A DNA stretch of 64,000 bases from Halobaculum halobium (GTDB lineage Archaea; Halobacteriota; Halobacteria; Halobacteriales; Haloferacaceae): NCBI RefSeq assembly GCF_030127145.1, contig NZ_CP126158.1, positions 1,674,001 through 1,738,000 on the forward strand, read 5' to 3'. The notes beneath the pieces are model-generated. The model was not told the DNA's origin, made no database searches, and saw only the letters and a program-made list of their open reading frames with translations. Below, piece by piece: positions 1 through 64,000 of the stretch (position 1 is the first letter of the stretch; each line of letters opens with the position of its first letter). The position numbers were made by a program, and so were the translations under genes.

Positions 1-3
1 TGA

Positions 4-52
4 CGAGAGACGCCGGAGGCGTCTCTCGAACCACGCTCGCCGCTGGCGAGCG
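4..52. repeat. Two tandem perfect hairpins
   Basis: Bases 4-14 pair perfectly with 18-28 (11 bp, 3-nt loop) and bases 34-41 pair with 45-52 (8 bp, 3-nt loop). They lie just past the 3' end of the minus-strand SDR gene. They could form a terminator-like or REP-like structure, but no U-tract follows, so the role is open. Confidence 0.6.
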
Positions 53-81
53 CGAGGAACCCCGAGGCGAAAAGAGGTTCA

Positions 82-786
82 TTAGAACTCCTCGACGTGC
101 GGCCGCAGGTCGAGTTCCAGCGTCCACGCGCTTCGGTCCTGCTGGACGAGGTGCCAGTAGCTGTCGGCGATCGCATCCGGATCGAGGTACTCCTCGGGTG
201 GTTCGGTCTCCACCGTGGGACCGAGGATGCCGCCGTCGATCACGACGTGCGCGACGTGGACCCCTTCGGGGCCGAGTTCCCTCGCCATCGACTCCGCCAG
301 CCCCCGGGAGCCGAACTTTGCCATGGAGAACCCGACGGCGCCCTCGCGCCCGCGCACGGACGTGGTCGCGCCCGTGAAGATGATGGTGCCGCCGCGCTCG
401 TCGGCCGGCCGATCCTCGCCGAGCATGTCGCCGACGGCCGCCTGCGAGCACAGGAAGTCCGCGCGCGGCCCGACCTCGTACGCGCGGTCGAACGCGTCCA
501 GCGAGGTGTCGCGCACCCCCGTCCACGACGCGGCGCTGGCGTGGTTCACGAGCACGTCGACGGGGGCGAGTTCGTCGCGAACGCGGTCGAACGCCGTCGC
601 GATGTCGCTCGGATCCGACAGGTCCGTCGCAACGCCGACGGCCTCCGTCGGGAGATCCGCCGCCAGTTCGTCGAGGTAGCCGCCGCTGCGCGCGAGCAGT
701 CCGAGGTCGCACCCCTCGGCGGCGAAGCGCCGCGCGATCGACTCGCCGAGTCCCGGACCGACACCCGCGATAACTGCCGTTGTCAC
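82..786 (-). CDS. Atypical short-chain dehydrogenase/reductase
   Basis: Rossmann-fold SDR of 234 aa from the GTG at 786. The cofactor motif GVGPGLG is at residues 8-14 and an NHAS variant of the NNAG motif at 81-84. The active-site YxxxK is FSMAK (153-157), so the catalytic Tyr is Phe. The end, with SYWHL and ELDLRP, matches a known divergent SDR subfamily that also lacks this Tyr. A TATA-like ttatg about 25 nt upstream supports the GTG over an ATG at 813. The substrate cannot be told. It is divergent from valS. Confidence 0.85.
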   Translation of the reverse strand: MTTAVIAGVGPGLGESIARRFAAEGCDLGLLARSGGYLDELAADLPTEAVGVATDLSDPSDIATAFDRVRDELAPVDVLVNHASAASWTGVRDTSLDAFDRAYEVGPRADFLCSQAAVGDMLGEDRPADERGGTIIFTGATTSVRGREGAVGFSMAKFGSRGLAESMARELGPEGVHVAHVVIDGGILGPTVETEPPEEYLDPDAIADSYWHLVQQDRSAWTLELDLRPHVEEF

Positions 787-948
787 AGGGCACGGGTCGG
801 GCGGGCCGGGCATAACCGTTGGCCGGCCGTCGGCGTCGCTTCCGCGGTACCGGACGTCGTCGCCGCGGATCCACGGCCCTCTCGGGCGTGTCACGCCTCC
901 CCTGACAACCGAGGCGCTTAACAGTCGTTCGGGGAAAGTACGGGTGAC

Positions 949-3606
949 ATGCCCAGTGGGGATTACGACCCGGAGACCACAGAGCCCGAGTGGCAGCGGC
1001 GCTGGGTCGACCAGGAGACGTACGCGTACGACGAGGAGGCCGCGACCGATCCGAACACCGTCTTCTCCATCGATTCCCCGCCGCCGACGGTATCCGGCGA
1101 CCTCCACATGGGCCACCTGTACGGCTTTACCCTGCAGGACTTCGTCGCCCGCTTCGAGCGGATGAACGGCGAGACGACGTTCTTCCCGTTCGGCTACGAC
1201 GACAACGGCATCGCCTCAGAGCGGCTCACCGAAGACGAACTCGACATCCGCCACCAGGACTTCGAGCGCCGGGAGTTCCAGCGCAAGTGCCGCGAGGTGT
1301 GCGCTAACTACGAGGAGCAGTTCACCGAGAACATCCAGGGGCTGGGCGTCTCTGTCGACTGGAATCACACCTACCAGACGATCGAGCCGCGCACCCAGCG
1401 CATCTCGCAGCTCTCCTTTATCGACCTGTACGAGCAGGGCCGGGAGTACCGCGAGAAGGCGCCCGCGATCTGGTGTCCCGAGTGCGAGACGGCCATCTCG
1501 CAGGTCGAGACCGAAGACGATGAGCAGGACAGCCACTTCCACGACATCGCGTTCTCGGTTGCCGGAAGCGACGAGGACTTCACCATCTCGACGACGCGCC
1601 CGGAACTGCTTCCGGCGTGCGTCGCCGTCTTCGTCCACCCCGACGACGACGAGAACCAGCACCTCGTCGGCGAGTCCGCGGAGATCCCGCTGTTCGGTCA
1701 CGAGGTCCCGATCCTCGCGGACGAGAGCGTCGACATGGAGACCGGCTCGGGGATCGTCATGTGCTGTACGTTCGGCGACCAGAACGACATCGAGTGGTAC
1801 CAGATCCACGACCTGGACCTCCGCGTTGCCATCGACGAGTCCGGCCACATGACCGAGGTCGCCGAGGGGTACGAGGGGCTGCACTCCGCCGAGGCCGGCG
1901 AGGCCATCGTCGAGGACCTCGACGACGCCGGCGCGCTGCTGGACCGTCGCGCGATCACCCACACGGTGAACGTCCACGAGCGCTGCGGGACGAGCGTCGA
2001 GTTCCTCGTCACAGAGCAGTGGTACATCGAACTGCTCGACAAGGCCGACGAGTACCTCGAGGCCGGTCGGGAGATGGAGTGGTTCCCCGAGAAGATGTTC
2101 ACCCGATACGAGCACTGGGTCGAGGGCCTCCAGTGGGACTGGCTCATCTCTCGCCAGCGCTCCTCGGGGATCCCGTTCCCCGTCTGGTACTGCGCCGAGT
2201 GCGACGAGGAGATCATCGCCGAGAAGGCCGATCTCCCGGTCGACCCGCTGTCGGACGACCCGCCGGTCGACGCCTGTCCGGCGTGCGGCCACGACGAGTT
2301 CGCTCCCGAGGACGACGTGCTTGACACGTGGGCCACCTCCAGCCTGACGCCGCTCATCAACGCCGGCTGGGACTGGGACGACGAGGCGGAGGCGTTCACG
2401 ATGGAGCACCCGGAGCTGTACCAGTTCGACATGCGCCCGCAGGGCCACGACATCATCAGCTTCTGGCTGTTCCACACGGTCGTCAAGTGCTACGAGCACA
2501 CCGGGGAGGTTCCGTTCGACGAGACGCTCATCAACGGGATGGTGCTCGACGAGAACCGCGAGGCGATGTCGAAATCGAAGGGGAACGTCGTCCTTCCGCG
2601 GGAGGTGCTCGCCGAGTACCCCGTCGACGCCGCGCGCTTCTGGGCCGCCGGCTCCGCCATCGGCGACGACCTCCCGTACAACGAGAAGGGACTGCGCGCC
2701 GGCGAGAAACTGCTGCAGAAGCTGTGGAACGCGTCGAAGCTCGTCGAGTCGCTCGTCGGTGACGGGGCATCCGACGCTCGACCCGACCTCGACCACGGCG
2801 ACCTCCGGGAGCTCGACCGCTGGCTGCTCGCCGAGCTGGACGACCTCACCGAGACGCTCACTGGGCAACTCGAGCGCCGGGAGTTCTCCAAGGCGCGCGA
2901 CGACCTGCGCGGTTTCTTCTGGCACACGTTCTGCGACGACTACCTGGAGGTCGCGAAGACCCGCGTCCGGGAGGCCGAGGACGACGACCCCGCAGCCAGA
3001 TACACGCTGTCGGTCGCCCACGAGCGCTTCCTGAAGCTGTTCGCCCCGATGCTGGCACACGTCAGCGAGGAACTGTGGCAGGACATGTACGCCGAGGAGC
3101 GCGCGGGCGACGACTTCGACTCGATCCACCTGCGCGATTGGCCCGAGCCGCTGGGCGTCGATGCCGACCACGAAGCCGGCGTCGCCGCGATGTCGGTCGT
3201 CGGCGCGCTCCGGCGCTACAAGAGCGAGCGCGGCCTCCCGCTTAACGCCGCCATCGACCGCGTCGAGGTGTACGGCGAGGGTGAGCTGATCGCGTTCGCC
3301 GACGACGTTCGCGGCGTGATGAACGTCGGGGAACTGACCGTGCTCGACGAGGAGCCCGAGGTCGAGTCGGTGATCACGGGGATCGATCTCGACTACGCGC
3401 AGGTCGGCCCGCAGTACGGCGAGCAGGTCGGCGACATCGAGGCCGCGCTCGCGACCGAGGACTACGAGATCGTCGACGGGAAGCTCCACGTCGCCGGCGA
3501 GTCGCTCGGCGCGGACCTCTTCGAGGTTGAGCGCGAACGCCGCTACTCCGGCACCGGCGAGCTACTCCAGCCGGAGGACGCGGTCGTCATCGTCCACGAC
3601 GACTAG
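949..3606 (+). CDS. valS: Valyl-tRNA synthetase
   Basis: Class I aminoacyl-tRNA synthetase of 885 aa that charges tRNA-Val in the cytoplasm. The HIGH signature appears as HMGH (53-56) and KMSKS as AMSKS (539-543). CPEC, CAEC and CPAC pairs suggest zinc-binding inserts, and an editing domain lies between the catalytic halves. Length is normal for the archaeal enzyme. A gcttaaca TATA-like box near 917-924 is about 29 nt before the ATG, so the transcript is probably leaderless. Two small membrane-protein genes follow on the same strand. Confidence 0.97.
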   Translation: MPSGDYDPETTEPEWQRRWVDQETYAYDEEAATDPNTVFSIDSPPPTVSGDLHMGHLYGFTLQDFVARFERMNGETTFFPFGYDDNGIASERLTEDELDIRHQDFERREFQRKCREVCANYEEQFTENIQGLGVSVDWNHTYQTIEPRTQRISQLSFIDLYEQGREYREKAPAIWCPECETAISQVETEDDEQDSHFHDIAFSVAGSDEDFTISTTRPELLPACVAVFVHPDDDENQHLVGESAEIPLFGHEVPILADESVDMETGSGIVMCCTFGDQNDIEWYQIHDLDLRVAIDESGHMTEVAEGYEGLHSAEAGEAIVEDLDDAGALLDRRAITHTVNVHERCGTSVEFLVTEQWYIELLDKADEYLEAGREMEWFPEKMFTRYEHWVEGLQWDWLISRQRSSGIPFPVWYCAECDEEIIAEKADLPVDPLSDDPPVDACPACGHDEFAPEDDVLDTWATSSLTPLINAGWDWDDEAEAFTMEHPELYQFDMRPQGHDIISFWLFHTVVKCYEHTGEVPFDETLINGMVLDENREAMSKSKGNVVLPREVLAEYPVDAARFWAAGSAIGDDLPYNEKGLRAGEKLLQKLWNASKLVESLVGDGASDARPDLDHGDLRELDRWLLAELDDLTETLTGQLERREFSKARDDLRGFFWHTFCDDYLEVAKTRVREAEDDDPAARYTLSVAHERFLKLFAPMLAHVSEELWQDMYAEERAGDDFDSIHLRDWPEPLGVDADHEAGVAAMSVVGALRRYKSERGLPLNAAIDRVEVYGEGELIAFADDVRGVMNVGELTVLDEEPEVESVITGIDLDYAQVGPQYGEQVGDIEAALATEDYEIVDGKLHVAGESLGADLFEVERERRYSGTGELLQPEDAVVIVHDD

Positions 3607-3661
3607 AGAGCGCGCTCGCGTCGACCCCAACCGTCTTCTCGCCGCGGCCGGACCTCCACCC

Positions 3662-3931
3662 GTGAACAGACGTGCCCTCTCGCTGGGTGGCTTCGTTGCC
3701 GCCGGCGTCTCACAGACTCTCCTCGGCGTCGCCATGTACGCGAGCGGCGACACTCCCGCGAACCCGCTGTTCTCGGTGCTCGGCGGGGCGGTGGTTGCGG
3801 GCGTGTTCGCCCGCGCGCTCCTCCGCGGTGACGACCTGAACGGCCTCGCGACCCGCCCGCTGTTCGTCGCTGTCGGCGTCGCCGCCGGGATCGTCTCGAT
3901 CGTGCTCACCGCGGGGGTGCTTGTCGGGTGA
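3662..3931 (+). CDS. Small membrane protein, paralogue A
   Basis: An 89-aa protein starting at GTG 3662, 55 nt after valS. It has about three hydrophobic stretches separated by short loops and a central RGDDLNG segment. I do not recognise the family. It is clearly related to the next gene: both share an LSLGGF opening, a GV-Q motif, RG-DLNG and RP-F--VGVA-G. The stop TGA overlaps the next GTG start by 4 bp, so translation is likely coupled. Function unknown. Confidence 0.8.
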   Translation: MNRRALSLGGFVAAGVSQTLLGVAMYASGDTPANPLFSVLGGAVVAGVFARALLRGDDLNGLATRPLFVAVGVAAGIVSIVLTAGVLVG

Positions 3932-4200
3932 ATGCGGACGTGCGCGTCCTCTCGCTTGGCGGCTTCACACTCTCTGGCGTCTGTCAGATCGCACTCGCTG
4001 GGGTCGAGTTCGCCGGCGGCGCGCTCGTCGACGCCGGACTCTCCGCGCTCGTCGGCCTCGGTGTCCTGTGGATCTTCGGCCGCCCGCTGGTCCGCGGAGG
4101 CGACCTCAACGGGGTGGCTTCCCGTCCCATCTTCGCCATCGTCGGCGTCGCCCTCGGACTGGTCTCGGCGGCGGTCCTGTTGTACACGCTCGCCGGCTGA
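3928..4200 (+). CDS. Small membrane protein, paralogue B
   Basis: A 90-aa protein with GTG start inside the stop region of its upstream paralogue (GTGA overlap). It has three predicted hydrophobic segments and the loop RGGDLNGVASRP, matching RGDDLNGLATRP of paralogue A. The two genes look like a tandem duplication and may form a heteromer. No domain recognised. The gene ends 29 bp before the convergent pyrD gene. Confidence 0.8.
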   Translation: MNADVRVLSLGGFTLSGVCQIALAGVEFAGGALVDAGLSALVGLGVLWIFGRPLVRGGDLNGVASRPIFAIVGVALGLVSAAVLLYTLAG

Positions 4201-4229
4201 TCGACCGCACGTCCCGTCTGACCCGACGC

Positions 4230-5285
4230 TTACAGGTCCGCGCCGACCGCGTCGGCGACGGAGTCGAACCCGTCCCGTTCGAGCAACTCCAGCAGCCCTT
4301 CGTTGATCTCGCGCGCGAGACTCGGTCCTTCGTAGACGAGTCCGGTGTACAGCTGGACGAGACTCGCACCGCTTTTGATCTTCGCGTACGCGCCCGCGGC
4401 GTCGGAGACGCCGCCGACGCCGACCACCGGCACGTCCGTGCGCTCGGCGATGAACCGGACCATGCCAGTGGCGCGTTCCTCGATCGGCTTGCCCGAGAGA
4501 CCGCCCCGCTCGGCCTGTCGCGGGCTCCGGAGCGTCTCCGGGCGTTCGGTGGTGGTGTTCGTCGCGATGACCCCGTCGAGCTCCAGGTCGTCGACGACCG
4601 CGAGCGCCTCCTCGATCGCCGGCTCGGGCAGATCCGGGGAGAATTTCACGAGCAGCGGATCGGCGCCGGCGTCGGAGAGCGTGCCGAGAATCTGTTCCAG
4701 CGAGTCGCGGTTCTGGAGGGATCGGAGCCCGGGCGTGTTCGGGGAAGAGACGTTGACCGCGACGTAGTCCGCGTGCGCACCCACGCGCTCGTAGGTGTAC
4801 AGGTAGTCGTCGGCCGCTTCAGCCAGCGGCGTGGCCTTCGACTTCCCGATGTTGACACCGAGGGGGACCTCCGGCGCGGGCTCGCGGTCGAGGCGGTCGC
4901 CGACGCGGTCGGCCCCGTCGTTGTTGAAGCCCATGCGGTTGACGATGGCCTCGTCCTCGCGCAGGCGGAACATCCGCGGACGGGGATTTCCGGGCTGGCG
5001 CTCGGCAGTGACCCCGCCGACCTCGACGTGACCGAAGCCGAGCGCGGCGAGCGCGCGCGGGACGCGGGCGTTCTTGTCGAAGCCGGCAGCGACGCCGACG
5101 GGCGTGGGGAAGTCGACGCCGAACGCGTCCGTCTCCAGTCGCTCGTCGCCGACGGCGTATCGATCGCGGAGAAGCGATTGGATCGGCGTTCCCTGGACCG
5201 CCCGCAACAGTCGTTGGGTGGCCTCGTGGGCGGTTTCGGCGGGGAGTGCGTACAGCGCCGGCTTCGCGAAGTCGTATGCCCTCAT
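4230..5285 (-). CDS. pyrD: Dihydroorotate dehydrogenase (quinone), class 2
   Basis: Oxidises dihydroorotate to orotate in pyrimidine synthesis, using FMN and passing electrons to quinone at the membrane. Class 2 features are an N-terminal helical extension (MRAYDFAKPALYALP), AAGFDKNA for FMN, and NVSSPNTPGL with the catalytic Ser of class 2 rather than the Cys of class 1. The start at 5285 gives 351 aa, normal for the class; a longer start at 5339 adds an unlikely 18-residue tail. The AbrB-like gene lies 60 bp upstream on the same strand. Confidence 0.95.
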   Translation of the reverse strand: MRAYDFAKPALYALPAETAHEATQRLLRAVQGTPIQSLLRDRYAVGDERLETDAFGVDFPTPVGVAAGFDKNARVPRALAALGFGHVEVGGVTAERQPGNPRPRMFRLREDEAIVNRMGFNNDGADRVGDRLDREPAPEVPLGVNIGKSKATPLAEAADDYLYTYERVGAHADYVAVNVSSPNTPGLRSLQNRDSLEQILGTLSDAGADPLLVKFSPDLPEPAIEEALAVVDDLELDGVIATNTTTERPETLRSPRQAERGGLSGKPIEERATGMVRFIAERTDVPVVGVGGVSDAAGAYAKIKSGASLVQLYTGLVYEGPSLAREINEGLLELLERDGFDSVADAVGADL

Positions 5286-5345
5286 TGCGGTACTTGGCCG
5301 TGTCTCAGACCGGGCAGACTCTTGAACTGCGGGGATCACCCGGTG

Positions 5346-5543
5346 TCAGAAGTCGTGTTCTACCTCGTCGGGGTCCGCTTTCTGGATAATGATCTTGCCG
5401 TCTCGGACGCGAACGAACACCTCGTCACCGATCTCCATGCCGGCGACTGCGAGCTCGTCCTCGTGCAGGTTCACGTGGACGTTGTGGTACTCGCCGTTCT
5501 CGTCTTTGGCGCCACTCGGGCTGAGCGTCTTCTTCCGGACCAT
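5346..5543 (-). CDS. AbrB/SpoVT-like small protein
   Basis: A 65-aa protein. The segment VNLHEDELAVAGMEIGDEVF followed by VRVRDGKIIIQKA has the pattern of a swapped-hairpin AbrB/SpoVT domain, which usually binds DNA as a dimer. Start at ATG 5543 is preferred over GTG 5579 because a cttatg TATA-like element at about 5580-5587 would place the transcript start near 5553. It may be co-transcribed with pyrD. Its target is unknown. Confidence 0.7.
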   Translation of the reverse strand: MVRKKTLSPSGAKDENGEYHNVHVNLHEDELAVAGMEIGDEVFVRVRDGKIIIQKADPDEVEHDF

Positions 5544-5763
5544 CGCCTTCGGTATCCCGTGAGTCCCCCGACGAGACACATAAGTGTTGTTTACGGTTGC
5601 CCCCGTCTGATCCGGCGGAACACGTCAGCCACCGCTGTCGATCTGTGCCCTGATTCGGCCCGCATTCGGGACCGAAACGAACCGGGGCGTCGCCTCCGAG
5701 GATGCGGGTTGGGACTATCGGGACATATGAATCTTTCTCCCCAGGTGGGGTAATTTCCCCGAT

Positions 5764-5773
5764 ACGTTTATCA
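5764..5773 (+). promoter_or_regulatory. TATA box of the MC1 gene
   Basis: The AT-rich element gtttatca at 5766-5773 stands in a GC-rich background. A start of transcription 25-27 nt downstream falls near 5795, giving a short leader of about 15 nt that carries the GGAGG site. Confidence 0.65.
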
Positions 5774-5796
5774 TACAGTGTGTGTTCGCTTCACAC

Positions 5797-5801
5797 GGAG
5801 G
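5797..5801 (+). promoter_or_regulatory. Shine-Dalgarno site of MC1
   Basis: GGAGG ends 9 nt before the ATG at 5811 and is complementary to the cctcc at the 16S 3' end (8167-8171). Strong SD sites are rare among genes in this window, and this one decides the MC1 start. Confidence 0.75.
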
Positions 5802-5810
5802 CGAAAAACC

Positions 5811-6119
5811 ATGGTACGTGAGGACGGTAAGCGGAACTTCGCGCTACGCGAGGGCGACGGCACCGAGGAGAGCGTCTTCTCAGGCAACACGCCGCGACAG
5901 GCGGCGCTGAAGGCCGCCCGCCGGCTCGAACCGGCGAGCTCTGAGGACGCGGCCGAACGCGTCGAACTCCGGCTCCGAGAGAAAGGGACCGACAAAGTCC
6001 ACATCTACGAGGGGTGGTCCTGGCGGGAGTCCGCACCGGACAACAAGCCCGACTGGATGCCCAACGAGATCACCGAAGCGAACGTGTCGAAAAAGGGCAT
6101 CGAGCACCTCGAGAGCTGA
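5811..6119 (+). CDS. Chromosomal protein MC1
   Basis: A 102-aa archaeal chromatin protein that binds and bends DNA as a monomer. The sequence is typical MC1: REDGKRNFALREGDGTEESV at the N terminus, then SGNTPRQAALKAARRL, a KVHIYEGWSW segment and a KPDWMP loop near the C terminus. The start at 5811 follows a GGAGG site; a longer in-frame reading from 5778 has no such support. It lies directly upstream of the rRNA operon. High expression is expected, in keeping with the TATA box plus SD. Confidence 0.95.
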   Translation: MVREDGKRNFALREGDGTEESVFSGNTPRQAALKAARRLEPASSEDAAERVELRLREKGTDKVHIYEGWSWRESAPDNKPDWMPNEITEANVSKKGIEHLES

Positions 6120-6292
6120 TTCGCGCGTTGTCCGTTCTTTGGAACATCGGCTCGCTAGTGGGAACGCCGCCGATCTGCGACGGTGCTTCAGGTCGGCACG
6201 TCCGTGCCCTTCGAATCTGACCGCGACGATTGTCGTACACGGTTGTTCAGGATAGCGGGCCGTGAAACCGCATGACGTGGCGGTGGCGAGAC
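6120..6292. other. Intergenic region before the rRNA promoters
   Basis: No coding potential seen. A short hairpin (ggcac / gtgcc) near 6195-6209 may help end MC1 transcription. Together with the promoters and leader this makes 580 gene-free bases up to 16S. Confidence 0.5.
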
Positions 6293-6334
6293 GACGGCCT
6301 TTTATGTTCCCCTGCCATTCGAAGAAATGCGAAG
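6293..6334 (+). promoter_or_regulatory. rRNA operon promoter P1
   Basis: cgacggccttttatg (6292-6306) gives a TATA element, and the repeat gaaatgcgaag (6324-6334) sits where transcription should begin. The same pairing of elements recurs at P2. It matches the haloarchaeal rRNA promoter pattern in which TGCGAA marks the start. Confidence 0.85.
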
Positions 6335-6362
6335 GTCGCACGGGACGCCCCGGGCGACACGG

Positions 6363-6383
6363 CACACCCTTCTGGGGTGTGTC
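6363..6383. other. Hairpin between P1 and P2
   Basis: cacaccc and gggtgtg form a 7-bp stem around a short loop between the two rRNA promoters. It may be an RNA structure in P1 transcripts; no function is known to me. Confidence 0.4.
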
Positions 6384-6393
6384 GAAGTTCGTT

Positions 6394-6437
6394 CCGACGG
6401 CCTTATGAACGGCAACGGCCTCGGATGAAATGCGAAG
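6394..6437 (+). promoter_or_regulatory. rRNA operon promoter P2
   Basis: cgacggccttatg (6395-6407) followed by gatgaaatgcgaag (6424-6437). It repeats P1 about 102 bp downstream: same cgacggcct upstream part, same TATA-type core and same gaaatgcgaag start region. Confidence 0.85.
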
Positions 6438-6586
6438 ACACGACGCGAGTCGAGGTGGTTCAAACCCACCGCGGTTCGCCTCGTCAACCTGCTTCGAAGG
6501 GGTTAAGTCCCCACGCGAAGTACGTTGATATCCGCAAGAGATGAGGATTCCGCCCCTGCGGTCCGCCGCAAGACGGTATCTGATGT

Positions 6587-6617
6587 GAGCCTCGATAGTT
6601 CGGTGTCACCCGATCGG
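6587..6617 (+). other. 16S processing stem, 5' strand (BHB)
   Basis: Bases 6587-6601 pair with 8242-8256, ggtg (6602-6605) pairs with cacc (8235-8238), and 6609-6617 pairs with 8226-8234. The tca at 6606-6608 is one 3-nt bulge. This is the canonical bulge-helix-bulge cut by the archaeal splicing endonuclease to free pre-16S. Confidence 0.95.
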
Positions 6618-6645
6618 TGTCGCCGAACATGGACCACGCAATGGT

Positions 6646-6670
6646 GAAGTCACGCTTTGCGCGTGACTTC
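6646..6670 (+). other. Leader hairpin before 16S
   Basis: Perfect 10-bp stem (6646-6655 with 6661-6670) with a 5-nt loop, about 30 nt before the mature 16S 5' end. A smaller hairpin follows at 6681-6696. Probably part of the pre-rRNA fold. Confidence 0.7.
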
Positions 6671-6700
6671 CCGCCACCCCCTCCCTTCACGGGGAGGAAC

Positions 6701-8172
<1,472 letters not shown>

Positions 8173-8225
8173 CAGATCGAGACCAGGCCGACGCGCCTGG
8201 CTCACCTTTCGGTCCGTTCCCGACG

Positions 8226-8256
8226 CCGATCGGGCACCTTCGAACTATCGAGGCTC
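8226..8256 (+). other. 16S processing stem, 3' strand (BHB)
   Basis: Partner of 6587-6617. The order is ccgatcggg, cacc (central 4-bp helix), bulge ttc (8239-8241), then 15 nt that pair with the 5' strand. Confidence 0.95.
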
Positions 8257-8278
8257 GCTCACGCCCCCTGACGGGGGT

Positions 8279-8350
8279 GGGCCCATAGCTCAGTGGTAGA
8301 GTGCCTCCTTTGCAAGGAGGATGCCCTGGGTTCGAATCCCAGTGGGTCCA
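8279..8350 (+). tRNA. tRNA-Ala (TGC)
   Basis: 72 nt in the 16S-23S spacer, the usual place in euryarchaea. The acceptor stem 8279-8285 pairs with 8343-8349 with one G-U pair. The anticodon loop is TTTGCAA, so the anticodon is TGC. The T-arm is gggttcgaatccc and the discriminator is A. CCA is not encoded. Confidence 0.97.
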
Positions 8351-8379
8351 TGTCTTCGGGGTTCGTCGTGAACCGTGTG

Positions 8380-8410
8380 CCTTATACGGCAGACGGCGAT
8401 ACGATGAATC
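8380..8410 (+). promoter_or_regulatory. Putative internal rRNA promoter in the spacer
   Basis: ccttatac at 8380-8387 is followed by gatgaa starting 22 nt after the cttat core, the same spacing as in P2 (cttatg at 6402, gatgaa at 6424). Internal spacer promoters have been reported in some haloarchaeal rRNA operons. It could supply extra 23S-5S transcript. Not proven here. Confidence 0.55.
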
Positions 8411-8503
8411 CCGACGCAAGACCGATGCACCATTCCGCGAGAGCGGGAATGGGAAGGGTTGAGCACGCTCGCGTGACACCCACGTGACGTGCGATGACGA
8501 CCG

Positions 8504-8542
8504 TATGTACGTGCAATCCAGACGTCCACTGGACCCGTTCAC
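8504..8542 (+). other. 23S processing stem, 5' strand (BHB)
   Basis: Bases 8504-8521 pair with 11519-11536. acgt (8522-8525) pairs with gcgt (11512-11515, one G-U). cca (8526-8528) is a 3-nt bulge, and 8529-8542 pair with 11498-11511. This is a full bulge-helix-bulge motif for pre-23S release. Confidence 0.93.
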
Positions 8543-8567
8543 CGGGTCACAGTGTACCATCAGTCAA

Positions 8568-11483
<2,916 letters not shown>

Positions 11484-11497
11484 ATGCACTGGGACCC

Positions 11498-11536
11498 GTG
11501 AACGGGTCCAGGCGTTACCTGGATTGCACGTACATA
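11498..11536 (+). other. 23S processing stem, 3' strand (BHB)
   Basis: Partner of 8504-8542. It holds the second helix (11498-11511), central gcgt (11512-11515), bulge tac (11516-11518) and outer helix (11519-11536). Confidence 0.93.
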
Positions 11537-11590
11537 TCGGCCACAGACCGACGCAGGCACCTACATCGGATCATTCCCGATGGTCGGCCT

Positions 11591-11712
11591 TCGGGCGGCC
11601 ACAGCGGCGGGGCACCACCCGTACCCATCCCGAACACGGAAGTTAAGCCCGCCAGCGTTCCGGCAAGTCCTGGAGTGCGAGAGCCTCTGGAAACACCGGT
11701 TCGCCGCCCACC
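11591..11712 (+). rRNA. rrf: 5S ribosomal RNA
   Basis: About 122 nt. gggcggcc near the 5' end pairs with the ttcgccgccc region at the 3' end. The conserved cccgtacccatcccgaacac loop and the aagttaagcccgcc arm are present. Ends placed by comparison with haloarchaeal 5S; accurate to a few bases. Confidence 0.93.
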
Positions 11713-11728
11713 ACTCATACCCAACCCA

Positions 11729-11765
11729 CGCCCACCAGCGCACGCGCGCGCTGGTGGGCGTTTTT
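11729..11765 (+). terminator. rRNA operon terminator
   Basis: A stem of about 13 bp (cgcccaccagcgc with gcgctggtgggcg) is followed directly by a run of five T, 17 nt after 5S. This hairpin plus T-tract probably ends the rRNA transcript. Confidence 0.75.
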
Positions 11766-11909
11766 CATACTATCCCACCCTCTCCAGTCCTCCCCACCTC
11801 TCTCTCTCTCAGCTCACCTGTTCGTTTTCTCTCTCAGTATCCATCTCCCAGATCGAAGAGTGGCTACGCCGGTCGGTACCTCGGACCGTCTCACAGGCGG
11901 ATCCGCTAC

Positions 11910-11917
11910 ACTTAACC
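11910..11917 (+). promoter_or_regulatory. TATA box of tRNA-Cys
   Basis: acttaacc stands about 28 nt before the tRNA 5' end and after the 5S terminator, so tRNA-Cys probably has its own promoter. Confidence 0.55.
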
Positions 11918-11942
11918 GCCTCACACGACATCTCACGGTTGC

Positions 11943-12018
11943 GCCAAGGTGGCAGAGTCTGGTCATACGCATCTCCCTGCAGAGGAGAACCACGCCGGTT
12001 CAAATCCGGCCCTTGGCT
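11943..12018 (+). tRNA. tRNA-Cys (GCA)
   Basis: 76 nt. Acceptor GCCAAGG pairs with CCTTGGC (12011-12017). The anticodon loop is CTGCAGA, anticodon GCA. The discriminator base is T, as expected for Cys. It lies distal to 5S, a common arrangement in haloarchaeal rRNA operons. No intron. Confidence 0.96.
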
Positions 12019-12108
12019 TTCTTGATACCGAACACGTGACGGCGTCTCAGTCCCGACTGTGTCACCCGAAAGAAAACGGTTAAACTCCGGGCGACCCGTG
12101 GCTGACGT

Positions 12109-12984
12109 ATGCAACGACGCGCCGCGGCCATTTACGTCGCGTTCTTCCTCATCGTGGGGGCGGCCTCGTTCTCGCTCATCGCGACAGCGAGCGCGCCGCA
12201 GCTCTCCTTCGAGAACCCTGAACACGAACTGAGTGAAGACGATCCATTCACCGTCGACGGACAGGAGTACACCGTCTCCGACATCTCCGCCGAGATGGAG
12301 GGTGGTGACGGTGGTGGCCACGGAGGCGGCGGCCAGGCCCACCTCGTCCGTTCGGGAACGGTGGAGTGGACTAATGAGTCAGCACGCTACACCGTAGAGT
12401 GGGCGAACGGCTCGACGGTCACCTACGAGGGGCAAGACTGGGCCGTCGCGACCGACAACGAGTCGGAGACATTCACGCTGACCGAGCAGATCGACCGCAC
12501 CGCCATTCTCCAGAACGACTCCGACGTCGAGAACGAGACGACCACCGTCGACGGTGAGGAGTACGTTGTCGAGCGCGCGGACGGGAACGAGAGTCGCGAG
12601 CTGATCCCCGTCGACGAGTACTTCCCGGAGCCGGAGACCCGCGAGTACGCCGTCGGTGACGAGATCGAGAACGTCGACGACGAGACGGTGGCCGTCGCGT
12701 CGGTGACACCCGACGCTGCGACGCTCGAGTACTTCGCGCCGCGGACCAACGAGATCTCGGTGTCCGACGAGGCGAACGTCAGCGTCGGATCGACGACGTA
12801 CTTCGCGTACTTCCCGGACAACTCGACGATGGTGCTCACACAGGAGTTCGAGACGTACAACCAGTTCGAAGAGGCGACCGCGATGCAGACCACGATGACC
12901 AACGGGCTGTGGGGCGTTACGATCCTCAGCGGGCTGTCGGCGTTCGTCCTGCTGGGGCTGGCGTACATGCCGTCGCGGTACTGA
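12109..12984 (+). CDS. Membrane-anchored exported protein, unknown
   Basis: 291 aa with one N-terminal hydrophobic segment (about 7-28) and one near the C terminus (about 264-287), separated by a long acidic domain. The central domain is rich in Asn, Asp, Ser and Thr with many N-x-S/T sites, and holds a short Gly/His-rich patch near residues 65-77 that might bind metal. It is probably exposed outside the cell. I do not recognise the family. The TATA-like ggttaaac lies about 27 nt before the ATG. Confidence 0.8.
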   Translation: MQRRAAAIYVAFFLIVGAASFSLIATASAPQLSFENPEHELSEDDPFTVDGQEYTVSDISAEMEGGDGGGHGGGGQAHLVRSGTVEWTNESARYTVEWANGSTVTYEGQDWAVATDNESETFTLTEQIDRTAILQNDSDVENETTTVDGEEYVVERADGNESRELIPVDEYFPEPETREYAVGDEIENVDDETVAVASVTPDAATLEYFAPRTNEISVSDEANVSVGSTTYFAYFPDNSTMVLTQEFETYNQFEEATAMQTTMTNGLWGVTILSGLSAFVLLGLAYMPSRY

Positions 12985-13047
12985 GACGACCCCGGAGGGC
13001 TCCGACGGAACTCGCCCCGGCTGTTTTTTCGCTCTTCTCGGTGTCGG

Positions 13048-13425
13048 TCAGCCGTCGAATCGATACAACGACGTGACGAACGGCAGCCAGTTGAACATCC
13101 AGTAGGCGACCGGGAGGCCGACGACGGTCACTGCGAGGAAGGCGGCGACGTTCGCCCAGAGGAAACTCAGCCACCACCCGACGACCACGAAGTAGACGCC
13201 GCGGACGAGCAGCGGCCGTTGTCCGCGACCCTCGTCCGGCGCCGACAGCGACCGTGGCTCCTTGAGCGACAGCACCGTCGGCACGAGGTTGATCAGTTTG
13301 ATCCCGATCGGCAGGCCGACGACCGTGGCGTTGAGAAACCACGCGACGTTGACGACGGCGGGCGTGGCCCACCAGCCGATCGCGAGGAACCACAGCGCGC
13401 GCGTGAACAGTGAGCGTTGTGCCAT
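13048..13425 (-). CDS. YccF-domain membrane protein
   Basis: 125 aa made of two similar halves, each with hydrophobic helices and a VVGLP turn: RALWFLAIGWW...VVGLPIGIKLINLVP and RGVYFVVVGWW...VVGLPVAYWMFNWLP. This is the YccF (DUF307) inner-membrane domain in duplicate. Function is unknown in the family. It is convergent with the gene before it and stands alone. Confidence 0.85.
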   Translation of the reverse strand: MAQRSLFTRALWFLAIGWWATPAVVNVAWFLNATVVGLPIGIKLINLVPTVLSLKEPRSLSAPDEGRGQRPLLVRGVYFVVVGWWLSFLWANVAAFLAVTVVGLPVAYWMFNWLPFVTSLYRFDG

Positions 13426-13605
13426 GGTCGAACGAACGCGCCCAGCGGATGAATCCCTTGTTCCCCGAGTATCGCGAGGCGCTCGATGTCGATTGCCGTT
13501 TCTCCCGTCGAATCCCGTTTCTCTGGTCGGTTCCGGTCGCTCACGCTGTTTGCGACACGGACCACGGCCGCGACGAACCTCGCGCGAGTGAGCAACGCGC
13601 GTGAA

Positions 13606-13711
13606 CGGGCGCGACGGGATTTGAACCCGCGACCGTCGGATGGCTTCCCCCGCCGGAATCCCGACGCGGTTAGAAGTCCGACGCTCTGAATCCGGACTGA
13701 GCTACGCGCCC
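13606..13711 (-). tRNA. tRNA-Arg (TCT) with 29-nt intron
   Basis: Exon 1 is 13711-13671 and exon 2 is 13641-13606, 77 nt when joined. The acceptor GGGCGCG (13711-13705) pairs with CGCGCCC; the discriminator is G. The anticodon loop is CTTCTAA, anticodon TCT. The intron (13670-13642) follows position 37. CTTC of the loop pairs with GAAG near the intron 3' end, flanked by 3-nt bulges TAA and CCA, which is the bulge-helix-bulge form cut by the splicing endonuclease. A cttttgac TATA-like element is about 28 nt upstream on the minus strand. Confidence 0.92.
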
Positions 13712-13842
13712 ACGGATGCAGAGACACGCGGGGAAGTCAAAAGCGGCGCGGTCCTGGGTGGGTGCGCTCGCCCGCGGGGGAACCACCGATCGGCGTCGGC
13801 CGTCTCGCAGGCTTTAATCCGACCAGCGGCGAACGGACGGTG

Positions 13843-14445
13843 ATGCGAGTCATCGGAACGGTCGGCCTGCCCGGCAGCGGGAAAGGCGAGGCCGCCGCGG
13901 TCGCCGAGAAGGACGGCGTCCCCGTGGTCACAATGGGGGACGTCATCCGCGCGGAGTGTCGCGACCGCGGGCTCGACCCCGCTGAACACCACGGCGCGAT
14001 CGCCCGCGCGCTTCGCGAGGAGAACGGCCCCGCGGCCATCGCTGAGCGCTCTATCCCGCTGATCGAGGACGAAACGGCCCCGGAAGACGCCGGCACCGTG
14101 CTCGTCGACGGGCTGCGCGCGCCCGTCGAGTTGGAGCGCTTTCGCGAGCGCTTCGGCGACGACTTCACGCTCGTCGCCATCACCGCGCCGTTCGACCTGC
14201 GTGCCGAGCGGTTGGGCGAACGCGGCCGCGACGACTCCGACGTCGACGCCGAGGCACTGCGCGACCGCGAGGAACGCGAGCGTGAGTTCGGGATGGACGA
14301 GGTCATCGACGCCGCCGACGTGACAATCGAAAACACGGACTCGCTCGCGTCGTTCCGCGATCGCGTTCGCGCGGTGCTGCACGGGGACGCCGGCAGCGAC
14401 GCCGACGCCGCGGCCACCGCAGATCCGACGGGGGTGGAGAAGTGA
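13843..14445 (+). CDS. UPF0200 P-loop kinase-like protein
   Basis: 200 aa. The P-loop GLPGSGKG at residues 8-15 and the overall form match the UPF0200 family, which resembles dephospho-CoA and adenylate kinases. The substrate is not established. The start at ATG 13843 follows a ctttaatc TATA-like element by about 28 nt. Its TGA overlaps the GTG of the UPF0201 gene by 4 bp; the two genes are a standing pair in archaea and probably work together. Confidence 0.9.
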   Translation: MRVIGTVGLPGSGKGEAAAVAEKDGVPVVTMGDVIRAECRDRGLDPAEHHGAIARALREENGPAAIAERSIPLIEDETAPEDAGTVLVDGLRAPVELERFRERFGDDFTLVAITAPFDLRAERLGERGRDDSDVDAEALRDREEREREFGMDEVIDAADVTIENTDSLASFRDRVRAVLHGDAGSDADAAATADPTGVEK

Positions 14446-14864
14446 CGACCGTCTACAGCGTCGACGCGCGGATCGAGGCCCCGGTACACGACACCGAAGT
14501 GACCGACCGCGTCCGCGACGCTGTCGAGGCGCTGTTCCCCGCCGCGGAGTTCGTCTCCGAGCCTGGGCTGCTCGTCGCCGAGACGCACTCGCTCGACGAC
14601 TTCTCCGACAGGCTCCACGAGCAGGAGATTCTCGACACCGCGCGCCGGGAGTTCGAGCGCAACCGAACCGACGGCGGCTTCACCTTCAGCCTGAAGAAAC
14701 AGGCGGCCTTCCAGGGGGTCGTCAACTTCGCCGTCGGCGAGCCCGACGAACTGGGCGACATCTCCGTCGATGTGACCGTCCGGTCCCCGTCGGTCGAGGA
14801 GTACGTCGACCACCTCGCGCCGCCGACGGAGGACGGCGCCCCCGTCGACCCGGACCGTCGCTGA
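14442..14864 (+). CDS. UPF0201 RNA-binding-like protein
   Basis: 140 aa starting at GTG 14442. It belongs to the UPF0201 family, a small alpha/beta fold similar to ribosomal protein L5-type RNA-binding domains. It is translationally coupled to the UPF0200 kinase-like gene. The C-terminal 15 residues are a Pro/Asp-rich tail. Exact role unknown. Confidence 0.88.
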   Translation: MTTVYSVDARIEAPVHDTEVTDRVRDAVEALFPAAEFVSEPGLLVAETHSLDDFSDRLHEQEILDTARREFERNRTDGGFTFSLKKQAAFQGVVNFAVGEPDELGDISVDVTVRSPSVEEYVDHLAPPTEDGAPVDPDRR

Positions 14865-14976
14865 CCGCCCGGCCGCGGTTCGGGCCGGCGCTGGGCGCCC
14901 GGACGCAACCCGGTTCGCCCCTGATCCCCCGCGTCAAACTGGGGTCTGAGCTTTTCGCGCGCACGCGGCGGTTAGC

Positions 14977-15035
14977 GTGTTCGACGAGGTGTACCACGAC
15001 GTCGCCGCCGCCGTCGCCGCGTCCCCGGGTCCGGG
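14977..15035 (+). pseudogene. Possible 5' gene remnant
   Basis: A GTG at 14977 opens a short reading frame (FDEVYHDVAAAVAASPGP) of normal halophilic composition that runs into the end of the convergent MgtE gene and then turns to low-quality sequence. It may be the cut-off start of a lost gene. Weak evidence. Confidence 0.25.
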
Positions 15036-15593
15036 TCACGTGAACACGAGCACTGCCGCGAACAGCACCACCACGCCGAGCACGTCGCAGACGTTCGTGA
15101 CGACGGGAATGACCACGTCGTCTGGATCGAGCGAGAGGCGGTAGGCCGCGTACGTCGTCGCGAGCGTCACCGCGACCGCAAGTACGGCGAGCGCGACCCC
15201 GGCCGCCAGCGCGACCACGAGCACCGTTCCCGGCGCCAGCGTCGTCTCCCCGACGAGCGCCGCCAGCGCCCACGCGCCGAGGCCGATGACCGGGAACAGC
15301 GTGACCGCGAGCGCGACGGTCGCGAGCGCGTTGCCCGCGAGTCCGTCGTCAGTCGGGTCGAACGAGAGCGTCCCGAGGTGGAACGCCGTCGAGAGCCGCG
15401 CCGCCAAGATCGAGCCGAGGTTGCCCGCGGTGCCGATCGTGACCGGCACGAGCACGAGCAGCGACGGCGACGCGAGCAGTCGGTCCTCCAGCGAGCCGAG
15501 CACCAGTCCCGATCCCAACTCGACGAAGGCGAGCACGAGCAACACCGGCAGCATCGCGCGGGTGATCGCGCGGACCGACCACTCGGTCGGCAC
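15036..15593 (-). CDS. MgtE/SLC41 membrane domain, second subunit
   Basis: 185 aa, about five membrane helices, starting at GTG 15593 directly after the stop of the first subunit. The motif PVTIGTAGNLGSILAARLST matches the MgtE integral membrane domain, which carries Mg2+ or other divalent cations. There are no CBS or N domains. It probably pairs with the upstream gene product to form the five-plus-five-helix unit seen in SLC41-type carriers. Confidence 0.88.
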   Translation of the reverse strand: MPTEWSVRAITRAMLPVLLVLAFVELGSGLVLGSLEDRLLASPSLLVLVPVTIGTAGNLGSILAARLSTAFHLGTLSFDPTDDGLAGNALATVALAVTLFPVIGLGAWALAALVGETTLAPGTVLVVALAAGVALAVLAVAVTLATTYAAYRLSLDPDDVVIPVVTNVCDVLGVVVLFAAVLVFT

Positions 15594-16187
15594 CTACGCC
15601 CCACCTCCGAGCGCGGCCACCAGCGCGAGCACGGTCCGCGCCGCGACCAGTAGGAAGAACACGCCGGCCACGTCGCCGGTGGTCGTCACCACCGGCCCGA
15701 CGAACGTGTCGGGGTTGTGCCCGCGACGGTAGCCCGCAAACACGACCAGCAGGACGACGGCCGTCAGCGCGAGCCCCGAAAGGACGCTCGCGATCAGCGC
15801 GACGCCGAGCATCACCGGTAATGGCGCGACGGGGCTACCGAGGAGCGTCAGCGCCGAAACGGTGAGTACGGCGGCCACGAGCGACACGAGCACGCCGTTT
15901 GCGAGCGCGGCTGTCGCCGCTGCGCGCAGGCGTTCGTCGCCGAGATCGACCCGCGGTTCGACGACTCCCTGGTGGAGTCCGGTGGAGATCCGAGCGCCGA
16001 AGCTCCCGAACACACTCCCGCGAGTCGCCAGCAGCGCAGGCACGAGCACGAGCAGTCCCTCGATTGCCCGGAGTTCCGCGCGCATGCCGCCGAGGACGAC
16101 GCCCGCGAGCAGTCCGCCGACCGCGCTCGTCGCGAGCGCCGGCAACGCGTCGCGGTACGCCTCTTCGGCCGTCTCGCGGATCCCCAT
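15594..16187 (-). CDS. MgtE/SLC41 membrane domain, first subunit
   Basis: 197 aa with about five membrane helices. The segment LVPALLATRGSVFGSFGARI resembles the MgtE pore region. ATG 16187 is chosen over longer starts because the protein then opens with a short amphipathic segment (MGIRETAEEAYRDALPAL) typical of this group. It is a half-size cation transporter without regulatory domains, and the second half begins one base after its stop. It may serve Mg2+ uptake beside CorA at 59 kb. Confidence 0.88.
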   Translation of the reverse strand: MGIRETAEEAYRDALPALATSAVGGLLAGVVLGGMRAELRAIEGLLVLVPALLATRGSVFGSFGARISTGLHQGVVEPRVDLGDERLRAAATAALANGVLVSLVAAVLTVSALTLLGSPVAPLPVMLGVALIASVLSGLALTAVVLLVVFAGYRRGHNPDTFVGPVVTTTGDVAGVFFLLVAARTVLALVAALGGGA

Positions 16188-16282
16188 CGCGCCTACCGAC
16201 GACGCCCGAGGACAAAAATCGGGTGCCATTGTCGCCCCGCGGGACCGACGCGCACTTGGTTGCGAGCGACCAGCTACCTCCA

Positions 16283-17218
16283 ATGACCGATTCGCAGGCG
16301 CAGGTGTTGCTGACGAACGACGACGGCGTCGACTCCGCCGGGCTCGCGGCGCTGTACGAGGAACTGCGCGCCGTCGCGACCGTGACCGTCGTCGCGCCCG
16401 CCGAGGACCAGTCGGGAGTGGGTCGTTCCCGCTCGCGCGCGGTCGACGTCGACGACCACGAGTGGGGACACAGGGTCCACGGGACTCCCGCCGACTGCGT
16501 CGCCTACGCCCTCCGATCGCTTTCGACGGACTTCGATCTGGTCGTCTCCGGCTGCAACCTCGGGCCGAACTGCGGCGAGTACATCATGGGCCACTCGGGC
16601 ACCGTCGGCGCGGCCGTCGAGGCCGCCTACCTCGGCGTGCCCGCGCTCGCCGTCTCGGCGTACCACCGCGAGGAGTTCTTCCCGCCGGCCGAGTTCACCT
16701 TCGAGACGCCCGCGACGGTGACGCGCCTGCTCGCCGAACACGCGCTCGCCCGCGGCGGCGCCGCGGCGGACGACGGCTTCGACGCCGCCCCCGACGCAGG
16801 CTCGGACGACGGCTCCCCGAGCGCCGACCTCGCGACAGCTGATTACCTCTCTGTGAACGCTCCTGTCGCCGAGACGCCGGCCGATCTCCGGCTCACCGAA
16901 CCGCTCGAGGACTACGCCGTGACAGTCCGCGAGGCGACCGACGAGGAGCGCGATCGCCACGGCGGCGACTGGCGCCTGGAGTCGGACTTCTGGGCGCGCC
17001 TCGACCAGCGCGACCGGCACCCCACGCTCGAACAGGTGGCCGACTCCTACCCGGCGTGGTCCGACCGCGCGGCCGTCGTCGACGGCGACGTGAGCGTCTC
17101 CCCGCTGCGCGTGCCCCAGACACCCGTTCACTCCGAGCGCCTCGACGACCTCGTCGCCGCGGTGAACCGCGACTGGCGCGCCGAACGCGAGGCCGCGGCG
17201 GCTGCGGACGACGACTGA
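16283..17218 (+). CDS. surE: 5'/3'-nucleotidase SurE
   Basis: 311 aa. SurE dephosphorylates nucleoside 5'- and 3'-monophosphates with a divalent metal. NDDG (residues 12-15) holds the metal-binding aspartates, then GTPADCV, SGCNLGPNCGE and GHSGTVGAA follow in the family order. An Asp/Ala-rich insert lies at about residues 160-185. It is divergent from the MgtE pair. The ATG at 16283 gives the usual MTD...VLLTNDDG opening. Confidence 0.95.
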   Translation: MTDSQAQVLLTNDDGVDSAGLAALYEELRAVATVTVVAPAEDQSGVGRSRSRAVDVDDHEWGHRVHGTPADCVAYALRSLSTDFDLVVSGCNLGPNCGEYIMGHSGTVGAAVEAAYLGVPALAVSAYHREEFFPPAEFTFETPATVTRLLAEHALARGGAAADDGFDAAPDAGSDDGSPSADLATADYLSVNAPVAETPADLRLTEPLEDYAVTVREATDEERDRHGGDWRLESDFWARLDQRDRHPTLEQVADSYPAWSDRAAVVDGDVSVSPLRVPQTPVHSERLDDLVAAVNRDWRAEREAAAAADDD

Positions 17219-17266
17219 CCCGCGCGCCCGAACGCTGCCGTCCGAACGCCGGCACCCGGCCTGCCG

Positions 17267-18550
17267 TCACTCGACGACCGCGACGACGCCCGTGAGCCCC
17301 AGCGCCCCGACCAGCGCGACGGCGAGCACGCCGAAGGCGGCGCGGAACCCGGCCACATCGGCGACGCCGCCGACGACGGCGGGCGCGAACGCGCCGGCGC
17401 CCATCAACAGCGTCCGAACGGCGCCGAGGCCGCCGCCGGCCGACGATTCGGGGAGGACGGCCGCGAGGTACGCCCCACGGACGGGCCGGAAGCCGTGCGA
17501 GCCGAGGCCGAACGCGACCACCGCCGCGCCGACGGCGACGACGCCCGAGACCGAGAGCAACGCGAGGAGGCCGGCCGTCGCGAGCGCGAGCGTCGCGGCG
17601 ATCACCGGGAGCCGTCCGACGCGGTCCGAGAGGTCGCCCGTGACCAACTGGACGAGCGAGACGACGAACAGTCCCGAGTACAGCAGCGAGGCGGTCGTCT
17701 CCGGCAGCCCCGCGGCGTCAGTCAGGTAGAGGGGGAGGAAGGCGACGGCACCGTTGTACGTGAACGAGAAGCAAACCGTCGCGAGCACGAAGACGGCGAA
17801 CGCTGGCTCGCGAAACAACGCCGCGTAGCGACGAAGGCCGCCCCTGCCGTCGGCATCGGTCGTCTTGCCGGCGTCGTCCGTTTCGTCGCCGTCGCTCGCC
17901 CCGTCGTCGGCCGTGCCGAGGTCGGTCGCTCCCGGATCGGGCACGGTACGGGCGAACAGGAGCGCGAACCCGCCGGCGGCGACCGCGCCCGCGAGAAACA
18001 GCGCGTGCCAGTCGAGCCACGGGAGCGTGACGCCGGCGACCGCCGCGCCGGCGACCGCGACGACGGCGGCGGGCGCGGCGACGCCGCCGAAGGCGCCGAG
18101 CGTGTCGAGGACGCCCAACGCCCGGCCGGTGCGGCCGGGGTACAGCCGCGAGAGCAGCCGGACGGCGACGGTCTTGTGGACGCCGGTTCCGAGCCCGACG
18201 AGCAGCATTCCGGCGACGAGCACGCCGAGCGCGAGCGGCTCGGGGACGGGGACCGCGAGCACGAGCGCGCCGAGCCCGGTGACGACCGCGCCGGCGACGA
18301 TGACTCGCCGCGCGCCGATCCGGTCGGCGAGCGCGCCGCTGGGGAACTGCATCGCGGCGTAGACGGCCAACATCGCGGTGAAGGCGACGCCGAGGACCGC
18401 GCTGGAGACGCCCAGCGAGTCCCGGAAGACGGGGAACAGCGGCGGGAACGCGTACCGGAGGAACTTCGCGAGAAACCAGATGAGTGCCGTGAGCGCGAGC
18501 ACGTCGTACTCCGCGAGCGCGCGCAGTCGCGATCCGGCGCCGGTTCCCAT
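17267..18550 (-). CDS. MFS transporter
   Basis: 427 aa with 12 predicted membrane helices in two bundles joined by an acidic loop (about residues 205-235, rich in Asp and Gly). The loop after helix 2 reads GALADRIGARR, the standard major-facilitator motif, and GDLSDRVGRLP is its repeat in the second half. Substrate unknown. The gene stands alone. Confidence 0.9.
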   Translation of the reverse strand: MGTGAGSRLRALAEYDVLALTALIWFLAKFLRYAFPPLFPVFRDSLGVSSAVLGVAFTAMLAVYAAMQFPSGALADRIGARRVIVAGAVVTGLGALVLAVPVPEPLALGVLVAGMLLVGLGTGVHKTVAVRLLSRLYPGRTGRALGVLDTLGAFGGVAAPAAVVAVAGAAVAGVTLPWLDWHALFLAGAVAAGGFALLFARTVPDPGATDLGTADDGASDGDETDDAGKTTDADGRGGLRRYAALFREPAFAVFVLATVCFSFTYNGAVAFLPLYLTDAAGLPETTASLLYSGLFVVSLVQLVTGDLSDRVGRLPVIAATLALATAGLLALLSVSGVVAVGAAVVAFGLGSHGFRPVRGAYLAAVLPESSAGGGLGAVRTLLMGAGAFAPAVVGGVADVAGFRAAFGVLAVALVGALGLTGVVAVVE

Positions 18551-18631
18551 TCGCTTCGGGGGACGACTGTCGAGGGCAAAAGGCGAGCGGAAGCGGTCGG
18601 TCGCGTCGGTTCCCCGGAGCCGACGCCGGCG

Positions 18632-18952
18632 CTAGGGCGCGCCGGCGAGTACCAACGTACTCTCGTCGTCGCCGTTGCGGATCTGCCGCGTTGACTCCGG
18701 TGGGATCCGGATCGCGTCGCCCGGCTCCATGTGGATGTCTTCGTTGTCGACGGTCACGGTCGCTTCCCCGTCCATCAGGAGGTACACCTCCTCGTGGTTG
18801 CGCTCTGCGTGGTCGTGTTCCTTCCCGGTCCATCCGGGGTCGCAGTCGACGACCGTGACGCCGACCTCCTCGCACTCCAGCGGGTCGCGCAGAAAATGCA
18901 TCGCGCCCGCAGCCGGCTCCACGTCGCGGTAGTTGACTCTGGTGTACGACAC
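18632..18952 (-). CDS. Cupin-domain protein
   Basis: 106 aa forming a single small cupin barrel. KEHDHAERNHEEVYLLMDG carries the metal-binding His/Glu set of cupin motif 1, and PGDAIRIPPESTRQI is motif 2. It may be a sensor or small enzyme; the substrate cannot be told. It follows the SRP54 gene on the same strand after a 95-bp gap. Confidence 0.88.
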   Translation of the reverse strand: MSYTRVNYRDVEPAAGAMHFLRDPLECEEVGVTVVDCDPGWTGKEHDHAERNHEEVYLLMDGEATVTVDNEDIHMEPGDAIRIPPESTRQIRNGDDESTLVLAGAP

Positions 18953-19047
18953 GTGTTACCAGCCAACTGTGACCGCCCTGTAACTGACGGTTATTCCTGC
19001 GACGGGCGAAGCCACCAGTTGCGGGCGGGGCGACCGCGTGGCGAGTC

Positions 19048-20439
19048 TCACCCGAACGGGCCCATTCCGCCCATGCCGCCGCCTCCGCCCCCGCCGCCCT
19101 GCTGTTGCAGCTTCTTCATCATGCGCTGCATGTCGCCGTCACCCATGTTCCCGAACTGGTCCATCGTTCGCTTCATCATGCTGTGTTGTTCGAGCAGCTC
19201 TTCGATGCGCTCCTCGGGGACGCCCGAGCCGCGGGAGATCCGTTCGAGGCGGTCGCTCTTGATGACGGCGGGGTTTTCGAGCTCCTCCTCGGTCATGGAG
19301 TCCATCGCGATCTCGAAGCTCCGCATGCGCTCTTGGGTCACGTCCATCGCGTCGTCGGGGAGCTGGTCCATGATGCCCCCGCCGAGCCCGGGGATCATGT
19401 CGAGCACCTGGTCGAGGGGGCCCATGCGGTCCATCGCCTTCATCTGGTTGCGCATGTCCTTGAGGGTGAACTCCCCCTCCATCATGTCCTCGGGGTCCCA
19501 GTCGTCTTCCTCCTGGGTCTCGCTCATCGCGCGCTCGACGCGCTCGGAGAGTTGCTTGAGGTCGCCCATCCCGAGCAGCCGCGAGATGAACCCGTTCGGC
19601 TCGAAGCGCTCGATGTCCTGCACCGTCTCCCCGCTGCCGAGGAACGCGATCGACGACCCGGTCTCGTTGACGGCCGTCAGCGCGCCGCCGCCTTTCGCGG
19701 TCCCGTCGAGCTTCGTGATGACGACGCCGTCGATGCCGATCGACTCCTCGAACTGCCGGGCCTGATCCTTCGCTCCCTGTCCGATCGCGGCGTCGAGCAC
19801 GAGCAGCGAGCGGTCTGGCTGCACCGCGTCGTCGATCTGCTCGATCTCCGCGATGAGGTCGTCCTCGAGCGCGTGGCGGCCGGCGGTGTCGACGATGCGC
19901 ACGTCGGCATCGGCCGTCGCCTCCAGCCCCTCGCGGGCGATCTCGACGGGGTCGTCGCTGTCCGGGTCGCCGTAGAACTCGACTTCGGCGTTCTCGGACA
20001 TCTGCTTGGCCTGGTCGTAGGCGCCGGGGCGGAACGTGTCGGTCTGGATGACCGCCGGACGCAGCCCCTTCTTCGAGAACCACCACGCCATCTTGGCGGC
20101 CGTCGTCGTCTTCCCCGACCCCTGCAGGCCGGCGAGCATGATCGTCTGCTCTTCGAGGGGGATCTCGGTCGACTCGCCGATGAGGTCGACCATCTCCTCG
20201 TAGACGATCTTGAGGACGTGGTCGCGGGCGGTCGTGCCGCCGGGCGGCTCTTCCTCCAGCGCGCGCGTCTTGATGCTGTCCGACAGTTCCATCACGAGGT
20301 CGACGTCGACGTCGGCCGACAACAGCGAGCGCTGGATCTGCTTGACGACTTCCTGCACGTCGTCCTCGTCGATGTGGGACTTCCCGCGGAGCGAGTCCAT
20401 GGTGCTCCGGAGGGAACTCCCCAGGTCGTCGAGTACCAT
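19048..20439 (-). CDS. srp54: Signal recognition particle protein SRP54
   Basis: 463 aa. This GTPase binds signal sequences and 7S RNA and targets nascent membrane and secreted proteins. The N domain covers about 1-90; the G domain has GLQGSGKT (104-111), DTAGR and [10 protein letters not shown]; the Met-rich M domain follows from about 297, ending in a Gly/Gln-rich tail ([16 protein letters not shown]). ATG 20439 is the standard MVLDDLG start. Its receptor FtsY is 7 kb away on the same strand. Confidence 0.97.
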
Positions 20440-20656
20440 TGGTCTTGGCCCAGATAATCGGTCCGTGCGGTAAAGGCTTCCCTGTCCTCGATCCGCCATC
20501 GCGTCCGCGGTCCGTGCGGTGTTCTGCGTGCGACGGTGTCGCCGGCGATCTCGAACGCTCTCGAGGCCGTCCAGTCGGGGGTCCCGCTGCACGCGCCATG
20601 CGAGTCTCCTCGGTTCGCACCGAACCTCCTTCACCCGACGCCGCGAACCCGGTGAC

Positions 20657-21307
20657 GTGCTCGGGCTCGACGCCGCTACCCTCGCGGCTTACTTCATCGC
20701 TGCGGGCGCGCTGATCCTCGTTCCCGGACAGGACACGCTGATCGTTCTCACCAGCGGGCTCGCCTCCCGCGCGGAGGGGGTCGGCGCCGCCGGCGGGGTC
20801 GCCGTCGGCGTCCTCGTCCACGCCGCCGCCGCGGCGCTGGGGCTGGCGGCGGTCTATCGCGCGCTGCCGACGGCCGCGACGACCGTGACGCTGCTGGGCG
20901 CGGCGTACCTCTGCTGGCTCGCGGTCGACACCCTCCGCAGGGACGGGTTCGAGTCGGTGTCCCCCGACTCGACGCCGGACGCCCCGTCGCGCGCCGACGG
21001 CGGGGCCGACGCGGGGACCGCGGCGGCGGGCTTCCGTCGCGGCCTCGTCACGAACGTCGCGAACCCGAAGGTCGCGCTGTTCTTCCTTGCGTTCCTCCCC
21101 GGCTTCGCCGGCGAGGGGGAGCCGGCGACGATGCTCGCCCTCGGCGTCGTGTACGCCCTGCTCACCGTCGCGTATCTCGGTGCCGTCGGCGCGCTCGCGG
21201 GACGGATCGGCGCACTCCTGACTGGCCGGAGCGCCCGGGCGGTCCGGGTCGCGTCCGCCGGCGTCCTCGTCGCGCTGGCTGCGGCGCTGGTCGCGCGAGT
21301 CGCGTGA
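20657..21307 (+). CDS. LysE-family exporter
   Basis: 216 aa with about six membrane helices. [16 protein letters not shown] near the N terminus and [15 protein letters not shown] in the middle are typical of LysE/RhtB amino-acid exporters. An acidic loop lies at about residues 100-125. The start is taken as GTG 20657, as no ATG fits the family opening. It is divergent from srp54 across a 217-bp gap holding a repeated ggtccgtgcggt. Confidence 0.88.
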
Positions 21308-21340
21308 AAATCGGGTCGCGGTCGCCGCGGCGGTCGCTGC

Positions 21341-21919
21341 CTACGCGGAGGTCGTCGCCGTGACCTCCTCGTAGGCGACGGTCACTTCGTCGGCGACCGG
21401 CCGGAGGACGTAACTGCCGGAGCCGCCCTGCTTGACCGGCGTGAAGTCCGCGGTGAAGGAGGTCGTCTCGTCGCTTCGGATCTCGAACGTCTCTGACTCC
21501 TCACCGTCGACGACGAACGTCTGGAACTTCAGCCCCGCCTCGCCGGCGGTGTCGACGGCCGCGTCGCTCCCGTCCGACAGCGTCCCCTCGACGTTCGAAA
21601 TGCCGAGGTGGACGTGTTCGTACTCGCCCGGCTCCAGTTCCGACTGCGCGACGAGCTTCTGCTTGTCGCCCTGGAGATTCGTCAGGTCCGCCGTCACGTC
21701 GTCGACGGACTCCGTGATCAGATCGCCGTCAGCGGGCTGGATCCGCACCTCCGACACCGTCACCACGAGCGATTCGAAGTCGCCGATGTCGCCCGGCTGG
21801 TCGCTCACGTGTGTCGCCAACGTCCCCGTTCCGCCCGATCCCCCCATACACCCGGCCAGGCCGACCGTCCCCACCGCGGCGAGACCGGCCGCCGACCGGA
21901 GATACTCTCGTCGGTTCAC
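21341..21919 (-). CDS. DUF4382 lipoprotein
   Basis: 192 aa. The N terminus NRREYLRSAAGLAAVGTVGL ends in a lipobox LAGC and has twin arginines, so it is probably a Tat-exported lipoprotein, the usual haloarchaeal form. The mature part matches DUF4382 (HVSDQPGDIGDFESLVVTV). The family is predicted to be carbohydrate-binding-like beta sandwich; role unknown. The GTG at 21919 places the twin arginines at the N terminus. Confidence 0.88.
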   Translation of the reverse strand: MNRREYLRSAAGLAAVGTVGLAGCMGGSGGTGTLATHVSDQPGDIGDFESLVVTVSEVRIQPADGDLITESVDDVTADLTNLQGDKQKLVAQSELEPGEYEHVHLGISNVEGTLSDGSDAAVDTAGEAGLKFQTFVVDGEESETFEIRSDETTSFTADFTPVKQGGSGSYVLRPVADEVTVAYEEVTATTSA

Positions 21920-21964
21920 AGCGTACAAAAAACCAGCGTCCGGAAAGTGCTTGGTGGCCACCGA

Positions 21965-23149
21965 TCAGTTCGCGTAGGGGTCTCCGTCGCCGCCCGCGGG
22001 AGCTCGTCCGTCCGACCGGGCCCGAAGGCGGTCGATCCGGTCGCCCAGCGGGACGTTCGCCGACAGCGGGTTCGGCACACGCCGCCGCGACGGTTCCATC
22101 GCGTGGCAGTCGGCGTACCGCTCCAACGCGTCGGCGACGGCGTCGGCGCCGAGTAGACCGGCCGCGTGGTCGTCGGCGGCGACGATCCCACGCCGAGCGT
22201 ACCACAGCCCGCCGACGAGGGCGACGCCGGCGACGGCGACGAGCGGGGCGGTCGGTGCCTCGGCGCCGAATGCGACGAGCAGCGGTACCGCGGCGGCGAC
22301 GACCGCGCCCATCCGACGGGCGAGCGCTCGCGACCGGACCCGACCGGCCTGCACCCCGAGCAGCGCGGCGGCGGTCTCGTCGTCGAAAGCGTCGAGGAAC
22401 GTGCTCGTCACGAACAGCCGCCGGGTCGGGCCGAGGCCACGGACGAACGCGTTCGCGGTCTCCTCCTCGTCGGTGTCGAGCACGCGAACGCCGCGGATGA
22501 GATCGTCGCGGAGCTCGGCGCGCTCGCGGAGGCGGTCGATCCGCGCGACGTCGTCGCCGACGGGTCGCTCTGTCGACCGAAGCGCCGCGACCAACCACGG
22601 CGACGCCGCGAGCACGCCGACCACGAGCGTGACGACCCCGACCGCGATGACGACCGTCGAGACGCCCGAATCGACGCCGACCCGGAACGGCGTGAACGCG
22701 AGCGCGAACGCGACGCTCACGCCGAGCAGCCACCGGGCCATCTGGAGGACCGCCCGGCCGGTTCCGAGGTCGATGTCGCGAACGACGCGAACGCCGCGTA
22801 TCGTCGGCGCGTAGGCGACGAGCGAGACGACGCCGGCCGCCGTCATCGTCAGAAGCTCCGCGAAAAACACGTCAACCGCGGCGGTGCCGGTCGCTGTGCC
22901 GACGAGTGCGGCGCGAACGGCCGCGCCGAGATCGAGGATCGACAGGAGGCCGTACGCGAACAGCCCGAACGGGAGCACGGCGCCGACGTACAGCAGCCGG
23001 TACTTCCGGACGGGGTTCGAGAGGCGGCGCGCGACGGCGCTGCCGACTGCGCCGCCGACGAGCGCGAGCAGACACAGGAGGAGCCAGAACGCCAGTGGGG
23101 GAGCGAGCTCGGGCGCGGAGGACGCGGCTCCGGACTGGATGGGGACCAT
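21965..23149 (-). CDS. M48-like membrane protein lacking HEXXH
   Basis: 394 aa with N-terminal membrane helices (about four before residue 180) and a C-terminal domain that aligns with M48 peptidases: RRLFVTSTFLDAFDDETAAA precedes the place of the zinc motif. There the sequence is GVQAG (265-269) instead of HEXXH, and the later REFAADR segment reads AADDHAAGLLG. The zinc ligands therefore appear lost. HtpX at 47 kb is the intact relative in this window. It is likely a non-catalytic homologue. Confidence 0.75.
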   Translation of the reverse strand: MVPIQSGAASSAPELAPPLAFWLLLCLLALVGGAVGSAVARRLSNPVRKYRLLYVGAVLPFGLFAYGLLSILDLGAAVRAALVGTATGTAAVDVFFAELLTMTAAGVVSLVAYAPTIRGVRVVRDIDLGTGRAVLQMARWLLGVSVAFALAFTPFRVGVDSGVSTVVIAVGVVTLVVGVLAASPWLVAALRSTERPVGDDVARIDRLRERAELRDDLIRGVRVLDTDEEETANAFVRGLGPTRRLFVTSTFLDAFDDETAAALLGVQAGRVRSRALARRMGAVVAAAVPLLVAFGAEAPTAPLVAVAGVALVGGLWYARRGIVAADDHAAGLLGADAVADALERYADCHAMEPSRRRVPNPLSANVPLGDRIDRLRARSDGRAPAGGDGDPYAN

Positions 23150-23271
23150 GCGGACCGATCCTGCCGCCCAGCTGAAAACCGTGCCGCACCGTCGGCTTCC
23201 CCGCGGCTGTCGCGACCGCGGTCCCGCGGCGCCCCCGACGGACTCAAGGACGGGCCCGCCGTCCTCCCGCT

Positions 23272-24123
23272 ATGCGCATCGCCGTGCCCAACAAGGGGCG
23301 CCTGCACGAGCCGACGATCGACCTGCTCGAACGCGCCGGCCTGCACATCGAGAACACCGCCGACCGACAGCTGTACGCCGACACGGTCGACCCCGAGGTG
23401 TCCGTGCTGTTCGCGCGTGCGGCCGACATCCCGGAGTACGTCGCCGACGGCGCCGCCGACGTGGGCATCACGGGGCTGGACCAAGCGCGCGAATCGGGCC
23501 AGGACCTCGTCGACCTGCTCGACCTGGAGTACGGCCGCTGTCGGCTCGTCCTCGCGGCGCCCGAGGACGGCGACATCACCGAGCCCGCGGACGTGGCCGG
23601 TCGAACGGTCGCCACCGAGTTCCCCCGGATCACCCGGGACTACTTCGATCGAAAGGGGATCGACTGCGAGGTGGTCGAGGTGACGGGGGCGACCGAGCTC
23701 ACCCCGCACGTCGACATGGCCGACGCCATCGTCGACATCACCTCCACCGGAACCACGCTGCAGGTGAACCGCCTCGCGATCGTCGACGAGGTGCTCGCCT
23801 CGTCGGTCCGGCTGTTCGCCCGCGCCGACGTGGCCGACGAGGAGAAGGTCCAGCAGGTCGCCACCGCGTTCGGCTCGGTGATCGCCGCCGAGGACAAACG
23901 CTACCTGATGATGAACGCCCCGCGCGACGCGCTCGACGACGTGAAAGCCGTGCTCCCCGGCATGGGCGGCCCGACGGTGATGGACGTGGCCGACGGCGAC
24001 ACCGAACACGTCGCCGTCCACGCGGTCGTCGACGAGCGCGCGGTGTTCGAGGTCATCGACGAGCTCAAACGCGTCGGCGCGAGCGACATCCTCGTCACCG
24101 AGATCGAACGGCTCGTCGAGTAG
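23272..24123 (+). CDS. hisG: ATP phosphoribosyltransferase, long form
   Basis: 283 aa, first step of histidine synthesis, joining ATP and PRPP. The long form has the catalytic domains ([10 protein letters not shown] at the start, [10 protein letters not shown]-type motif, [12 protein letters not shown] for PRPP binding) and a C-terminal ACT-like regulatory domain (about 210-283) that binds histidine. No HisZ is needed. The only other his gene in this window is hisI at 51 kb, in keeping with scattered haloarchaeal his genes. Confidence 0.97.
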
Positions 24124-24179
24124 CGTTGCGTCCCCCCTGGGCTCGCTCCGCGTTCGCCCGCTCGCGTCACGCCCGCCTT

Positions 24180-25118
24180 CTACGCGTCTCGCTCTCGCCG
24201 GCGAAGCGTCGGCGTCGTCACTCGGGAGTCGACGCCGAGTCCGCCGTCGCCCTCGCGATAGCGAACCCACGCGACCGTCGCGAGGGTACCGACGAGGATC
24301 GCGCCCATCCCGAGCAGCCCGGCCTCCGGTCCGAACGACCCGCCGGTCGCCAGGGTCGGCCCGGTCGATTCGAGGTCGACGACGGCCGCCTCGATGCCGA
24401 GGCCGCTGACGGGGAAGCCGAACAGCAGTCCCTGCGCGGCGTTCCACGAGATGTGCACGCCGACCGGGAACGAGAGCCGCCCGGTGAGGACGAAGCCGAC
24501 GCCGAGGAACGCCCCCGCGAGCGTGATACCGACCGTCGAGGCGACCGAGGCGCCGGGGTTGCCCGCGTGCAGCAGGCCGAAGACCGCCGCGGACGCGGCG
24601 AGTGCTCCCCCGACGGCGACGCGCTCGCCGGCGAACCGGAGCCCCTCGGCGACGTTGACGAGCAGCAGTCCCCGCGAGACGAGCTCTTCGTACACTCCCA
24701 CGACGAGGAACACAAACAGGACCGACCCGAACCCCGCGGCCGTGCCGACGAACGTGTCCGCGACGCGGAACCAGCCGGCCGCCACCCCCGCGACAGCGAT
24801 ACCGGCTTGGAGGAGGACGCCGAGCGCGAGTCCGGCCGCGAGATCCGGGAACGTCCCCGACTCCGCTCGCAGCCCCAAGTCCGCGATCGTTCGTCGATCG
24901 ACATATCGCGCGGCCAGCAGCGTCGCCGCGGCCACCGCCAGCATCGGGAGCACGGTCGACAGCGGGACTGGCAGTCCGAGAACGGCGGCGGCGACACCGC
25001 CGGCGACGAGCGCGACGAGGATCGCCAGGAGGGCGACGACGAGCCGGACCGGCGCGCGCGGCCGGCGCTCGGCGTCGTTCCAGACGATCGAGCCGAGGAG
25101 CGAGCGGACGTCGGTCAC
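24180..25118 (-). CDS. CPBP-family intramembrane metalloprotease
   Basis: 312 aa with about eight membrane helices. EELVSRG (144-150) is the EExxxR motif, FGLLHAGN gives the second motif and HISWNAAQG the third, as in CAAX/CPBP proteases. All catalytic residues seem kept, so it should be active in the membrane. The substrate is unknown; relatives act in protein maturation or bacteriocin immunity. It is convergent with hisG. Confidence 0.9.
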   Translation of the reverse strand: MTDVRSLLGSIVWNDAERRPRAPVRLVVALLAILVALVAGGVAAAVLGLPVPLSTVLPMLAVAAATLLAARYVDRRTIADLGLRAESGTFPDLAAGLALGVLLQAGIAVAGVAAGWFRVADTFVGTAAGFGSVLFVFLVVGVYEELVSRGLLLVNVAEGLRFAGERVAVGGALAASAAVFGLLHAGNPGASVASTVGITLAGAFLGVGFVLTGRLSFPVGVHISWNAAQGLLFGFPVSGLGIEAAVVDLESTGPTLATGGSFGPEAGLLGMGAILVGTLATVAWVRYREGDGGLGVDSRVTTPTLRRRERDA

Positions 25119-25152
25119 GAGCGCTGGAGGAGAGAAGCGACGGACACGGTTC

Positions 25153-25506
25153 TCAGACGGGCGCGGTCTGGTAGATCGCGAGCACGCTGTTGACGCCGTA
25201 CGCCGCGAGGATCGTGAGCGCGTAGTGCATCGCAGTGATCATCGCGGTTCCGCGGCGGTTCAGTCCGTACGCGAGCCGCACCACCACGAAGTCCACGACG
25301 AGCGCGATGGCGATGACCGCGGCCGTCGGCAACACGGCCGCAGACAGCCCCACGAGTGCCATCGCGATTCCCGGGGGGACCGCCTGCCTGAGCTCGGCCT
25401 CGCCGCCGAGGACGAAGTAGGCGGCAGTGTTGGCCAGCAACGTCGACAGCACCGCGATGAGGGCGAACCCGGCGACGACACCGAGCGCAGACAACTGCAG
25501 CAGCAC
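25153..25506 (-). CDS. Small membrane protein downstream of TBP
   Basis: 117 aa with three or four membrane helices and no recognised motif. It starts one base after the stop of the TBP gene, so it is almost surely co-transcribed with it. It resembles an uncharacterised haloarchaeal membrane family. I have no function to propose. Confidence 0.75.
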   Translation of the reverse strand: MLLQLSALGVVAGFALIAVLSTLLANTAAYFVLGGEAELRQAVPPGIAMALVGLSAAVLPTAAVIAIALVVDFVVVRLAYGLNRRGTAMITAMHYALTILAAYGVNSVLAIYQTAPV

Positions 25507-25507
25507 G

Positions 25508-26068
25508 TTACCCGAGCAGCCCCAGTTCCGAGAGTCGGTCGGAGATGACGCGGACGGCCGCCTCGGCGTCGGCAGGTCGCTTCCCGCCCGTGATGACGAG
25601 CTTGCCGGAGCCGAACAACAGCGCCACGACGTCGGGGTCGTCGATCCGGTAGACGAGCCCCGGGAACTGCTCGGGCTCGTACTCGATGTTTTCGAGGCCG
25701 AGCCCGATGGCGATCGCGTTCAGGTTCAGGTCGGTGCCCAGGTCCGCGGAGGTGACGATGTTCTGGACGGTGATCTCCGGGTCGTCCTCGATCGGGATCT
25801 CCAGCGCGCGCAGTTCGTCGAACACCATGTGGAGCGCCTCGTGGACGGCGTCGGTGGACTTCGCGCCCGTACAGACGATCTTCCCCGAGCGGAAGATCAG
25901 CGCGGCGCTCTTGGGGTCGGCGGTCCGGTACACCAGCCCCGGGAACTGCTCGGGGTCGTAGTCCGCCCCCTCGAGGTCCATGGCGACCGTCTGGAGGTCC
26001 AGCTCCTGATCGATCCCCGTTGACGCGACGACGTTCTCGATGTTGATCGACTCCGTGGGGTCAGCCAT
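25508..26068 (-). CDS. tbp: TATA-box-binding protein
   Basis: 186 aa made of two saddle repeats (about 7-95 and 98-184). Both contain DPEQFPGLVYR or EPEQFPGLVYR followed by an L/I-F-x-SGK-V-x-TGxK motif. It binds promoters with TFB to recruit RNA polymerase. Haloarchaea often carry several TBPs; this has the usual acidic form. TATA-like elements at about 26085-26104 precede the ATG. Confidence 0.97.
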   Translation of the reverse strand: MADPTESINIENVVASTGIDQELDLQTVAMDLEGADYDPEQFPGLVYRTADPKSAALIFRSGKIVCTGAKSTDAVHEALHMVFDELRALEIPIEDDPEITVQNIVTSADLGTDLNLNAIAIGLGLENIEYEPEQFPGLVYRIDDPDVVALLFGSGKLVITGGKRPADAEAAVRVISDRLSELGLLG

Positions 26069-26084
26069 TCTTACACAAAACGAC

Positions 26085-26104
26085 GGTTTAAACGGATAAA
26101 GTAG
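26085..26104 (-). promoter_or_regulatory. Promoter of tbp
   Basis: On the minus strand ctttatcc (about 26096-26103) and gtttaaac (about 26086-26093) lie 20-35 nt before the ATG at 26068. Either could be the TATA element. Confidence 0.5.
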
Positions 26105-26106
26105 TA

Positions 26107-26187
26107 CCGCACCGCTTGCTGGGCATTCGTTCCGCGAGTTCGGGGGTCACCGCTACCGGCTCGAATCCGTGCGTTCAAGCGGTGCGG
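26107..26187. repeat. 11-bp inverted repeat between tbp and trmG10
   Basis: ccgcaccgctt (26107-26117) is the exact reverse complement of aagcggtgcgg (26177-26187). The arms flank the middle of the divergent promoter region and could be an operator or a chance palindrome. Confidence 0.5.
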
Positions 26188-26203
26188 CGCCGGACACCCG
26201 CCC

Positions 26204-27247
26204 GTGTACGGGCTTGAATTCGTCGGCGACGAGGACCGGTTCGCGGCGCTGGAGGCGGGCGTCGCCGCCGCGACCGGAGTCGACCGCGTCGCCCCGGGGC
26301 TGGCGGTCGCCGACGCGGTCGACCCGGACCGCGTGCGCGGGCTGGCGTACACCAGGCGCGCGCTCGACCTGCTCGGCCGGGCAGACGCGGACCCGCAGAG
26401 CGCGCGCGCCGTCGTCGAGGCGGCGAGCGTCGAGCGGGACGGGACCGTTGCGGTCCGCGCACGCGTGCTCCGCGACAGCGCGGACGTCCCCGTCTCGACG
26501 AGCGAGGTCGAGCGCGAGTGCGGGAGCGCGCTCGTCGCGCGCGGCTTCGACGTGGACCTCGACGACCCGGACCACACCCTCCGCGTGCTGTTCGCGGGCG
26601 ACACCTGCCTCGTCGGCTGGGTCGTCGCCGAGTCCCTCCGGGATTTCTCGACGCGACGACCGACCGACCGGCCGTTCTTTCAGCCGGGGAGCATGGCCCC
26701 GATGGACGCCCGCGCGTACGCCAACCTCGCGGGCGCCGGCCCGGGAACACGGGTCCTCGACCCGATGTGCGGGACCGGCGGCGTGCTCATCGAGGCCGGC
26801 CTCGTCGGCGGCGACGTGGTCGGCAACGACGCGCAGTCGAAGATGGTCAGCGGCGCCCGCGAGAACCTCGGCCACTACCTTGACGGGACTGCTGGACCGT
26901 CGACGCCCGCGAGCGGCGATCCCGGCGGCACCGTCGTCGACGATCCCGGCGGGTTCGACGTGATCCGCGGCGACGCAACCCGGCTCGCGCTCCGGGGCGA
27001 CGCCGTCGACGGCGTCGTGTTCGACGCGCCGTACGGCCGGCAGTCGAAGATCGCACGCCACAGCCTCGACGACCTCGTGAGTGACGCGCTCGCTGAGGCC
27101 GCGCGGGTCGCGCCGCGGGGTGTCCTGATCGCCGACCGCTCGTGGCGCGAGGCCGCGGTCGACGCGGGCTGGCGCGTCACCGAATCCTTCGAGCGACGGG
27201 TCCACCGGAGCCTGGTTCGACACGTCCACGTGTTGGATCGGTCCTGA
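26204..27247 (+). CDS. trmG10: tRNA (guanine10-N2)-dimethyltransferase
   Basis: 347 aa from GTG 26204. An N-terminal THUMP-type RNA-binding half (about 1-150) is followed by a Rossmann methyltransferase with DPMCGTGG (186-193) for SAM and DAPYG (274-278), the variant of the N-methylase DPPY motif. It is expected to form m2G/m2,2G at position 10 of tRNA. It is divergent from tbp. Confidence 0.92.
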   Translation: MYGLEFVGDEDRFAALEAGVAAATGVDRVAPGLAVADAVDPDRVRGLAYTRRALDLLGRADADPQSARAVVEAASVERDGTVAVRARVLRDSADVPVSTSEVERECGSALVARGFDVDLDDPDHTLRVLFAGDTCLVGWVVAESLRDFSTRRPTDRPFFQPGSMAPMDARAYANLAGAGPGTRVLDPMCGTGGVLIEAGLVGGDVVGNDAQSKMVSGARENLGHYLDGTAGPSTPASGDPGGTVVDDPGGFDVIRGDATRLALRGDAVDGVVFDAPYGRQSKIARHSLDDLVSDALAEAARVAPRGVLIADRSWREAAVDAGWRVTESFERRVHRSLVRHVHVLDRS

Positions 27248-27369
27248 GGCCGCGAAGAGACTGCGAAGAGAACTGGCGCAGCAACGCGAGGAGACGGCCG
27301 AGTCGCCCTCGAGACGAACTCATCGGAACGGAACTCGGCGCGAGAACCGGCGACGGCGCCGGCGCCGAC

Positions 27370-28482
27370 CTACTCGGTCTCGCCGAGCAGCTCGTCGACC
27401 AGTTCCTCGGGGTCGAACAGCTCGATGTCGTCGTACCCCTGCCCGACGCCGAGAAAGAGGATCGGCCTGCCGGTCACGTACGCGATGGAGATAGCGGCGC
27501 CGCCGGAGGAGTCGGCGTCGGCCTTCGTGAGGACGGTGCCGTCGATCGCGGCCGCGTCGTTGAACTCCTGGGCGCGCTTGACGGCGTCCTGGCCGGCGAC
27601 CGCCTCGTCGACGAAGAGCGTGAGGTCGGGGTCGACGACGCGGTCGATCTTCTCCAGTTGCGCCATCAGGTCGTTGCTGGTGTGGAGGCGGCCGGCGGTG
27701 TCGCCCAGCACCACGTCGATGTCGTTGGCCTCGGCGTACTCGACGCCGTCGTAGATGACGGCGGCCGGGTCGCCGCCCTGCTCGTGGGCGATGAGCTTCC
27801 GGTCGAGCGCCTCGGCGTGCTCGCGGATCTGCTCGTTCGCGCCCGCGCGGTAGGTGTCGCCGTTCGCGAGCACCGACGAGTAGCCGCGCTCTGCGAGCCA
27901 CTCGGAGAGCTTCGCGATGCTCGTGGTCTTGCCGACGCCGTTGACCCCGGTGAAGACGATAGTGACGGGCTTGTCCGCCTCGGCGATCCGCTCCTCGAAG
28001 TCGAACTGTCCGACGCTGATCACGTCCAACAGCGCGTCGTGGAGCGCCTCGGTGACGAGCTGGTCGGTCGTTTCGACTTGCGCGCGCGTCTCGCCGATCA
28101 TCTTCTCGCGGACGGTGTCGAGGATGCGGTCGGCGACGCTCATTTCCACGTCGCTGGACAGCAGTGCGAGCTCCAGGTCCTGAAGGGGCTCCTCGAGGTC
28201 TTCCTCCTCGACGATGACTTTCCCGGTCGCGAACGCCGCGGCGCGCTTGAGGCGACCCGGGCCCGAGTCCTCGCCTGCGTCGTCGGCCGCGGCAGCGTCG
28301 CTCGCTGTCGCGTCTCCGTCGGACGCGTCTGATCCCCGCTCGGTCTCCGGATCGGGGGCCGCTTCGGCGTCGGCGGTCGCGTCCGCGTCAGCCTCGGTCT
28401 CGGCCTCCTCGGCCTTCTCTTCGACCTCCTCTGCCGCGTCCTCGCGGAAGGAGGAGAGCTTGTCCTTCAGGCCGTCGAACAT
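27370..28482 (-). CDS. ftsY: Signal recognition particle receptor FtsY
   Basis: 370 aa. An acidic N-terminal tail (about 1-75, many Asp/Glu/Ala) is followed by the N domain and a GTPase domain with GVNGVGKT (179-186), DTAGR, TKAD and GVGQGYDD. It docks SRP54 at the membrane. The start is 3 bp after the pfdA stop; it ends the operon rpl39e-rpl31e-tif6-rpl18a-pfdA-ftsY. Confidence 0.97.
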   Translation of the reverse strand: MFDGLKDKLSSFREDAAEEVEEKAEEAETEADADATADAEAAPDPETERGSDASDGDATASDAAAADDAGEDSGPGRLKRAAAFATGKVIVEEEDLEEPLQDLELALLSSDVEMSVADRILDTVREKMIGETRAQVETTDQLVTEALHDALLDVISVGQFDFEERIAEADKPVTIVFTGVNGVGKTTSIAKLSEWLAERGYSSVLANGDTYRAGANEQIREHAEALDRKLIAHEQGGDPAAVIYDGVEYAEANDIDVVLGDTAGRLHTSNDLMAQLEKIDRVVDPDLTLFVDEAVAGQDAVKRAQEFNDAAAIDGTVLTKADADSSGGAAISIAYVTGRPILFLGVGQGYDDIELFDPEELVDELLGETE

Positions 28483-28485
28483 TCC

Positions 28486-28968
28486 TTACTCGTCCCCGTC
28501 GCCGCCCTCGTCGGCCATCTGCTGCATCTGCTGCATCTGCTGTTGCTGCATCTGCTGTTGCATCTGCTGAGCCTGCTGTTCGAGCTGCTGGCTCTCGGCT
28601 TCGAGGTCGGCCTTCTCCTCGCTGACGGTGTCGATCTGCTTGTCGATGGCGTCCTTGCGGTCCTCGAGCGCGTCGACGGCGTCACCCTCCTCGAGCTCGG
28701 CGGCGTAGTCGCCGCCGAGGCTCACGATGATCTCGTCGAGGTCCTGTACCTCGGCACGGACGTACGCCCCCCCGCCCAGCGGCACCTGCACCGTCGACCC
28801 GGTCTCGATCTGCCCGATCGCGTCGATCGCCTCGTCCATCTCACGCTGCTCCTGCTGGAGGGCGTCGACCTCGCTCTCCAGTTCCGCGATCTCGTCTTCG
28901 ATCGCCTGGATCTCCTGGGAGATCTGCTGGAGCTGCTGCTGACCCTGACCGCCGCCACCGAGGCTCAT
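28486..28968 (-). CDS. pfdA: Prefoldin alpha subunit
   Basis: 160 aa. Two long coiled-coil helices flank a beta hairpin region (VQVPLGGGAYVRAEV), the form of prefoldin alpha, which holds unfolded proteins for the thermosome. A Gln/Met-rich tail (about residues 128-152) extends the second helix. Its ATG overlaps the rpl18a stop by ATGA. Confidence 0.95.
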   Translation of the reverse strand: MSLGGGGQGQQQLQQISQEIQAIEDEIAELESEVDALQQEQREMDEAIDAIGQIETGSTVQVPLGGGAYVRAEVQDLDEIIVSLGGDYAAELEEGDAVDALEDRKDAIDKQIDTVSEEKADLEAESQQLEQQAQQMQQQMQQQQMQQMQQMADEGGDGDE

Positions 28969-29141
28969 TCGGCGACCACCTCGCCGATCTCGATCTGGGT
29001 GCGATTTAGGTTGTGCTCGGCGCCGAACTTCGAGAGGACGTGCTCGCGCGCGACGTTCTCGTTGACGGCGTCGATCGAGCGGGTGAACGCCTGCATCCCG
29101 TCTCGGGCTTGGAACTCGCCGCTAACAGTGAACTGGCTCAT
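28965..29141 (-). CDS. rpl18a: 50S ribosomal protein L18Ae (LX)
   Basis: 58 aa reading MSQFTVSGEFQARDGMQAFT and ending in GEVVAE. This is the short archaeal LX/L20A protein. It fits the known order tif6-rplX-pfdA-ftsY, and its stop overlaps the pfdA start. A 114-bp gap separates it from tif6. Confidence 0.93.
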   Translation of the reverse strand: MSQFTVSGEFQARDGMQAFTRSIDAVNENVAREHVLSKFGAEHNLNRTQIEIGEVVAE

Positions 29142-29255
29142 GTGCCCGAAAAACCGCTCGGGAGCGGGAAGTACCTTCCGACTCGGGACCCCGAGGCCGA
29201 CTGACGCCCGCGACGACGGCCGCCCGGGCGAGCGGCCGTCCGCGAGAACTGCGAG

Positions 29256-29921
29256 TCAGTCGATGAACCCGAGCGTATCGTCGATCCGACCTAACTCGGG
29301 ACCGGTCGTGTCTCCGCCGACGGCGTACCCGCCGTCGTTGGCGAGCAGCCCCGACCCGACCAGCGGCGCGCCGTAGTTGACGGTGCCCAGATCGGCGTAC
29401 ACGTCGAGGTGCTCTTCAAGTTCCTCCAACTCCGGCTCCTCGCTGTGAGGGTGGCACAGCACGCCGGTGTTGTTGGCGACTGCGGCGGTGCCGACGGTGT
29501 TGACGCCGCCGAGCGAGCCGCGTTCGACGGGCACGTCGAGCGTCTCCGAGACGGTGTCGACGGCCTCGTCGGTGAGATCGGGGTGGACGTACGCGCCGTA
29601 GTCGTTGGCGAGCACGACGTTGCCGGCGGCGTTGAGCGTCCCGGGAAGGCGTTCGACGGGGTCGTCGGTCGCCTCGCGGATCGCGTCGATCTCGCGGTCG
29701 GTCGCCTGTCGGGAGACGAGCGTCCCGTTCTCGTTGCCCGCGGTGAGTGCGCCGACCGTGCCGGAGCCACCGACGGTCGTGCGGAGCACGTCGACGCCGA
29801 ACTCGTCGGCGAGTTGATCGCTGAGGTCGTCCTCGACGTCGGGTCGCACGACGAGGCAGTCGCTGGCGGCGTGCGCGTAGACACCGACGTACGACGACCC
29901 GGCGAACGAAACGCGAAGCAC
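29256..29921 (-). CDS. tif6: Translation initiation factor aIF-6
   Basis: 221 aa from GTG 29921. It forms a five-fold pseudo-symmetric pentein; repeats such as [39 protein letters not shown] and [20 protein letters not shown] are visible. It binds the large subunit and stops early joining with 30S. It follows rpl31e by 6 bp. Confidence 0.96.
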
Positions 29922-29927
29922 GCCGTA

Positions 29928-30203
29928 TCAGGCCGGCTCCGCTTCGACGACGATGTCGCCGTCCTCGTCGAAGCGAGCCGCGCGCAGGCGAACCGTGGTC
30001 GGCGGCTTCTGCCGGCCGCGCTCCCAGACGGTCTCGTTGACCGCGGGGTCGAGGCGGACGTCGCCCTCGTCGACCGAGAAGTGCTTCGCCAGGTGCGCCC
30101 GGATGAGCGACATCGCCCTGTCGCCGCGCTCCTGGGACGGCGCCTGCTTCGCCTCGCGGAGCGGGATCGTGACGACGCGCTCCTCGAAGTCGTTGGCGCT
30201 CAT
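29928..30203 (-). CDS. rpl31e: 50S ribosomal protein L31e
   Basis: 91 aa. EERVVTIPLREAKQAPSQER and RAMSLIRAHLAKHF are typical of L31e. The ATG directly follows the rpl39e TAA. Located at the edge of the exit tunnel in the large subunit. Confidence 0.96.
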   Translation of the reverse strand: MSANDFEERVVTIPLREAKQAPSQERGDRAMSLIRAHLAKHFSVDEGDVRLDPAVNETVWERGRQKPPTTVRLRAARFDEDGDIVVEAEPA

Positions 30204-30356
30204 TTACTCGTCGGTGTCCGAGCGCCGCCAGTGGCGTCGCTTCGGGTTGCGGGTCACTTCCATGTCGGTCTTCATCATCACCCACGCCGGCACGCGGCTG
30301 TTCTGCCGCTCCAGCTTGGCAAGGCGCTTCTTTTTCGCCTTGGATTTCTTGGTCAT
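30204..30356 (-). CDS. rpl39e: 50S ribosomal protein L39e
   Basis: 50 aa, basic, reading [20 protein letters not shown] then [11 protein letters not shown] and [15 protein letters not shown]. Length and sequence are those of L39e, which lines the exit tunnel. First gene of the six-gene operon to ftsY. Confidence 0.96.
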
Positions 30357-30460
30357 GGTATCCGGCAGATTCATCGCCGGTAGGGAAAACCCTGTCCATC
30401 CGGGCCGCTCTCGTCCCGGGGGCCGGCGGATTTTTGTCTCAAAAACGACACGACGTGGCC

Positions 30461-31099
30461 GTGCACAGACGCGACGCGCTCCGCGCGGCCGGCGGGGTCG
30501 CGGCCGCGGGGCTGGGATCGCTGGCCGGCTGCGTCGTCGGCCGTCGTTCTCCCCCGCCGCTCGCAGACTCCTTCGAGGACGGGACCGACGCGTGGACGAC
30601 TGACGCCGCCATCGGGCCCGAGGTTCCCGTCGAGGAGTTCGGGTGGTCGATATCGCCGTCGACGGAGCGGGCGCACACCGGCGCCCGCAGCGTCGAGGTG
30701 TTCACCGAGGGCGACTACGACGACGGGATCGCCTGGTTGACCCGACCGATCGACACGAGCGGGATCGACGCCGACGTGCTCCGTGCGTCGGTTCACGCCT
30801 GGAGCGAGTCCGAGAGCTTCAACGTCCTCAGGAATCTCGCCGTCCGGATCGCCCCCGAGCCGCCCGCGGCCGAGGAGGACTTCCCGCCCCCGGAGACGGT
30901 TACGACCGCCGACTCGCCGACCGCGGTCGGGGGACTCAGACAGCCGCTCCACCGGGCTGCGGGGTGGGACGAGTACCGCTTCGCGTGGCGTCCGCGAGAC
31001 CTTCCCGACGAACTCTTCGTCTCGATCGGCGTCGCGGTCGTCTGGGAGGCGGACGCGATCCACTACATCGACGACGTGCGCGTGGAGGAAGTTCGGTAG
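30461..31099 (+). CDS. Lipoprotein, unknown
   Basis: 212 aa from GTG 30461 (GTG 30455 is also possible). The N terminus [20 protein letters not shown] ends in the lipobox LAGC and has twin arginines, pointing to Tat export and lipid anchoring. The rest looks like a beta-sandwich: a [13 protein letters not shown] opening and [13 protein letters not shown] close resemble carbohydrate-binding modules. A gattttt TATA-like element at about 30429-30435 supports the chosen start. Confidence 0.8.
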
Positions 31100-31130
31100 G
31101 TGAGCGCGCCCCGGCGGGGAGCCGTCCGGC

Positions 31131-31619
31131 TCACACCCCCGCGAGCGACCCCACCCCGGCGCCGAGGGCGGCCGCGAGCGCGCCGCCGAGCGCGACGCGC
31201 ACGGCCGTCTCCAGCACGTCGCCGCCGACGAGCCGGACGCGGAGGCTCCCGACGACCGCAAGCTCTGCGGCGACGAGCGCGACCGCGAGCGGGAACCCCC
31301 AGCTCGTCTCCGCGAGCACCACCAGCGACGGGAGCGCGCCGGCGAGGAACGCTCCGCCGCCGGCCAACCCCGCCCGGCGGACCGGGTCGTCGGCCGCTGA
31401 GAGCCCGCCGTCGTCGTCTCCCGCGGCAGCGAGGGCCGCGTACAGCGCGACGCCGATCGCCGCCGCGAGCCCCACGAGTCCGGCGGTCCAGCCGTCGACG
31501 GCGACGGCCGCAGCGAACAGCGGGGCGGGAACGACGACGGCGCCGGCGGTGAGTCCCGTCAGCGCCGGCTCGCTCACCCGATGCCGAACCGTCGTCTTCG
31601 TTCGTCCTCGGCCGCGCAT
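31131..31619 (-). CDS. Membrane protein, VIT/CCC1-like
   Basis: 162 aa with about five membrane helices. The C-terminal ETAVRVALGGALAAALGAGVG resembles the end of VIT1/CCC1 iron and manganese carriers, but the metal-binding middle domain of that family is absent, so the link is tentative. A gtttatttt TATA-like element about 27 nt before ATG 31619 supports this start. Confidence 0.7.
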   Translation of the reverse strand: MRGRGRTKTTVRHRVSEPALTGLTAGAVVVPAPLFAAAVAVDGWTAGLVGLAAAIGVALYAALAAAGDDDGGLSAADDPVRRAGLAGGGAFLAGALPSLVVLAETSWGFPLAVALVAAELAVVGSLRVRLVGGDVLETAVRVALGGALAAALGAGVGSLAGV

Positions 31620-31748
31620 TCGCACTGGATTTACTGGCAGACAAAATAAACCCGCCGCCCGCGCCGGTGGCACGCCGCCTCCGCGGCGGTGCGAGGGCGA
31701 GTGCCAACGCGGCGAAACCGGCTTACCGTCCGCGCTCGGAACGCGGTC

Positions 31749-32867
31749 ATGGACCTCGTCGGCGTCGCAGTCTCCGCGGGCGTTCTCGCGGTCGCGGACT
31801 TCCGCTCAGTCCTCGTGGAGCTCCTCCCGCTCGTCGCCGACGCGTTGGCCCGCGTCGCCCGCATCGCGGTCCTCATCGCCGTCGGGGTGTTCCTCGCGAA
31901 CGTCGCCGTCGAGTTCGGCATCGTCGAGCGGATCGCGGGATTCTCGCGGTACCTCACCGGACCGGCGAACCTCCCGGACGAGGCCGGCACCGCAATCGTC
32001 ACGACCGCGGCGTCGACGACGGCGGGCTACGGGATGCTCGCGGACTTCCGCGAGTCCGGCCGGCTGTCGGACCGGGCGACGATGGTCGCCGTCGTCATCA
32101 ACACGTTCTTCGGCTTCGTGCAGCACTTGTTCACCTTCTACGTCCCGGTCATCATTCCGATCCTCGGCCGGGAAACCGGAGTGCTGTACGTCGGCACCCG
32201 CGGTGCGATCGCGCTCGCGATCACCCTGACGGGCGTGGTCGCCGGCGCGCTGCTGTTGCGCGGGGAAGCGAGTTCCCGGCCGGCTCCCGAGACGCTCCGG
32301 GAAGCGACGGACGGCGGGGCGTCCGGTGAGGCGGCAGACGAGGGAGCGGACCGACCGGCGGACGCGACATCCGGCGAGAGGGCGGACGCGACGCCCGGCG
32401 AGACGGACGACGGGGCGTCGTTGCGCGAGCGCGCCGAGTCGGCCGCCGACTCGACGTGGTCGACGCTGCGACGGATCGTGCCGCGCCTCGCGCTCGTGTA
32501 CGTGCTCGTGACGGTGCTCGTGGCCCGCGTGGACCTCCAGGCGCTGTCGAGCGAGGTCGCCGGCCCGTTCGCCGAGGTCGTCGGGTTGCCGGCGGCGGTC
32601 GTGCCCGCGATCGTGATCTTCGTGTTCGACACGACGGCGGGGGCGGCGGCGTTCGCGCCGCTGATCGGCTCGACGTTGACGCCCGAGCAGGCGGTCGCGG
32701 GGATGCTGCTCGGCGGGATCGTCTCGTTCGCGTTCTCGACGTTCAAGCGGTCGATCCCGTTCCAGTACGGGGTCTGGGGCCCGGAGTTCGGCTCGAAGGT
32801 GATCGCGGTGAACACCGGTCTGAAGATCGTGTTCATCTCGATCGCGCTGGTCGTGTTCCTCGCGTGA
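31749..32867 (+). CDS. Nucleoside-recognition (Gate) domain membrane protein
   Basis: 372 aa in two membrane halves joined by a long acidic linker (about residues 180-245). Each half holds a Gate-type stretch: GTAIVTTAASTTAGYGMLAD in the first and DTTAGAAAFAPLIGSTLTPE in the second. Such proteins relate to nucleoside transporters and spore maturation proteins; the solute is unknown. It lies just before the SAH/MTA deaminase, which could hint at nucleoside transport. Confidence 0.82.
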   Translation: MDLVGVAVSAGVLAVADFRSVLVELLPLVADALARVARIAVLIAVGVFLANVAVEFGIVERIAGFSRYLTGPANLPDEAGTAIVTTAASTTAGYGMLADFRESGRLSDRATMVAVVINTFFGFVQHLFTFYVPVIIPILGRETGVLYVGTRGAIALAITLTGVVAGALLLRGEASSRPAPETLREATDGGASGEAADEGADRPADATSGERADATPGETDDGASLRERAESAADSTWSTLRRIVPRLALVYVLVTVLVARVDLQALSSEVAGPFAEVVGLPAAVVPAIVIFVFDTTAGAAAFAPLIGSTLTPEQAVAGMLLGGIVSFAFSTFKRSIPFQYGVWGPEFGSKVIAVNTGLKIVFISIALVVFLA

Positions 32868-32942
32868 ACGCCTCCGTCGCCGGCCGCGTACCCTCCGGGA
32901 GAACCCGACGGATTGACTAGCCGCCGACCGCCACTCACACCC

Positions 32943-34244
32943 ATGACCGACACACTCGCCGTTACCGACGGGCGCGTGCTCACGCCCGAGTTCGACGTCG
33001 TCCGCGCGGACGTGCTGATCGACGCCGACGCGGGCGAGATACTCGACGTGGCGCCCGACCTCGCGGGCGACGCCGACGAGACGCTCGACGCGACAGACTC
33101 GCTCGTCATGCCGGGGCTCGTGAACGCCCACGGCCACGCGACGATGACGCTGCTGCGCGGCTACGCCGACGACAAGAACCTCGAAGACTGGCTCCGGGAG
33201 GACATCTGGCCCGCAGAGGCGGAGCTGACGGCCGACGACGTGGCCGTGGGTACTCGACTGGCGGCCGTCGAGTTGATCCGGAGCGGAACCACCGCGTTCG
33301 CTGACATGTACTTCCACGTCGGCGAGGTCGTCGAGGCGGTCCGCGAGGCCGGCCTCCGCGCCCGCGTCGGCCACGGCGTCGTCACCGTCGGCAAGGATGA
33401 GGCGGCCGCCCGCGACGACTTCGCCGAGTCGGTCGCCGTCGCCGAGGAGTACGACGGCGCCGCCGACGGTCGGATCCGGACGGCGGTGATGCCCCACGCG
33501 CCCCACACCGTCGGCACGGAGTTCTTCGAGGAGTTCGTCCCGCGGGTCCGCGAGGCGGGGGTCCCGCTGCACTTCCACCTGAACGAGACCGAGACGTACC
33601 TCGAGGAGATCGACGCCGAGGCGGGGGTCCGGCCGACCGAGTACGCCGACGACCTCGGCCTGCTGGCCGACGACACCTTCGTCGCCCACGGCGTCCACCT
33701 CGACGCCTCAGAGATCGGGACGCTCGCCGATCGAGACACGAGCGTCGTCCACTGCCCGGCCTCGAACATGAAGCTCGCCTCCGGGATGGCGCCCGTACAG
33801 GATCTGCTCGACGCGGGCGTGAACGTCGCGCTCGGCACCGACGGCGCCGCCTCGAACAACGACCTCGACCTCTTCGACGAACTGCGCGACGCCGCGATGA
33901 TCGGCAAGCTCGCCGCGGACGACGCCGCGGCTGTCGACGCCGAGACCGCCGTCCGGATGGCGACCGAGGGCGGGGCCAAAGCCTTGGGCTTCGACTCGGG
34001 GCGAATCGAGGCGGGCGCGAACGCCGACCTCGCGGTGGTCGACCTCGACGCCGTCCACCTGACGCCCGAGCACGACCTCGTCTCGCACCTCGCGTACGCC
34101 GCCCGCGGCAGCGACGTGCGACACACGGTCTGTGACGGCGAGGTGCTGATGCGCGACCGCGAGGTGCTCGCGTTCGACGAGGCCGACGTGCGTGAGCGGG
34201 CACAGGAGCACGCGGCGGCGCTCGTCGCACGCGCCGAGGAATAG
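32943..34244 (+). CDS. mtaD: 5'-methylthioadenosine/S-adenosylhomocysteine deaminase
   Basis: 433 aa amidohydrolase that deaminates MTA, SAH or related adenosines. Zinc ligands: HGH at 63-65, a His in HFHLNET near 207, a His in VAHGVHLD, and the Asp in GTDGAASNND. The next gene is SAH hydrolase, so both act on the by-product of SAM-dependent methylation. Some relatives act on 5'-deoxyadenosine, so the true substrate is not settled by sequence. Confidence 0.92.
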   Translation: MTDTLAVTDGRVLTPEFDVVRADVLIDADAGEILDVAPDLAGDADETLDATDSLVMPGLVNAHGHATMTLLRGYADDKNLEDWLREDIWPAEAELTADDVAVGTRLAAVELIRSGTTAFADMYFHVGEVVEAVREAGLRARVGHGVVTVGKDEAAARDDFAESVAVAEEYDGAADGRIRTAVMPHAPHTVGTEFFEEFVPRVREAGVPLHFHLNETETYLEEIDAEAGVRPTEYADDLGLLADDTFVAHGVHLDASEIGTLADRDTSVVHCPASNMKLASGMAPVQDLLDAGVNVALGTDGAASNNDLDLFDELRDAAMIGKLAADDAAAVDAETAVRMATEGGAKALGFDSGRIEAGANADLAVVDLDAVHLTPEHDLVSHLAYAARGSDVRHTVCDGEVLMRDREVLAFDEADVRERAQEHAAALVARAEE

Positions 34245-34292
34245 TCGCCTTCGCGGCTCCGCTTCCCCGCCCGAAGCGGGTCGACTCCGGCG

Positions 34293-34302
34293 GGATTATA
34301 CC
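34293..34302 (+). promoter_or_regulatory. TATA box of ahcY
   Basis: gattatacc about 27 nt before the ATG at 34325; ahcY therefore seems to have its own leaderless promoter although it follows mtaD by only 80 bp. Confidence 0.65.
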
Positions 34303-34324
34303 GTCCCCAGCCGACCCATCGTGT

Positions 34325-35614
34325 ATGAGCACACAGTCGTACGCACCGGTCACCCAGCATCTCGACGATCCCGAGTCGGCCCGCGAGGAGGGTCGCCGCA
34401 AGATGGACTGGGCGCTTCAGCACATGCCCATCCTCTCGCACCTCCGCGAGGAGTTCGAGGAGAGTCAGCCGTTCGCCGGCCAGACGATCGGCATGGCGAT
34501 GCACGTCGAGGCGAAAACCGCGAACCTCGTCGAGCTGCTCGCCGACGGCGGCGCGGAGGTCGCCATCACCGGCTGCAACCCGCTCTCGACGCACGACGAC
34601 GTGAGCGCCGCGCTTGACGCCCACGAGAACATCACCTCCTACGCCGTCCGCGGCGTCGGCGACGAGGACTACTACGCCGCCATCGAGTCGGTCATCGCGC
34701 ACGAGCCCACCGTCACCGTCGACGACGGCATGGACATGGTCGCGGCGATCCACGAGGACTACCCCGAACTCATCGACTCCATCGTCGGCGGCGCCGAGGA
34801 GACCACCACCGGCGTCCACCGCCTGCGTGCGATGGACGCCGACGGCGAGCTGAACTACCCCGTGTTCGCCGTCAACGACACGCCGATGAAGCGGCTGTTC
34901 GACAACGTCCACGGCACCGGCGAGTCGTCGCTCGCGACCATCGCGATGACGACGAACCTCTCGTTTGCCGGCAAGGACGTCGTCGTCGGCGGCTTCGGCT
35001 ACTGCGGGAAGGGCGTCGCCAAGAAGGCGGCCGGCCAGAACGCGAACGTCATCGTCTGTGAGGTCGACTCCCGCAAGGCGCTGGAGGCCCACATGGAGGG
35101 GTACGACGTGATGCCGATGAGTGAGGCCGCAAAGCAGGGCGACGTGTTCATCACGACGACGGGCAACCGCGACGTGATCACCGAGGAGCACTTCGAGGTC
35201 ATGCAGGATGGCGTCCTGCTGGCCAACGCGGGCCACTTCGACGTGGAGATCAACCTCGACCAGCTCGACGACATGGCCGTCGACCGCTACGAGGCACGCG
35301 ACGGCGTCGAGGCCTACGAGATGGCAGACGGCCGTCGGCTGAACGTCCTCGCGGAGGGCCGCCTCGTCAACCTCGCGGCGCCCATCGCGCTGGGCCACCC
35401 GGTCGAGGTCATGGACCAGTCGTTCGGCGTGCAGGCCGTCTGCGTGCGAGAACTCGTGGAGAACGGCGAGGAGTACGACGCCGGCGTCCACGAGGTGCCC
35501 GACGAACTCGACCGCGAGGTCGCCGAGGTGAAACTGGCCGCCGAGGGCGTCGAGTTCGACGCGCTCAGCGACGAGCAGCGAGAGTACATGGGCTCGTGGC
35601 AACACGGGACCTGA
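34325..35614 (+). CDS. ahcY: S-adenosylhomocysteine hydrolase
   Basis: 429 aa, NAD-dependent, splits SAH into adenosine and homocysteine. The NAD-binding segment GGFGYCGKGVA lies near residues 222-232, substrate parts include EAKTANL and NDTPMKRLFDN, and HPVEVMDQSF is near the end. Length agrees with the archaeal/bacterial enzyme. It follows mtaD and completes the SAM salvage pair. Confidence 0.97.
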   Translation: MSTQSYAPVTQHLDDPESAREEGRRKMDWALQHMPILSHLREEFEESQPFAGQTIGMAMHVEAKTANLVELLADGGAEVAITGCNPLSTHDDVSAALDAHENITSYAVRGVGDEDYYAAIESVIAHEPTVTVDDGMDMVAAIHEDYPELIDSIVGGAEETTTGVHRLRAMDADGELNYPVFAVNDTPMKRLFDNVHGTGESSLATIAMTTNLSFAGKDVVVGGFGYCGKGVAKKAAGQNANVIVCEVDSRKALEAHMEGYDVMPMSEAAKQGDVFITTTGNRDVITEEHFEVMQDGVLLANAGHFDVEINLDQLDDMAVDRYEARDGVEAYEMADGRRLNVLAEGRLVNLAAPIALGHPVEVMDQSFGVQAVCVRELVENGEEYDAGVHEVPDELDREVAEVKLAAEGVEFDALSDEQREYMGSWQHGT

Positions 35615-35662
35615 GGGAGCCGATTCGGCGATCCCCTCGCCCGTCGCGAGTCGTCTCGCTCG

Positions 35663-36556
35663 TCACTCGGACTCCCCGACGTCGTCGGCCCACTTCGCGG
35701 GGAGCACGCGCAGCAGGCCGTCGGCCGAGAGGTCGTCGGTCGTGACGAACTGGATGTCGTCGCCGCCGGCGACGGCAGTGCCGCCGCCGGCCACCTCGTC
35801 CCAGTGGTCGAGTACGGCGTCGGGGATCGGGAGTTCGCGGACGTCCTCGCCGATCTGGCTGCTGGCGACGTACCGCATCCCGTCGCGGTCCTGAATGGCG
35901 TCGTAGTTCCGGGAGACCACGACCGCGTCGTCGTCCGCTCGGATCCCCCAGAACGCCTCCGCAGAGTGTGACAGGAACCCCCGATTGAACGCCCGCTGTG
36001 GCGCCGGGACCTCCCGGCTCTGCCTGTCGAAGGCCGCCTCGCCCAGTCGTTCGACCTCCTCGGGTTCGACGCCCTCCGCCGCCACCTCGCCGGTGTCCCC
36101 CGCGCCCGTCGCCGCCCCGTCGCTCGTTCCGTCCGTGTCGCCGACGGCTCCCGTTTCACGCTCGATTTCCTCCGTCACGGGTTCGGTGTCGCCGACCTCG
36201 CGCCGATCGACCGCCGCCGACTCGGCGTCGGTGTCGGACTCGGACGCGGGTTCGGCCCCCGATCCCACGTCCTCGGGGTTCGGGGACGTGTCCGCGGCGT
36301 CCGTCTCCGTGTCGCCGCTTCGGGACCGCCGGGCGAGTGCGGTCGCCAGGAGCGCGGCGCCGACGGCGAGCCCGGCGAGTCCGCGCCCCCGGTTCCCGCG
36401 CCGGAACGCTCGGAGGCCCGCGAGGAGGCCCGCCGCGCCCACGACCGCCATCGCAGTCCCCGCCGAGAGTGGCTCGCCGGCGCGGCTCGCAACGTCCCGC
36501 GAGGGTTCGTCGTTCGACTCCCGCTCGGATCGCGTGTCGGTATCGACAGAGTTCAC
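35663..36556 (-). CDS. Membrane-anchored acidic protein, unknown
   Basis: 297 aa from GTG 36556 (GTG 36580 also possible). A short hydrophilic N terminus leads into two hydrophobic segments (about 35-75), then a disordered acidic Asp/Thr/Glu linker (about 80-165) and a folded C-terminal domain. I do not recognise it. A TATA-like gaataagat at about 36595-36603 fits the later start. Confidence 0.7.
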   Translation of the reverse strand: MNSVDTDTRSERESNDEPSRDVASRAGEPLSAGTAMAVVGAAGLLAGLRAFRRGNRGRGLAGLAVGAALLATALARRSRSGDTETDAADTSPNPEDVGSGAEPASESDTDAESAAVDRREVGDTEPVTEEIERETGAVGDTDGTSDGAATGAGDTGEVAAEGVEPEEVERLGEAAFDRQSREVPAPQRAFNRGFLSHSAEAFWGIRADDDAVVVSRNYDAIQDRDGMRYVASSQIGEDVRELPIPDAVLDHWDEVAGGGTAVAGGDDIQFVTTDDLSADGLLRVLPAKWADDVGESE

Positions 36557-36668
36557 ACCGGACCGTCGGTTGCGACGCACAAATCCGCACTTTCATCTTA
36601 TTCACCTGAAACGTCTGCTCCGATCGGCTCGGTGCGCGCTCGACTGTCCTGGCCGTTTCAACCACGTC

Positions 36669-37229
36669 TCACAGCGATACCCGCGCCCGCGTCCCGTACT
36701 CGGGACCGTCGCTCGTCAGCGTCGACTCGGTGAGGCGGATCTCCTTCACCTCGAACCGTCCCACTGTCGGGTCCTCGTTCAGGTACTCCAGCACCCGTCC
36801 CTTCCCGCGGGCGTCGTCCATTCGCGCGAGGGTGAAATGCGGCGTGAACTCGTGGTCGGCCTCGTCGAACCCGAGCGAGACCGTCTCGCGCTCGACCGTC
36901 TCGGCGAGCCGGGTCAACTCGGCGGCGCCGGGGCCCTCGCGAACGCCGACCCAGATCACGCTGACGTAGTCGGTCGACGGAAAGACGCCCAGCCCGCCCA
37001 CCTCGAGTTCGAAGGCGCCCACGTCCGCGTTCGCAACGGCGGCCTCCAGCGCCTCGGTCACGTCGCCGACGCGTGCCTCGTCGGTGTCGCCGAGGAACTT
37101 CAGTGTGCAGTGGGCCTGCTCGGGATCGGTGACCCGGAGGCTCTCGATATCACGAAGCGGGTCCTGTACGGCGGCGAACGCGTCCGCGAGCCGGTCGGGG
37201 AGGTCGACCGAGACGAACAGTCGCGGCAT
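36669..37229 (-). CDS. thpR: RNA 2',3'-cyclic phosphodiesterase
   Basis: 186 aa 2H-phosphoesterase. The two catalytic HxT motifs are HCTL (residues 40-43) and HFTL (131-134). It opens 2',3'-cyclic phosphate ends on RNA. ATG 37229 gives the standard MPRLFVSVDLP opening. It is divergent from the TPR gene. Confidence 0.94.
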   Translation of the reverse strand: MPRLFVSVDLPDRLADAFAAVQDPLRDIESLRVTDPEQAHCTLKFLGDTDEARVGDVTEALEAAVANADVGAFELEVGGLGVFPSTDYVSVIWVGVREGPGAAELTRLAETVERETVSLGFDEADHEFTPHFTLARMDDARGKGRVLEYLNEDPTVGRFEVKEIRLTESTLTSDGPEYGTRARVSL

Positions 37230-37321
37230 ACGGGGACTTCGTCGGCGCGGAGGAAAAACCGCGGCGACTCTTCGAGTCGCACGCGCAACATACATCCGTC
37301 CACACGGCCGAACTCGTGGTA

Positions 37322-38248
37322 ATGAGCGACGACGAGCCAGAACGACCGCCGCACAAGTTCTCCGAGGGTCAGGGACTCAACGAGGACTACGAGGAGTTCA
37401 CGCTCGACCCGGAGGAACTGCAAGCAGACCCCTCACAGGTCGATCCCGTCGACACGCGGGTGCTCGCGGACCTGCTCGACGAGCGCAACATCCCGAAGGA
37501 CCGCGTCGACGTGGAGAGCCTGATGGACGTGGGACTGTCCTACATCGGGATCAACCGCTTCGAGGAGGCGACCGAGACGTTCGAGCGCGCCGCCCAGTTC
37601 GCCGAGGACGACTCTCTCGAAGAACAGGAGGCGTGGGTGAACAAGGGCGTCGCCCACGCCCAGCTCGAGGAGTGGGACGAGGCGATCGGCGCGTACCGGG
37701 AGGCGCTGCGCATCGACGACGACTCCGAGCACGCCGCAAGCGCCGAGACGAACCTCGCGTACGCACTCCACGAGAACGGGCAGGGGGAGCAGGCGCTCGA
37801 ACACGCCGAGAAGGCCGTCGAGATCGACCCGCGCTTCCCGCAGGCGTGGTACAACCGCGGGTTCTTCCTCGTCGAGCGCGGCCTGCTGGAGGACGCCGTT
37901 ACCGCCTTCGACAACGCGATCCGGCTGGGCATGCGCAACGCCGAGGTGCTCGAGGAGAAGGCGCGCGCGCTCGACGAACTCGGCCGCGAGGACGAGGCCG
38001 AACAGGCCGCCGAGCGCGCCGAGGAGATCCGCGAGGAGGCCGAACAGCAGATGGTCGAAGAGCACGGTGAGGGCGGCGCGATGGGCGGTGCCGGCGAAAT
38101 GGGTGCCGGCGGAGCGGGCGGCGCGCCCGGGGCCTCGGCGGCCGCGACGGCGACGATGATCTCGACCTCGGAGGCCTGTAGATGCGCGACGACGCCGGGG
38201 ACGGTCCCGACGCGGACCTCGGCGAAGACGGCGGGGCGGACTACCTGA
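37322..38248 (+). CDS. TPR-repeat protein with 3' frameshift
   Basis: As read it has 308 aa: an acidic N terminus, then about four tetratricopeptide repeats (about 60-225, such as AWVNKGVAHAQLEEWDEAIG and AWYNRGFFLVERGLLEDAV), then a Gly/Ala tail. After about 38120 the frame gives non-halophilic residues (TMISTSEACRC) and runs 67 bp into the next gene. The next frame instead gives DGDDDLDLGGL and stops at TAG 38179-38181, directly touching the ATG of DUF424. A one-base loss in the GC-rich stretch 38105-38150 explains this. Probably a protein scaffold. Confidence 0.8.
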   Translation: MSDDEPERPPHKFSEGQGLNEDYEEFTLDPEELQADPSQVDPVDTRVLADLLDERNIPKDRVDVESLMDVGLSYIGINRFEEATETFERAAQFAEDDSLEEQEAWVNKGVAHAQLEEWDEAIGAYREALRIDDDSEHAASAETNLAYALHENGQGEQALEHAEKAVEIDPRFPQAWYNRGFFLVERGLLEDAVTAFDNAIRLGMRNAEVLEEKARALDELGREDEAEQAAERAEEIREEAEQQMVEEHGEGGAMGGAGEMGAGGAGGAPGASAAATATMISTSEACRCATTPGTVPTRTSAKTAGRTT

Positions 38249-38541
38249 TCACGCGCCGTGAGACGCCCGAGGGGACGCTCGTCGCTGTGTGCGACGCCGC
38301 TGTCCTCGGCGAGACGTTCGAGGGCGACGGCGTCTCGCTGGACGTGACTGAGGAGTTCTACGGCGGCGACGAGGCCGATCCGGCCGACGCGGACGCCGTT
38401 GTTCAGGCACTGTACGACGCCGACACCGCGAACCTCGTCGGCGAGGGCTGCGTCGGCACCGCCGTCGACGCCGGCGTCATCGACGCCGACCGCGTGTTGA
38501 CGGTCGGCGACACCCTGCACGCGCAGTTGCTGTGGCTGTAA
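38182..38541 (+). CDS. DUF424 protein
   Basis: 119 aa. The end NLVGEGCVGTAVDAGVIDAD followed by HAQLLWL is typical of DUF424, a small archaeal family of unknown role often linked with translation genes. ATG 38182 directly follows the TAG of the corrected TPR frame. The N-terminal 20 residues are an acidic extension. Confidence 0.88.
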   Translation: MRDDAGDGPDADLGEDGGADYLITRRETPEGTLVAVCDAAVLGETFEGDGVSLDVTEEFYGGDEADPADADAVVQALYDADTANLVGEGCVGTAVDAGVIDADRVLTVGDTLHAQLLWL

Positions 38542-38656
38542 GCGCCCGGATCCCGACCGCGACGGGACGCGGTTCCGGCGGAGCGTGCCCGGTTTCAGTT
38601 ACGGTTCTCCCGGCTGACCGAAGGGATGTTACCCCTCCGACCCCTCATACCGGGTA

Positions 38657-39940
38657 ATGGAAGCGCCTGAGCAGGAACCGTACCCGCTCGACGTCGAGGC
38701 CGTCCGCGCCGACTTCCCCATCCTCCAGCGGAAGGTGGGCGGCGACGTGACCGTCCCCGGCGAGGGCGAGGGCGACACGACGCCGCTCGTGTACCTCGAC
38801 AACGCGGCCACGAGCCACACGCCCGATCAGGTCGTCGACGCGATCGCGGACTACTACCGCTCGTACAACTCGAACGTCCACCGCGGGATCCACCAGTTGA
38901 GCCAGGAGGCGAGCACCGCATACGAACACGCCCACGACCGCGTGGCGGAGTTCATCGGCGCTGAGGGCCGCGAGGAGGTCGTCTTCACGAAGAACACCAC
39001 CGAGGCGGAGAACCTCGTCGCCTACGCGTGGGGCCTGAACGAACTCGGTCCCGAGGACAACGTCGTGCTCACCGAGATGGAACACCACGCCTCGCTGGTC
39101 ACGTGGCAGCAGATCGGCAAGAAGACCGGGGCGGACGTGCGCTTCGTCCGCGTCGACGAGGACGGCCGCCTCGACATGGATCACGCCCGCGAGCTCGTCG
39201 ACGACGACACCGCGATGGCGAACGTCGTCCACGTCTCGAACACGCTCGGAACGGTCAATCCGGTCGCCGAGTTCGCCGATCTGGTCCACGACCACGACGG
39301 GCTGATCTTCGTCGACGGCGCGCAGTCGGTGCCGCACATGCCCGTCGACGTGGCGGAGATCGACGCCGACTTCTTCGCCTTCTCGGGACACAAGATGTGC
39401 GGCCCGACGGGAATCGGCGTGCTGTACGGCAAAGAGCACCTCTTGGAGGAGATGCAGCCGTACCTCTACGGCGGCGAGATGATCCGCAGGGTCACCTACG
39501 AGGACTCCGAGTGGGAAGATCTCCCGTGGAAGTTCGAGGCGGGCACGCCCGTCATCGCGCAGGGGATCGCCCTCCACGCGGCGATCGACTACCTCGAGGA
39601 CCTGGGAATGGAGAACGTTCACGCCCACGAGCAACTGCTGGCGGAGTACGCCTACGACCGCCTGACGGAGTACGACGACGTGGACATCTACGGCCCCCCC
39701 GGCGACGACCGCGCCGGCCTCGTGGCGTTCAACCTCGACGGCGTCCACGCCCACGACCTCTCCAGCATCCTCAACGACCACGCCGTCGCGGTCCGCGCCG
39801 GCGACCACTGCACCCAGCCGCTGCACGACAAGCTCGGGATCGCGGCGTCGGCCCGCGCGAGTTTCTACGTCTACAACACGCGCGAGGAGATCGACAAACT
39901 GGTCGAGGCGGTCGACGACGCGCGCCAACTGTTCGCGTAG
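38657..39940 (+). CDS. sufS: Cysteine desulfurase SufS
   Basis: 427 aa PLP enzyme that takes sulfur from cysteine for Fe-S cluster assembly. The PLP lysine is K246 in FSGHKMCGPTG and the persulfide cysteine is C385 in GDHCTQP. An insert at about residues 30-45 (GGDVTVPGEGEGD) is specific to this branch. A gatgttacc TATA-like element about 28 nt upstream suggests leaderless start. sufU lies 512 bp downstream with a winged-helix gene between. Confidence 0.96.
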   Translation: MEAPEQEPYPLDVEAVRADFPILQRKVGGDVTVPGEGEGDTTPLVYLDNAATSHTPDQVVDAIADYYRSYNSNVHRGIHQLSQEASTAYEHAHDRVAEFIGAEGREEVVFTKNTTEAENLVAYAWGLNELGPEDNVVLTEMEHHASLVTWQQIGKKTGADVRFVRVDEDGRLDMDHARELVDDDTAMANVVHVSNTLGTVNPVAEFADLVHDHDGLIFVDGAQSVPHMPVDVAEIDADFFAFSGHKMCGPTGIGVLYGKEHLLEEMQPYLYGGEMIRRVTYEDSEWEDLPWKFEAGTPVIAQGIALHAAIDYLEDLGMENVHAHEQLLAEYAYDRLTEYDDVDIYGPPGDDRAGLVAFNLDGVHAHDLSSILNDHAVAVRAGDHCTQPLHDKLGIAASARASFYVYNTREEIDKLVEAVDDARQLFA

Positions 39941-39990
39941 CGATCGCGCTCGGCGAGATCTATATATTCGCCACCCGCCAGAGAGCCGGT

Positions 39991-40356
39991 ATGAGTTCGT
40001 TAGACGAGGTGTTTCGTCTCCTGAGTCGGGAACGTCGGCGATACGCGCTCTACTACCTTCGACAACAGGACGGACCGGTCACCATCGAGCAGCTCGCCCG
40101 GACGATCAGCGAGTGGGAGTCGGACCCCTCGGACGCGGATGTCCCGGACGAGCTGTTCGAGAACGTCGTTCTGACGTTGGATCACAACCACTTCCCGAAG
40201 CGAGCGGAGGCCGACAGCATCGAATACGACCGTGAGAACCGACAGGTTCGAATCACAGACACCGCCAGCGAGATCGACGTCATGCTCTCGATAGCACACG
40301 GTCTGGAACAGCCGTCGACGGACCTCGACGTCCTCGATCTCGTCTCCCGATCGTAG
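39991..40356 (+). CDS. Winged-helix protein (DUF7344 type)
   Basis: 121 aa. MSSLDEVFRLLSRERRRYAL then YYLRQQDGPVTIEQLARTI is the haloarchaeal winged-helix pattern now called DUF7344, likely a DNA-binding regulator. LDHNHFPKRAEADSIEYDRE forms the recognition/wing part. A strong tctatatattcg TATA box at 39959-39970 gives a leaderless start at ATG 39991. It sits between sufS and sufU, so a role in Fe-S or redox control is possible but unproven. Confidence 0.85.
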   Translation: MSSLDEVFRLLSRERRRYALYYLRQQDGPVTIEQLARTISEWESDPSDADVPDELFENVVLTLDHNHFPKRAEADSIEYDRENRQVRITDTASEIDVMLSIAHGLEQPSTDLDVLDLVSRS

Positions 40357-40452
40357 CCGACGAGCGTCACTCGTTCGCCACCCATCGAGCCGACAGTGGT
40401 GACTCCGATCCCCAGAACGCTTAACCGGCGCACTCGCCAATTCCCGCCAACA

Positions 40453-40881
40453 ATGGGCATTGGCGGCGGCTCCGACATGTATCGCCAGCAGATTCTCGAC
40501 CACTACAAGAACCCGCGCAACCACGGCGAACTCGACGACGCCACCTTCTCGCACACCGGCGAGAACCCCTCCTGCGGGGATACGATCACCGTCGACGTGC
40601 GCCTGGAGGACGACGACGAGACGATCGAGTACGTCGCGTTTTCGGGCGACGGCTGCGCTATCTCGCAGGCGTCGGCCTCGATGCTCTCCGAGCGCCTCCA
40701 GGGGACCACCCTCGACGAGTTGGAGGCGATGGACACCGACGACATCACCGAGATGCTCGGCGTCGACATCTCCCCGATGCGGATCAAGTGCGCCGTGCTC
40801 GCCCGGCAGGTCGCGCAGGACGGCGCGAAGCTGTACGAGGGCGAGATCGACGACCTCGACGTGACGAAAACCGAAGACTGA
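40453..40881 (+). CDS. sufU: Fe-S scaffold / sulfur acceptor SufU
   Basis: 142 aa. The three conserved cysteines of the IscU/SufU fold are C41 (NPSCGDT), C68 (GDGCAIS) and C113 (IKCAVLA). DHYKNPRNHG near the N terminus is typical. It accepts sulfur from SufS. ATG 40453 follows a cgcttaac TATA-like element near 40418-40425. Which of scaffold or Zn-dependent acceptor role applies cannot be told by eye. Confidence 0.93.
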   Translation: MGIGGGSDMYRQQILDHYKNPRNHGELDDATFSHTGENPSCGDTITVDVRLEDDDETIEYVAFSGDGCAISQASASMLSERLQGTTLDELEAMDTDDITEMLGVDISPMRIKCAVLARQVAQDGAKLYEGEIDDLDVTKTED

Positions 40882-40920
40882 GGGCCGAGAGACCGGCCTC
40901 GACCCCGTCCGCCCGAATCG

Positions 40921-41928
40921 CTAGGGCACGCGGCCGAACAGGTCCCGGTTCCGGGCGACGTACCGCAGCGACCCTCGACCCAGTTGTTCCTCCCGCGTCT
41001 CCGCCCAGTCGGCCAGCGTCGCCGCCGGCACCCGCTCCGACGCGCGCACCGACGCGACCACCGTGTCCAGGATGGTCCGGAGAAACGTCGCCTCGTCGGC
41101 CCGGTACGTCCCCGCCTCGTTGCCCTCGACCGTCCAGTCGGAGCGCGCGTCGACCGTCGGCGGCGTTCCGGCCTCGGTGAACCGGTCGGCCAGCCGCGTC
41201 GCCGCTCGTCCCCGGTTGCGCATCGTCGCGTGGAACGCGTCGACGACGGCGTCGTCGGCCGGGTGGTCGGGCGCGAACCGCGTCTCGCCGTCGAAGGTGA
41301 GCGGGAGGTGGTACCAGCCGTCCGGCGCGGCCGAGCGCAGCAGCGCGAGCACGTCCTCGGGAGCCAACAGATCCGCGAACGACCGCGCAACGACGCCGTC
41401 GAAACCGCCCTCGGCGGCGACTGCGCGGGCGTCGGCGACCGCGAACCGGACACGGAGGGACCGCGCACACCCGGGACGGCGCAGTTCGATCGCGTCGCTG
41501 TCGCGGTAACCGCTGCTGTCGCCGTCGCTGTCGCGGTAGCTGCCACCGTTGCCGACGCGGTTACCGTCAGCGTCACCTCGCTCGACGGCGTAGCCGGCGT
41601 CGAGCGCGTCCGCACGCAGGCGATCGTGCGCCGTCGACAGCACCCGCTCGTCCGTGTCGACGGCGACCCACTCGCCCGCGGGGAGCACATCGTCGGCCAG
41701 CAGCCGGCGGAGCATCCCGCAGGTCCCGGCGCCGGCCTCCAACACGCGGACGCCGGTTCCGTCCGTCCCGTCGCTCTCGTCGCCACGGTCGCCGTCGTCG
41801 GTATCCCCGTCGCCGGCGTGATCCGCCTCCCGAAGGGCCGCTCGAAACGCGGCGGTCGCATCGTCGCTGTGAGCGCGTTCGTCGACGGTCCGGGCGGCCT
41901 CCAGGTACGTCACGTCGTCACCCTCCAT
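40921..41928 (-). CDS. SAM-dependent methyltransferase
   Basis: 335 aa. VLEAGAGTCGMLRRLLADD is SAM motif I, followed by AVDTDERVL (motif II) and a FDGVVARSFADLL stretch (motif IV). A low-complexity Asp/Gly/Ser insert lies near residues 150-175. It overlaps the end of the glycosyltransferase gene by 11 bp and is the third gene of the pterin-synthase operon. Substrate unknown; the context suggests a pterin, sugar or lipid product of its neighbours. Confidence 0.85.
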   Translation of the reverse strand: MEGDDVTYLEAARTVDERAHSDDATAAFRAALREADHAGDGDTDDGDRGDESDGTDGTGVRVLEAGAGTCGMLRRLLADDVLPAGEWVAVDTDERVLSTAHDRLRADALDAGYAVERGDADGNRVGNGGSYRDSDGDSSGYRDSDAIELRRPGCARSLRVRFAVADARAVAAEGGFDGVVARSFADLLAPEDVLALLRSAAPDGWYHLPLTFDGETRFAPDHPADDAVVDAFHATMRNRGRAATRLADRFTEAGTPPTVDARSDWTVEGNEAGTYRADEATFLRTILDTVVASVRASERVPAATLADWAETREEQLGRGSLRYVARNRDLFGRVP

Positions 41929-43026
41929 CGGCCACCTCCGCGAGGAACCGCCGGACGTCGGCGACCGTGGCGGCCCAGTCGGGATGGGACTCGAACCGCC
42001 GGAGCGCGGCCGTCCCCATCCGGGCCAGTCGGTCGCGATCTCCCGCGAGCGCGGCGATGGCGTCCCGGACGCCCGCCACGTCGCCCGGATCGACGAGGAA
42101 GCCGGTCTCGCCGTCGGCGACGACCGTCGACGCGCCTCCGGCGGCGGACGCGACCGCCGGGAGGCCAAAGCCCATCCCCTCCAGGTACGCCATCCCGAAG
42201 CCCTCGTAGGAGGAGGGGACCGCGAGCACGTGCGACTCCCCGAGCACGGCCGCGAGGTCTGACGTCGAGAGCTCGCCGCGGAACGACACGCGCTCCTCGA
42301 CGTCGAGGTCGGCGGCCAGGCTCCGAACCGTGCGGGCGTGATCCGGGTCCGGCTCCGGGCCGACGACGGTCGCCGTCCAACCGCGCTCGTCGTCGACGCC
42401 GGCGAGCGCCCGCACCAGTGTCGGATGCCCCTTCCGCGGCACCAGCGACCCGAGCGAGACGACTCGGAGCGGCCCCTCCCGAGCGCGATCGGTCACATCC
42501 GCCGGCGTCACCGTCGGGTCGAACTGGTCGGCCGGCGGCGGCGCGACGTGCGTGGCGAGGTCATCGACGAGCGACAACACGTCGCGCTCAGTCGCCTCGC
42601 TGACGCAGACGGCCGCGGCACAGCCACGAACGAAGTGTCGTTCCAGTCGCGTCGCGACCGGCGCGAGCCGGCCGCCCTCGGCGCGCCGGAGGTGGTGCAC
42701 CAGCGCGACGACCGGCGTCCCGCCGCGGCGGAGCCGGCGGATGAGCCCAGCGTGGCGGCGTGCGCGAGTTCGTCGACGACGACCACGTCCGCGTCTCGGA
42801 GTCCGGTCGGCACCCCGGTCGCGAGCCCCGGCGCATCGAGGAGCCCGAGCGGGTACCGTCGCCACGGCACCGAGAACACCCGGACCGACACGCCGGTCGC
42901 CCGCAGTCGGCCGACGAGCCGGCGGTCGTATCGGAACCCTCCGGACGTCGTCTCGGGGTCGCCCGGGAGGACGAGCGCGACCGCGAGGCCGTCAGCGTCG
43001 ACGCCGGCGGACGCCCCCTCAGCCAT
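41918..43026 (-). pseudogene. GT4 glycosyltransferase, frameshifted
   Basis: The N-terminal part (MAEGASAGVDADGLAVALVL, from ATG 43026) reads in one frame to about 42745 (DELAHAATLG); the rest (LIRRLRRGGTPVVALVHH onward) continues in another frame to the TGA at 41918. Adding one base near 42740-42750 restores a 369-aa GT4 enzyme with GSLVPRKGH, PSSYEGFGMAYLEGMGFGLP (the E-x7-E nucleotide-sugar site) and a C-terminal Rossmann half. It may be a sequencing slip or a real inactivation. Its ATG overlaps the pterin synthase stop. Confidence 0.82.
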
Positions 43027-43483
43027 CCCCGTGTTCTGGGCCCGCAGCGTCGTCGTCGCGGCCCGTGGTGCCGTCGGATCCGCCGTTGCCGGTCTCCTCG
43101 ACGCCGACGGGTCCCTCGTAGCCGGCGGCGGCCTCGTCGTCCTCCCACACGGTGACGCGCAGGCTCTCTGCCGGGTCGTCGTCGGCGGCCGGGGCGAGCC
43201 GGTCGTGGACGACGCGAGCGAACCGCTCGACGCTCGGGTTGTACCCATCGAACTCGGGCAGGTCGTTCAGCGTCGCGTCGCGGTAGCGCTCCTCGACGGC
43301 GTCGAGCGCCGCGCGCACGTCGTCGATGTCGACGAGGTAGTCGTAGTCGTTCAGCGACGGGCCGGCGAACGTCACCTCGACCGAGAACACGTGCGAGTGG
43401 AGGTCCCCCTCGGGACCCGGGTCGGGGACGGTGAGGAAGTGCTGTGCGACGAACTGCCGCGAGACGGTCGTTCGATAGGTCAT
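43019..43483 (-). CDS. 6-pyruvoyl-tetrahydropterin synthase-family protein, variant active site
   Basis: 154 aa. Zinc ligands H15, H29 and H31 (AQHFL, LHSH) and the pterin-binding E86 (NPSVE) are present, as is LND. The catalytic Cys four residues before the first His of the HxH pair is E25, and the LDH motif reads YRDA, so the His is lost. Glu at the Cys place is a mark of PTPS-III enzymes, which feed folate synthesis, rather than QueD. An acidic tail follows about residue 130. First gene of an operon with a GT4 enzyme and a methyltransferase. Confidence 0.85.
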   Translation of the reverse strand: MTYRTTVSRQFVAQHFLTVPDPGPEGDLHSHVFSVEVTFAGPSLNDYDYLVDIDDVRAALDAVEERYRDATLNDLPEFDGYNPSVERFARVVHDRLAPAADDDPAESLRVTVWEDDEAAAGYEGPVGVEETGNGGSDGTTGRDDDAAGPEHGDG

Positions 43484-43682
43484 GGCTGGGTCGTGTGATG
43501 GAATCGAAGCCGGTGGACCGAGGCGGCTTGGACCGACGTGGGTAGACGTGGGTCGATTCGGAACGCGCGGACCCGAACGTCGCCGCGGATCGGCGCCGCG
43601 TCGCTCGATCTGCTGACGGATCCCTGCGGCCCCGGTATGGTAAACCTGTCGCGCGCGACGTCGCGGCCGCCCCGCCCGCTGG

Positions 43683-44237
43683 TCACCCGACCAACTCCTC
43701 GACGACCGGCGGGAGCCGGCGGCGGACGAGCGCGTACGCGACGCCGAGGACGACGCAGGCGGCGGCGATCGCCGGCAGCGGCTCCGGATACGCCACGGCG
43801 ACCGGGACCGCGAGCGCCGCCGTCGCGACGGCGTCCTCCGGGGCGCCGTCGTAGCGGATCCAGTATCGTGGGCGGATCCATCGACCGCGGAGGTGATCGT
43901 AGACGGCCTCGGCGGAGGTGCGCTCCCACGGCCGGATCTCGTCGCCGGCACCGAGAGCGTCCGTCCCGGCGTGGACGGCGAAAGAGGTGCAGGCGACCGC
44001 CGCCGCGGCGGTTCCGGCCGTCGGCGCGACTGCGGCGGCGGCGATCGCTGGGAGCGCCAGCGCCCACCCCACCACGGGGAAGTGCAGCGTCCGGCGGTGG
44101 CGACCGGCGAACAGGTCGAGGTCGGGCAGGAGGCCCCCGACCACCCCCGCGAGCGCGGCGGGAACGGCGAACTCGGGTGCGAACGCGACCACGGGCGCCG
44201 CTAGCACCGCGCCCGCAAGGGCGTGGGTGAACGCCAT
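43683..44237 (-). CDS. YdjM/DUF457-type membrane-bound metal hydrolase
   Basis: 184 aa with about four membrane helices. MAFTHALAGAVLAAP and GLLPDLDLFAGRHRRTLHFP give the conserved His and Asp residues of the YdjM (LexA-binding, inner-membrane hydrolase-like) family. The GTG three bases earlier (44240) is an alternative start. It begins a few bases after the stop of the upstream membrane-protein gene, so they form a pair. Confidence 0.83.
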   Translation of the reverse strand: MAFTHALAGAVLAAPVVAFAPEFAVPAALAGVVGGLLPDLDLFAGRHRRTLHFPVVGWALALPAIAAAAVAPTAGTAAAAVACTSFAVHAGTDALGAGDEIRPWERTSAEAVYDHLRGRWIRPRYWIRYDGAPEDAVATAALAVPVAVAYPEPLPAIAAACVVLGVAYALVRRRLPPVVEELVG

Positions 44238-44243
44238 CACGGC

Positions 44244-44618
44244 CTACGACTCGCGACGGTAGAGGACGACGAGGACGGCGATGAGGACCACCTGCACCAC
44301 CTTGTCCGCGATCCCGGTCGCGCCGAAGTCGGGCGCGTTCGCCACGTACCACAGCGGGATCTGCCCGGCGGTGAACGGGATGCCGAGCAGGTAAAAGAGG
44401 CGGCGACGGGTGTCGAGCAGCACCGCCGCGACGCCGCCCAGGAAGCCGACGCCCGCAACTAGGAACGCGACGGCCATCCCGGTCTCCGAGCTGAACGCGT
44501 ACGCGAGCCAGAGGTGGATCACGCCGGTGATCGCCGCCAGCGCGACGCCGAACCAGTGTAGTCCGGTCATCGACTCCGTGTGGAGGGAGAACCCCTCGGA
44601 CGCTGTTTCGGTACTCAT
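44244..44618 (-). CDS. Four-helix membrane protein, unknown
   Basis: 124 aa with four membrane helices; LHWFGVALAAITGVIHLWLA and FLGGVAAVLLDTRRRLFYLL are typical of an uncharacterised haloarchaeal membrane family. ATG 44618 is preceded by a gtttttaac TATA-like element at about 44643-44651. It pairs with the YdjM-type gene downstream. No function known. Confidence 0.78.
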   Translation of the reverse strand: MSTETASEGFSLHTESMTGLHWFGVALAAITGVIHLWLAYAFSSETGMAVAFLVAGVGFLGGVAAVLLDTRRRLFYLLGIPFTAGQIPLWYVANAPDFGATGIADKVVQVVLIAVLVVLYRRES

Positions 44619-44717
44619 ACCCGTACAGATGGCGGGGACCGTGTTAAAAACTCCCACGACCGTTGCCACGTGATCGCCTCCGATCCGGCGGGAGACGTCA
44701 GTCGAGCGGGCGGCGGC

Positions 44718-45749
44718 TTACTCCGGTTTGAGACCGCCGTCCTGCACGCGCATCACGGCCTCGCCGTCGGCGAGGTTCGGCGCGTCCACGAGCCGGACGA
44801 TCCGCTTGTCGCCCTTCGACTTGCGGAGGTAGATCCGGAAGGTCGAGGTGTGCCCGAGGATGTTGCCGCCGATCGGCTGGGTCGGGTCGCCGAAGTAGGA
44901 GTCGGGGTTGGAGGCGACCTGGTTGGTCACGAGCACGACGCAGTTGTAGAGGTCGCCGATGCGCATCAGGTCGTGCAGGTGCTTGTTGAGCTTCTGCTGG
45001 CGCTCGGCGAGTTCGCCGCGGCCGACGTACTCCGCGCGGAAGTGAGCCGTCAGCGAGTCGACGGTGAGCATCCGCACGGGCCAGTCGGTGTCCTCGGCCT
45101 CGCTGGCGAGTTCCTTCGCCTTCTCGGCCAGCAGTATCTGGTGGTTGGAGTTGAACGCCTTCGCGACGTGGATGTGGTCGAGGAAGTCCTCGACCAGCGT
45201 GCGCATGTCGTCGTCGTTGTCCGGCGATCCCTCGATCTCGCGCCGTTCGAACTCTCGCTCGATGATCTCGTCTTCCAGCCCGCGGACCATGTCGTCGATC
45301 CGCTCGGGGCGGAACGTGTCCTCGGAGTCGACGAAGATCGCAGAGCCCTCCAGCCCGCCGTCCTCCTTCGAGAGCTGGACGTTGACAGACATCTGGTGAG
45401 TCACCTGGGACTTTCCGGCGCCGAATTCGCCGTACACCTCGGTGATCGACTGTGTCTCCAGTCCGCCGCCGAGGAGGTCGTCCGCCTCGTCGATCTGCCA
45501 GGAGAGCTTGCCGATCTGCTCGCGTCGCTCCAGCACCTGCGCGCCCGACTCGAAGCCGCCGACGTCGGCCGCTTTACGAGCGCCCTGGATGATGTCGTTG
45601 GCCGTCGAGTCGCCGATGTCGGCCGTGTTGCCCAGTTCGGCCGGGCTCGCGACTGCGATGCTCTGGTAGCTGTCGAAGCCCGCGTCGACGAGTTTGTCTG
45701 CGGTCGCGGGGCCGACGCCGGGAAGCTCTTGAAGATCGTCTTCTGCCAT
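44718..45749 (-). CDS. radA: DNA repair and recombination protein RadA
   Basis: 343 aa archaeal RecA/Rad51 recombinase. An N-terminal helix-hairpin-helix domain ([13 protein letters not shown], about 8-60) precedes the ATPase core with Walker A GEFGAGKS (107-114), Walker B MLTVDSL and the DNA-binding loop [13 protein letters not shown]. No intein interrupts the gene. A gtttatga TATA box lies about 30 nt before the ATG. Confidence 0.98.
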
Positions 45750-45910
45750 CGTACCTCATCCTTGCTCGGCTCCCCTCATAAACCCTCGTTAACACCAAAG
45801 TGGAAGTGAAACCGGGGTACTGAGTCGCGTCGCTCACGAACGGTGTACGAGGGTTCAGGAGGGATGAGGGGACTTCTCGACGGGCGGGTGTTCGTCTGGG
45901 CCGGGGGCGG

Positions 45911-46525
45911 CTACCCCCAGGGGTGCCCGTTCGGGCTGTCCGGCCACAGGGGGTACCAGTAGTCCTTGTCGGATTCGACGCCGAGCTCGCCGTCCAACAC
46001 CGACTCCAGTTTAAATTCGATCTTGTTGTCGCGACTGCTGGTGCCGGTGGGTGCGAACGGGTAGTAGGCGCCGCGGCGGAACGAGTAGATCCAGTAGGCG
46101 TGGCGGTCGGAGTCACGCTCGTCGGCGAAGCCGAACACCGCCGCGAGCAGCCGTGAGCCGTAGCCTCGCTCGACGAACTCGTCGGCGGCGAAGTGAACGG
46201 AGGTGACGAGGTCCTCGGGGTCGTCGTCTGCGAGGACGACCCAGTGGTACCCGTGGTCGTCCTCGTGGCGGCGGAAGTCGGTGCCGGTCTCCTCCTCGCC
46301 GGCGTCGAGGATCGCCTCCACGGCGTCGACGGCCTCGGCGAAGTCGGTGGAGTCGACCGACGAGAAGCACAGCGCCGCCTCGCCGACCGAGCGGAAGCCG
46401 AGATCCGCCTCCATCGTGACGTAGGCGGTGCTCATGCCGAACAGGTCCTCGGGGTCGGCGTCGCTGACGGCGTCGGTCTCCGCGCGGGAGCCGAGCACCG
46501 ATCTGAGCGTGTCGAGAATGCCCAT
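45911..46525 (-). CDS. pspAB: PspA-associated protein PspAB
   Basis: 204 aa. GILDTLRSVLGSRAETDAVS at the start and a PLWPDSPNGHPWG end are typical of PspAB, a haloarchaeal/actinobacterial partner of PspA-type membrane stress systems. HtpX protease lies two genes upstream on the same strand; the pspAB-htpX link is common. It probably acts at the inner membrane face. No PspA is in this window. Confidence 0.88.
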   Translation of the reverse strand: MGILDTLRSVLGSRAETDAVSDADPEDLFGMSTAYVTMEADLGFRSVGEAALCFSSVDSTDFAEAVDAVEAILDAGEEETGTDFRRHEDDHGYHWVVLADDDPEDLVTSVHFAADEFVERGYGSRLLAAVFGFADERDSDRHAYWIYSFRRGAYYPFAPTGTSSRDNKIEFKLESVLDGELGVESDKDYWYPLWPDSPNGHPWG

Positions 46526-46659
46526 GGTCGCTGTCGGTACTCAGGGGGCGGTCGTGTTCAAGCCGTCGCCTCGGGCGGTCGACCGTCCCACAGGGCGTCG
46601 CCGCCGCGGTCCGAGAGACGGTCGATCGCGCGACTCGCGGTCCCGGGCCGGCGCCGTCG

Positions 46660-47238
46660 TCAGTTGTCCTGAATCGCGTCGATCACCATCGCGGCGGCGA
46701 CGACGGGCTCTTTCGGCACGCCGGTCGCGTCGTCGATGGTGATGTCGTAGGTGTCCTGCAGCGAGAACCGGCCGGAGATGGCGCCGACGTGCGCGCCGTT
46801 CGCGTCGGTGATCTCGTACCTGTGGGGGATCCAGTGACCGAACGGCAGGACGTTCCGTGCGACCGTCGTCAGCGCGCCTCGGGAGTCGATCCGCGCGATC
46901 ACCGCCTCCGTCTCGGCGTCGCGGATCGTCCACGTGTCCTGCAGGACGGAGTAGTCGTTGTCGAGGATCACGACGTCATCACCGGTTTGCGAGTCGCGCA
47001 GGACGTAGTTTCCGGCGACGTCGAGCATCCCCGTCGCCTTCACGGAGAACACCTCGGTTCCGTCGGCGTCGACGAACGGGAACTCCTCTTTCAGCTTGAA
47101 CAGCTTTTGTTTGCCTCGGAGGACGACGTTGCCGGCGGCGTCCTCGGCCCGGTACTTGTTCCGGACGAGGCTCTGGACGACGGTGTAGGAGTCGTCCGCG
47201 AGGTCGATTCCGGCGATGTCGTAGCGAGGATCGCTCAC
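46660..47238 (-). CDS. LURP-one-related (tubby-like) protein
   Basis: 192 aa. A DUF567/LURP-one-related beta barrel: NKYRAEDAAGNVVLRGKQKL and YVLRDSQTGDDVVILDNDYS show the repeating strands, and the C-terminal hydrophobic helix (VVAAAMVIDAIQ) is the central helix of the barrel. Relatives of scramblase/tubby proteins bind membrane lipids. Lies between pspAB and htpX on the same strand. Confidence 0.85.
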   Translation of the reverse strand: MSDPRYDIAGIDLADDSYTVVQSLVRNKYRAEDAAGNVVLRGKQKLFKLKEEFPFVDADGTEVFSVKATGMLDVAGNYVLRDSQTGDDVVILDNDYSVLQDTWTIRDAETEAVIARIDSRGALTTVARNVLPFGHWIPHRYEITDANGAHVGAISGRFSLQDTYDITIDDATGVPKEPVVAAAMVIDAIQDN

Positions 47239-47287
47239 GGTCGTCGTTCTCGCGGAATCGCACTTGAACGTTCGCGTCGCCGGCGAC

Positions 47288-48166
47288 TCAGGCCGTCTCG
47301 AACTGCCGCTCCAATTCCTGAAGCCGCTCGACGCGCTTCTCGGTGCTCGGGTGCGTCGAGAACAGCTTCCCGACGAACCCGGACTTGATCGGGATGACGA
47401 AGAAGGCGTTCATCTCTGCGGTGTCGCGCAGATCCTCCTTCGGGACGCGGTCCATCCCGCTGTCGATAGTGACGAGCGCGGACGCGAGCGCCCCCGGTTT
47501 GCCCGTGATGGCCGCCCCTCCGCGGTCGGCTGCGAACTCGCGGTACCGCGACAGCAGTCGGATGAGCAGGAACGAGATCACCCACACGACGAGCGAGACG
47601 ACGATCGCGACGAGCACCGGCGCTTGGTTGCCGCCGCCGCGGTCGCCGCCGCCGCCGAACAGCCAGCCCCAGCGCACCACGATGAACGCCAGCGTCGAGA
47701 GGAACGACGCGATGGTCATCACCATCACGTCGCGGTTCTTGACGTGCGCCAGCTCGTGGGCGAGCACGCCCTCAAGCTCCTCGTCGTCCAGCGTGCGCAG
47801 TAGCCCGGTGGTCACGCAGACGGCGGAGCTCTTCTGTGACCGCCCGGTCGCGAACGCGTTCGGCACCCGCGAGTCGGCGACGGCCACCTTCGGCTTCGGG
47901 AGATCCGCCTGCTGTGAGAGGCGCGTGATCTTTCGATGGAGCTCCGGGTACTCCTGTTCGGACACCTCCTTCGCGCCCATCGAGTACAGCGCGAGCTTGT
48001 CGCTGAAGAAGAACTGCCCGAGCGAGAACAGCCCCATGATGGCGACTATCGCGAACAGCCCGACGAAGCGGGACAACACCGCGATGAACACGATGTAGAG
48101 GGCGAACAGCAGGAACCCGGTCAGGACCATCCGGCCCCGAAGGCCCCAGTCTGTCTTCCATTCCAT
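47288..48166 (-). CDS. htpX: Membrane protease HtpX
   Basis: 292 aa M48 zinc protease. HELAH (137-141) and the E in YREFAADR bind zinc. Two N-terminal and two central membrane helices are seen, with a Gly-rich loop (FGGGGDRGGG) between the central helices. It degrades damaged membrane proteins. It is 49 bp upstream of the LURP-type gene, forming a likely stress unit with pspAB. Confidence 0.95.
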   Translation of the reverse strand: MEWKTDWGLRGRMVLTGFLLFALYIVFIAVLSRFVGLFAIVAIMGLFSLGQFFFSDKLALYSMGAKEVSEQEYPELHRKITRLSQQADLPKPKVAVADSRVPNAFATGRSQKSSAVCVTTGLLRTLDDEELEGVLAHELAHVKNRDVMVMTIASFLSTLAFIVVRWGWLFGGGGDRGGGNQAPVLVAIVVSLVVWVISFLLIRLLSRYREFAADRGGAAITGKPGALASALVTIDSGMDRVPKEDLRDTAEMNAFFVIPIKSGFVGKLFSTHPSTEKRVERLQELERQFETA

Positions 48167-48243
48167 ACCCCGTCATACCGGACCCACGGCTTAAACGCTG
48201 TCGCGGATCGGCGCGGATCGACCGAAATTATATCCCGACGGCA

Positions 48244-49455
48244 GTGAGTACGACCGTGGTCGAGGCGCTCTTGATAATCGGTGTGATCGTCGCGGTGTTC
48301 GTCGGCTTCAACATCGGCGGATCCTCGACGGGCGTCTCGTTCGGCCCGGCGGTCGGCAGCGGCACCCTCTCGAAGACGACGGCGGCGGCGCTCATGTCGG
48401 TGTTTGCGCTCGCGGGCGGATGGACGGTCGGCCGCAACGTCATCGACACGATGGGCGGGGAGATCGTCCCGTCGTCGGCGTTCACCCTGGCCGCGAGCGT
48501 CGGGGTGCTCTTCTTCGTGGGAGTGGCGCTGCTGATATCCAACACGTTCGGGGTCCCGGCCTCGACGTCGATGACCGCCGTCGGCGCCATCGCGGGCCTC
48601 GGTGCGGCGACGGGGACGCTCAACGCGGACGTGATGTTGCGGATCGTCGGCTGGTGGCTCGTCGCGCCCGTCGTCGCGTTCTGGATCTGCGCGGTCGTGG
48701 GCCGGTACTTCTACCCGTATCTCGACGCCGCCTTCGCGATCGACCGATCAGCCGGCGGCGTCGTCGAGTTCGACGGCGCACGGCCCCGGATCGCGCCCGG
48801 GGCGACCGGTCGAGAAGTCGCCGGTACGGTCGCCGTGCTCCTCATCGCCTGTTACATGGCGTTCTCGGCGGGCGCCTCCAACGTCGCCAACGCGGTCGCG
48901 CCGCTGGTGGGCAACGGCTCGGTGACGGCGAGCCAGGGCGTGCTGCTGGCGGGCGCGGCGATCGCCCTCGGCGCGTTCACCATCGCCCGCCGGACGCTCG
49001 ACACGGTCGGCAACGACCTCACCGACCTCCCGCTGCTGGCGGCGCTCATCGTCGAGGTCGTCGCGGCGAGCCTCATCACGTTCCTCTCGGCGATCGGGAT
49101 CCCCGCCTCGCTGGCGGTCTCTGCGACGATGTCGATCGTCGGCCTCGGCTGGGGGCGAGCGACTCGGACGACGACGCTCGGCGGCGCGGTCAGCGACGCG
49201 GTCGGCGGTGCACTCGGGGGCGATGAGGCGGACGACCAGCGCCAGCGCCCGGAGGTGTCGGTGAACGCACTCGCGGCCGAGCGCTCCGGCGCCGCCGACG
49301 GCGTTCCGCCGATGGGCGAGGAACACGGCGACGAACTGCTCGCCGAAGACCTGTTCGACGCCGGAACTACTGGTCGAGTCGTCTCGTTTTGGATCTTCAC
49401 GCCCACGATCTCGTTCGTCTGCTCGTACGCGCTGTTCGCGCTCGCCCCGGTGTGA
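48244..49455 (+). CDS. PiT-family inorganic phosphate transporter
   Basis: 403 aa with about ten membrane helices and the two PiT repeats: GFNIGGSSTGVSFGPAVGSG and AFSAGASNVANAVAPLVGNG. The canonical GAND of the first repeat is changed (FNIGG), as in other haloarchaeal members. An acidic loop is at about 325-370. GTG 48256 is an alternative start because the aattatatcc TATA box at about 48227-48236 would place a leaderless start there. Transport of phosphate or sulfate is inferred. Confidence 0.88.
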   Translation: MSTTVVEALLIIGVIVAVFVGFNIGGSSTGVSFGPAVGSGTLSKTTAAALMSVFALAGGWTVGRNVIDTMGGEIVPSSAFTLAASVGVLFFVGVALLISNTFGVPASTSMTAVGAIAGLGAATGTLNADVMLRIVGWWLVAPVVAFWICAVVGRYFYPYLDAAFAIDRSAGGVVEFDGARPRIAPGATGREVAGTVAVLLIACYMAFSAGASNVANAVAPLVGNGSVTASQGVLLAGAAIALGAFTIARRTLDTVGNDLTDLPLLAALIVEVVAASLITFLSAIGIPASLAVSATMSIVGLGWGRATRTTTLGGAVSDAVGGALGGDEADDQRQRPEVSVNALAAERSGAADGVPPMGEEHGDELLAEDLFDAGTTGRVVSFWIFTPTISFVCSYALFALAPV

Positions 49456-49616
49456 CGACCGGGGCGCTCGAGCTCGCAGCGGGTCGCGACCGCCGCCGAT
49501 CGCGACCGCCGGCAGCAGCAGATCGGCGGTTTTGGCCCGCCTAAAGCCCCGTTAGCTCCGATATCCCCTACGAGATAGCAACAACTAATGGTGCGGCCGG
49601 CGAAACGCAGGACGAG

Positions 49617-50006
49617 ATGCCCACGGTCGAATACCTCAACTACGAAGTGCTGGACGACAACGGCTGGGACATGGACGACGACGACCTCTTCGAACAGGCC
49701 GCCGACGCTGGCCTGGACGCCGAGGACTACGGGTCCCTCGACGTGAACGAGGGCGAGTACATCCTCGAGGCCGCCGAGGCCCAGGGCTACGACTGGCCCT
49801 TCTCGTGCCGCGCCGGCGCCTGCGCGAACTGCGCGGCGATTCTGAAGGAGGGCGAGATCGAGATGGACATGCAGCAGATCCTCTCCGACGAGGAGGTCGA
49901 GGACAAGAACGTCCGTCTGACCTGCATCGGTTCGCCGCAGGCCGACGACATCAAGATCGTCTACAACGCGAAGCACCTCGACTACCTCCAGAACCGCGTC
50001 ATCTGA
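49617..50006 (+). CDS. 2Fe-2S ferredoxin (halophilic plant type)
   Basis: 129 aa. Cluster ligands C64, C69, C72 and C103 (CRAGACANC then LTCIG). The acidic insert near residues 10-40 ([20 protein letters not shown]) is the hallmark of haloarchaeal ferredoxin, adding solvation at high salt. It is the main electron carrier for 2-oxoacid oxidoreductases and may also serve the tungsten enzyme at 55 kb. Confidence 0.97.
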
Positions 50007-50169
50007 GCGCGGTCTCTCGCCGAACTTCTCCGTTTATTCCCAGTCGGTAGCCGTCCGGCTGTCGACGACGCTCGGATCGAGACGGGACGGCAACGCCCGG
50101 TCGCCGTCGCGGTTTCGCGATCGAGACGCGGACGGCAACGCCTAACATCTCGGACGCGCGCGAGGGCGT

Positions 50170-51246
50170 ATGGACGTGCTCGGCGTCGCCTCCGCGGCCG
50201 ACCTCATCCGGCTTCTCGTACTCCCGGGGTTCGCGTGGGCGGCCTACCGCGACATCCGAACCCGGCGGGTCGCGAGTGCGCTGTGGCTCCCGCTGCTCGC
50301 GCTCGGCGCGCTCGCGCTCGTCGTGGAGGCGGCCGGCGCGTACCCGTTCGACGGCTACGCCGGCCGGCTGTTTCTCGTCCGGGTCGGCTTCTCGCTCCTC
50401 TTTCTCGTTCCCTTCTCGGTGCTCGCCTACCGGATGGCCGCCTTCGGCGGCGCCGACGCGAAGGCGCTCGTCGTGCTCGCGGTCGCGTTCCCGACCACCC
50501 CCGCGTACGTCGTGCCCCTGTGGATCCTGCCGGACGTGACGTGGCTTCACACCGTCGGCTTCCCCGCACACCCCTCGGCGCTCGGGGTCACGGCGATGTC
50601 GGCGCTGACGAACGCGGTGCTGTTCGGCGCCGGCTACGTCGCCCTGCTGTTCGTCTCGAACGTCGCCGCCGGCCGGCTATCGTCGGCGATGTTCGTCGGC
50701 CGCTGGACCGCGGTCGAGGACCTCCCGGACGTGCACGGCCAGCTCATCCGCGTCGACGGGCTTCGCCCGCAGCGCGGCCTCGACCTCGACGCGCTCCGGA
50801 TGTACCTCCGGTGGCGCGGCACCACGCTCGCGGCCCTCCGCGAGGCCCCCGAGGCACACCGGGACCCGGCGTCCGTCGGCGAGACGCACCCGCCGACCGA
50901 CGGCGCGGTCCACGACGGGCCGCGGACGGACGGGGGCGTCGACGACGGCGGGTTCGAGTTCCCCGAGTCGGCCGCGACGACTGATGCCGCCGCCGATCCG
51001 GGCTCCGCCGCCGGCGACGTCGACGACCCGTGGGCCGCCGAGCGGTTCCTCGACGAGATCGACGGAACGGCCTACGGCACGGCGCCGGACACGCTCCGCG
51101 AGGGATTGGACCGCGTCGCCGCCGAGGACGCGCTGTGGGTCTCTCCCGGGCTCCCGTTCCTCGTGCCGCTGTTCGGGGGGCTCGTGCTCGCGTTGACGTA
51201 CGGCGACGTGCTGACGGTCGCGCTCGGGGCGCTCGGGCTGGTCTGA
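50170..51246 (+). CDS. pibD: Prepilin/preflagellin peptidase (A24)
   Basis: 358 aa membrane aspartyl protease that cuts archaellin and pilin signal peptides. The catalytic aspartates are D28 in YRDIRTRR and D96 in GGADAK (GxGD type). Six helices are followed by a long acidic cytoplasmic part (about 220-325) and a last hydrophobic segment. The ctaacat TATA-like element about 27 nt before the ATG suggests a leaderless mRNA. Confidence 0.92.
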
Positions 51247-51344
51247 TATCGCCGAGGTTCCGCCGGTCCCCGACTCGGTCACGCGGGCGGAGCCGCGCCG
51301 GCCACGCACAAGACCTATTCGCCGCAGTCCCGACGTTCGGACCG

Positions 51345-51740
51345 ATGAGTGATCCCACGCCCGACGCCGAGCCCGCCGACCGGCTCGCTGTGGACTTCGG
51401 CGACGACGGTCTCGTCCCCGCCGTCGCACAGGACGCCGACTCCGGCGAGGTGTTGATGCTCGCGTACGTAAACCAGGAGGCGCTCGCCCGCACGCGCGAG
51501 ACCGGCCGTGCCCACTACTACTCGCGCTCCCGCGACGAACTGTGGGAGAAGGGCGCGACGAGCGGGCACACGCAGGACGTCCGCGAGGTCCGCGTCGACT
51601 GTGACGCCGATACCCTCCTGTATCTCGTCGATCAGGCCGGCGGCGCGTGCCACACCGGGCACCGCTCGTGTTTCCACCGCACGCTCGAGGGCGACCACGT
51701 CGGCGAGCGCGTGTTCGAACCCGACGCGGTGTACGAGTAA
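51345..51740 (+). CDS. hisI: Phosphoribosyl-AMP cyclohydrolase
   Basis: 131 aa, third step of histidine synthesis. [20 protein letters not shown] and [19 protein letters not shown] are signature parts; zinc cysteines are in [10 protein letters not shown] and [12 protein letters not shown]. HisE is not fused, as normal in archaea. A coiled-coil gene follows 3 bp later. Confidence 0.97.
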
Positions 51741-51743
51741 CGG

Positions 51744-52949
51744 ATGGCACGTGACGCCGACGCGACCCCGGACCCGAACGTGACCTCCGAGCCGACTACG
51801 TCCCCGGACCCGCTCCCGGACGCCGAGCGCGACGCGGCCGCGCTCGCAGCGACGCTCCGTGAGGCCCGCGAGCGACGGGACGACGCCGTCGACGCCGTCG
51901 AGGAACACGGCGAGTCGACGCTCTCGACCGTCCGCGACGCCGTTCAGCGCGCGGACCGCCTGCTCGACCGCTACGTCGACTCGGCGACCGGGACGGGCGA
52001 CTTCCAGGCGTACGTCGAGTTTCAGGGCGAGTTCGCGGCCGTCGTCGAGGACCTCGACGAGGACGTCCCCGGGCGGGACGCGTTCGAACGGGCCAACGAG
52101 GCCGTCGACGGCCGTCGACTCTCCGAGTCGGACTTCGAACGCGCCCGCGAGGCGCTCTCGCCCGCCCGCGAGCTCGCCGGACGGCTGGCCGAGCGCGAGG
52201 CCGCCGAGGCGGCGCTCCACGACGCCGAGCGGGACGCCACGCGGCGGGTCGACGCGCTGGACGACCGGATCGCGGAGCTGGAGCGGCTCGTCGAGCTGGG
52301 GGAGGCGGATCTGACCGCGCCCACCGGGGAGCTTCGCGAGCCGATCGCCGCCTACAACGACGCCGTCGGCGACGCGTTCGACGACTTCCGCCGGGAGTCG
52401 TCCGCCCGCGAACTGCTGGCGTTCGTCGCCGACGCGGCGGAGACGCCGTTCGTCGACTACGCCGCGCCGCCGCCGGAGCTGCTCGCGTTCCTCGACTCGT
52501 CGCCCGCGGACGGGGCGGCGCTTCCGGACCTCCTCGAGTACGCCGACTACTCCGCCTCCAAGCTCGACCACTACGTCGACGACCCGGGGGCGTTCACGGC
52601 GCGGGTTCGACCGCACCGGACCTACCTCGAACGGCTGTCCGCGGAACCGCTCACGGTCGACTGGCCGCCGCCGGCCGCCGAGACGCTCCGGTTCCAGCGC
52701 GAGGAGCTCGTCTCGGTCGTCGCCAAGTTCGCGCCGGAACCGACCGTCGCCCGCGCCCGCGAGCTGCGGGAGGCCGCAGACCACCCGGAGTACGAGCGAC
52801 TCCGCCGCGCCGCGGAGGCCGAGGCGGAGCTGTCGGACGAGGAGGTCGAGCGCGTCGCCTCGGGCGAGGCGGCCGCGGAGCTGGCCGAGGCGCGCGACCG
52901 TCGCGAGTCACTGGCGGCGACACTGGACGAGACAGGCGAGGGCGAGTGA
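51744..52949 (+). CDS. Coiled-coil protein, unknown
   Basis: 401 aa, very acidic, almost all alpha-helical with heptad-like Glu/Ala/Arg/Leu patterns (about 25-200 and 330-395). The centre has conserved-looking VDYAAPPPELLAFLDSSPAD and ADYSASKLDHYVDDP. It fits an uncharacterised haloarchaeal family (I believe DUF7118). No membrane segments. Likely co-transcribed with hisI. Function unknown. Confidence 0.8.
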   Translation: MARDADATPDPNVTSEPTTSPDPLPDAERDAAALAATLREARERRDDAVDAVEEHGESTLSTVRDAVQRADRLLDRYVDSATGTGDFQAYVEFQGEFAAVVEDLDEDVPGRDAFERANEAVDGRRLSESDFERAREALSPARELAGRLAEREAAEAALHDAERDATRRVDALDDRIAELERLVELGEADLTAPTGELREPIAAYNDAVGDAFDDFRRESSARELLAFVADAAETPFVDYAAPPPELLAFLDSSPADGAALPDLLEYADYSASKLDHYVDDPGAFTARVRPHRTYLERLSAEPLTVDWPPPAAETLRFQREELVSVVAKFAPEPTVARARELREAADHPEYERLRRAAEAEAELSDEEVERVASGEAAAELAEARDRRESLAATLDETGEGE

Positions 52950-53001
52950 GCGGCGCGGTCGCCGCACCGTCGGTAGGTGACGGCCGCGGGGACGAACTAC
53001 T

Positions 53002-53553
53002 TCACAGCGCCCGCGTCCCGTCGTCGACCGACAGCACCCGCGCGTACACCGCCGTCGGGTACGACGTCCCGTCGGCCTCGAACGCGGAGGTACCGATCCG
53101 CTCGAACCCCCGCGCCTCATAGAACTCGCGCGCGTCGCGATTCTCGGTGAACGTCTCCAGCGCCAGTCGGTCGAACGCGTCGGGGACGCGGTCGACGACG
53201 CCGTCGAGGAGCGCCGACCCGACGCCCGCCCCCTGCGCGTCGGGGGCGACGTACAGCGCCCGCAACTCGGCGTCCGTGCGCTCGCAGAACGCCTTGCGGC
53301 CGTCGCCCCACACCGCGTCGACGAAGCCGACGACCGCCCCCGGCTTCCGGTCGACGGCGACGAGAAACGCCCGGTCCCGACCGGTGGCGCGGTCGTACCG
53401 CTCCTGGAGGTCGACGCCGTCGGGGACGGTCATCGCGTCGAGCGTGTCCGCCGGGAGGATGTCGGCGTAGGCGTCGCGCCAGGCGTCGCGGTTGACGACT
53501 AACGCCGCGCGGAACTCCGTCGGGGACGCCACGGGACGGACCTCGATGTCCAT
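53002..53553 (-). CDS. GNAT acetyltransferase
   Basis: 183 aa. RALYVAPDAQGAGVGSALLD is the acetyl-CoA-binding motif A; ENRDAREFYEARGFERIG is the typical C-terminal motif B. The acceptor is unknown. ATG 53553 gives the family-like MDIEVRPV opening. It follows the phosphohexomutase gene on the same strand, 74 bp away. Confidence 0.9.
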   Translation of the reverse strand: MDIEVRPVASPTEFRAALVVNRDAWRDAYADILPADTLDAMTVPDGVDLQERYDRATGRDRAFLVAVDRKPGAVVGFVDAVWGDGRKAFCERTDAELRALYVAPDAQGAGVGSALLDGVVDRVPDAFDRLALETFTENRDAREFYEARGFERIGTSAFEADGTSYPTAVYARVLSVDDGTRAL

Positions 53554-53627
53554 GTGCGTCTCTCCGAGTCGGCGGGAGGAAAGGATTCGGGGGGAAGAGA
53601 GACCAGCTGTCGGCGGCGAACGGCCGG

Positions 53628-55001
53628 CTACGCGGTGTCGGCCTTCGCTTCCTGCAGCGCCTGGCGGACGCCCCGGGCCAGCGCCGCGGCGCGCTCGGGG
53701 TCGGCGGACTCGGCGTACACGCGCACCTTCGGCTCGGTGCCGGAGGGGCGCACGAGCACCCAGGCGTCGCCGTAGTCGAGGCGGTAGCCGTCTTTCGTGT
53801 CGGGCTCGGCGTCGGCGGCGGCGGCGTACGCCTCGGCGGCCGCGAGCATCGCCTCCAACTCTGCGTCGGAGTCGTACGAGAGGTTCTCGCGGACGTTCGT
53901 GTAGTCGGCGTACGGCGCGACGATCTCGCTGACGGCGGCGTCGCGCTCGGCCAGCAGTTCGAGGAACTTCGCGGCGATGAACGCGCCGTCGCGAACCAGC
54001 CGGTAGTCGGGGAAAAAAATCCCGCCGTTGCCCTCGCCGGCGATGGGGACTGACTCGCCCTCGCGCCACAGCTCCTTGATCCGGGTGATGATGTTCGTCG
54101 AGCCGATGGGCGTCAGATCCAGGTTTGCGCCCGCGGCCGCACACACGTCGACGAGGCGCTGAGAGACGTTCACCGCGGCGACGGTCGTGTCGCCCTCACC
54201 GAGATCGCGGGCGGCAAGCGCCGCCAGCGAGGCGTCCCCCTCGACGTACGAACCGGTCTCGTCGAAGAAGATGGCGCGGTCGGCGTCGCCGTCGTGGGCG
54301 ATCCCGACGTCGGCGTCGGCGGCGCGCACGAGTCGCCCGAGGTCGTCGAGGTTCGCCTCGACGGGCTCGGGGTCGCGACCGGGGAAGTGACCGTCCGGCT
54401 GGGCGTTCACGGTGACGACGTCGCAGCCCAACTCGCGGAAGAACTCAGGCGAGGTGAGCGCGCCGGCGCCGTGGCCGGGGTCGAGCGCGACGGTGAGGTC
54501 GGCGTCGGCGACGGCGTCGCGGTCGATCGCGTCGAGCATCTCCGCGACGTAGTCGTCGTTGGCGTCGGGCACGCGGCGGGAGCCGCCCATCCGGTCCCAC
54601 GACACCGTCGTCGGCTCCTCTGCGAGGAGGCGCTCCTCGACGACTTCGAGTCGGTTCACCGGCAGCTCGATTCCGTCGTCGCCGACGAGCTTCACCCCGT
54701 TGAACTCCGGCGGGTTGTGCGACGCGGTGATCATCACCCCGGGCACCGCCTCGACCTCGCAGTAGCGGACGAGGCTCGGGGTGGGAACGACGCCCAGTCG
54801 CTCCACGTCGACGCCGGCGGCGGTGATCCCGGCGGCGGCGGCGTCGGCGAACGTCCGCCCGGAGGTACGGGTGTCGCGGCCGAGGGCGACGCGCTCGGCG
54901 TCCCACGTCGCCGCCGCGGCCGCGGCCACCCGGGAGACGAACTCCGGGGTGAACTCCTCGCCGACGACCCCGCGGGTGCCGCTCGATCCGAAGACCTTCA
55001 T
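53628..55001 (-). CDS. glmM: Phosphohexomutase (phosphoglucosamine mutase type)
   Basis: 457 aa alpha-D-phosphohexomutase. The phosphoserine loop TASHNPPEFNG (about residue 93), metal loop DGDADR, sugar loop GEGNGG and phosphate loop RPSGTEPK are in order. Archaeal members interconvert glucosamine-, mannose- or glucose-phosphates; the exact sugar cannot be fixed. ATG 55001 gives MKVFGSSGTRG, the standard N terminus. Confidence 0.92.
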   Translation of the reverse strand: MKVFGSSGTRGVVGEEFTPEFVSRVAAAAAATWDAERVALGRDTRTSGRTFADAAAAGITAAGVDVERLGVVPTPSLVRYCEVEAVPGVMITASHNPPEFNGVKLVGDDGIELPVNRLEVVEERLLAEEPTTVSWDRMGGSRRVPDANDDYVAEMLDAIDRDAVADADLTVALDPGHGAGALTSPEFFRELGCDVVTVNAQPDGHFPGRDPEPVEANLDDLGRLVRAADADVGIAHDGDADRAIFFDETGSYVEGDASLAALAARDLGEGDTTVAAVNVSQRLVDVCAAAGANLDLTPIGSTNIITRIKELWREGESVPIAGEGNGGIFFPDYRLVRDGAFIAAKFLELLAERDAAVSEIVAPYADYTNVRENLSYDSDAELEAMLAAAEAYAAAADAEPDTKDGYRLDYGDAWVLVRPSGTEPKVRVYAESADPERAAALARGVRQALQEAKADTA

Positions 55002-55219
55002 TCGGTTCGTGGGTCCGACGGCCGGCGGGATAGTGGTTCCGAACCGCCGCGTACCCGCCTCGGTCCGCCGTCCTCCCGCCTCCGGCGACATCGGAGAGTC
55101 AGCGGCGGCGACGGAGGCCGTTCGCGGCGGCGACGTGAGTGGTCCGCGGCTGCAACGTAGGCCGTCCGCGGCGGCGAGCGGCAGCGGGATTTACCATCTT
55201 CGACAGGGAATCGGGAGGT

Positions 55220-56908
55220 ATGATTCACGCGACCGGTCCGCTGGTGACGGTCGACCTCGACGCCCGCGAGGCGACCGAGACGGACATCGACGACACGCTC
55301 GGCGACTTCGTCGGCGGCCGCGGCGTCGCGACGAAGCTGGCGTTCGACCGGATCCCGTTCGACGCCGACCCGCTCGGTCCGGAGAACCGCGTCTACCTCT
55401 CGACGGGCCCGCTCCAGCACTCGCAGATGAGCTTCACCGGGCGGATGAACATGACGAGCGTCTCCCCGTTGACCGACGGCCTCGCCTCATCGAACGCCGG
55501 CGGGTTCCTCTCGCGAAACTTCACGGGGACGGGCTATGCCGCCGTCGAACTGCGCGGCGCCAGCGACGTTCCGCTGGCCGTCCACGTCCGCGAGGAGGGC
55601 GTCGAGTTCGAGGAGGTGCCGGAGCTGGCGGACGCGGAGGTCCCCGCGGTGACCGAGTGGGCCGAGGAAACGCACGGCTTGGAGGCCGAACACCTCGCGT
55701 GTATCGGCCCCGCCGGCGAGCACTTGGTTCGCTACGCGTGCGTGATGACCAGCGAGACGCGCGCGTTCGGCCGCACCGGCATGGGCGCGGTGCTCGGCAG
55801 CAAGAACGTGAAAGTGCTCACGTTCGACGGCGATGCAACCGCGGACGTGGAAATCGATCCGGTGCAGACGGATATCCACCGCGAGGCAGCCACGTCGGAC
55901 CACATCATGAAGCGGCAGGGGACGACAAGCGTCACCGAGTACGCCAACGAGGTGGAGGCGCTGCCGACGGACTACTTCGCTCGCACTTCCTTCGAGGGGG
56001 CGGAGGGCATCTCTGGCGACGCCGTGGAGTCGAAGAAACACAAGAAGGGGACCTGCTCGCAGTGCGCGTTCGCGTGTAAGCTCCCCACCCGCGATGAGGC
56101 CGCCGGCGTGGAGACGGAGGGCCCGGAGTTCGAGACGGTGATGGCGTGGGGGTCGAACCAGCTCGTCGACGACGTGGTCGAGGTGATGAAGGCCAACGAT
56201 CGCTGTGACCGCCTCGGTGTCGACACCATCTCCGCGGGCGACACGATCGCCGCGTACCTCAAAAGCGAGGACGACCTCGGGAACCCGGAGCGCGCTCGCG
56301 AACTGCTCGGGAAGGCGGCCCGCCGCGAGGGCGAGGTCGGCGACCTGCTCGCGGAGGGCGTCCACCGCGCTGCTCCCGAGTTGGGCGTCGAAGACTGGTC
56401 GGTGAAGGGGTTGGAGTTCGCCGCCCACGACGGGCGTACCCTCAACGGACAGGGCCTCTCGTTTGCCACCTCGAACCGTGGCGCCGACCACATGTACGCC
56501 AGCTTCTACTCGAAGGAGTACCCCCTCGTCGACAAGGAGCAGGCGGTCGACAAGCGCGGGCTCGACGGGAAGGCGCCCCTGGTCGCCGCCGCGGAGAACC
56601 ACAACGCGGCGCTCGACTCCGCGGTCGCCTGCAAGTTCAGCCGGGACTTCCTGACCGAAGAACGGTTCGGGGCGCTGTTGGACGCGGACTACGACGACCT
56701 GCTCGACGTGGGCGCCCGCGTCGTCGAGTTGGAGCGGGCGTTCAACAACCGCCGCGGCTTCGACCGCGCGGACGACGCGCTCCCGTACGACATCGAGGGG
56801 TTCGACGACGCGCTCGACGAGTACTACGAGGTTCGCGGCTGGCGCGTGGACGGGGTCGTTCCGGGGCTCGGTGAGGCCGACGCCGACGCCGCAACCGCCG
56901 ACGACTGA
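55220..56908 (+). CDS. aor: Tungsten aldehyde ferredoxin oxidoreductase
   Basis: 562 aa, oxidises aldehydes to acids with ferredoxin as acceptor. The 4Fe-4S ligands are C279, C282 and C286 (CSQCAFAC) and C471 (VACKF). Pterin-cofactor loops such as GGFLSRNFTGTGY are present. The N terminus shows the AOR beta domain (LVTVDLDAREATET). A GGAGG lies only 2 nt before ATG 55220, too close to help; a gatttacc TATA-like box about 30 nt upstream fits a leaderless start. Confidence 0.95.
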   Translation: MIHATGPLVTVDLDAREATETDIDDTLGDFVGGRGVATKLAFDRIPFDADPLGPENRVYLSTGPLQHSQMSFTGRMNMTSVSPLTDGLASSNAGGFLSRNFTGTGYAAVELRGASDVPLAVHVREEGVEFEEVPELADAEVPAVTEWAEETHGLEAEHLACIGPAGEHLVRYACVMTSETRAFGRTGMGAVLGSKNVKVLTFDGDATADVEIDPVQTDIHREAATSDHIMKRQGTTSVTEYANEVEALPTDYFARTSFEGAEGISGDAVESKKHKKGTCSQCAFACKLPTRDEAAGVETEGPEFETVMAWGSNQLVDDVVEVMKANDRCDRLGVDTISAGDTIAAYLKSEDDLGNPERARELLGKAARREGEVGDLLAEGVHRAAPELGVEDWSVKGLEFAAHDGRTLNGQGLSFATSNRGADHMYASFYSKEYPLVDKEQAVDKRGLDGKAPLVAAAENHNAALDSAVACKFSRDFLTEERFGALLDADYDDLLDVGARVVELERAFNNRRGFDRADDALPYDIEGFDDALDEYYEVRGWRVDGVVPGLGEADADAATADD

Positions 56909-56910
56909 GG

Positions 56911-56990
56911 CGAGACGCGAGCGGCGCGCGGTCGAGTCTGCGAGGCCGCGAACGGCGAAGCCGAAAGCGAACGGAGTGAACGAGCGTCTC
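56911..56990. repeat. Inverted repeat after aor
   Basis: cgagacgc (56911-56918) and gcgtctcg (about 56983-56990) form an 8-bp stem around a GC-rich stretch with the gcgaacggagtgaacgagcg motif often seen between haloarchaeal genes. It may help end transcription. Confidence 0.35.
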
Positions 56991-57055
56991 GGATGGGCGG
57001 CCCGGGCGAGCGCTGCCGAACGCCTCGATTTCACCCCTGATACGCGGGGGCGAAC

Positions 57056-57063
57056 GGTTATGG
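57056..57063 (+). promoter_or_regulatory. TATA box of the 30-aa gene
   Basis: ggttatgg is centred 27 nt before the ATG at 57086, the usual leaderless spacing. Confidence 0.6.
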
Positions 57064-57085
57064 GGCGACGCGGTTCCGGATCGAT

Positions 57086-57178
57086 ATGAACATGAAGCAG
57101 ATGTCGGCACTCTCCGTCGGGATGCTGTGCGTGCTGGCGCTGGGGGCTGCCGCGCTGGTCGCTGTGCAGGTGATCTGA
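57086..57178 (+). CDS. 30-residue single-helix membrane microprotein
   Basis: Reads MNMKQMSALSVGMLCVLALG then AAALVAVQVI and stops at TGA. A short positive N terminus precedes one membrane helix with one Cys. Its own TATA box at leaderless spacing supports expression. It stands alone between aor and the beta-CASP gene. I recognise no family. Confidence 0.6.
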   Translation: MNMKQMSALSVGMLCVLALGAAALVAVQVI

Positions 57179-57247
57179 CGGCGCCCGGCGCGACGCCGTC
57201 GCGGCGAACCGACGGACCCAACCCCGCCCAGCGCCTGGCTTCGGTCG

Positions 57248-58486
57248 ATGGAGATCCAGTTCCTCGGCGGCGCCCGCGAGGTGGGTCGCTCGGCGATCCT
57301 CGTCGACGACGCGCTCCTCCTCGACTACGGGATGCTGACCGGGGAGCCGCCGCAGTACCCCGTGGGCCGGCCCGAACCCGACGCGGTCGTCGTCAGCCAC
57401 GGGCACCTCGATCACGTCGGCCAGGTGCCCGCTCTGCTCCGGGGCGACCGTCGCCCGCCGATCCACTGGACGCCGCCGACGGCTGAGCTCGCTCGGGTGC
57501 TCGCGCGCGATACGCTGAAGCTACGCGGCTACGACTGCACCTTCACCGAGAGCCACGTCCAGCGCCTCGGGGAGGTCGGACGGCGCCACGGGTACGGCGA
57601 GCCCTTCGTCGTCGCGGCCGGCGGCACCGACTACGAGGTCACGTTCTACGACGCCGGCCACATCCCCGGGAGCGCGCACGTTCTCGTCGATGACGGGGAC
57701 GCCCGACTGTTGTACACCGCCGACTTTCACACCGACGACACCCGCCTGCTGTCGGGGTCGACCGCGCGGCCCGACGCCGACGCGGTGATCTGCGAGAGCA
57801 CGTACTCGGACGTGACTCACGAGGACCGCTCGCGCGTCGAAGAACGGTTCGTCGAGACGGTCCGCACCACCCGATACGAGGGCGGTACCGCGTTGGTCCC
57901 TGCGTTCGCCATCGGCCGCACACAGGAGGTGCTGACGGTGCTCGCGGACACCGAGATCCGACCGTATCTCGACGGGATGGGCCAGCGCGTCACCGACATC
58001 GTCCGCGACTACCCTGACTTCGTCCGCGACCCCGACGCCCTCCGGCGGGCGAAGTCGGGCGCCAGGTACGTGACCGGAGCGCAGGGCCAGCGCGAACGCG
58101 TCGCCGCCGACAACGAGGCCATCGTCACGACCTCCGGGATGCTCTCGGGCGGCCCCGTGATGAGCTACCTCCCGATGCTGCGCTCGGACCCGACAAACCG
58201 GGTGTGTCTCACCGGGTACCAGGTCGAGGGGACGAACGGCCGAACGCTCCTCGAACACGGTCGCTGCGAGCTGAACGGCGGCGTCGTCCCCGTCGCCGCC
58301 CGCGTCGAGCTATTCGACTTCTCCGCGCACGCCGACCGCGACGGCCTCCGGTCGTTCCTCGACGACTACCGCGGCGCGACCGTGCTCGTCAACCACGGCG
58401 ACCGGTGTCCGGCGTTCGCCGAGGAACTGCGCGCGGACGGGTACGACGCCGCGGCGCCCGATCTCGGCGAGCGCGTGACGGTGTGA
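57248..58486 (+). CDS. Beta-CASP metallo-beta-lactamase nuclease
   Basis: 412 aa. HGHLDH (51-56) is the metal-binding HxHxDH; DAGHIPGSAH, YTADFHTDDT and FDFSAHADRDGL follow as motifs of the MBL and beta-CASP domains, with VLVNHGD near the end. There is no KH domain, so it is the short archaeal CPSF/RNase J-like class. Likely an RNA endonuclease or exonuclease. Confidence 0.92.
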   Translation: MEIQFLGGAREVGRSAILVDDALLLDYGMLTGEPPQYPVGRPEPDAVVVSHGHLDHVGQVPALLRGDRRPPIHWTPPTAELARVLARDTLKLRGYDCTFTESHVQRLGEVGRRHGYGEPFVVAAGGTDYEVTFYDAGHIPGSAHVLVDDGDARLLYTADFHTDDTRLLSGSTARPDADAVICESTYSDVTHEDRSRVEERFVETVRTTRYEGGTALVPAFAIGRTQEVLTVLADTEIRPYLDGMGQRVTDIVRDYPDFVRDPDALRRAKSGARYVTGAQGQRERVAADNEAIVTTSGMLSGGPVMSYLPMLRSDPTNRVCLTGYQVEGTNGRTLLEHGRCELNGGVVPVAARVELFDFSAHADRDGLRSFLDDYRGATVLVNHGDRCPAFAEELRADGYDAAAPDLGERVTV

Positions 58487-58522
58487 CTCGCGCCCGACGC
58501 AACCTCCAATATCGAATGGCCC

Positions 58523-58957
58523 ATGGGTGTTCGTGTGTCCCGCGACCCGGACGAGATCGACCCAGAGTCGGTTCTCGACCGCCGGAACCGGCGGATATCT
58601 CGGCAGGGCCACGCCGCGGTGACCGGCGCGTTGACCACGTCGGGGCTGGCGGTCGCGGCCCTCGCGGTCGCGGTCGCGTTCGGATTGGTCGAGTCGCGCG
58701 CGCTGTACCCCGTCTTCATGCTCGTCGCGCCGGGTGCGATCGGCGGCGTGTGGCTCAACGCAGCGCTGATCGGCCGCGTCGACCGGCCGATCACCTGGTT
58801 TCGACGGATCGTCGGCGCCGGGCTGGGCGTGGACGCGGCGCTGTTCGTCGTCGCCGTGGCGGTCGGCGGCGCGGCGACCGCGACCGTCCGGGTGCTCGCG
58901 GCCTTCTTCGCGATCGCGTGGCTGGGTGGTGCGGCGACGGCGTGGCGCTTCAGGTAA
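58523..58957 (+). CDS. Membrane protein, unknown
   Basis: 144 aa. A charged N terminus (about 1-30) precedes four membrane helices in two pairs. A polar turn NAALIGRVDRPITWFRRI separates the pairs. GTG 58535 may be the real start, 27 nt after a ccaatatcg TATA-like element. No function recognised. Confidence 0.72.
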   Translation: MGVRVSRDPDEIDPESVLDRRNRRISRQGHAAVTGALTTSGLAVAALAVAVAFGLVESRALYPVFMLVAPGAIGGVWLNAALIGRVDRPITWFRRIVGAGLGVDAALFVVAVAVGGAATATVRVLAAFFAIAWLGGAATAWRFR

Positions 58958-58972
58958 CGCGGTTCCGACGAC

Positions 58973-59983
58973 TCACAGCCACCCCTCTCGCCTGAAGTAC
59001 GCGACGAGCACGAGCGCGATTCCCCCCATTCCGAGCATCGTCGCGTGGTAGGCGTATGGCCACGTCAACTCGGGCATCGACTCGAAGTTCATGCCGAACA
59101 CGCCGGCGACGAACGTCAGCGGGAGGACGATCGTCGCGACGACTGTGAGCCGCCGCATCACCTCGTTGGTCGACTGCGAGAGCGTGTTGAGGTAGATGTC
59201 GCGGGCGCCGGTTGTGAGGTCCCGATACGTCTCGGTCAGTTCGACCACCTGCACGAGGTGGTCGTACACGTCGCGGTAGTACTTCTCGGTCGCCTCCGCG
59301 ACCTGCTCGGCGTCGCCGCGCGAGAGGGCGTTCACCGCGTCTCGCGTGGGCCACACGACCCGCCGGACCGACAGCAGCTCCCGCCGGAGGTCGTTGATCG
59401 CGCCGAGCGTCTCCGGGTCGGGCGCCTCGACGACGCGCTCTTCGACGGTCTCGATGTCGTCCTCCAGTTCGTCGAGCAGGTGAAAGTAGCCGTCGACGAC
59501 GCGGTCGACGACGAGGTACCCCGCGAAATCCGGCCCGCGCGCGAGCGCCCGCCGGTCGGCGTCGGCGAGCCGGTTCCACACCGCCTCGACGGCGTCGTCG
59601 CCGCCGGTCGTCACCGTCACCAGCCAGTCGTCGCCGATGAACACCCCCACCGGGCGCGTGCGGATCTCCTCGAGGAACGTCGTCTCACCGACGCGAAACC
59701 GCGCGCCCTTCACGAGCAGGAACGCGTACTCCTCCAGCAGCTCCGACTTCGGCCGCGCGTCGCCGAGCACGTCCTCGACGTGCAGCGGGTGGATATCGAA
59801 CCGCTCAGTCACCGCCGCGAGTTCCCCGGTCGGTCGCGGGACGCGCCCGGCGTCCGCCTGTCCGTCGCGGACTCCGCCGGCGCGCTCGTCTTCGGCGGCC
59901 ACCCACACCCACGTCGTCCCCGGCGCCTCCGCGGCCGCCGTCACCCCCTCGAACGTCGCGGCCTCCCCGTCCGTGTACGACAT
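58973..59983 (-). CDS. corA: CorA magnesium/cobalt transporter
   Basis: 336 aa. A large cytoplasmic domain (about 1-270, with the HPLHVEDVLGDARPKSE segment) and two C-terminal membrane helices with FGMNFE after the first, the GMN selectivity filter. ATG 59983 gives a short N terminus; a longer start adds four residues. It lies 8 bp after the small membrane protein gene and is probably co-transcribed. Confidence 0.95.
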   Translation of the reverse strand: MSYTDGEAATFEGVTAAAEAPGTTWVWVAAEDERAGGVRDGQADAGRVPRPTGELAAVTERFDIHPLHVEDVLGDARPKSELLEEYAFLLVKGARFRVGETTFLEEIRTRPVGVFIGDDWLVTVTTGGDDAVEAVWNRLADADRRALARGPDFAGYLVVDRVVDGYFHLLDELEDDIETVEERVVEAPDPETLGAINDLRRELLSVRRVVWPTRDAVNALSRGDAEQVAEATEKYYRDVYDHLVQVVELTETYRDLTTGARDIYLNTLSQSTNEVMRRLTVVATIVLPLTFVAGVFGMNFESMPELTWPYAYHATMLGMGGIALVLVAYFRREGWL

Positions 59984-59991
59984 CGCGCGGA

Positions 59992-60201
59992 TCACCGCGA
60001 CCCGCCCCCGTCGTGCGCCTCGCCGTCCGACGTGGCTGATCCCGCGTCGGCCCCGCCGTAGGTCACCGTCGCGAGCGTCACGCCGACGAGCAGCCCCGCG
60101 ATAGTCGCCTCCCGACCGGGGTACGGCTCGACGGTCCCGACGGCGTACCCGGCCAGCGACAGCACCGTCAGCGTCGCCGCCGCGAGGAACGACCCGTTCA
60201 T
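59992..60201 (-). CDS. Small membrane protein upstream of corA
   Basis: 69 aa with two membrane helices (FLAAATLTVLSLAGYAVG and ATIAGLLVGVTLATVTYGG) and a short acidic tail. A cgattaggg TATA-like element is about 28 nt before ATG 60201. Its tight link to corA suggests a role with the channel, but this is a guess. Confidence 0.7.
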   Translation of the reverse strand: MNGSFLAAATLTVLSLAGYAVGTVEPYPGREATIAGLLVGVTLATVTYGGADAGSATSDGEAHDGGGSR

Positions 60202-60278
60202 GCGACGGTCCTCGGCGCCGGCCACCCTAATCGTTCGGGCGCGTAACATCCTTGGTACGTGCTGACGTAGCACGACGT

Positions 60279-60698
60279 ATGTCCGTCGACGAACCGACAC
60301 CGACCGTTCCCGACCTGACCGCCGACGAGCGCGCCGCGTTGCACGCGATCCAACTCGGGATCGAACACGCTCACCGGGCGTACGCCGACCTGCTCGGGTG
60401 TCACCACCGCACCGGTCACGCGATGGACCGCTTCGCGGCGGCTGAAGAGCACCTCCGCGCCGCCGGGCACGACGAGTACGCCGACGAGATCCGCGATCGC
60501 CTCCTCCCGGCAGGCGTCGTCGAGGACCGCTGGACGTACGAGCTCGTCACGGCCTACCAGCGCAACCTCCTCAACGAACTGGACGCGTTCGAGACTGGTC
60601 TCCGCGATGAGATCGCCGACGGCGTCGACCACGTCGCAGAGCGCGCACAGCAGCGCGCCTGGCGCGAGCGCGCGGAGTCGGAGGAGTGGACCGAGTGA
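60279..60698 (+). CDS. Helical protein, unknown
   Basis: 139 aa, predicted all-alpha (TADERAALHAIQLGIEHAHR and AMDRFAAAEEHLRAAGHDEY), with Cys-His-His at LLGCHHRTGHAMDRF that could bind metal. No membrane segment. Starts at ATG 60279, divergent from the corA unit. Family not recognised. Confidence 0.75.
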   Translation: MSVDEPTPTVPDLTADERAALHAIQLGIEHAHRAYADLLGCHHRTGHAMDRFAAAEEHLRAAGHDEYADEIRDRLLPAGVVEDRWTYELVTAYQRNLLNELDAFETGLRDEIADGVDHVAERAQQRAWRERAESEEWTE

Positions 60699-60725
60699 GC
60701 GGGACGCGGCGTTCGCGGGCGAACC

Positions 60726-61007
60726 TCAGTCGTCGTCGACGATGACCTCGACGGGCTCGGACGCCTCGTCGTCGTCGTCGTCGCCGGCGCGACTCGCGCG
60801 CTCCTGATACAGCAGCGCGCCGGCGACGCCGAGCACGAGCCACGAGCGCCAGCTCGCGAGGTTGAGCGTGTAGCCGATGCCGAACGGCTTCTCCACCAGC
60901 ATGCCCTCGCCGGGCCGCCAGTAGGAGGACAGCAGGCGGCCGACGCTCGGACGTTCGAAGTTGTACGGGATCCCGAAGAGCTCCCCCGTCTGAGGTTTGT
61001 CTGCCAT
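60726..61007 (-). CDS. DUF5808 protein
   Basis: 93 aa. ELFGIPYNFERPSVGRLLSS and KPFGIGYTLNLASW are typical of DUF5808, followed by one hydrophobic segment (LVLGVAGALLYQE) and an acidic tail. A gatttatcatacgg TATA box at about 61028-61041 is 27 nt before ATG 61007. Function unknown. Confidence 0.85.
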   Translation of the reverse strand: MADKPQTGELFGIPYNFERPSVGRLLSSYWRPGEGMLVEKPFGIGYTLNLASWRSWLVLGVAGALLYQERASRAGDDDDDEASEPVEVIVDDD

Positions 61008-61248
61008 ACTCCCGATAACGACGCCGTATGATAAATCGTTTTGGCTCGCGTCCGACAGGTCGGGGGCGAGGGGTCGTCCCCGACGGCGACCCAGTCCTCC
61101 CGGTGCGCTACTGATCGGTGCGCGAACGAACGGGGACCGCGCCGCCCGGTCGCCGCCATCCCCCGAGCGCGGTCGCCTGGTCGCCGCCATGCCCCGCGTA
61201 CGACCGCCCGTTCGCCCCCACCCAGTCCGCCAACTCCTGCGACGACCG

Positions 61249-62931
61249 CTACTGATAGCGACCGCGTCCCTCGATCCCGCGGAGGCGCTCCAGCACCGCC
61301 GGATCGCCCACCGCGCGGTAGCCGTCCTCGACGGCCGCGACGAGCGCCTCCGGATCGCTCGCCGTGCCCTCGATCGACTGCTCGAAGACGTGGAGGTCCA
61401 TCGCGTAGTCCTCGACGTGGTCGGAGTTGAACCCGAGCCCGAAGTCGATGCAGAAGAGCCGCCCGTCCTCGGGCGTGTCCGGTCGCTCGCGGCTCGTTTC
61501 GTTCACCGCTCGCATCGAGGTCTCGCTCTGCTTGACCTCACAGCTCACTCTTATGTTGCGCGTCGTCGGGTCGCCGTGGACGATCCCCGCGCCGTGGAGT
61601 CGCGCGAGGTGTTCGCCGACGGTCCGGGCGTGCTCGGCGGTCAGCGCCGCCGCCAGATCGCACTCGCCGACGAACTGCAACGCGAGCGTCGCCTGCGCGA
61701 CGTCCACGTCGCGCACGAGCGGCGTCGGGACGCCCGCGTTGCGGGCGGCCGCGAGCAGCCGCGCCTCCGCGACCGTCCGCTCGCGCCGGAGCGTCGCGTC
61801 CAGCTTCGGATGCCGGTACCCCTTCGCGAGCCGCCGCTTCAGTACCTCGTCGCCGTTGCCCTCGACGGTCGCCTCTGCGCCGCGTAGGGCTGCGTCGTCG
61901 TCCGCGCCGGGGGCGCGCGCGACCGACTCGCCCGAGCGCCACGTCACGGGCACCTGATCCGGCCGGAAGTCGGGATCGATCCCGGAATCGGCGACCGCGA
62001 CCGTGTCGCCGGAGGCGGCCATCTTCTCGCCCAGTACGGCGATCATCCCGGCGTTGTCGCGGAGGAACCGCGGCTCGGGCGCGTGGAAGTCGGCGCCGCG
62101 CTCGGCGCACATCTCCGCGAGCATCTCCCGCAGGCGCGCGTTCTGTCCCACGCCGCCGCCCAGCACCAGCTCGTCGGTGCCCGTCAGCGACAGCGCCCGC
62201 TCGGCGACCTCGGTGAGCATCGCGAACACGTGCTCCTGCAGCGAGAAGCACACGTCCGCGACGGGGACGCCGTCGTCGTACGCCGCCTTCGCGGCCGACA
62301 TGATCCCCGAGAACGAGAAGTCCATCCCCTTCACGACGTAGGGTAACTCGACGAACGACCCGTCCTCCGCGTGCGCTTCGATCTTCGGGCCGCCGGGGTG
62401 GCTCCAGCCGACGTGGCGGGTGAACTTGTCGAGGGCGTTGCCGACGCCGGTGTCCATCGTCTCGCCGAGCACGCGGTAGCGGCCGTCGTGAAAGCCCAGC
62501 AGGTGGGCGTTCGCCCCCGAGGCGTTCAGACAGACGGGCGAGTCGAAGCCCGCGCGGTGGCGGCCGATCTCCAGGTGTGCGACCATGTGGTTGACGCCGA
62601 CCAGCGGCACGTCGAGCGTCTGCGCGAGCGCCCGGGCCGCGGTGGCGACGATCCGCAGGCACGGGCCGAGGCCGGGACCGCGCGAGAACGCGACGGCGTC
62701 GACCGGGGGGTCTCCCGCCGCGCGGTCGTCGTACTCGCCTCGGGCGTGCTCCAGCGCCGTCTCGATCACCCGCGGGATCGCCTCGCCCATGTGCTCGGCG
62801 GCCTCGCGCGGGTGAATGCCGCCGCTGTCGGGTTCGTACGGGTCGGACTCGATAAAAACGGCGTCGGCTTCGGCGTCGAACACCGCGGCGCTGGCGCACC
62901 AGGCCGTGCCCTCGACGCCGAGGACGCGCAT
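61249..62931 (-). CDS. Bifunctional KAE1/BUD32 (tRNA t6A synthesis)
   Basis: 560 aa fusion. The Kae1 half (about 1-330) has the metal ligands H115 and H119 (HMVAH) and NASGANAHLL; it transfers threonylcarbamoyl to A37 of ANN-decoding tRNAs. The Bud32 kinase/ATPase half (about 360-560) has HGDPTTRN and the DFG-like IDFGLG. An insert of about 30 residues lies between these kinase motifs. It follows rps24e by 6 bp. Confidence 0.96.
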   Translation of the reverse strand: MRVLGVEGTAWCASAAVFDAEADAVFIESDPYEPDSGGIHPREAAEHMGEAIPRVIETALEHARGEYDDRAAGDPPVDAVAFSRGPGLGPCLRIVATAARALAQTLDVPLVGVNHMVAHLEIGRHRAGFDSPVCLNASGANAHLLGFHDGRYRVLGETMDTGVGNALDKFTRHVGWSHPGGPKIEAHAEDGSFVELPYVVKGMDFSFSGIMSAAKAAYDDGVPVADVCFSLQEHVFAMLTEVAERALSLTGTDELVLGGGVGQNARLREMLAEMCAERGADFHAPEPRFLRDNAGMIAVLGEKMAASGDTVAVADSGIDPDFRPDQVPVTWRSGESVARAPGADDDAALRGAEATVEGNGDEVLKRRLAKGYRHPKLDATLRRERTVAEARLLAAARNAGVPTPLVRDVDVAQATLALQFVGECDLAAALTAEHARTVGEHLARLHGAGIVHGDPTTRNIRVSCEVKQSETSMRAVNETSRERPDTPEDGRLFCIDFGLGFNSDHVEDYAMDLHVFEQSIEGTASDPEALVAAVEDGYRAVGDPAVLERLRGIEGRGRYQ

Positions 62932-62937
62932 CCGGCG

Positions 62938-63246
62938 TTAGGCTTCCTCTGCCTCGGCGTCCTCGTCGCCGGCGATGGCGTTCCGCTCGAGGACGTAGTC
63001 CTGCTCCACGTCGGCGGCGTGCTCGGCCGACTCGTACACCTTCGCGTAGCCGACGGTCTTGCGCATGCCGAACTTCGTGTCCAGCTCCTGAATGACGACC
63101 TCGTCGGAGCCCTTGTCGAGCTTCGCGGCGAGCGAGTCCCGGACCTGGAGGCGGGCGGGGGTTGCTTCGTCGTGCTGCACCTCGAACCGGACGTCCGTCC
63201 GGTGGAGCATGGGGTTCTCCTCCTCGGAGATGATGTCGATGTCCAT
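62938..63246 (-). CDS. rps24e: 30S ribosomal protein S24e
   Basis: 102 aa. DIDIISEEENPMLHRTDVRF and TKFGMRKTVGYAKVYES are typical of S24e; an acidic tail ends it. It lies between the dephospho-CoA kinase and kae1 genes. Neighbouring rps27ae, frequent between rps24e and kae1, is not present here. Confidence 0.96.
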   Translation of the reverse strand: MDIDIISEEENPMLHRTDVRFEVQHDEATPARLQVRDSLAAKLDKGSDEVVIQELDTKFGMRKTVGYAKVYESAEHAADVEQDYVLERNAIAGDEDAEAEEA

Positions 63247-63348
63247 GGTTCAGTTGTCAGTGAGTGCGCCCGAGAGGCGGAAAAGGATTTCGAAGGGGCT
63301 GTACCCCGATTCAGCGGCCGCGAGCAGGTCGCCGGCGCGCGCGGCCGG

Positions 63349-63888
63349 CTACCCGTCCACGCCCAGCGCCGCCAACGCCGCCGCGGTGTCGCCGTCGAGT
63401 TTTCCCAACAGTTCCCCCGCCTTGCGCTTCGAGTCCGGGGTCACGTCTACGAGCACCATCCCTTCGTCGGGCTGGCCGTACACGACGCTTGCCCCCTCCG
63501 GGGCCGCGACGATCGCGGGCACGGTCGCGAGATCTTCCTCGCCGGTCACGTAGATCACGACCGGGCCGTCGCTGGCGAGCGCATCGACGAGCGCGTCGAG
63601 CATGGCCGTCGAGAGCGTCGCCGGTTCGTTGTCGACCTCGATCCGGCGGTTCTCCCCGTCGAGGACCGCGGCGATCTCCGCGCCGACGGCCTCGCGCTTC
63701 GTCTTCCCGTCGATCACCGCCACGTCGGGGTCGCGTCCGGCGACGCGGAGGTGGTAGGTGACGACGTCGCCGACGGCGACGATCGGGTCGCCGGCTTCGG
63801 AGAGCAGTCGCTCCGCGTCGGTGTAGACGGGACCCATGGGGTCTTTGAACGCGCCGCGGAGGTCGTCGGGAAGCGTGAGCAGCGACAT
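63349..63888 (-). CDS. GTP-dependent dephospho-CoA kinase
   Basis: 179 aa, DUF359 family. GDPIVAVGDVVTYHLRVAGR and VIDGKTKREAV are signature parts; VTGEEDLATVPAIVAAPEGA and YGQPDEGMVLV follow. It makes CoA from dephospho-CoA with GTP. In archaea it sits between spt4 and rps24e, as here. Confidence 0.95.
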   Translation of the reverse strand: MSLLTLPDDLRGAFKDPMGPVYTDAERLLSEAGDPIVAVGDVVTYHLRVAGRDPDVAVIDGKTKREAVGAEIAAVLDGENRRIEVDNEPATLSTAMLDALVDALASDGPVVIYVTGEEDLATVPAIVAAPEGASVVYGQPDEGMVLVDVTPDSKRKAGELLGKLDGDTAAALAALGVDG

Positions 63889-63919
63889 TCGATGAACGTG
63901 TTGCCTCTGGCTCGCGCAG

Positions 63920-64000
63920 TTACCGGACCTTCAGCGCGTAGCTGCCCGGTTCGCTCACGTTCATCTCCGGAGCGATCTCGGACTCCTCAGGGTGCGTGAT
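63920..64000 (-). CDS. spt4: Transcription elongation factor Spt4 (C-terminal part)
   Basis: The last 26 residues are visible: HPEESEIAPEMNVSEPGSYA then LKVR and a TAA stop. This matches the end of archaeal Spt4 (also called RNA polymerase subunit E''). The gene is cut by the window edge. It is 31 bp upstream of the dephospho-CoA kinase start and likely in the same operon. Confidence 0.88.
   Translation of the reverse strand: MTHPEESEIAPEMNVSEPGSYALKVR

Follow-up and report, generated by a model that had tools for sequence, protein, structure and literature searches.

Which pathway is served by three overlapping genes of Halobaculum halobium that encode a PTPS-like enzyme, a GT4-type glycosyltransferase and a class I SAM-dependent methyltransferase (MT)? 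The operon was analysed in a window of 64,000 nucleotides, the whole stretch of DNA considered, and its features are listed in Table 1. A previous reading made from the sequence only had proposed a pathway for a glycosylated and methylated pterin, with a plain folate role of the synthase as the alternative. Both overlaps that it described were confirmed; the span 41918–43483 that it assigned to all three genes contains only those for PTPS and GT4, and the MT gene lies outside of it. The position of the YdjM-like gene upstream of PTPS is kept in congeners; its product is a putative pathway member. In other haloarchaea, the neighbouring DUF7475 relative is again encountered close to PTPS and a CDP-alcohol phosphotransferase.

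Table 1. Features of the operon and of its upstream neighbours, with positions counted from the first nucleotide of the window.
Feature	Position	Strand	Basis
PTPS-like enzyme, COG0720/PF01242, E25xxxH29SH31 motif, 154 aa	43019..43483	(-)	Pfam E 1.3e-26
GT4-type glycosyltransferase gene, frameshifted here	41918..43026	(-)	Pfam PF00534/PF13692
Class I SAM-dependent methyltransferase (MT), Methyltransf_25-like, 335 aa	40921..41928	(-)	Pfam
Overlap of PTPS stop and GT4 start, 8 bp	43019..43026	(-)	Read from sequence
Overlap of GT4 stop and MT start, 11 bp	41918..41928	(-)	Read from sequence
Site of 1-nt deletion in GT4 versus nine congeners	42745..42758	(-)	DNA alignment
Small YdjM-like protein 5' of PTPS; YdjM match weak, below cut-off	43683..44240	(-)	
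DUF7475 membrane-protein relative	44244..44669	(-)	DUF7475 named on homologue from another locus

The GT4 gene is distributed over two reading frames, with residues 1–94 in one frame and the remainder in another, the frame changing near 42748–42751. Alignment of the DNA revealed one nucleotide fewer at the break than in nine congeners. The gene is a single frame in most congeners: seven copies are open, and two more Halobaculum-type copies, from Halobaculum litoreum and a Halobaculum-like MAG, carry frameshifting indels at other sites. Since each of the three disrupted Halobaculum-type copies is broken at a site of its own, programmed frameshifting was rejected and loss or sequencing error retained as the explanation. 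GT4 appears broken in the window genome, and it is probably undergoing loss in the genus Halobaculum or hit by sequencing errors. Within the window, this break is the one backed by several congeners. Another possible frame change, in a conserved gene at approximately 37230–37270, was seen against one congener only.

The PTPS-like protein matches the PF01242 profile over the whole domain (93 bits against a cut-off of 22.4) and is the sole member of this family in the window genome. Residues E25, H15, H29, H31 and E114 do not vary among 16 relatives. Within the family, H15, H29 and H31 correspond to the zinc-ligand triad and E114 to the C-terminal pterin-anchoring Glu; with both elements retained, the protein belongs to the PTPS superfamily. 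Alignment to PDB 4ntk confirmed the earlier statement that a Glu replaces the catalytic Cys and that the His of the 'LDH' motif is gone: Glu25 occupies the position of the QueD Cys (E25-x-x-x-H29-S-H31 versus CxxxHGH), and R68-D69 stands in place of the QueD Asp-His.

These residues bear on the usual database name of the protein, according to which it would be the QueD of archaeosine synthesis. Records annotate it as '6-carboxytetrahydropterin synthase', and the window genome offers no second PF01242 protein for that role. The PF01242 fold family and the zinc-ligand His residues are indeed common to QueD (PTPS-I) and the window-type protein, but the latter has neither the catalytic Cys nor the Asp-His, and QueD is a separate haloarchaeal gene. 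A congener carries such a CxxxHGH QueD beside queE and queC, and many genomes of the family hold two PF01242 copies of two kinds. In the tree, QueD is placed opposite all cluster PTPS (support 91/86), and the NCBIfam QueD model scores the protein at 44.5, far below its cut-off of 89.25. The QueD assignment was rejected on the strength of the separate QueD in congeners, and we find it barely credible. In the window genome (region 528500–540500, approximately 5335–5507 therein, compared with 2914–5092 at the congener's locus), queC has no adjoining queE or queD, unlike in the congener, and no further QueD-type PF01242 protein was found in the window genome, in which de novo synthesis of the archaeosine precursor looks incomplete.

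A plain folate role, with the protein acting as a FolB substitute of the PTPS-III/VI type among unrelated neighbours, could be argued from the active-site Glu, which is typical of folate-type PTPS-III (motif ExxHGH), and from the statement that PTPS-VI is a folate enzyme (PMC5041015). Here, however, the Glu is located four residues before the first His and not three, and the motif reads ExxxHSH. The window genome also encodes MptD (PF04038, 131 bits), which covers the folate aldolase step, the function of COG2098/MptD. The PTPS gene, in turn, has no match in several nearly complete haloarchaeal genomes and bears a frameshift in Haloarcula marismortui, and none of the inspected haloarchaeal neighbours was identified as a folate gene. 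The folate assignment was rejected in view of MptD in the window genome; with PTPS being dispensable as well, the alternative of the earlier reading is largely refuted and highly improbable. Ordinary roles of either kind, in folate or as QueD, are unlikely for this protein.

Among the subfamilies of COG0720, PTPS-IV (PMC5041015, PMC5445326) has a genomic tie to RibA (PF00925) and RibD_C (PF01872), and shares with the haloarchaeal protein a G-P at the same position ahead of the HxH motif. The haloarchaeal protein was nevertheless kept out of PTPS-IV, for which an F420 role was proposed as unpublished, because it carries PGPEG instead of the signature FGPAQ. Its best sequence match in the PDB was 3d7j, SCO6650 of Streptomyces coelicolor (E 1.2e-12), deposited as an uncharacterised protein. 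A gene 92% identical to that of SCO6650 is located on a Streptomyces plasmid between a zinc-type oxidoreductase gene (MDR) and GT4-MT, together with RibA and creatininase. The bacterial copies of the SCO6650 type display FGPAQ..HGA, with E25 and one of the zinc ligands lost, whereas the haloarchaeal PTPS retains E25 and the three His. Judged by the published motifs (PMC5041015, PMC5445326), the bacterial cluster proteins fall into PTPS-IV, and their reaction may differ from the haloarchaeal one given the lost residues.

A PTPS match was obtained for 134 of the 148 genomes sampled from the family; the 14 without a match include several that are nearly complete. Gene neighbourhoods were compared at 80 named haloarchaeal loci that were selected by PTPS similarity and not at random, so the linkage counts describe close relatives. 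MDR lies directly upstream of PTPS at 65 of 77 loci, GT4 comes next after PTPS at 51 of 78, and MT is found within 2.4 kb at 51 of 76. Downstream of PTPS, GT4 and MT occur together at 32 loci, GT4 only at 17 and MT only at 19, with neither on that strand at 8. ArfA (GTP cyclohydrolase III) is encoded within 6 kb in 42/80 loci and a CDP-alcohol phosphotransferase in 36/80. In Haloferax, arfA, MDR, PTPS and GT4 are consecutive, and in Haloarcula a creatininase and a CDP-alcohol phosphotransferase accompany MDR-PTPS-GT4-MT. In the window genome, the MDR orthologue is located far from the operon and ArfA likewise elsewhere; neither RibA, RibD_C nor ArfA adjoins the PTPS copy of the window. On pNG700 of Haloarcula marismortui ATCC 43049 (L167, approximately 8030–8070), the cluster PTPS shows a 1-nt deletion inside the HSH motif. 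A second record of the strain gave the same shortened match, and the copy of Haloarcula sinaiiensis is intact.

The gene order returns in archaea outside the haloarchaeal family. At one locus (L149), MT, GTP cyclohydrolase II (RibA), MDR, PTPS and GT4 follow each other in a row; at another (L148, 1990–3720), a GTP cyclohydrolase II-MDR fusion of 577 aa precedes PTPS and GT4; and at a third (L150), GT4 accompanies MDR and PTPS, with a CDP-alcohol phosphotransferase in the vicinity. An MDR-PTPS-GT4-MT cluster of haloarchaeal type was also noted on a contig with the title 'uncultured Bacteroidetes bacterium', which probably reflects a binning error.

The same order was encountered in bacteria, in plasmid records. 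The Streptomyces fungicidicus plasmid reads CDP-alcohol phosphotransferase-MDR-PTPS-GT4-MT-creatininase-RibA. MDR-PTPS-GT4-MT is followed by RibD and a CDP-alcohol phosphotransferase on a Thiodictyon plasmid and by RibD on a Methylosinus plasmid, stands beside CDP-alcohol phosphotransferase-RibA and ahead of RibD on an Agrobacterium plasmid, and occurs in the same order on a Microbacterium plasmid. Neorhizobium has a dehydrogenase, PTPS, a GT and a hypothetical protein at the corresponding places. The cluster of a Rhodobacteraceae strain is devoid of GT4, and two Streptomyces plasmids harbour PTPS without the module neighbours. The proteins of haloarchaea and bacteria are homologous, as indicated by hhalign for PTPS (E 3e-13), GT4 (E 4e-26) and MT (E 2e-16) and by blastp for MDR (E 1e-42 or better). 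The three genes are thus kept together, as the sequence-only reading required, and with an order conserved in haloarchaea and bacteria the grouping of PTPS, GT4 and MT is more than chance. The RibA/RibD_C neighbourhood that is a trait of PTPS-IV was found for the module at L148 and L149 and in Streptomyces, Agrobacterium and Methylosinus; in haloarchaeal loci, ArfA takes its place. The cluster RibD proteins consist of the reductase domain only, which would allow a pterin to keep its 2-amino group. The RibA of the Streptomyces cluster (L163, 14476–15135) has a Met (RAMALQ) where archaeal copies have Tyr. A change of this Tyr-to-Met type in S. coelicolor SCO6655 reportedly halts the enzyme at FAPy, as produced by ArfA, and a creatininase neighbour would be in keeping with that.

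With ArfA, RibA, RibD and creatininase as neighbours, the cluster could also supply riboflavin or F420 (or FO), with PTPS and MDR acting on FAPy or diaminopyrimidine intermediates and GT4 and MT as add-ons of other function. Deletion of HVO_1284 (arfA) in Haloferax leads to riboflavin auxotrophy (PMC8305020), and PTPS-IV was stated, as unpublished, to act in F420 (PMC5041015). Yet GT4 and MT, needless for the riboflavin or F420 core, accompany PTPS across domains, and the haloarchaeal protein does not carry the exact PTPS-IV signature. Riboflavin is needed by all, whereas PTPS is dispensable, as judged from the family genomes without a match. The module occurs moreover in alphaproteobacteria not known for F420. 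Supply of riboflavin or F420, one of the two leading alternatives along with a surface glycolipid, is considered unlikely.

The proposed tie of GT4 to the cyanobacterial pterin glucosyltransferases did not hold. The structure was examined in an AF2 model of the orthologue of a congener (L033; pLDDT 88), and its GT-B fold together with the GT4 Pfam domains places the protein in the GT4 family. The nearest folds in the PDB were sucrose-phosphate synthase, MshA and BshA (Z 36–33), while the BH4 glucosyltransferases (BGluT) ranked lower (Z 30.4 and 27.9). The same was observed by sequence, with 127.7 bits for other GT4s against 67 bits for BGluT-type pteridine glycosyltransferases. BGluT, PgtA and CtPGT (cyanobacterial/Chlorobium) share a related GT-B fold, and BGluT structures are among the matches, but enzymes of this type are the closest GT4s neither by sequence nor by fold, and orthology to BGluT was rejected. 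The tree, in which branches are long and other GT4s few, did not unite the module GT4s in a single supported clade. Because the nearest folds are sucrose-phosphate synthase, MshA and BshA, a small soluble acceptor would fit the model; a pterin is a candidate acceptor.

The MT was assigned to class I with 30.3 bits to Methyltransf_25 (cut-off 27). It possesses a family-specific C-terminal region with an 'SDW' motif that is common to the MTs of the bacterial clusters. Its AF2 model (pLDDT 87) superimposes on 3mgg with Z 17.7 and an rmsd of 3.9 over 235 aligned residues; this comparison indicates the general class I fold only and gave no hint of the substrate.

PimB, HepE and TarM were also among the fold neighbours of GT4, and could point to a cell-surface glycolipid or phosphoglycan, with GT4 and the CDP-alcohol phosphotransferase acting on lipids and a PTPS relative co-opted for some unconnected step. 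The phosphotransferase is frequent in haloarchaeal and bacterial clusters, and genes for LPG_synthase_TM or flippase-like proteins and MdoH are found beside some of the latter. However, the top neighbours of GT4 are small-molecule enzymes, and GTP cyclohydrolase, RibD and a PTPS with retained pterin-site residues would have no place in a plain glycolipid pathway, so that this explanation is quite unlikely.

In our judgement, the operon is probably, though by no means certainly, the tailoring part of a widespread pathway that converts a GTP-derived ring compound to a decorated pterin-like metabolite. From the gene content, order, conservation, paralogy and motifs observed, we infer the reactions, their order and the product as follows. 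GTP would be opened by GTP cyclohydrolase III (ArfA) or II (RibA) to a diaminopyrimidine ribosyl phosphate, a starting point suggested by the recurrence of both cyclohydrolases, creatininase and reductase-only RibD as neighbours. A creatininase-type enzyme would deformylate FAPy wherever it arises, and in the bacterial clusters the sugar could be reduced by the reductase-only RibD. MDR and the zinc-site PTPS-like enzyme are the candidate core pair for a ring or side-chain step, in which Glu25 may serve as acid/base in place of the Cys/Asp-His of QueD. GT4 would then add a sugar and MT a methyl group, both optionally, and the often present CDP-alcohol phosphotransferase may attach a phospho-group. 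In the window genome, the product may be unglycosylated since GT4 looks inactivated.

The case for such a product rests on several observations. With the QueD assignment discarded and PTPS not needed for folate, the pathway would most naturally end in a pterin-like compound that carries a sugar, a methyl group or both. The same module, with homologous proteins, is present in archaea and bacteria; the GTP cyclohydrolase II-MDR fusion, the RibA-MDR-PTPS-GT4 row and the ArfA linkage connect it to GTP; and PTPS keeps the zinc ligands and the pterin-anchoring Glu. Several facts weigh against it: the higher scores of GT4 against small-molecule or sugar GT4s than against BH4 glucosyltransferases, the many loci that miss GT4 or MT, the distant MDR orthologue in the window genome, the choice of loci by PTPS similarity, the scatter of the module GT4s over more than one supported clade or none, and the loss of E25 and one zinc ligand in bacterial PTPS. 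Of the pathway originally put forward, the conserved gene set and a PTPS that is neither QueD nor needed for folate stand; the argument from GT4 fails, and 'glycosylated and methylated' does not hold as a rule, GT4 and MT each being optional. The MDR partner, the link to GTP cyclohydrolase II/III, the bacterial counterparts and the GT4 frameshift had been missed. The cyclohydrolase link suggests FAPy/diaminopyrimidine chemistry and not just dihydroneopterin.

Phosphorylated and sulfated halopterins (phosphohalopterin and sulfohalopterin) were reportedly obtained from halobacteria in work of the 1980s; the literature searched does not name them. Solfapterin of Sulfolobus was described by Lin & White in 1988 (reference 137 of PMC3546692). 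A glycosylated pterin, which the earlier reading did not know from haloarchaea, has a precedent in this solfapterin (neopterin 2-amino-2-deoxyglucoside, isolated 1988), a pterin glycoside of archaeal origin, as the product proposed for the module would be. It stems from another archaeal lineage than the haloarchaea, and no genes tied to it were found in the literature searched. Nor was a description of the combined gene cluster found there; the gene order that haloarchaea share with actinobacteria and proteobacteria identifies a pathway for which that literature reports no product. A variant of the scheme, which we regard as decidedly speculative, would lead to a membrane-anchored or phosphodiester-linked pterin glycoside common to archaea and bacteria, a cofactor or pigment class undescribed so far. 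Here MDR and the PTPS relative would turn the diaminopyrimidine from GTP cyclohydrolase II/III into an N8-polyol (ribityl-like) pterin by ring closure; glycosylation and methylation would follow, after which the CDP-alcohol phosphotransferase would join a phospho-alcohol or lipid. If the pterin-like product holds true, a large subgroup of COG0720 that is now publicly annotated as QueD would be accounted for, and the unassigned SCO6650-type structure would gain a use. The question of the archaeal pterin glycoside would become testable in Haloferax, where arfA, MDR, PTPS and GT4 lie together and genetics is easy.
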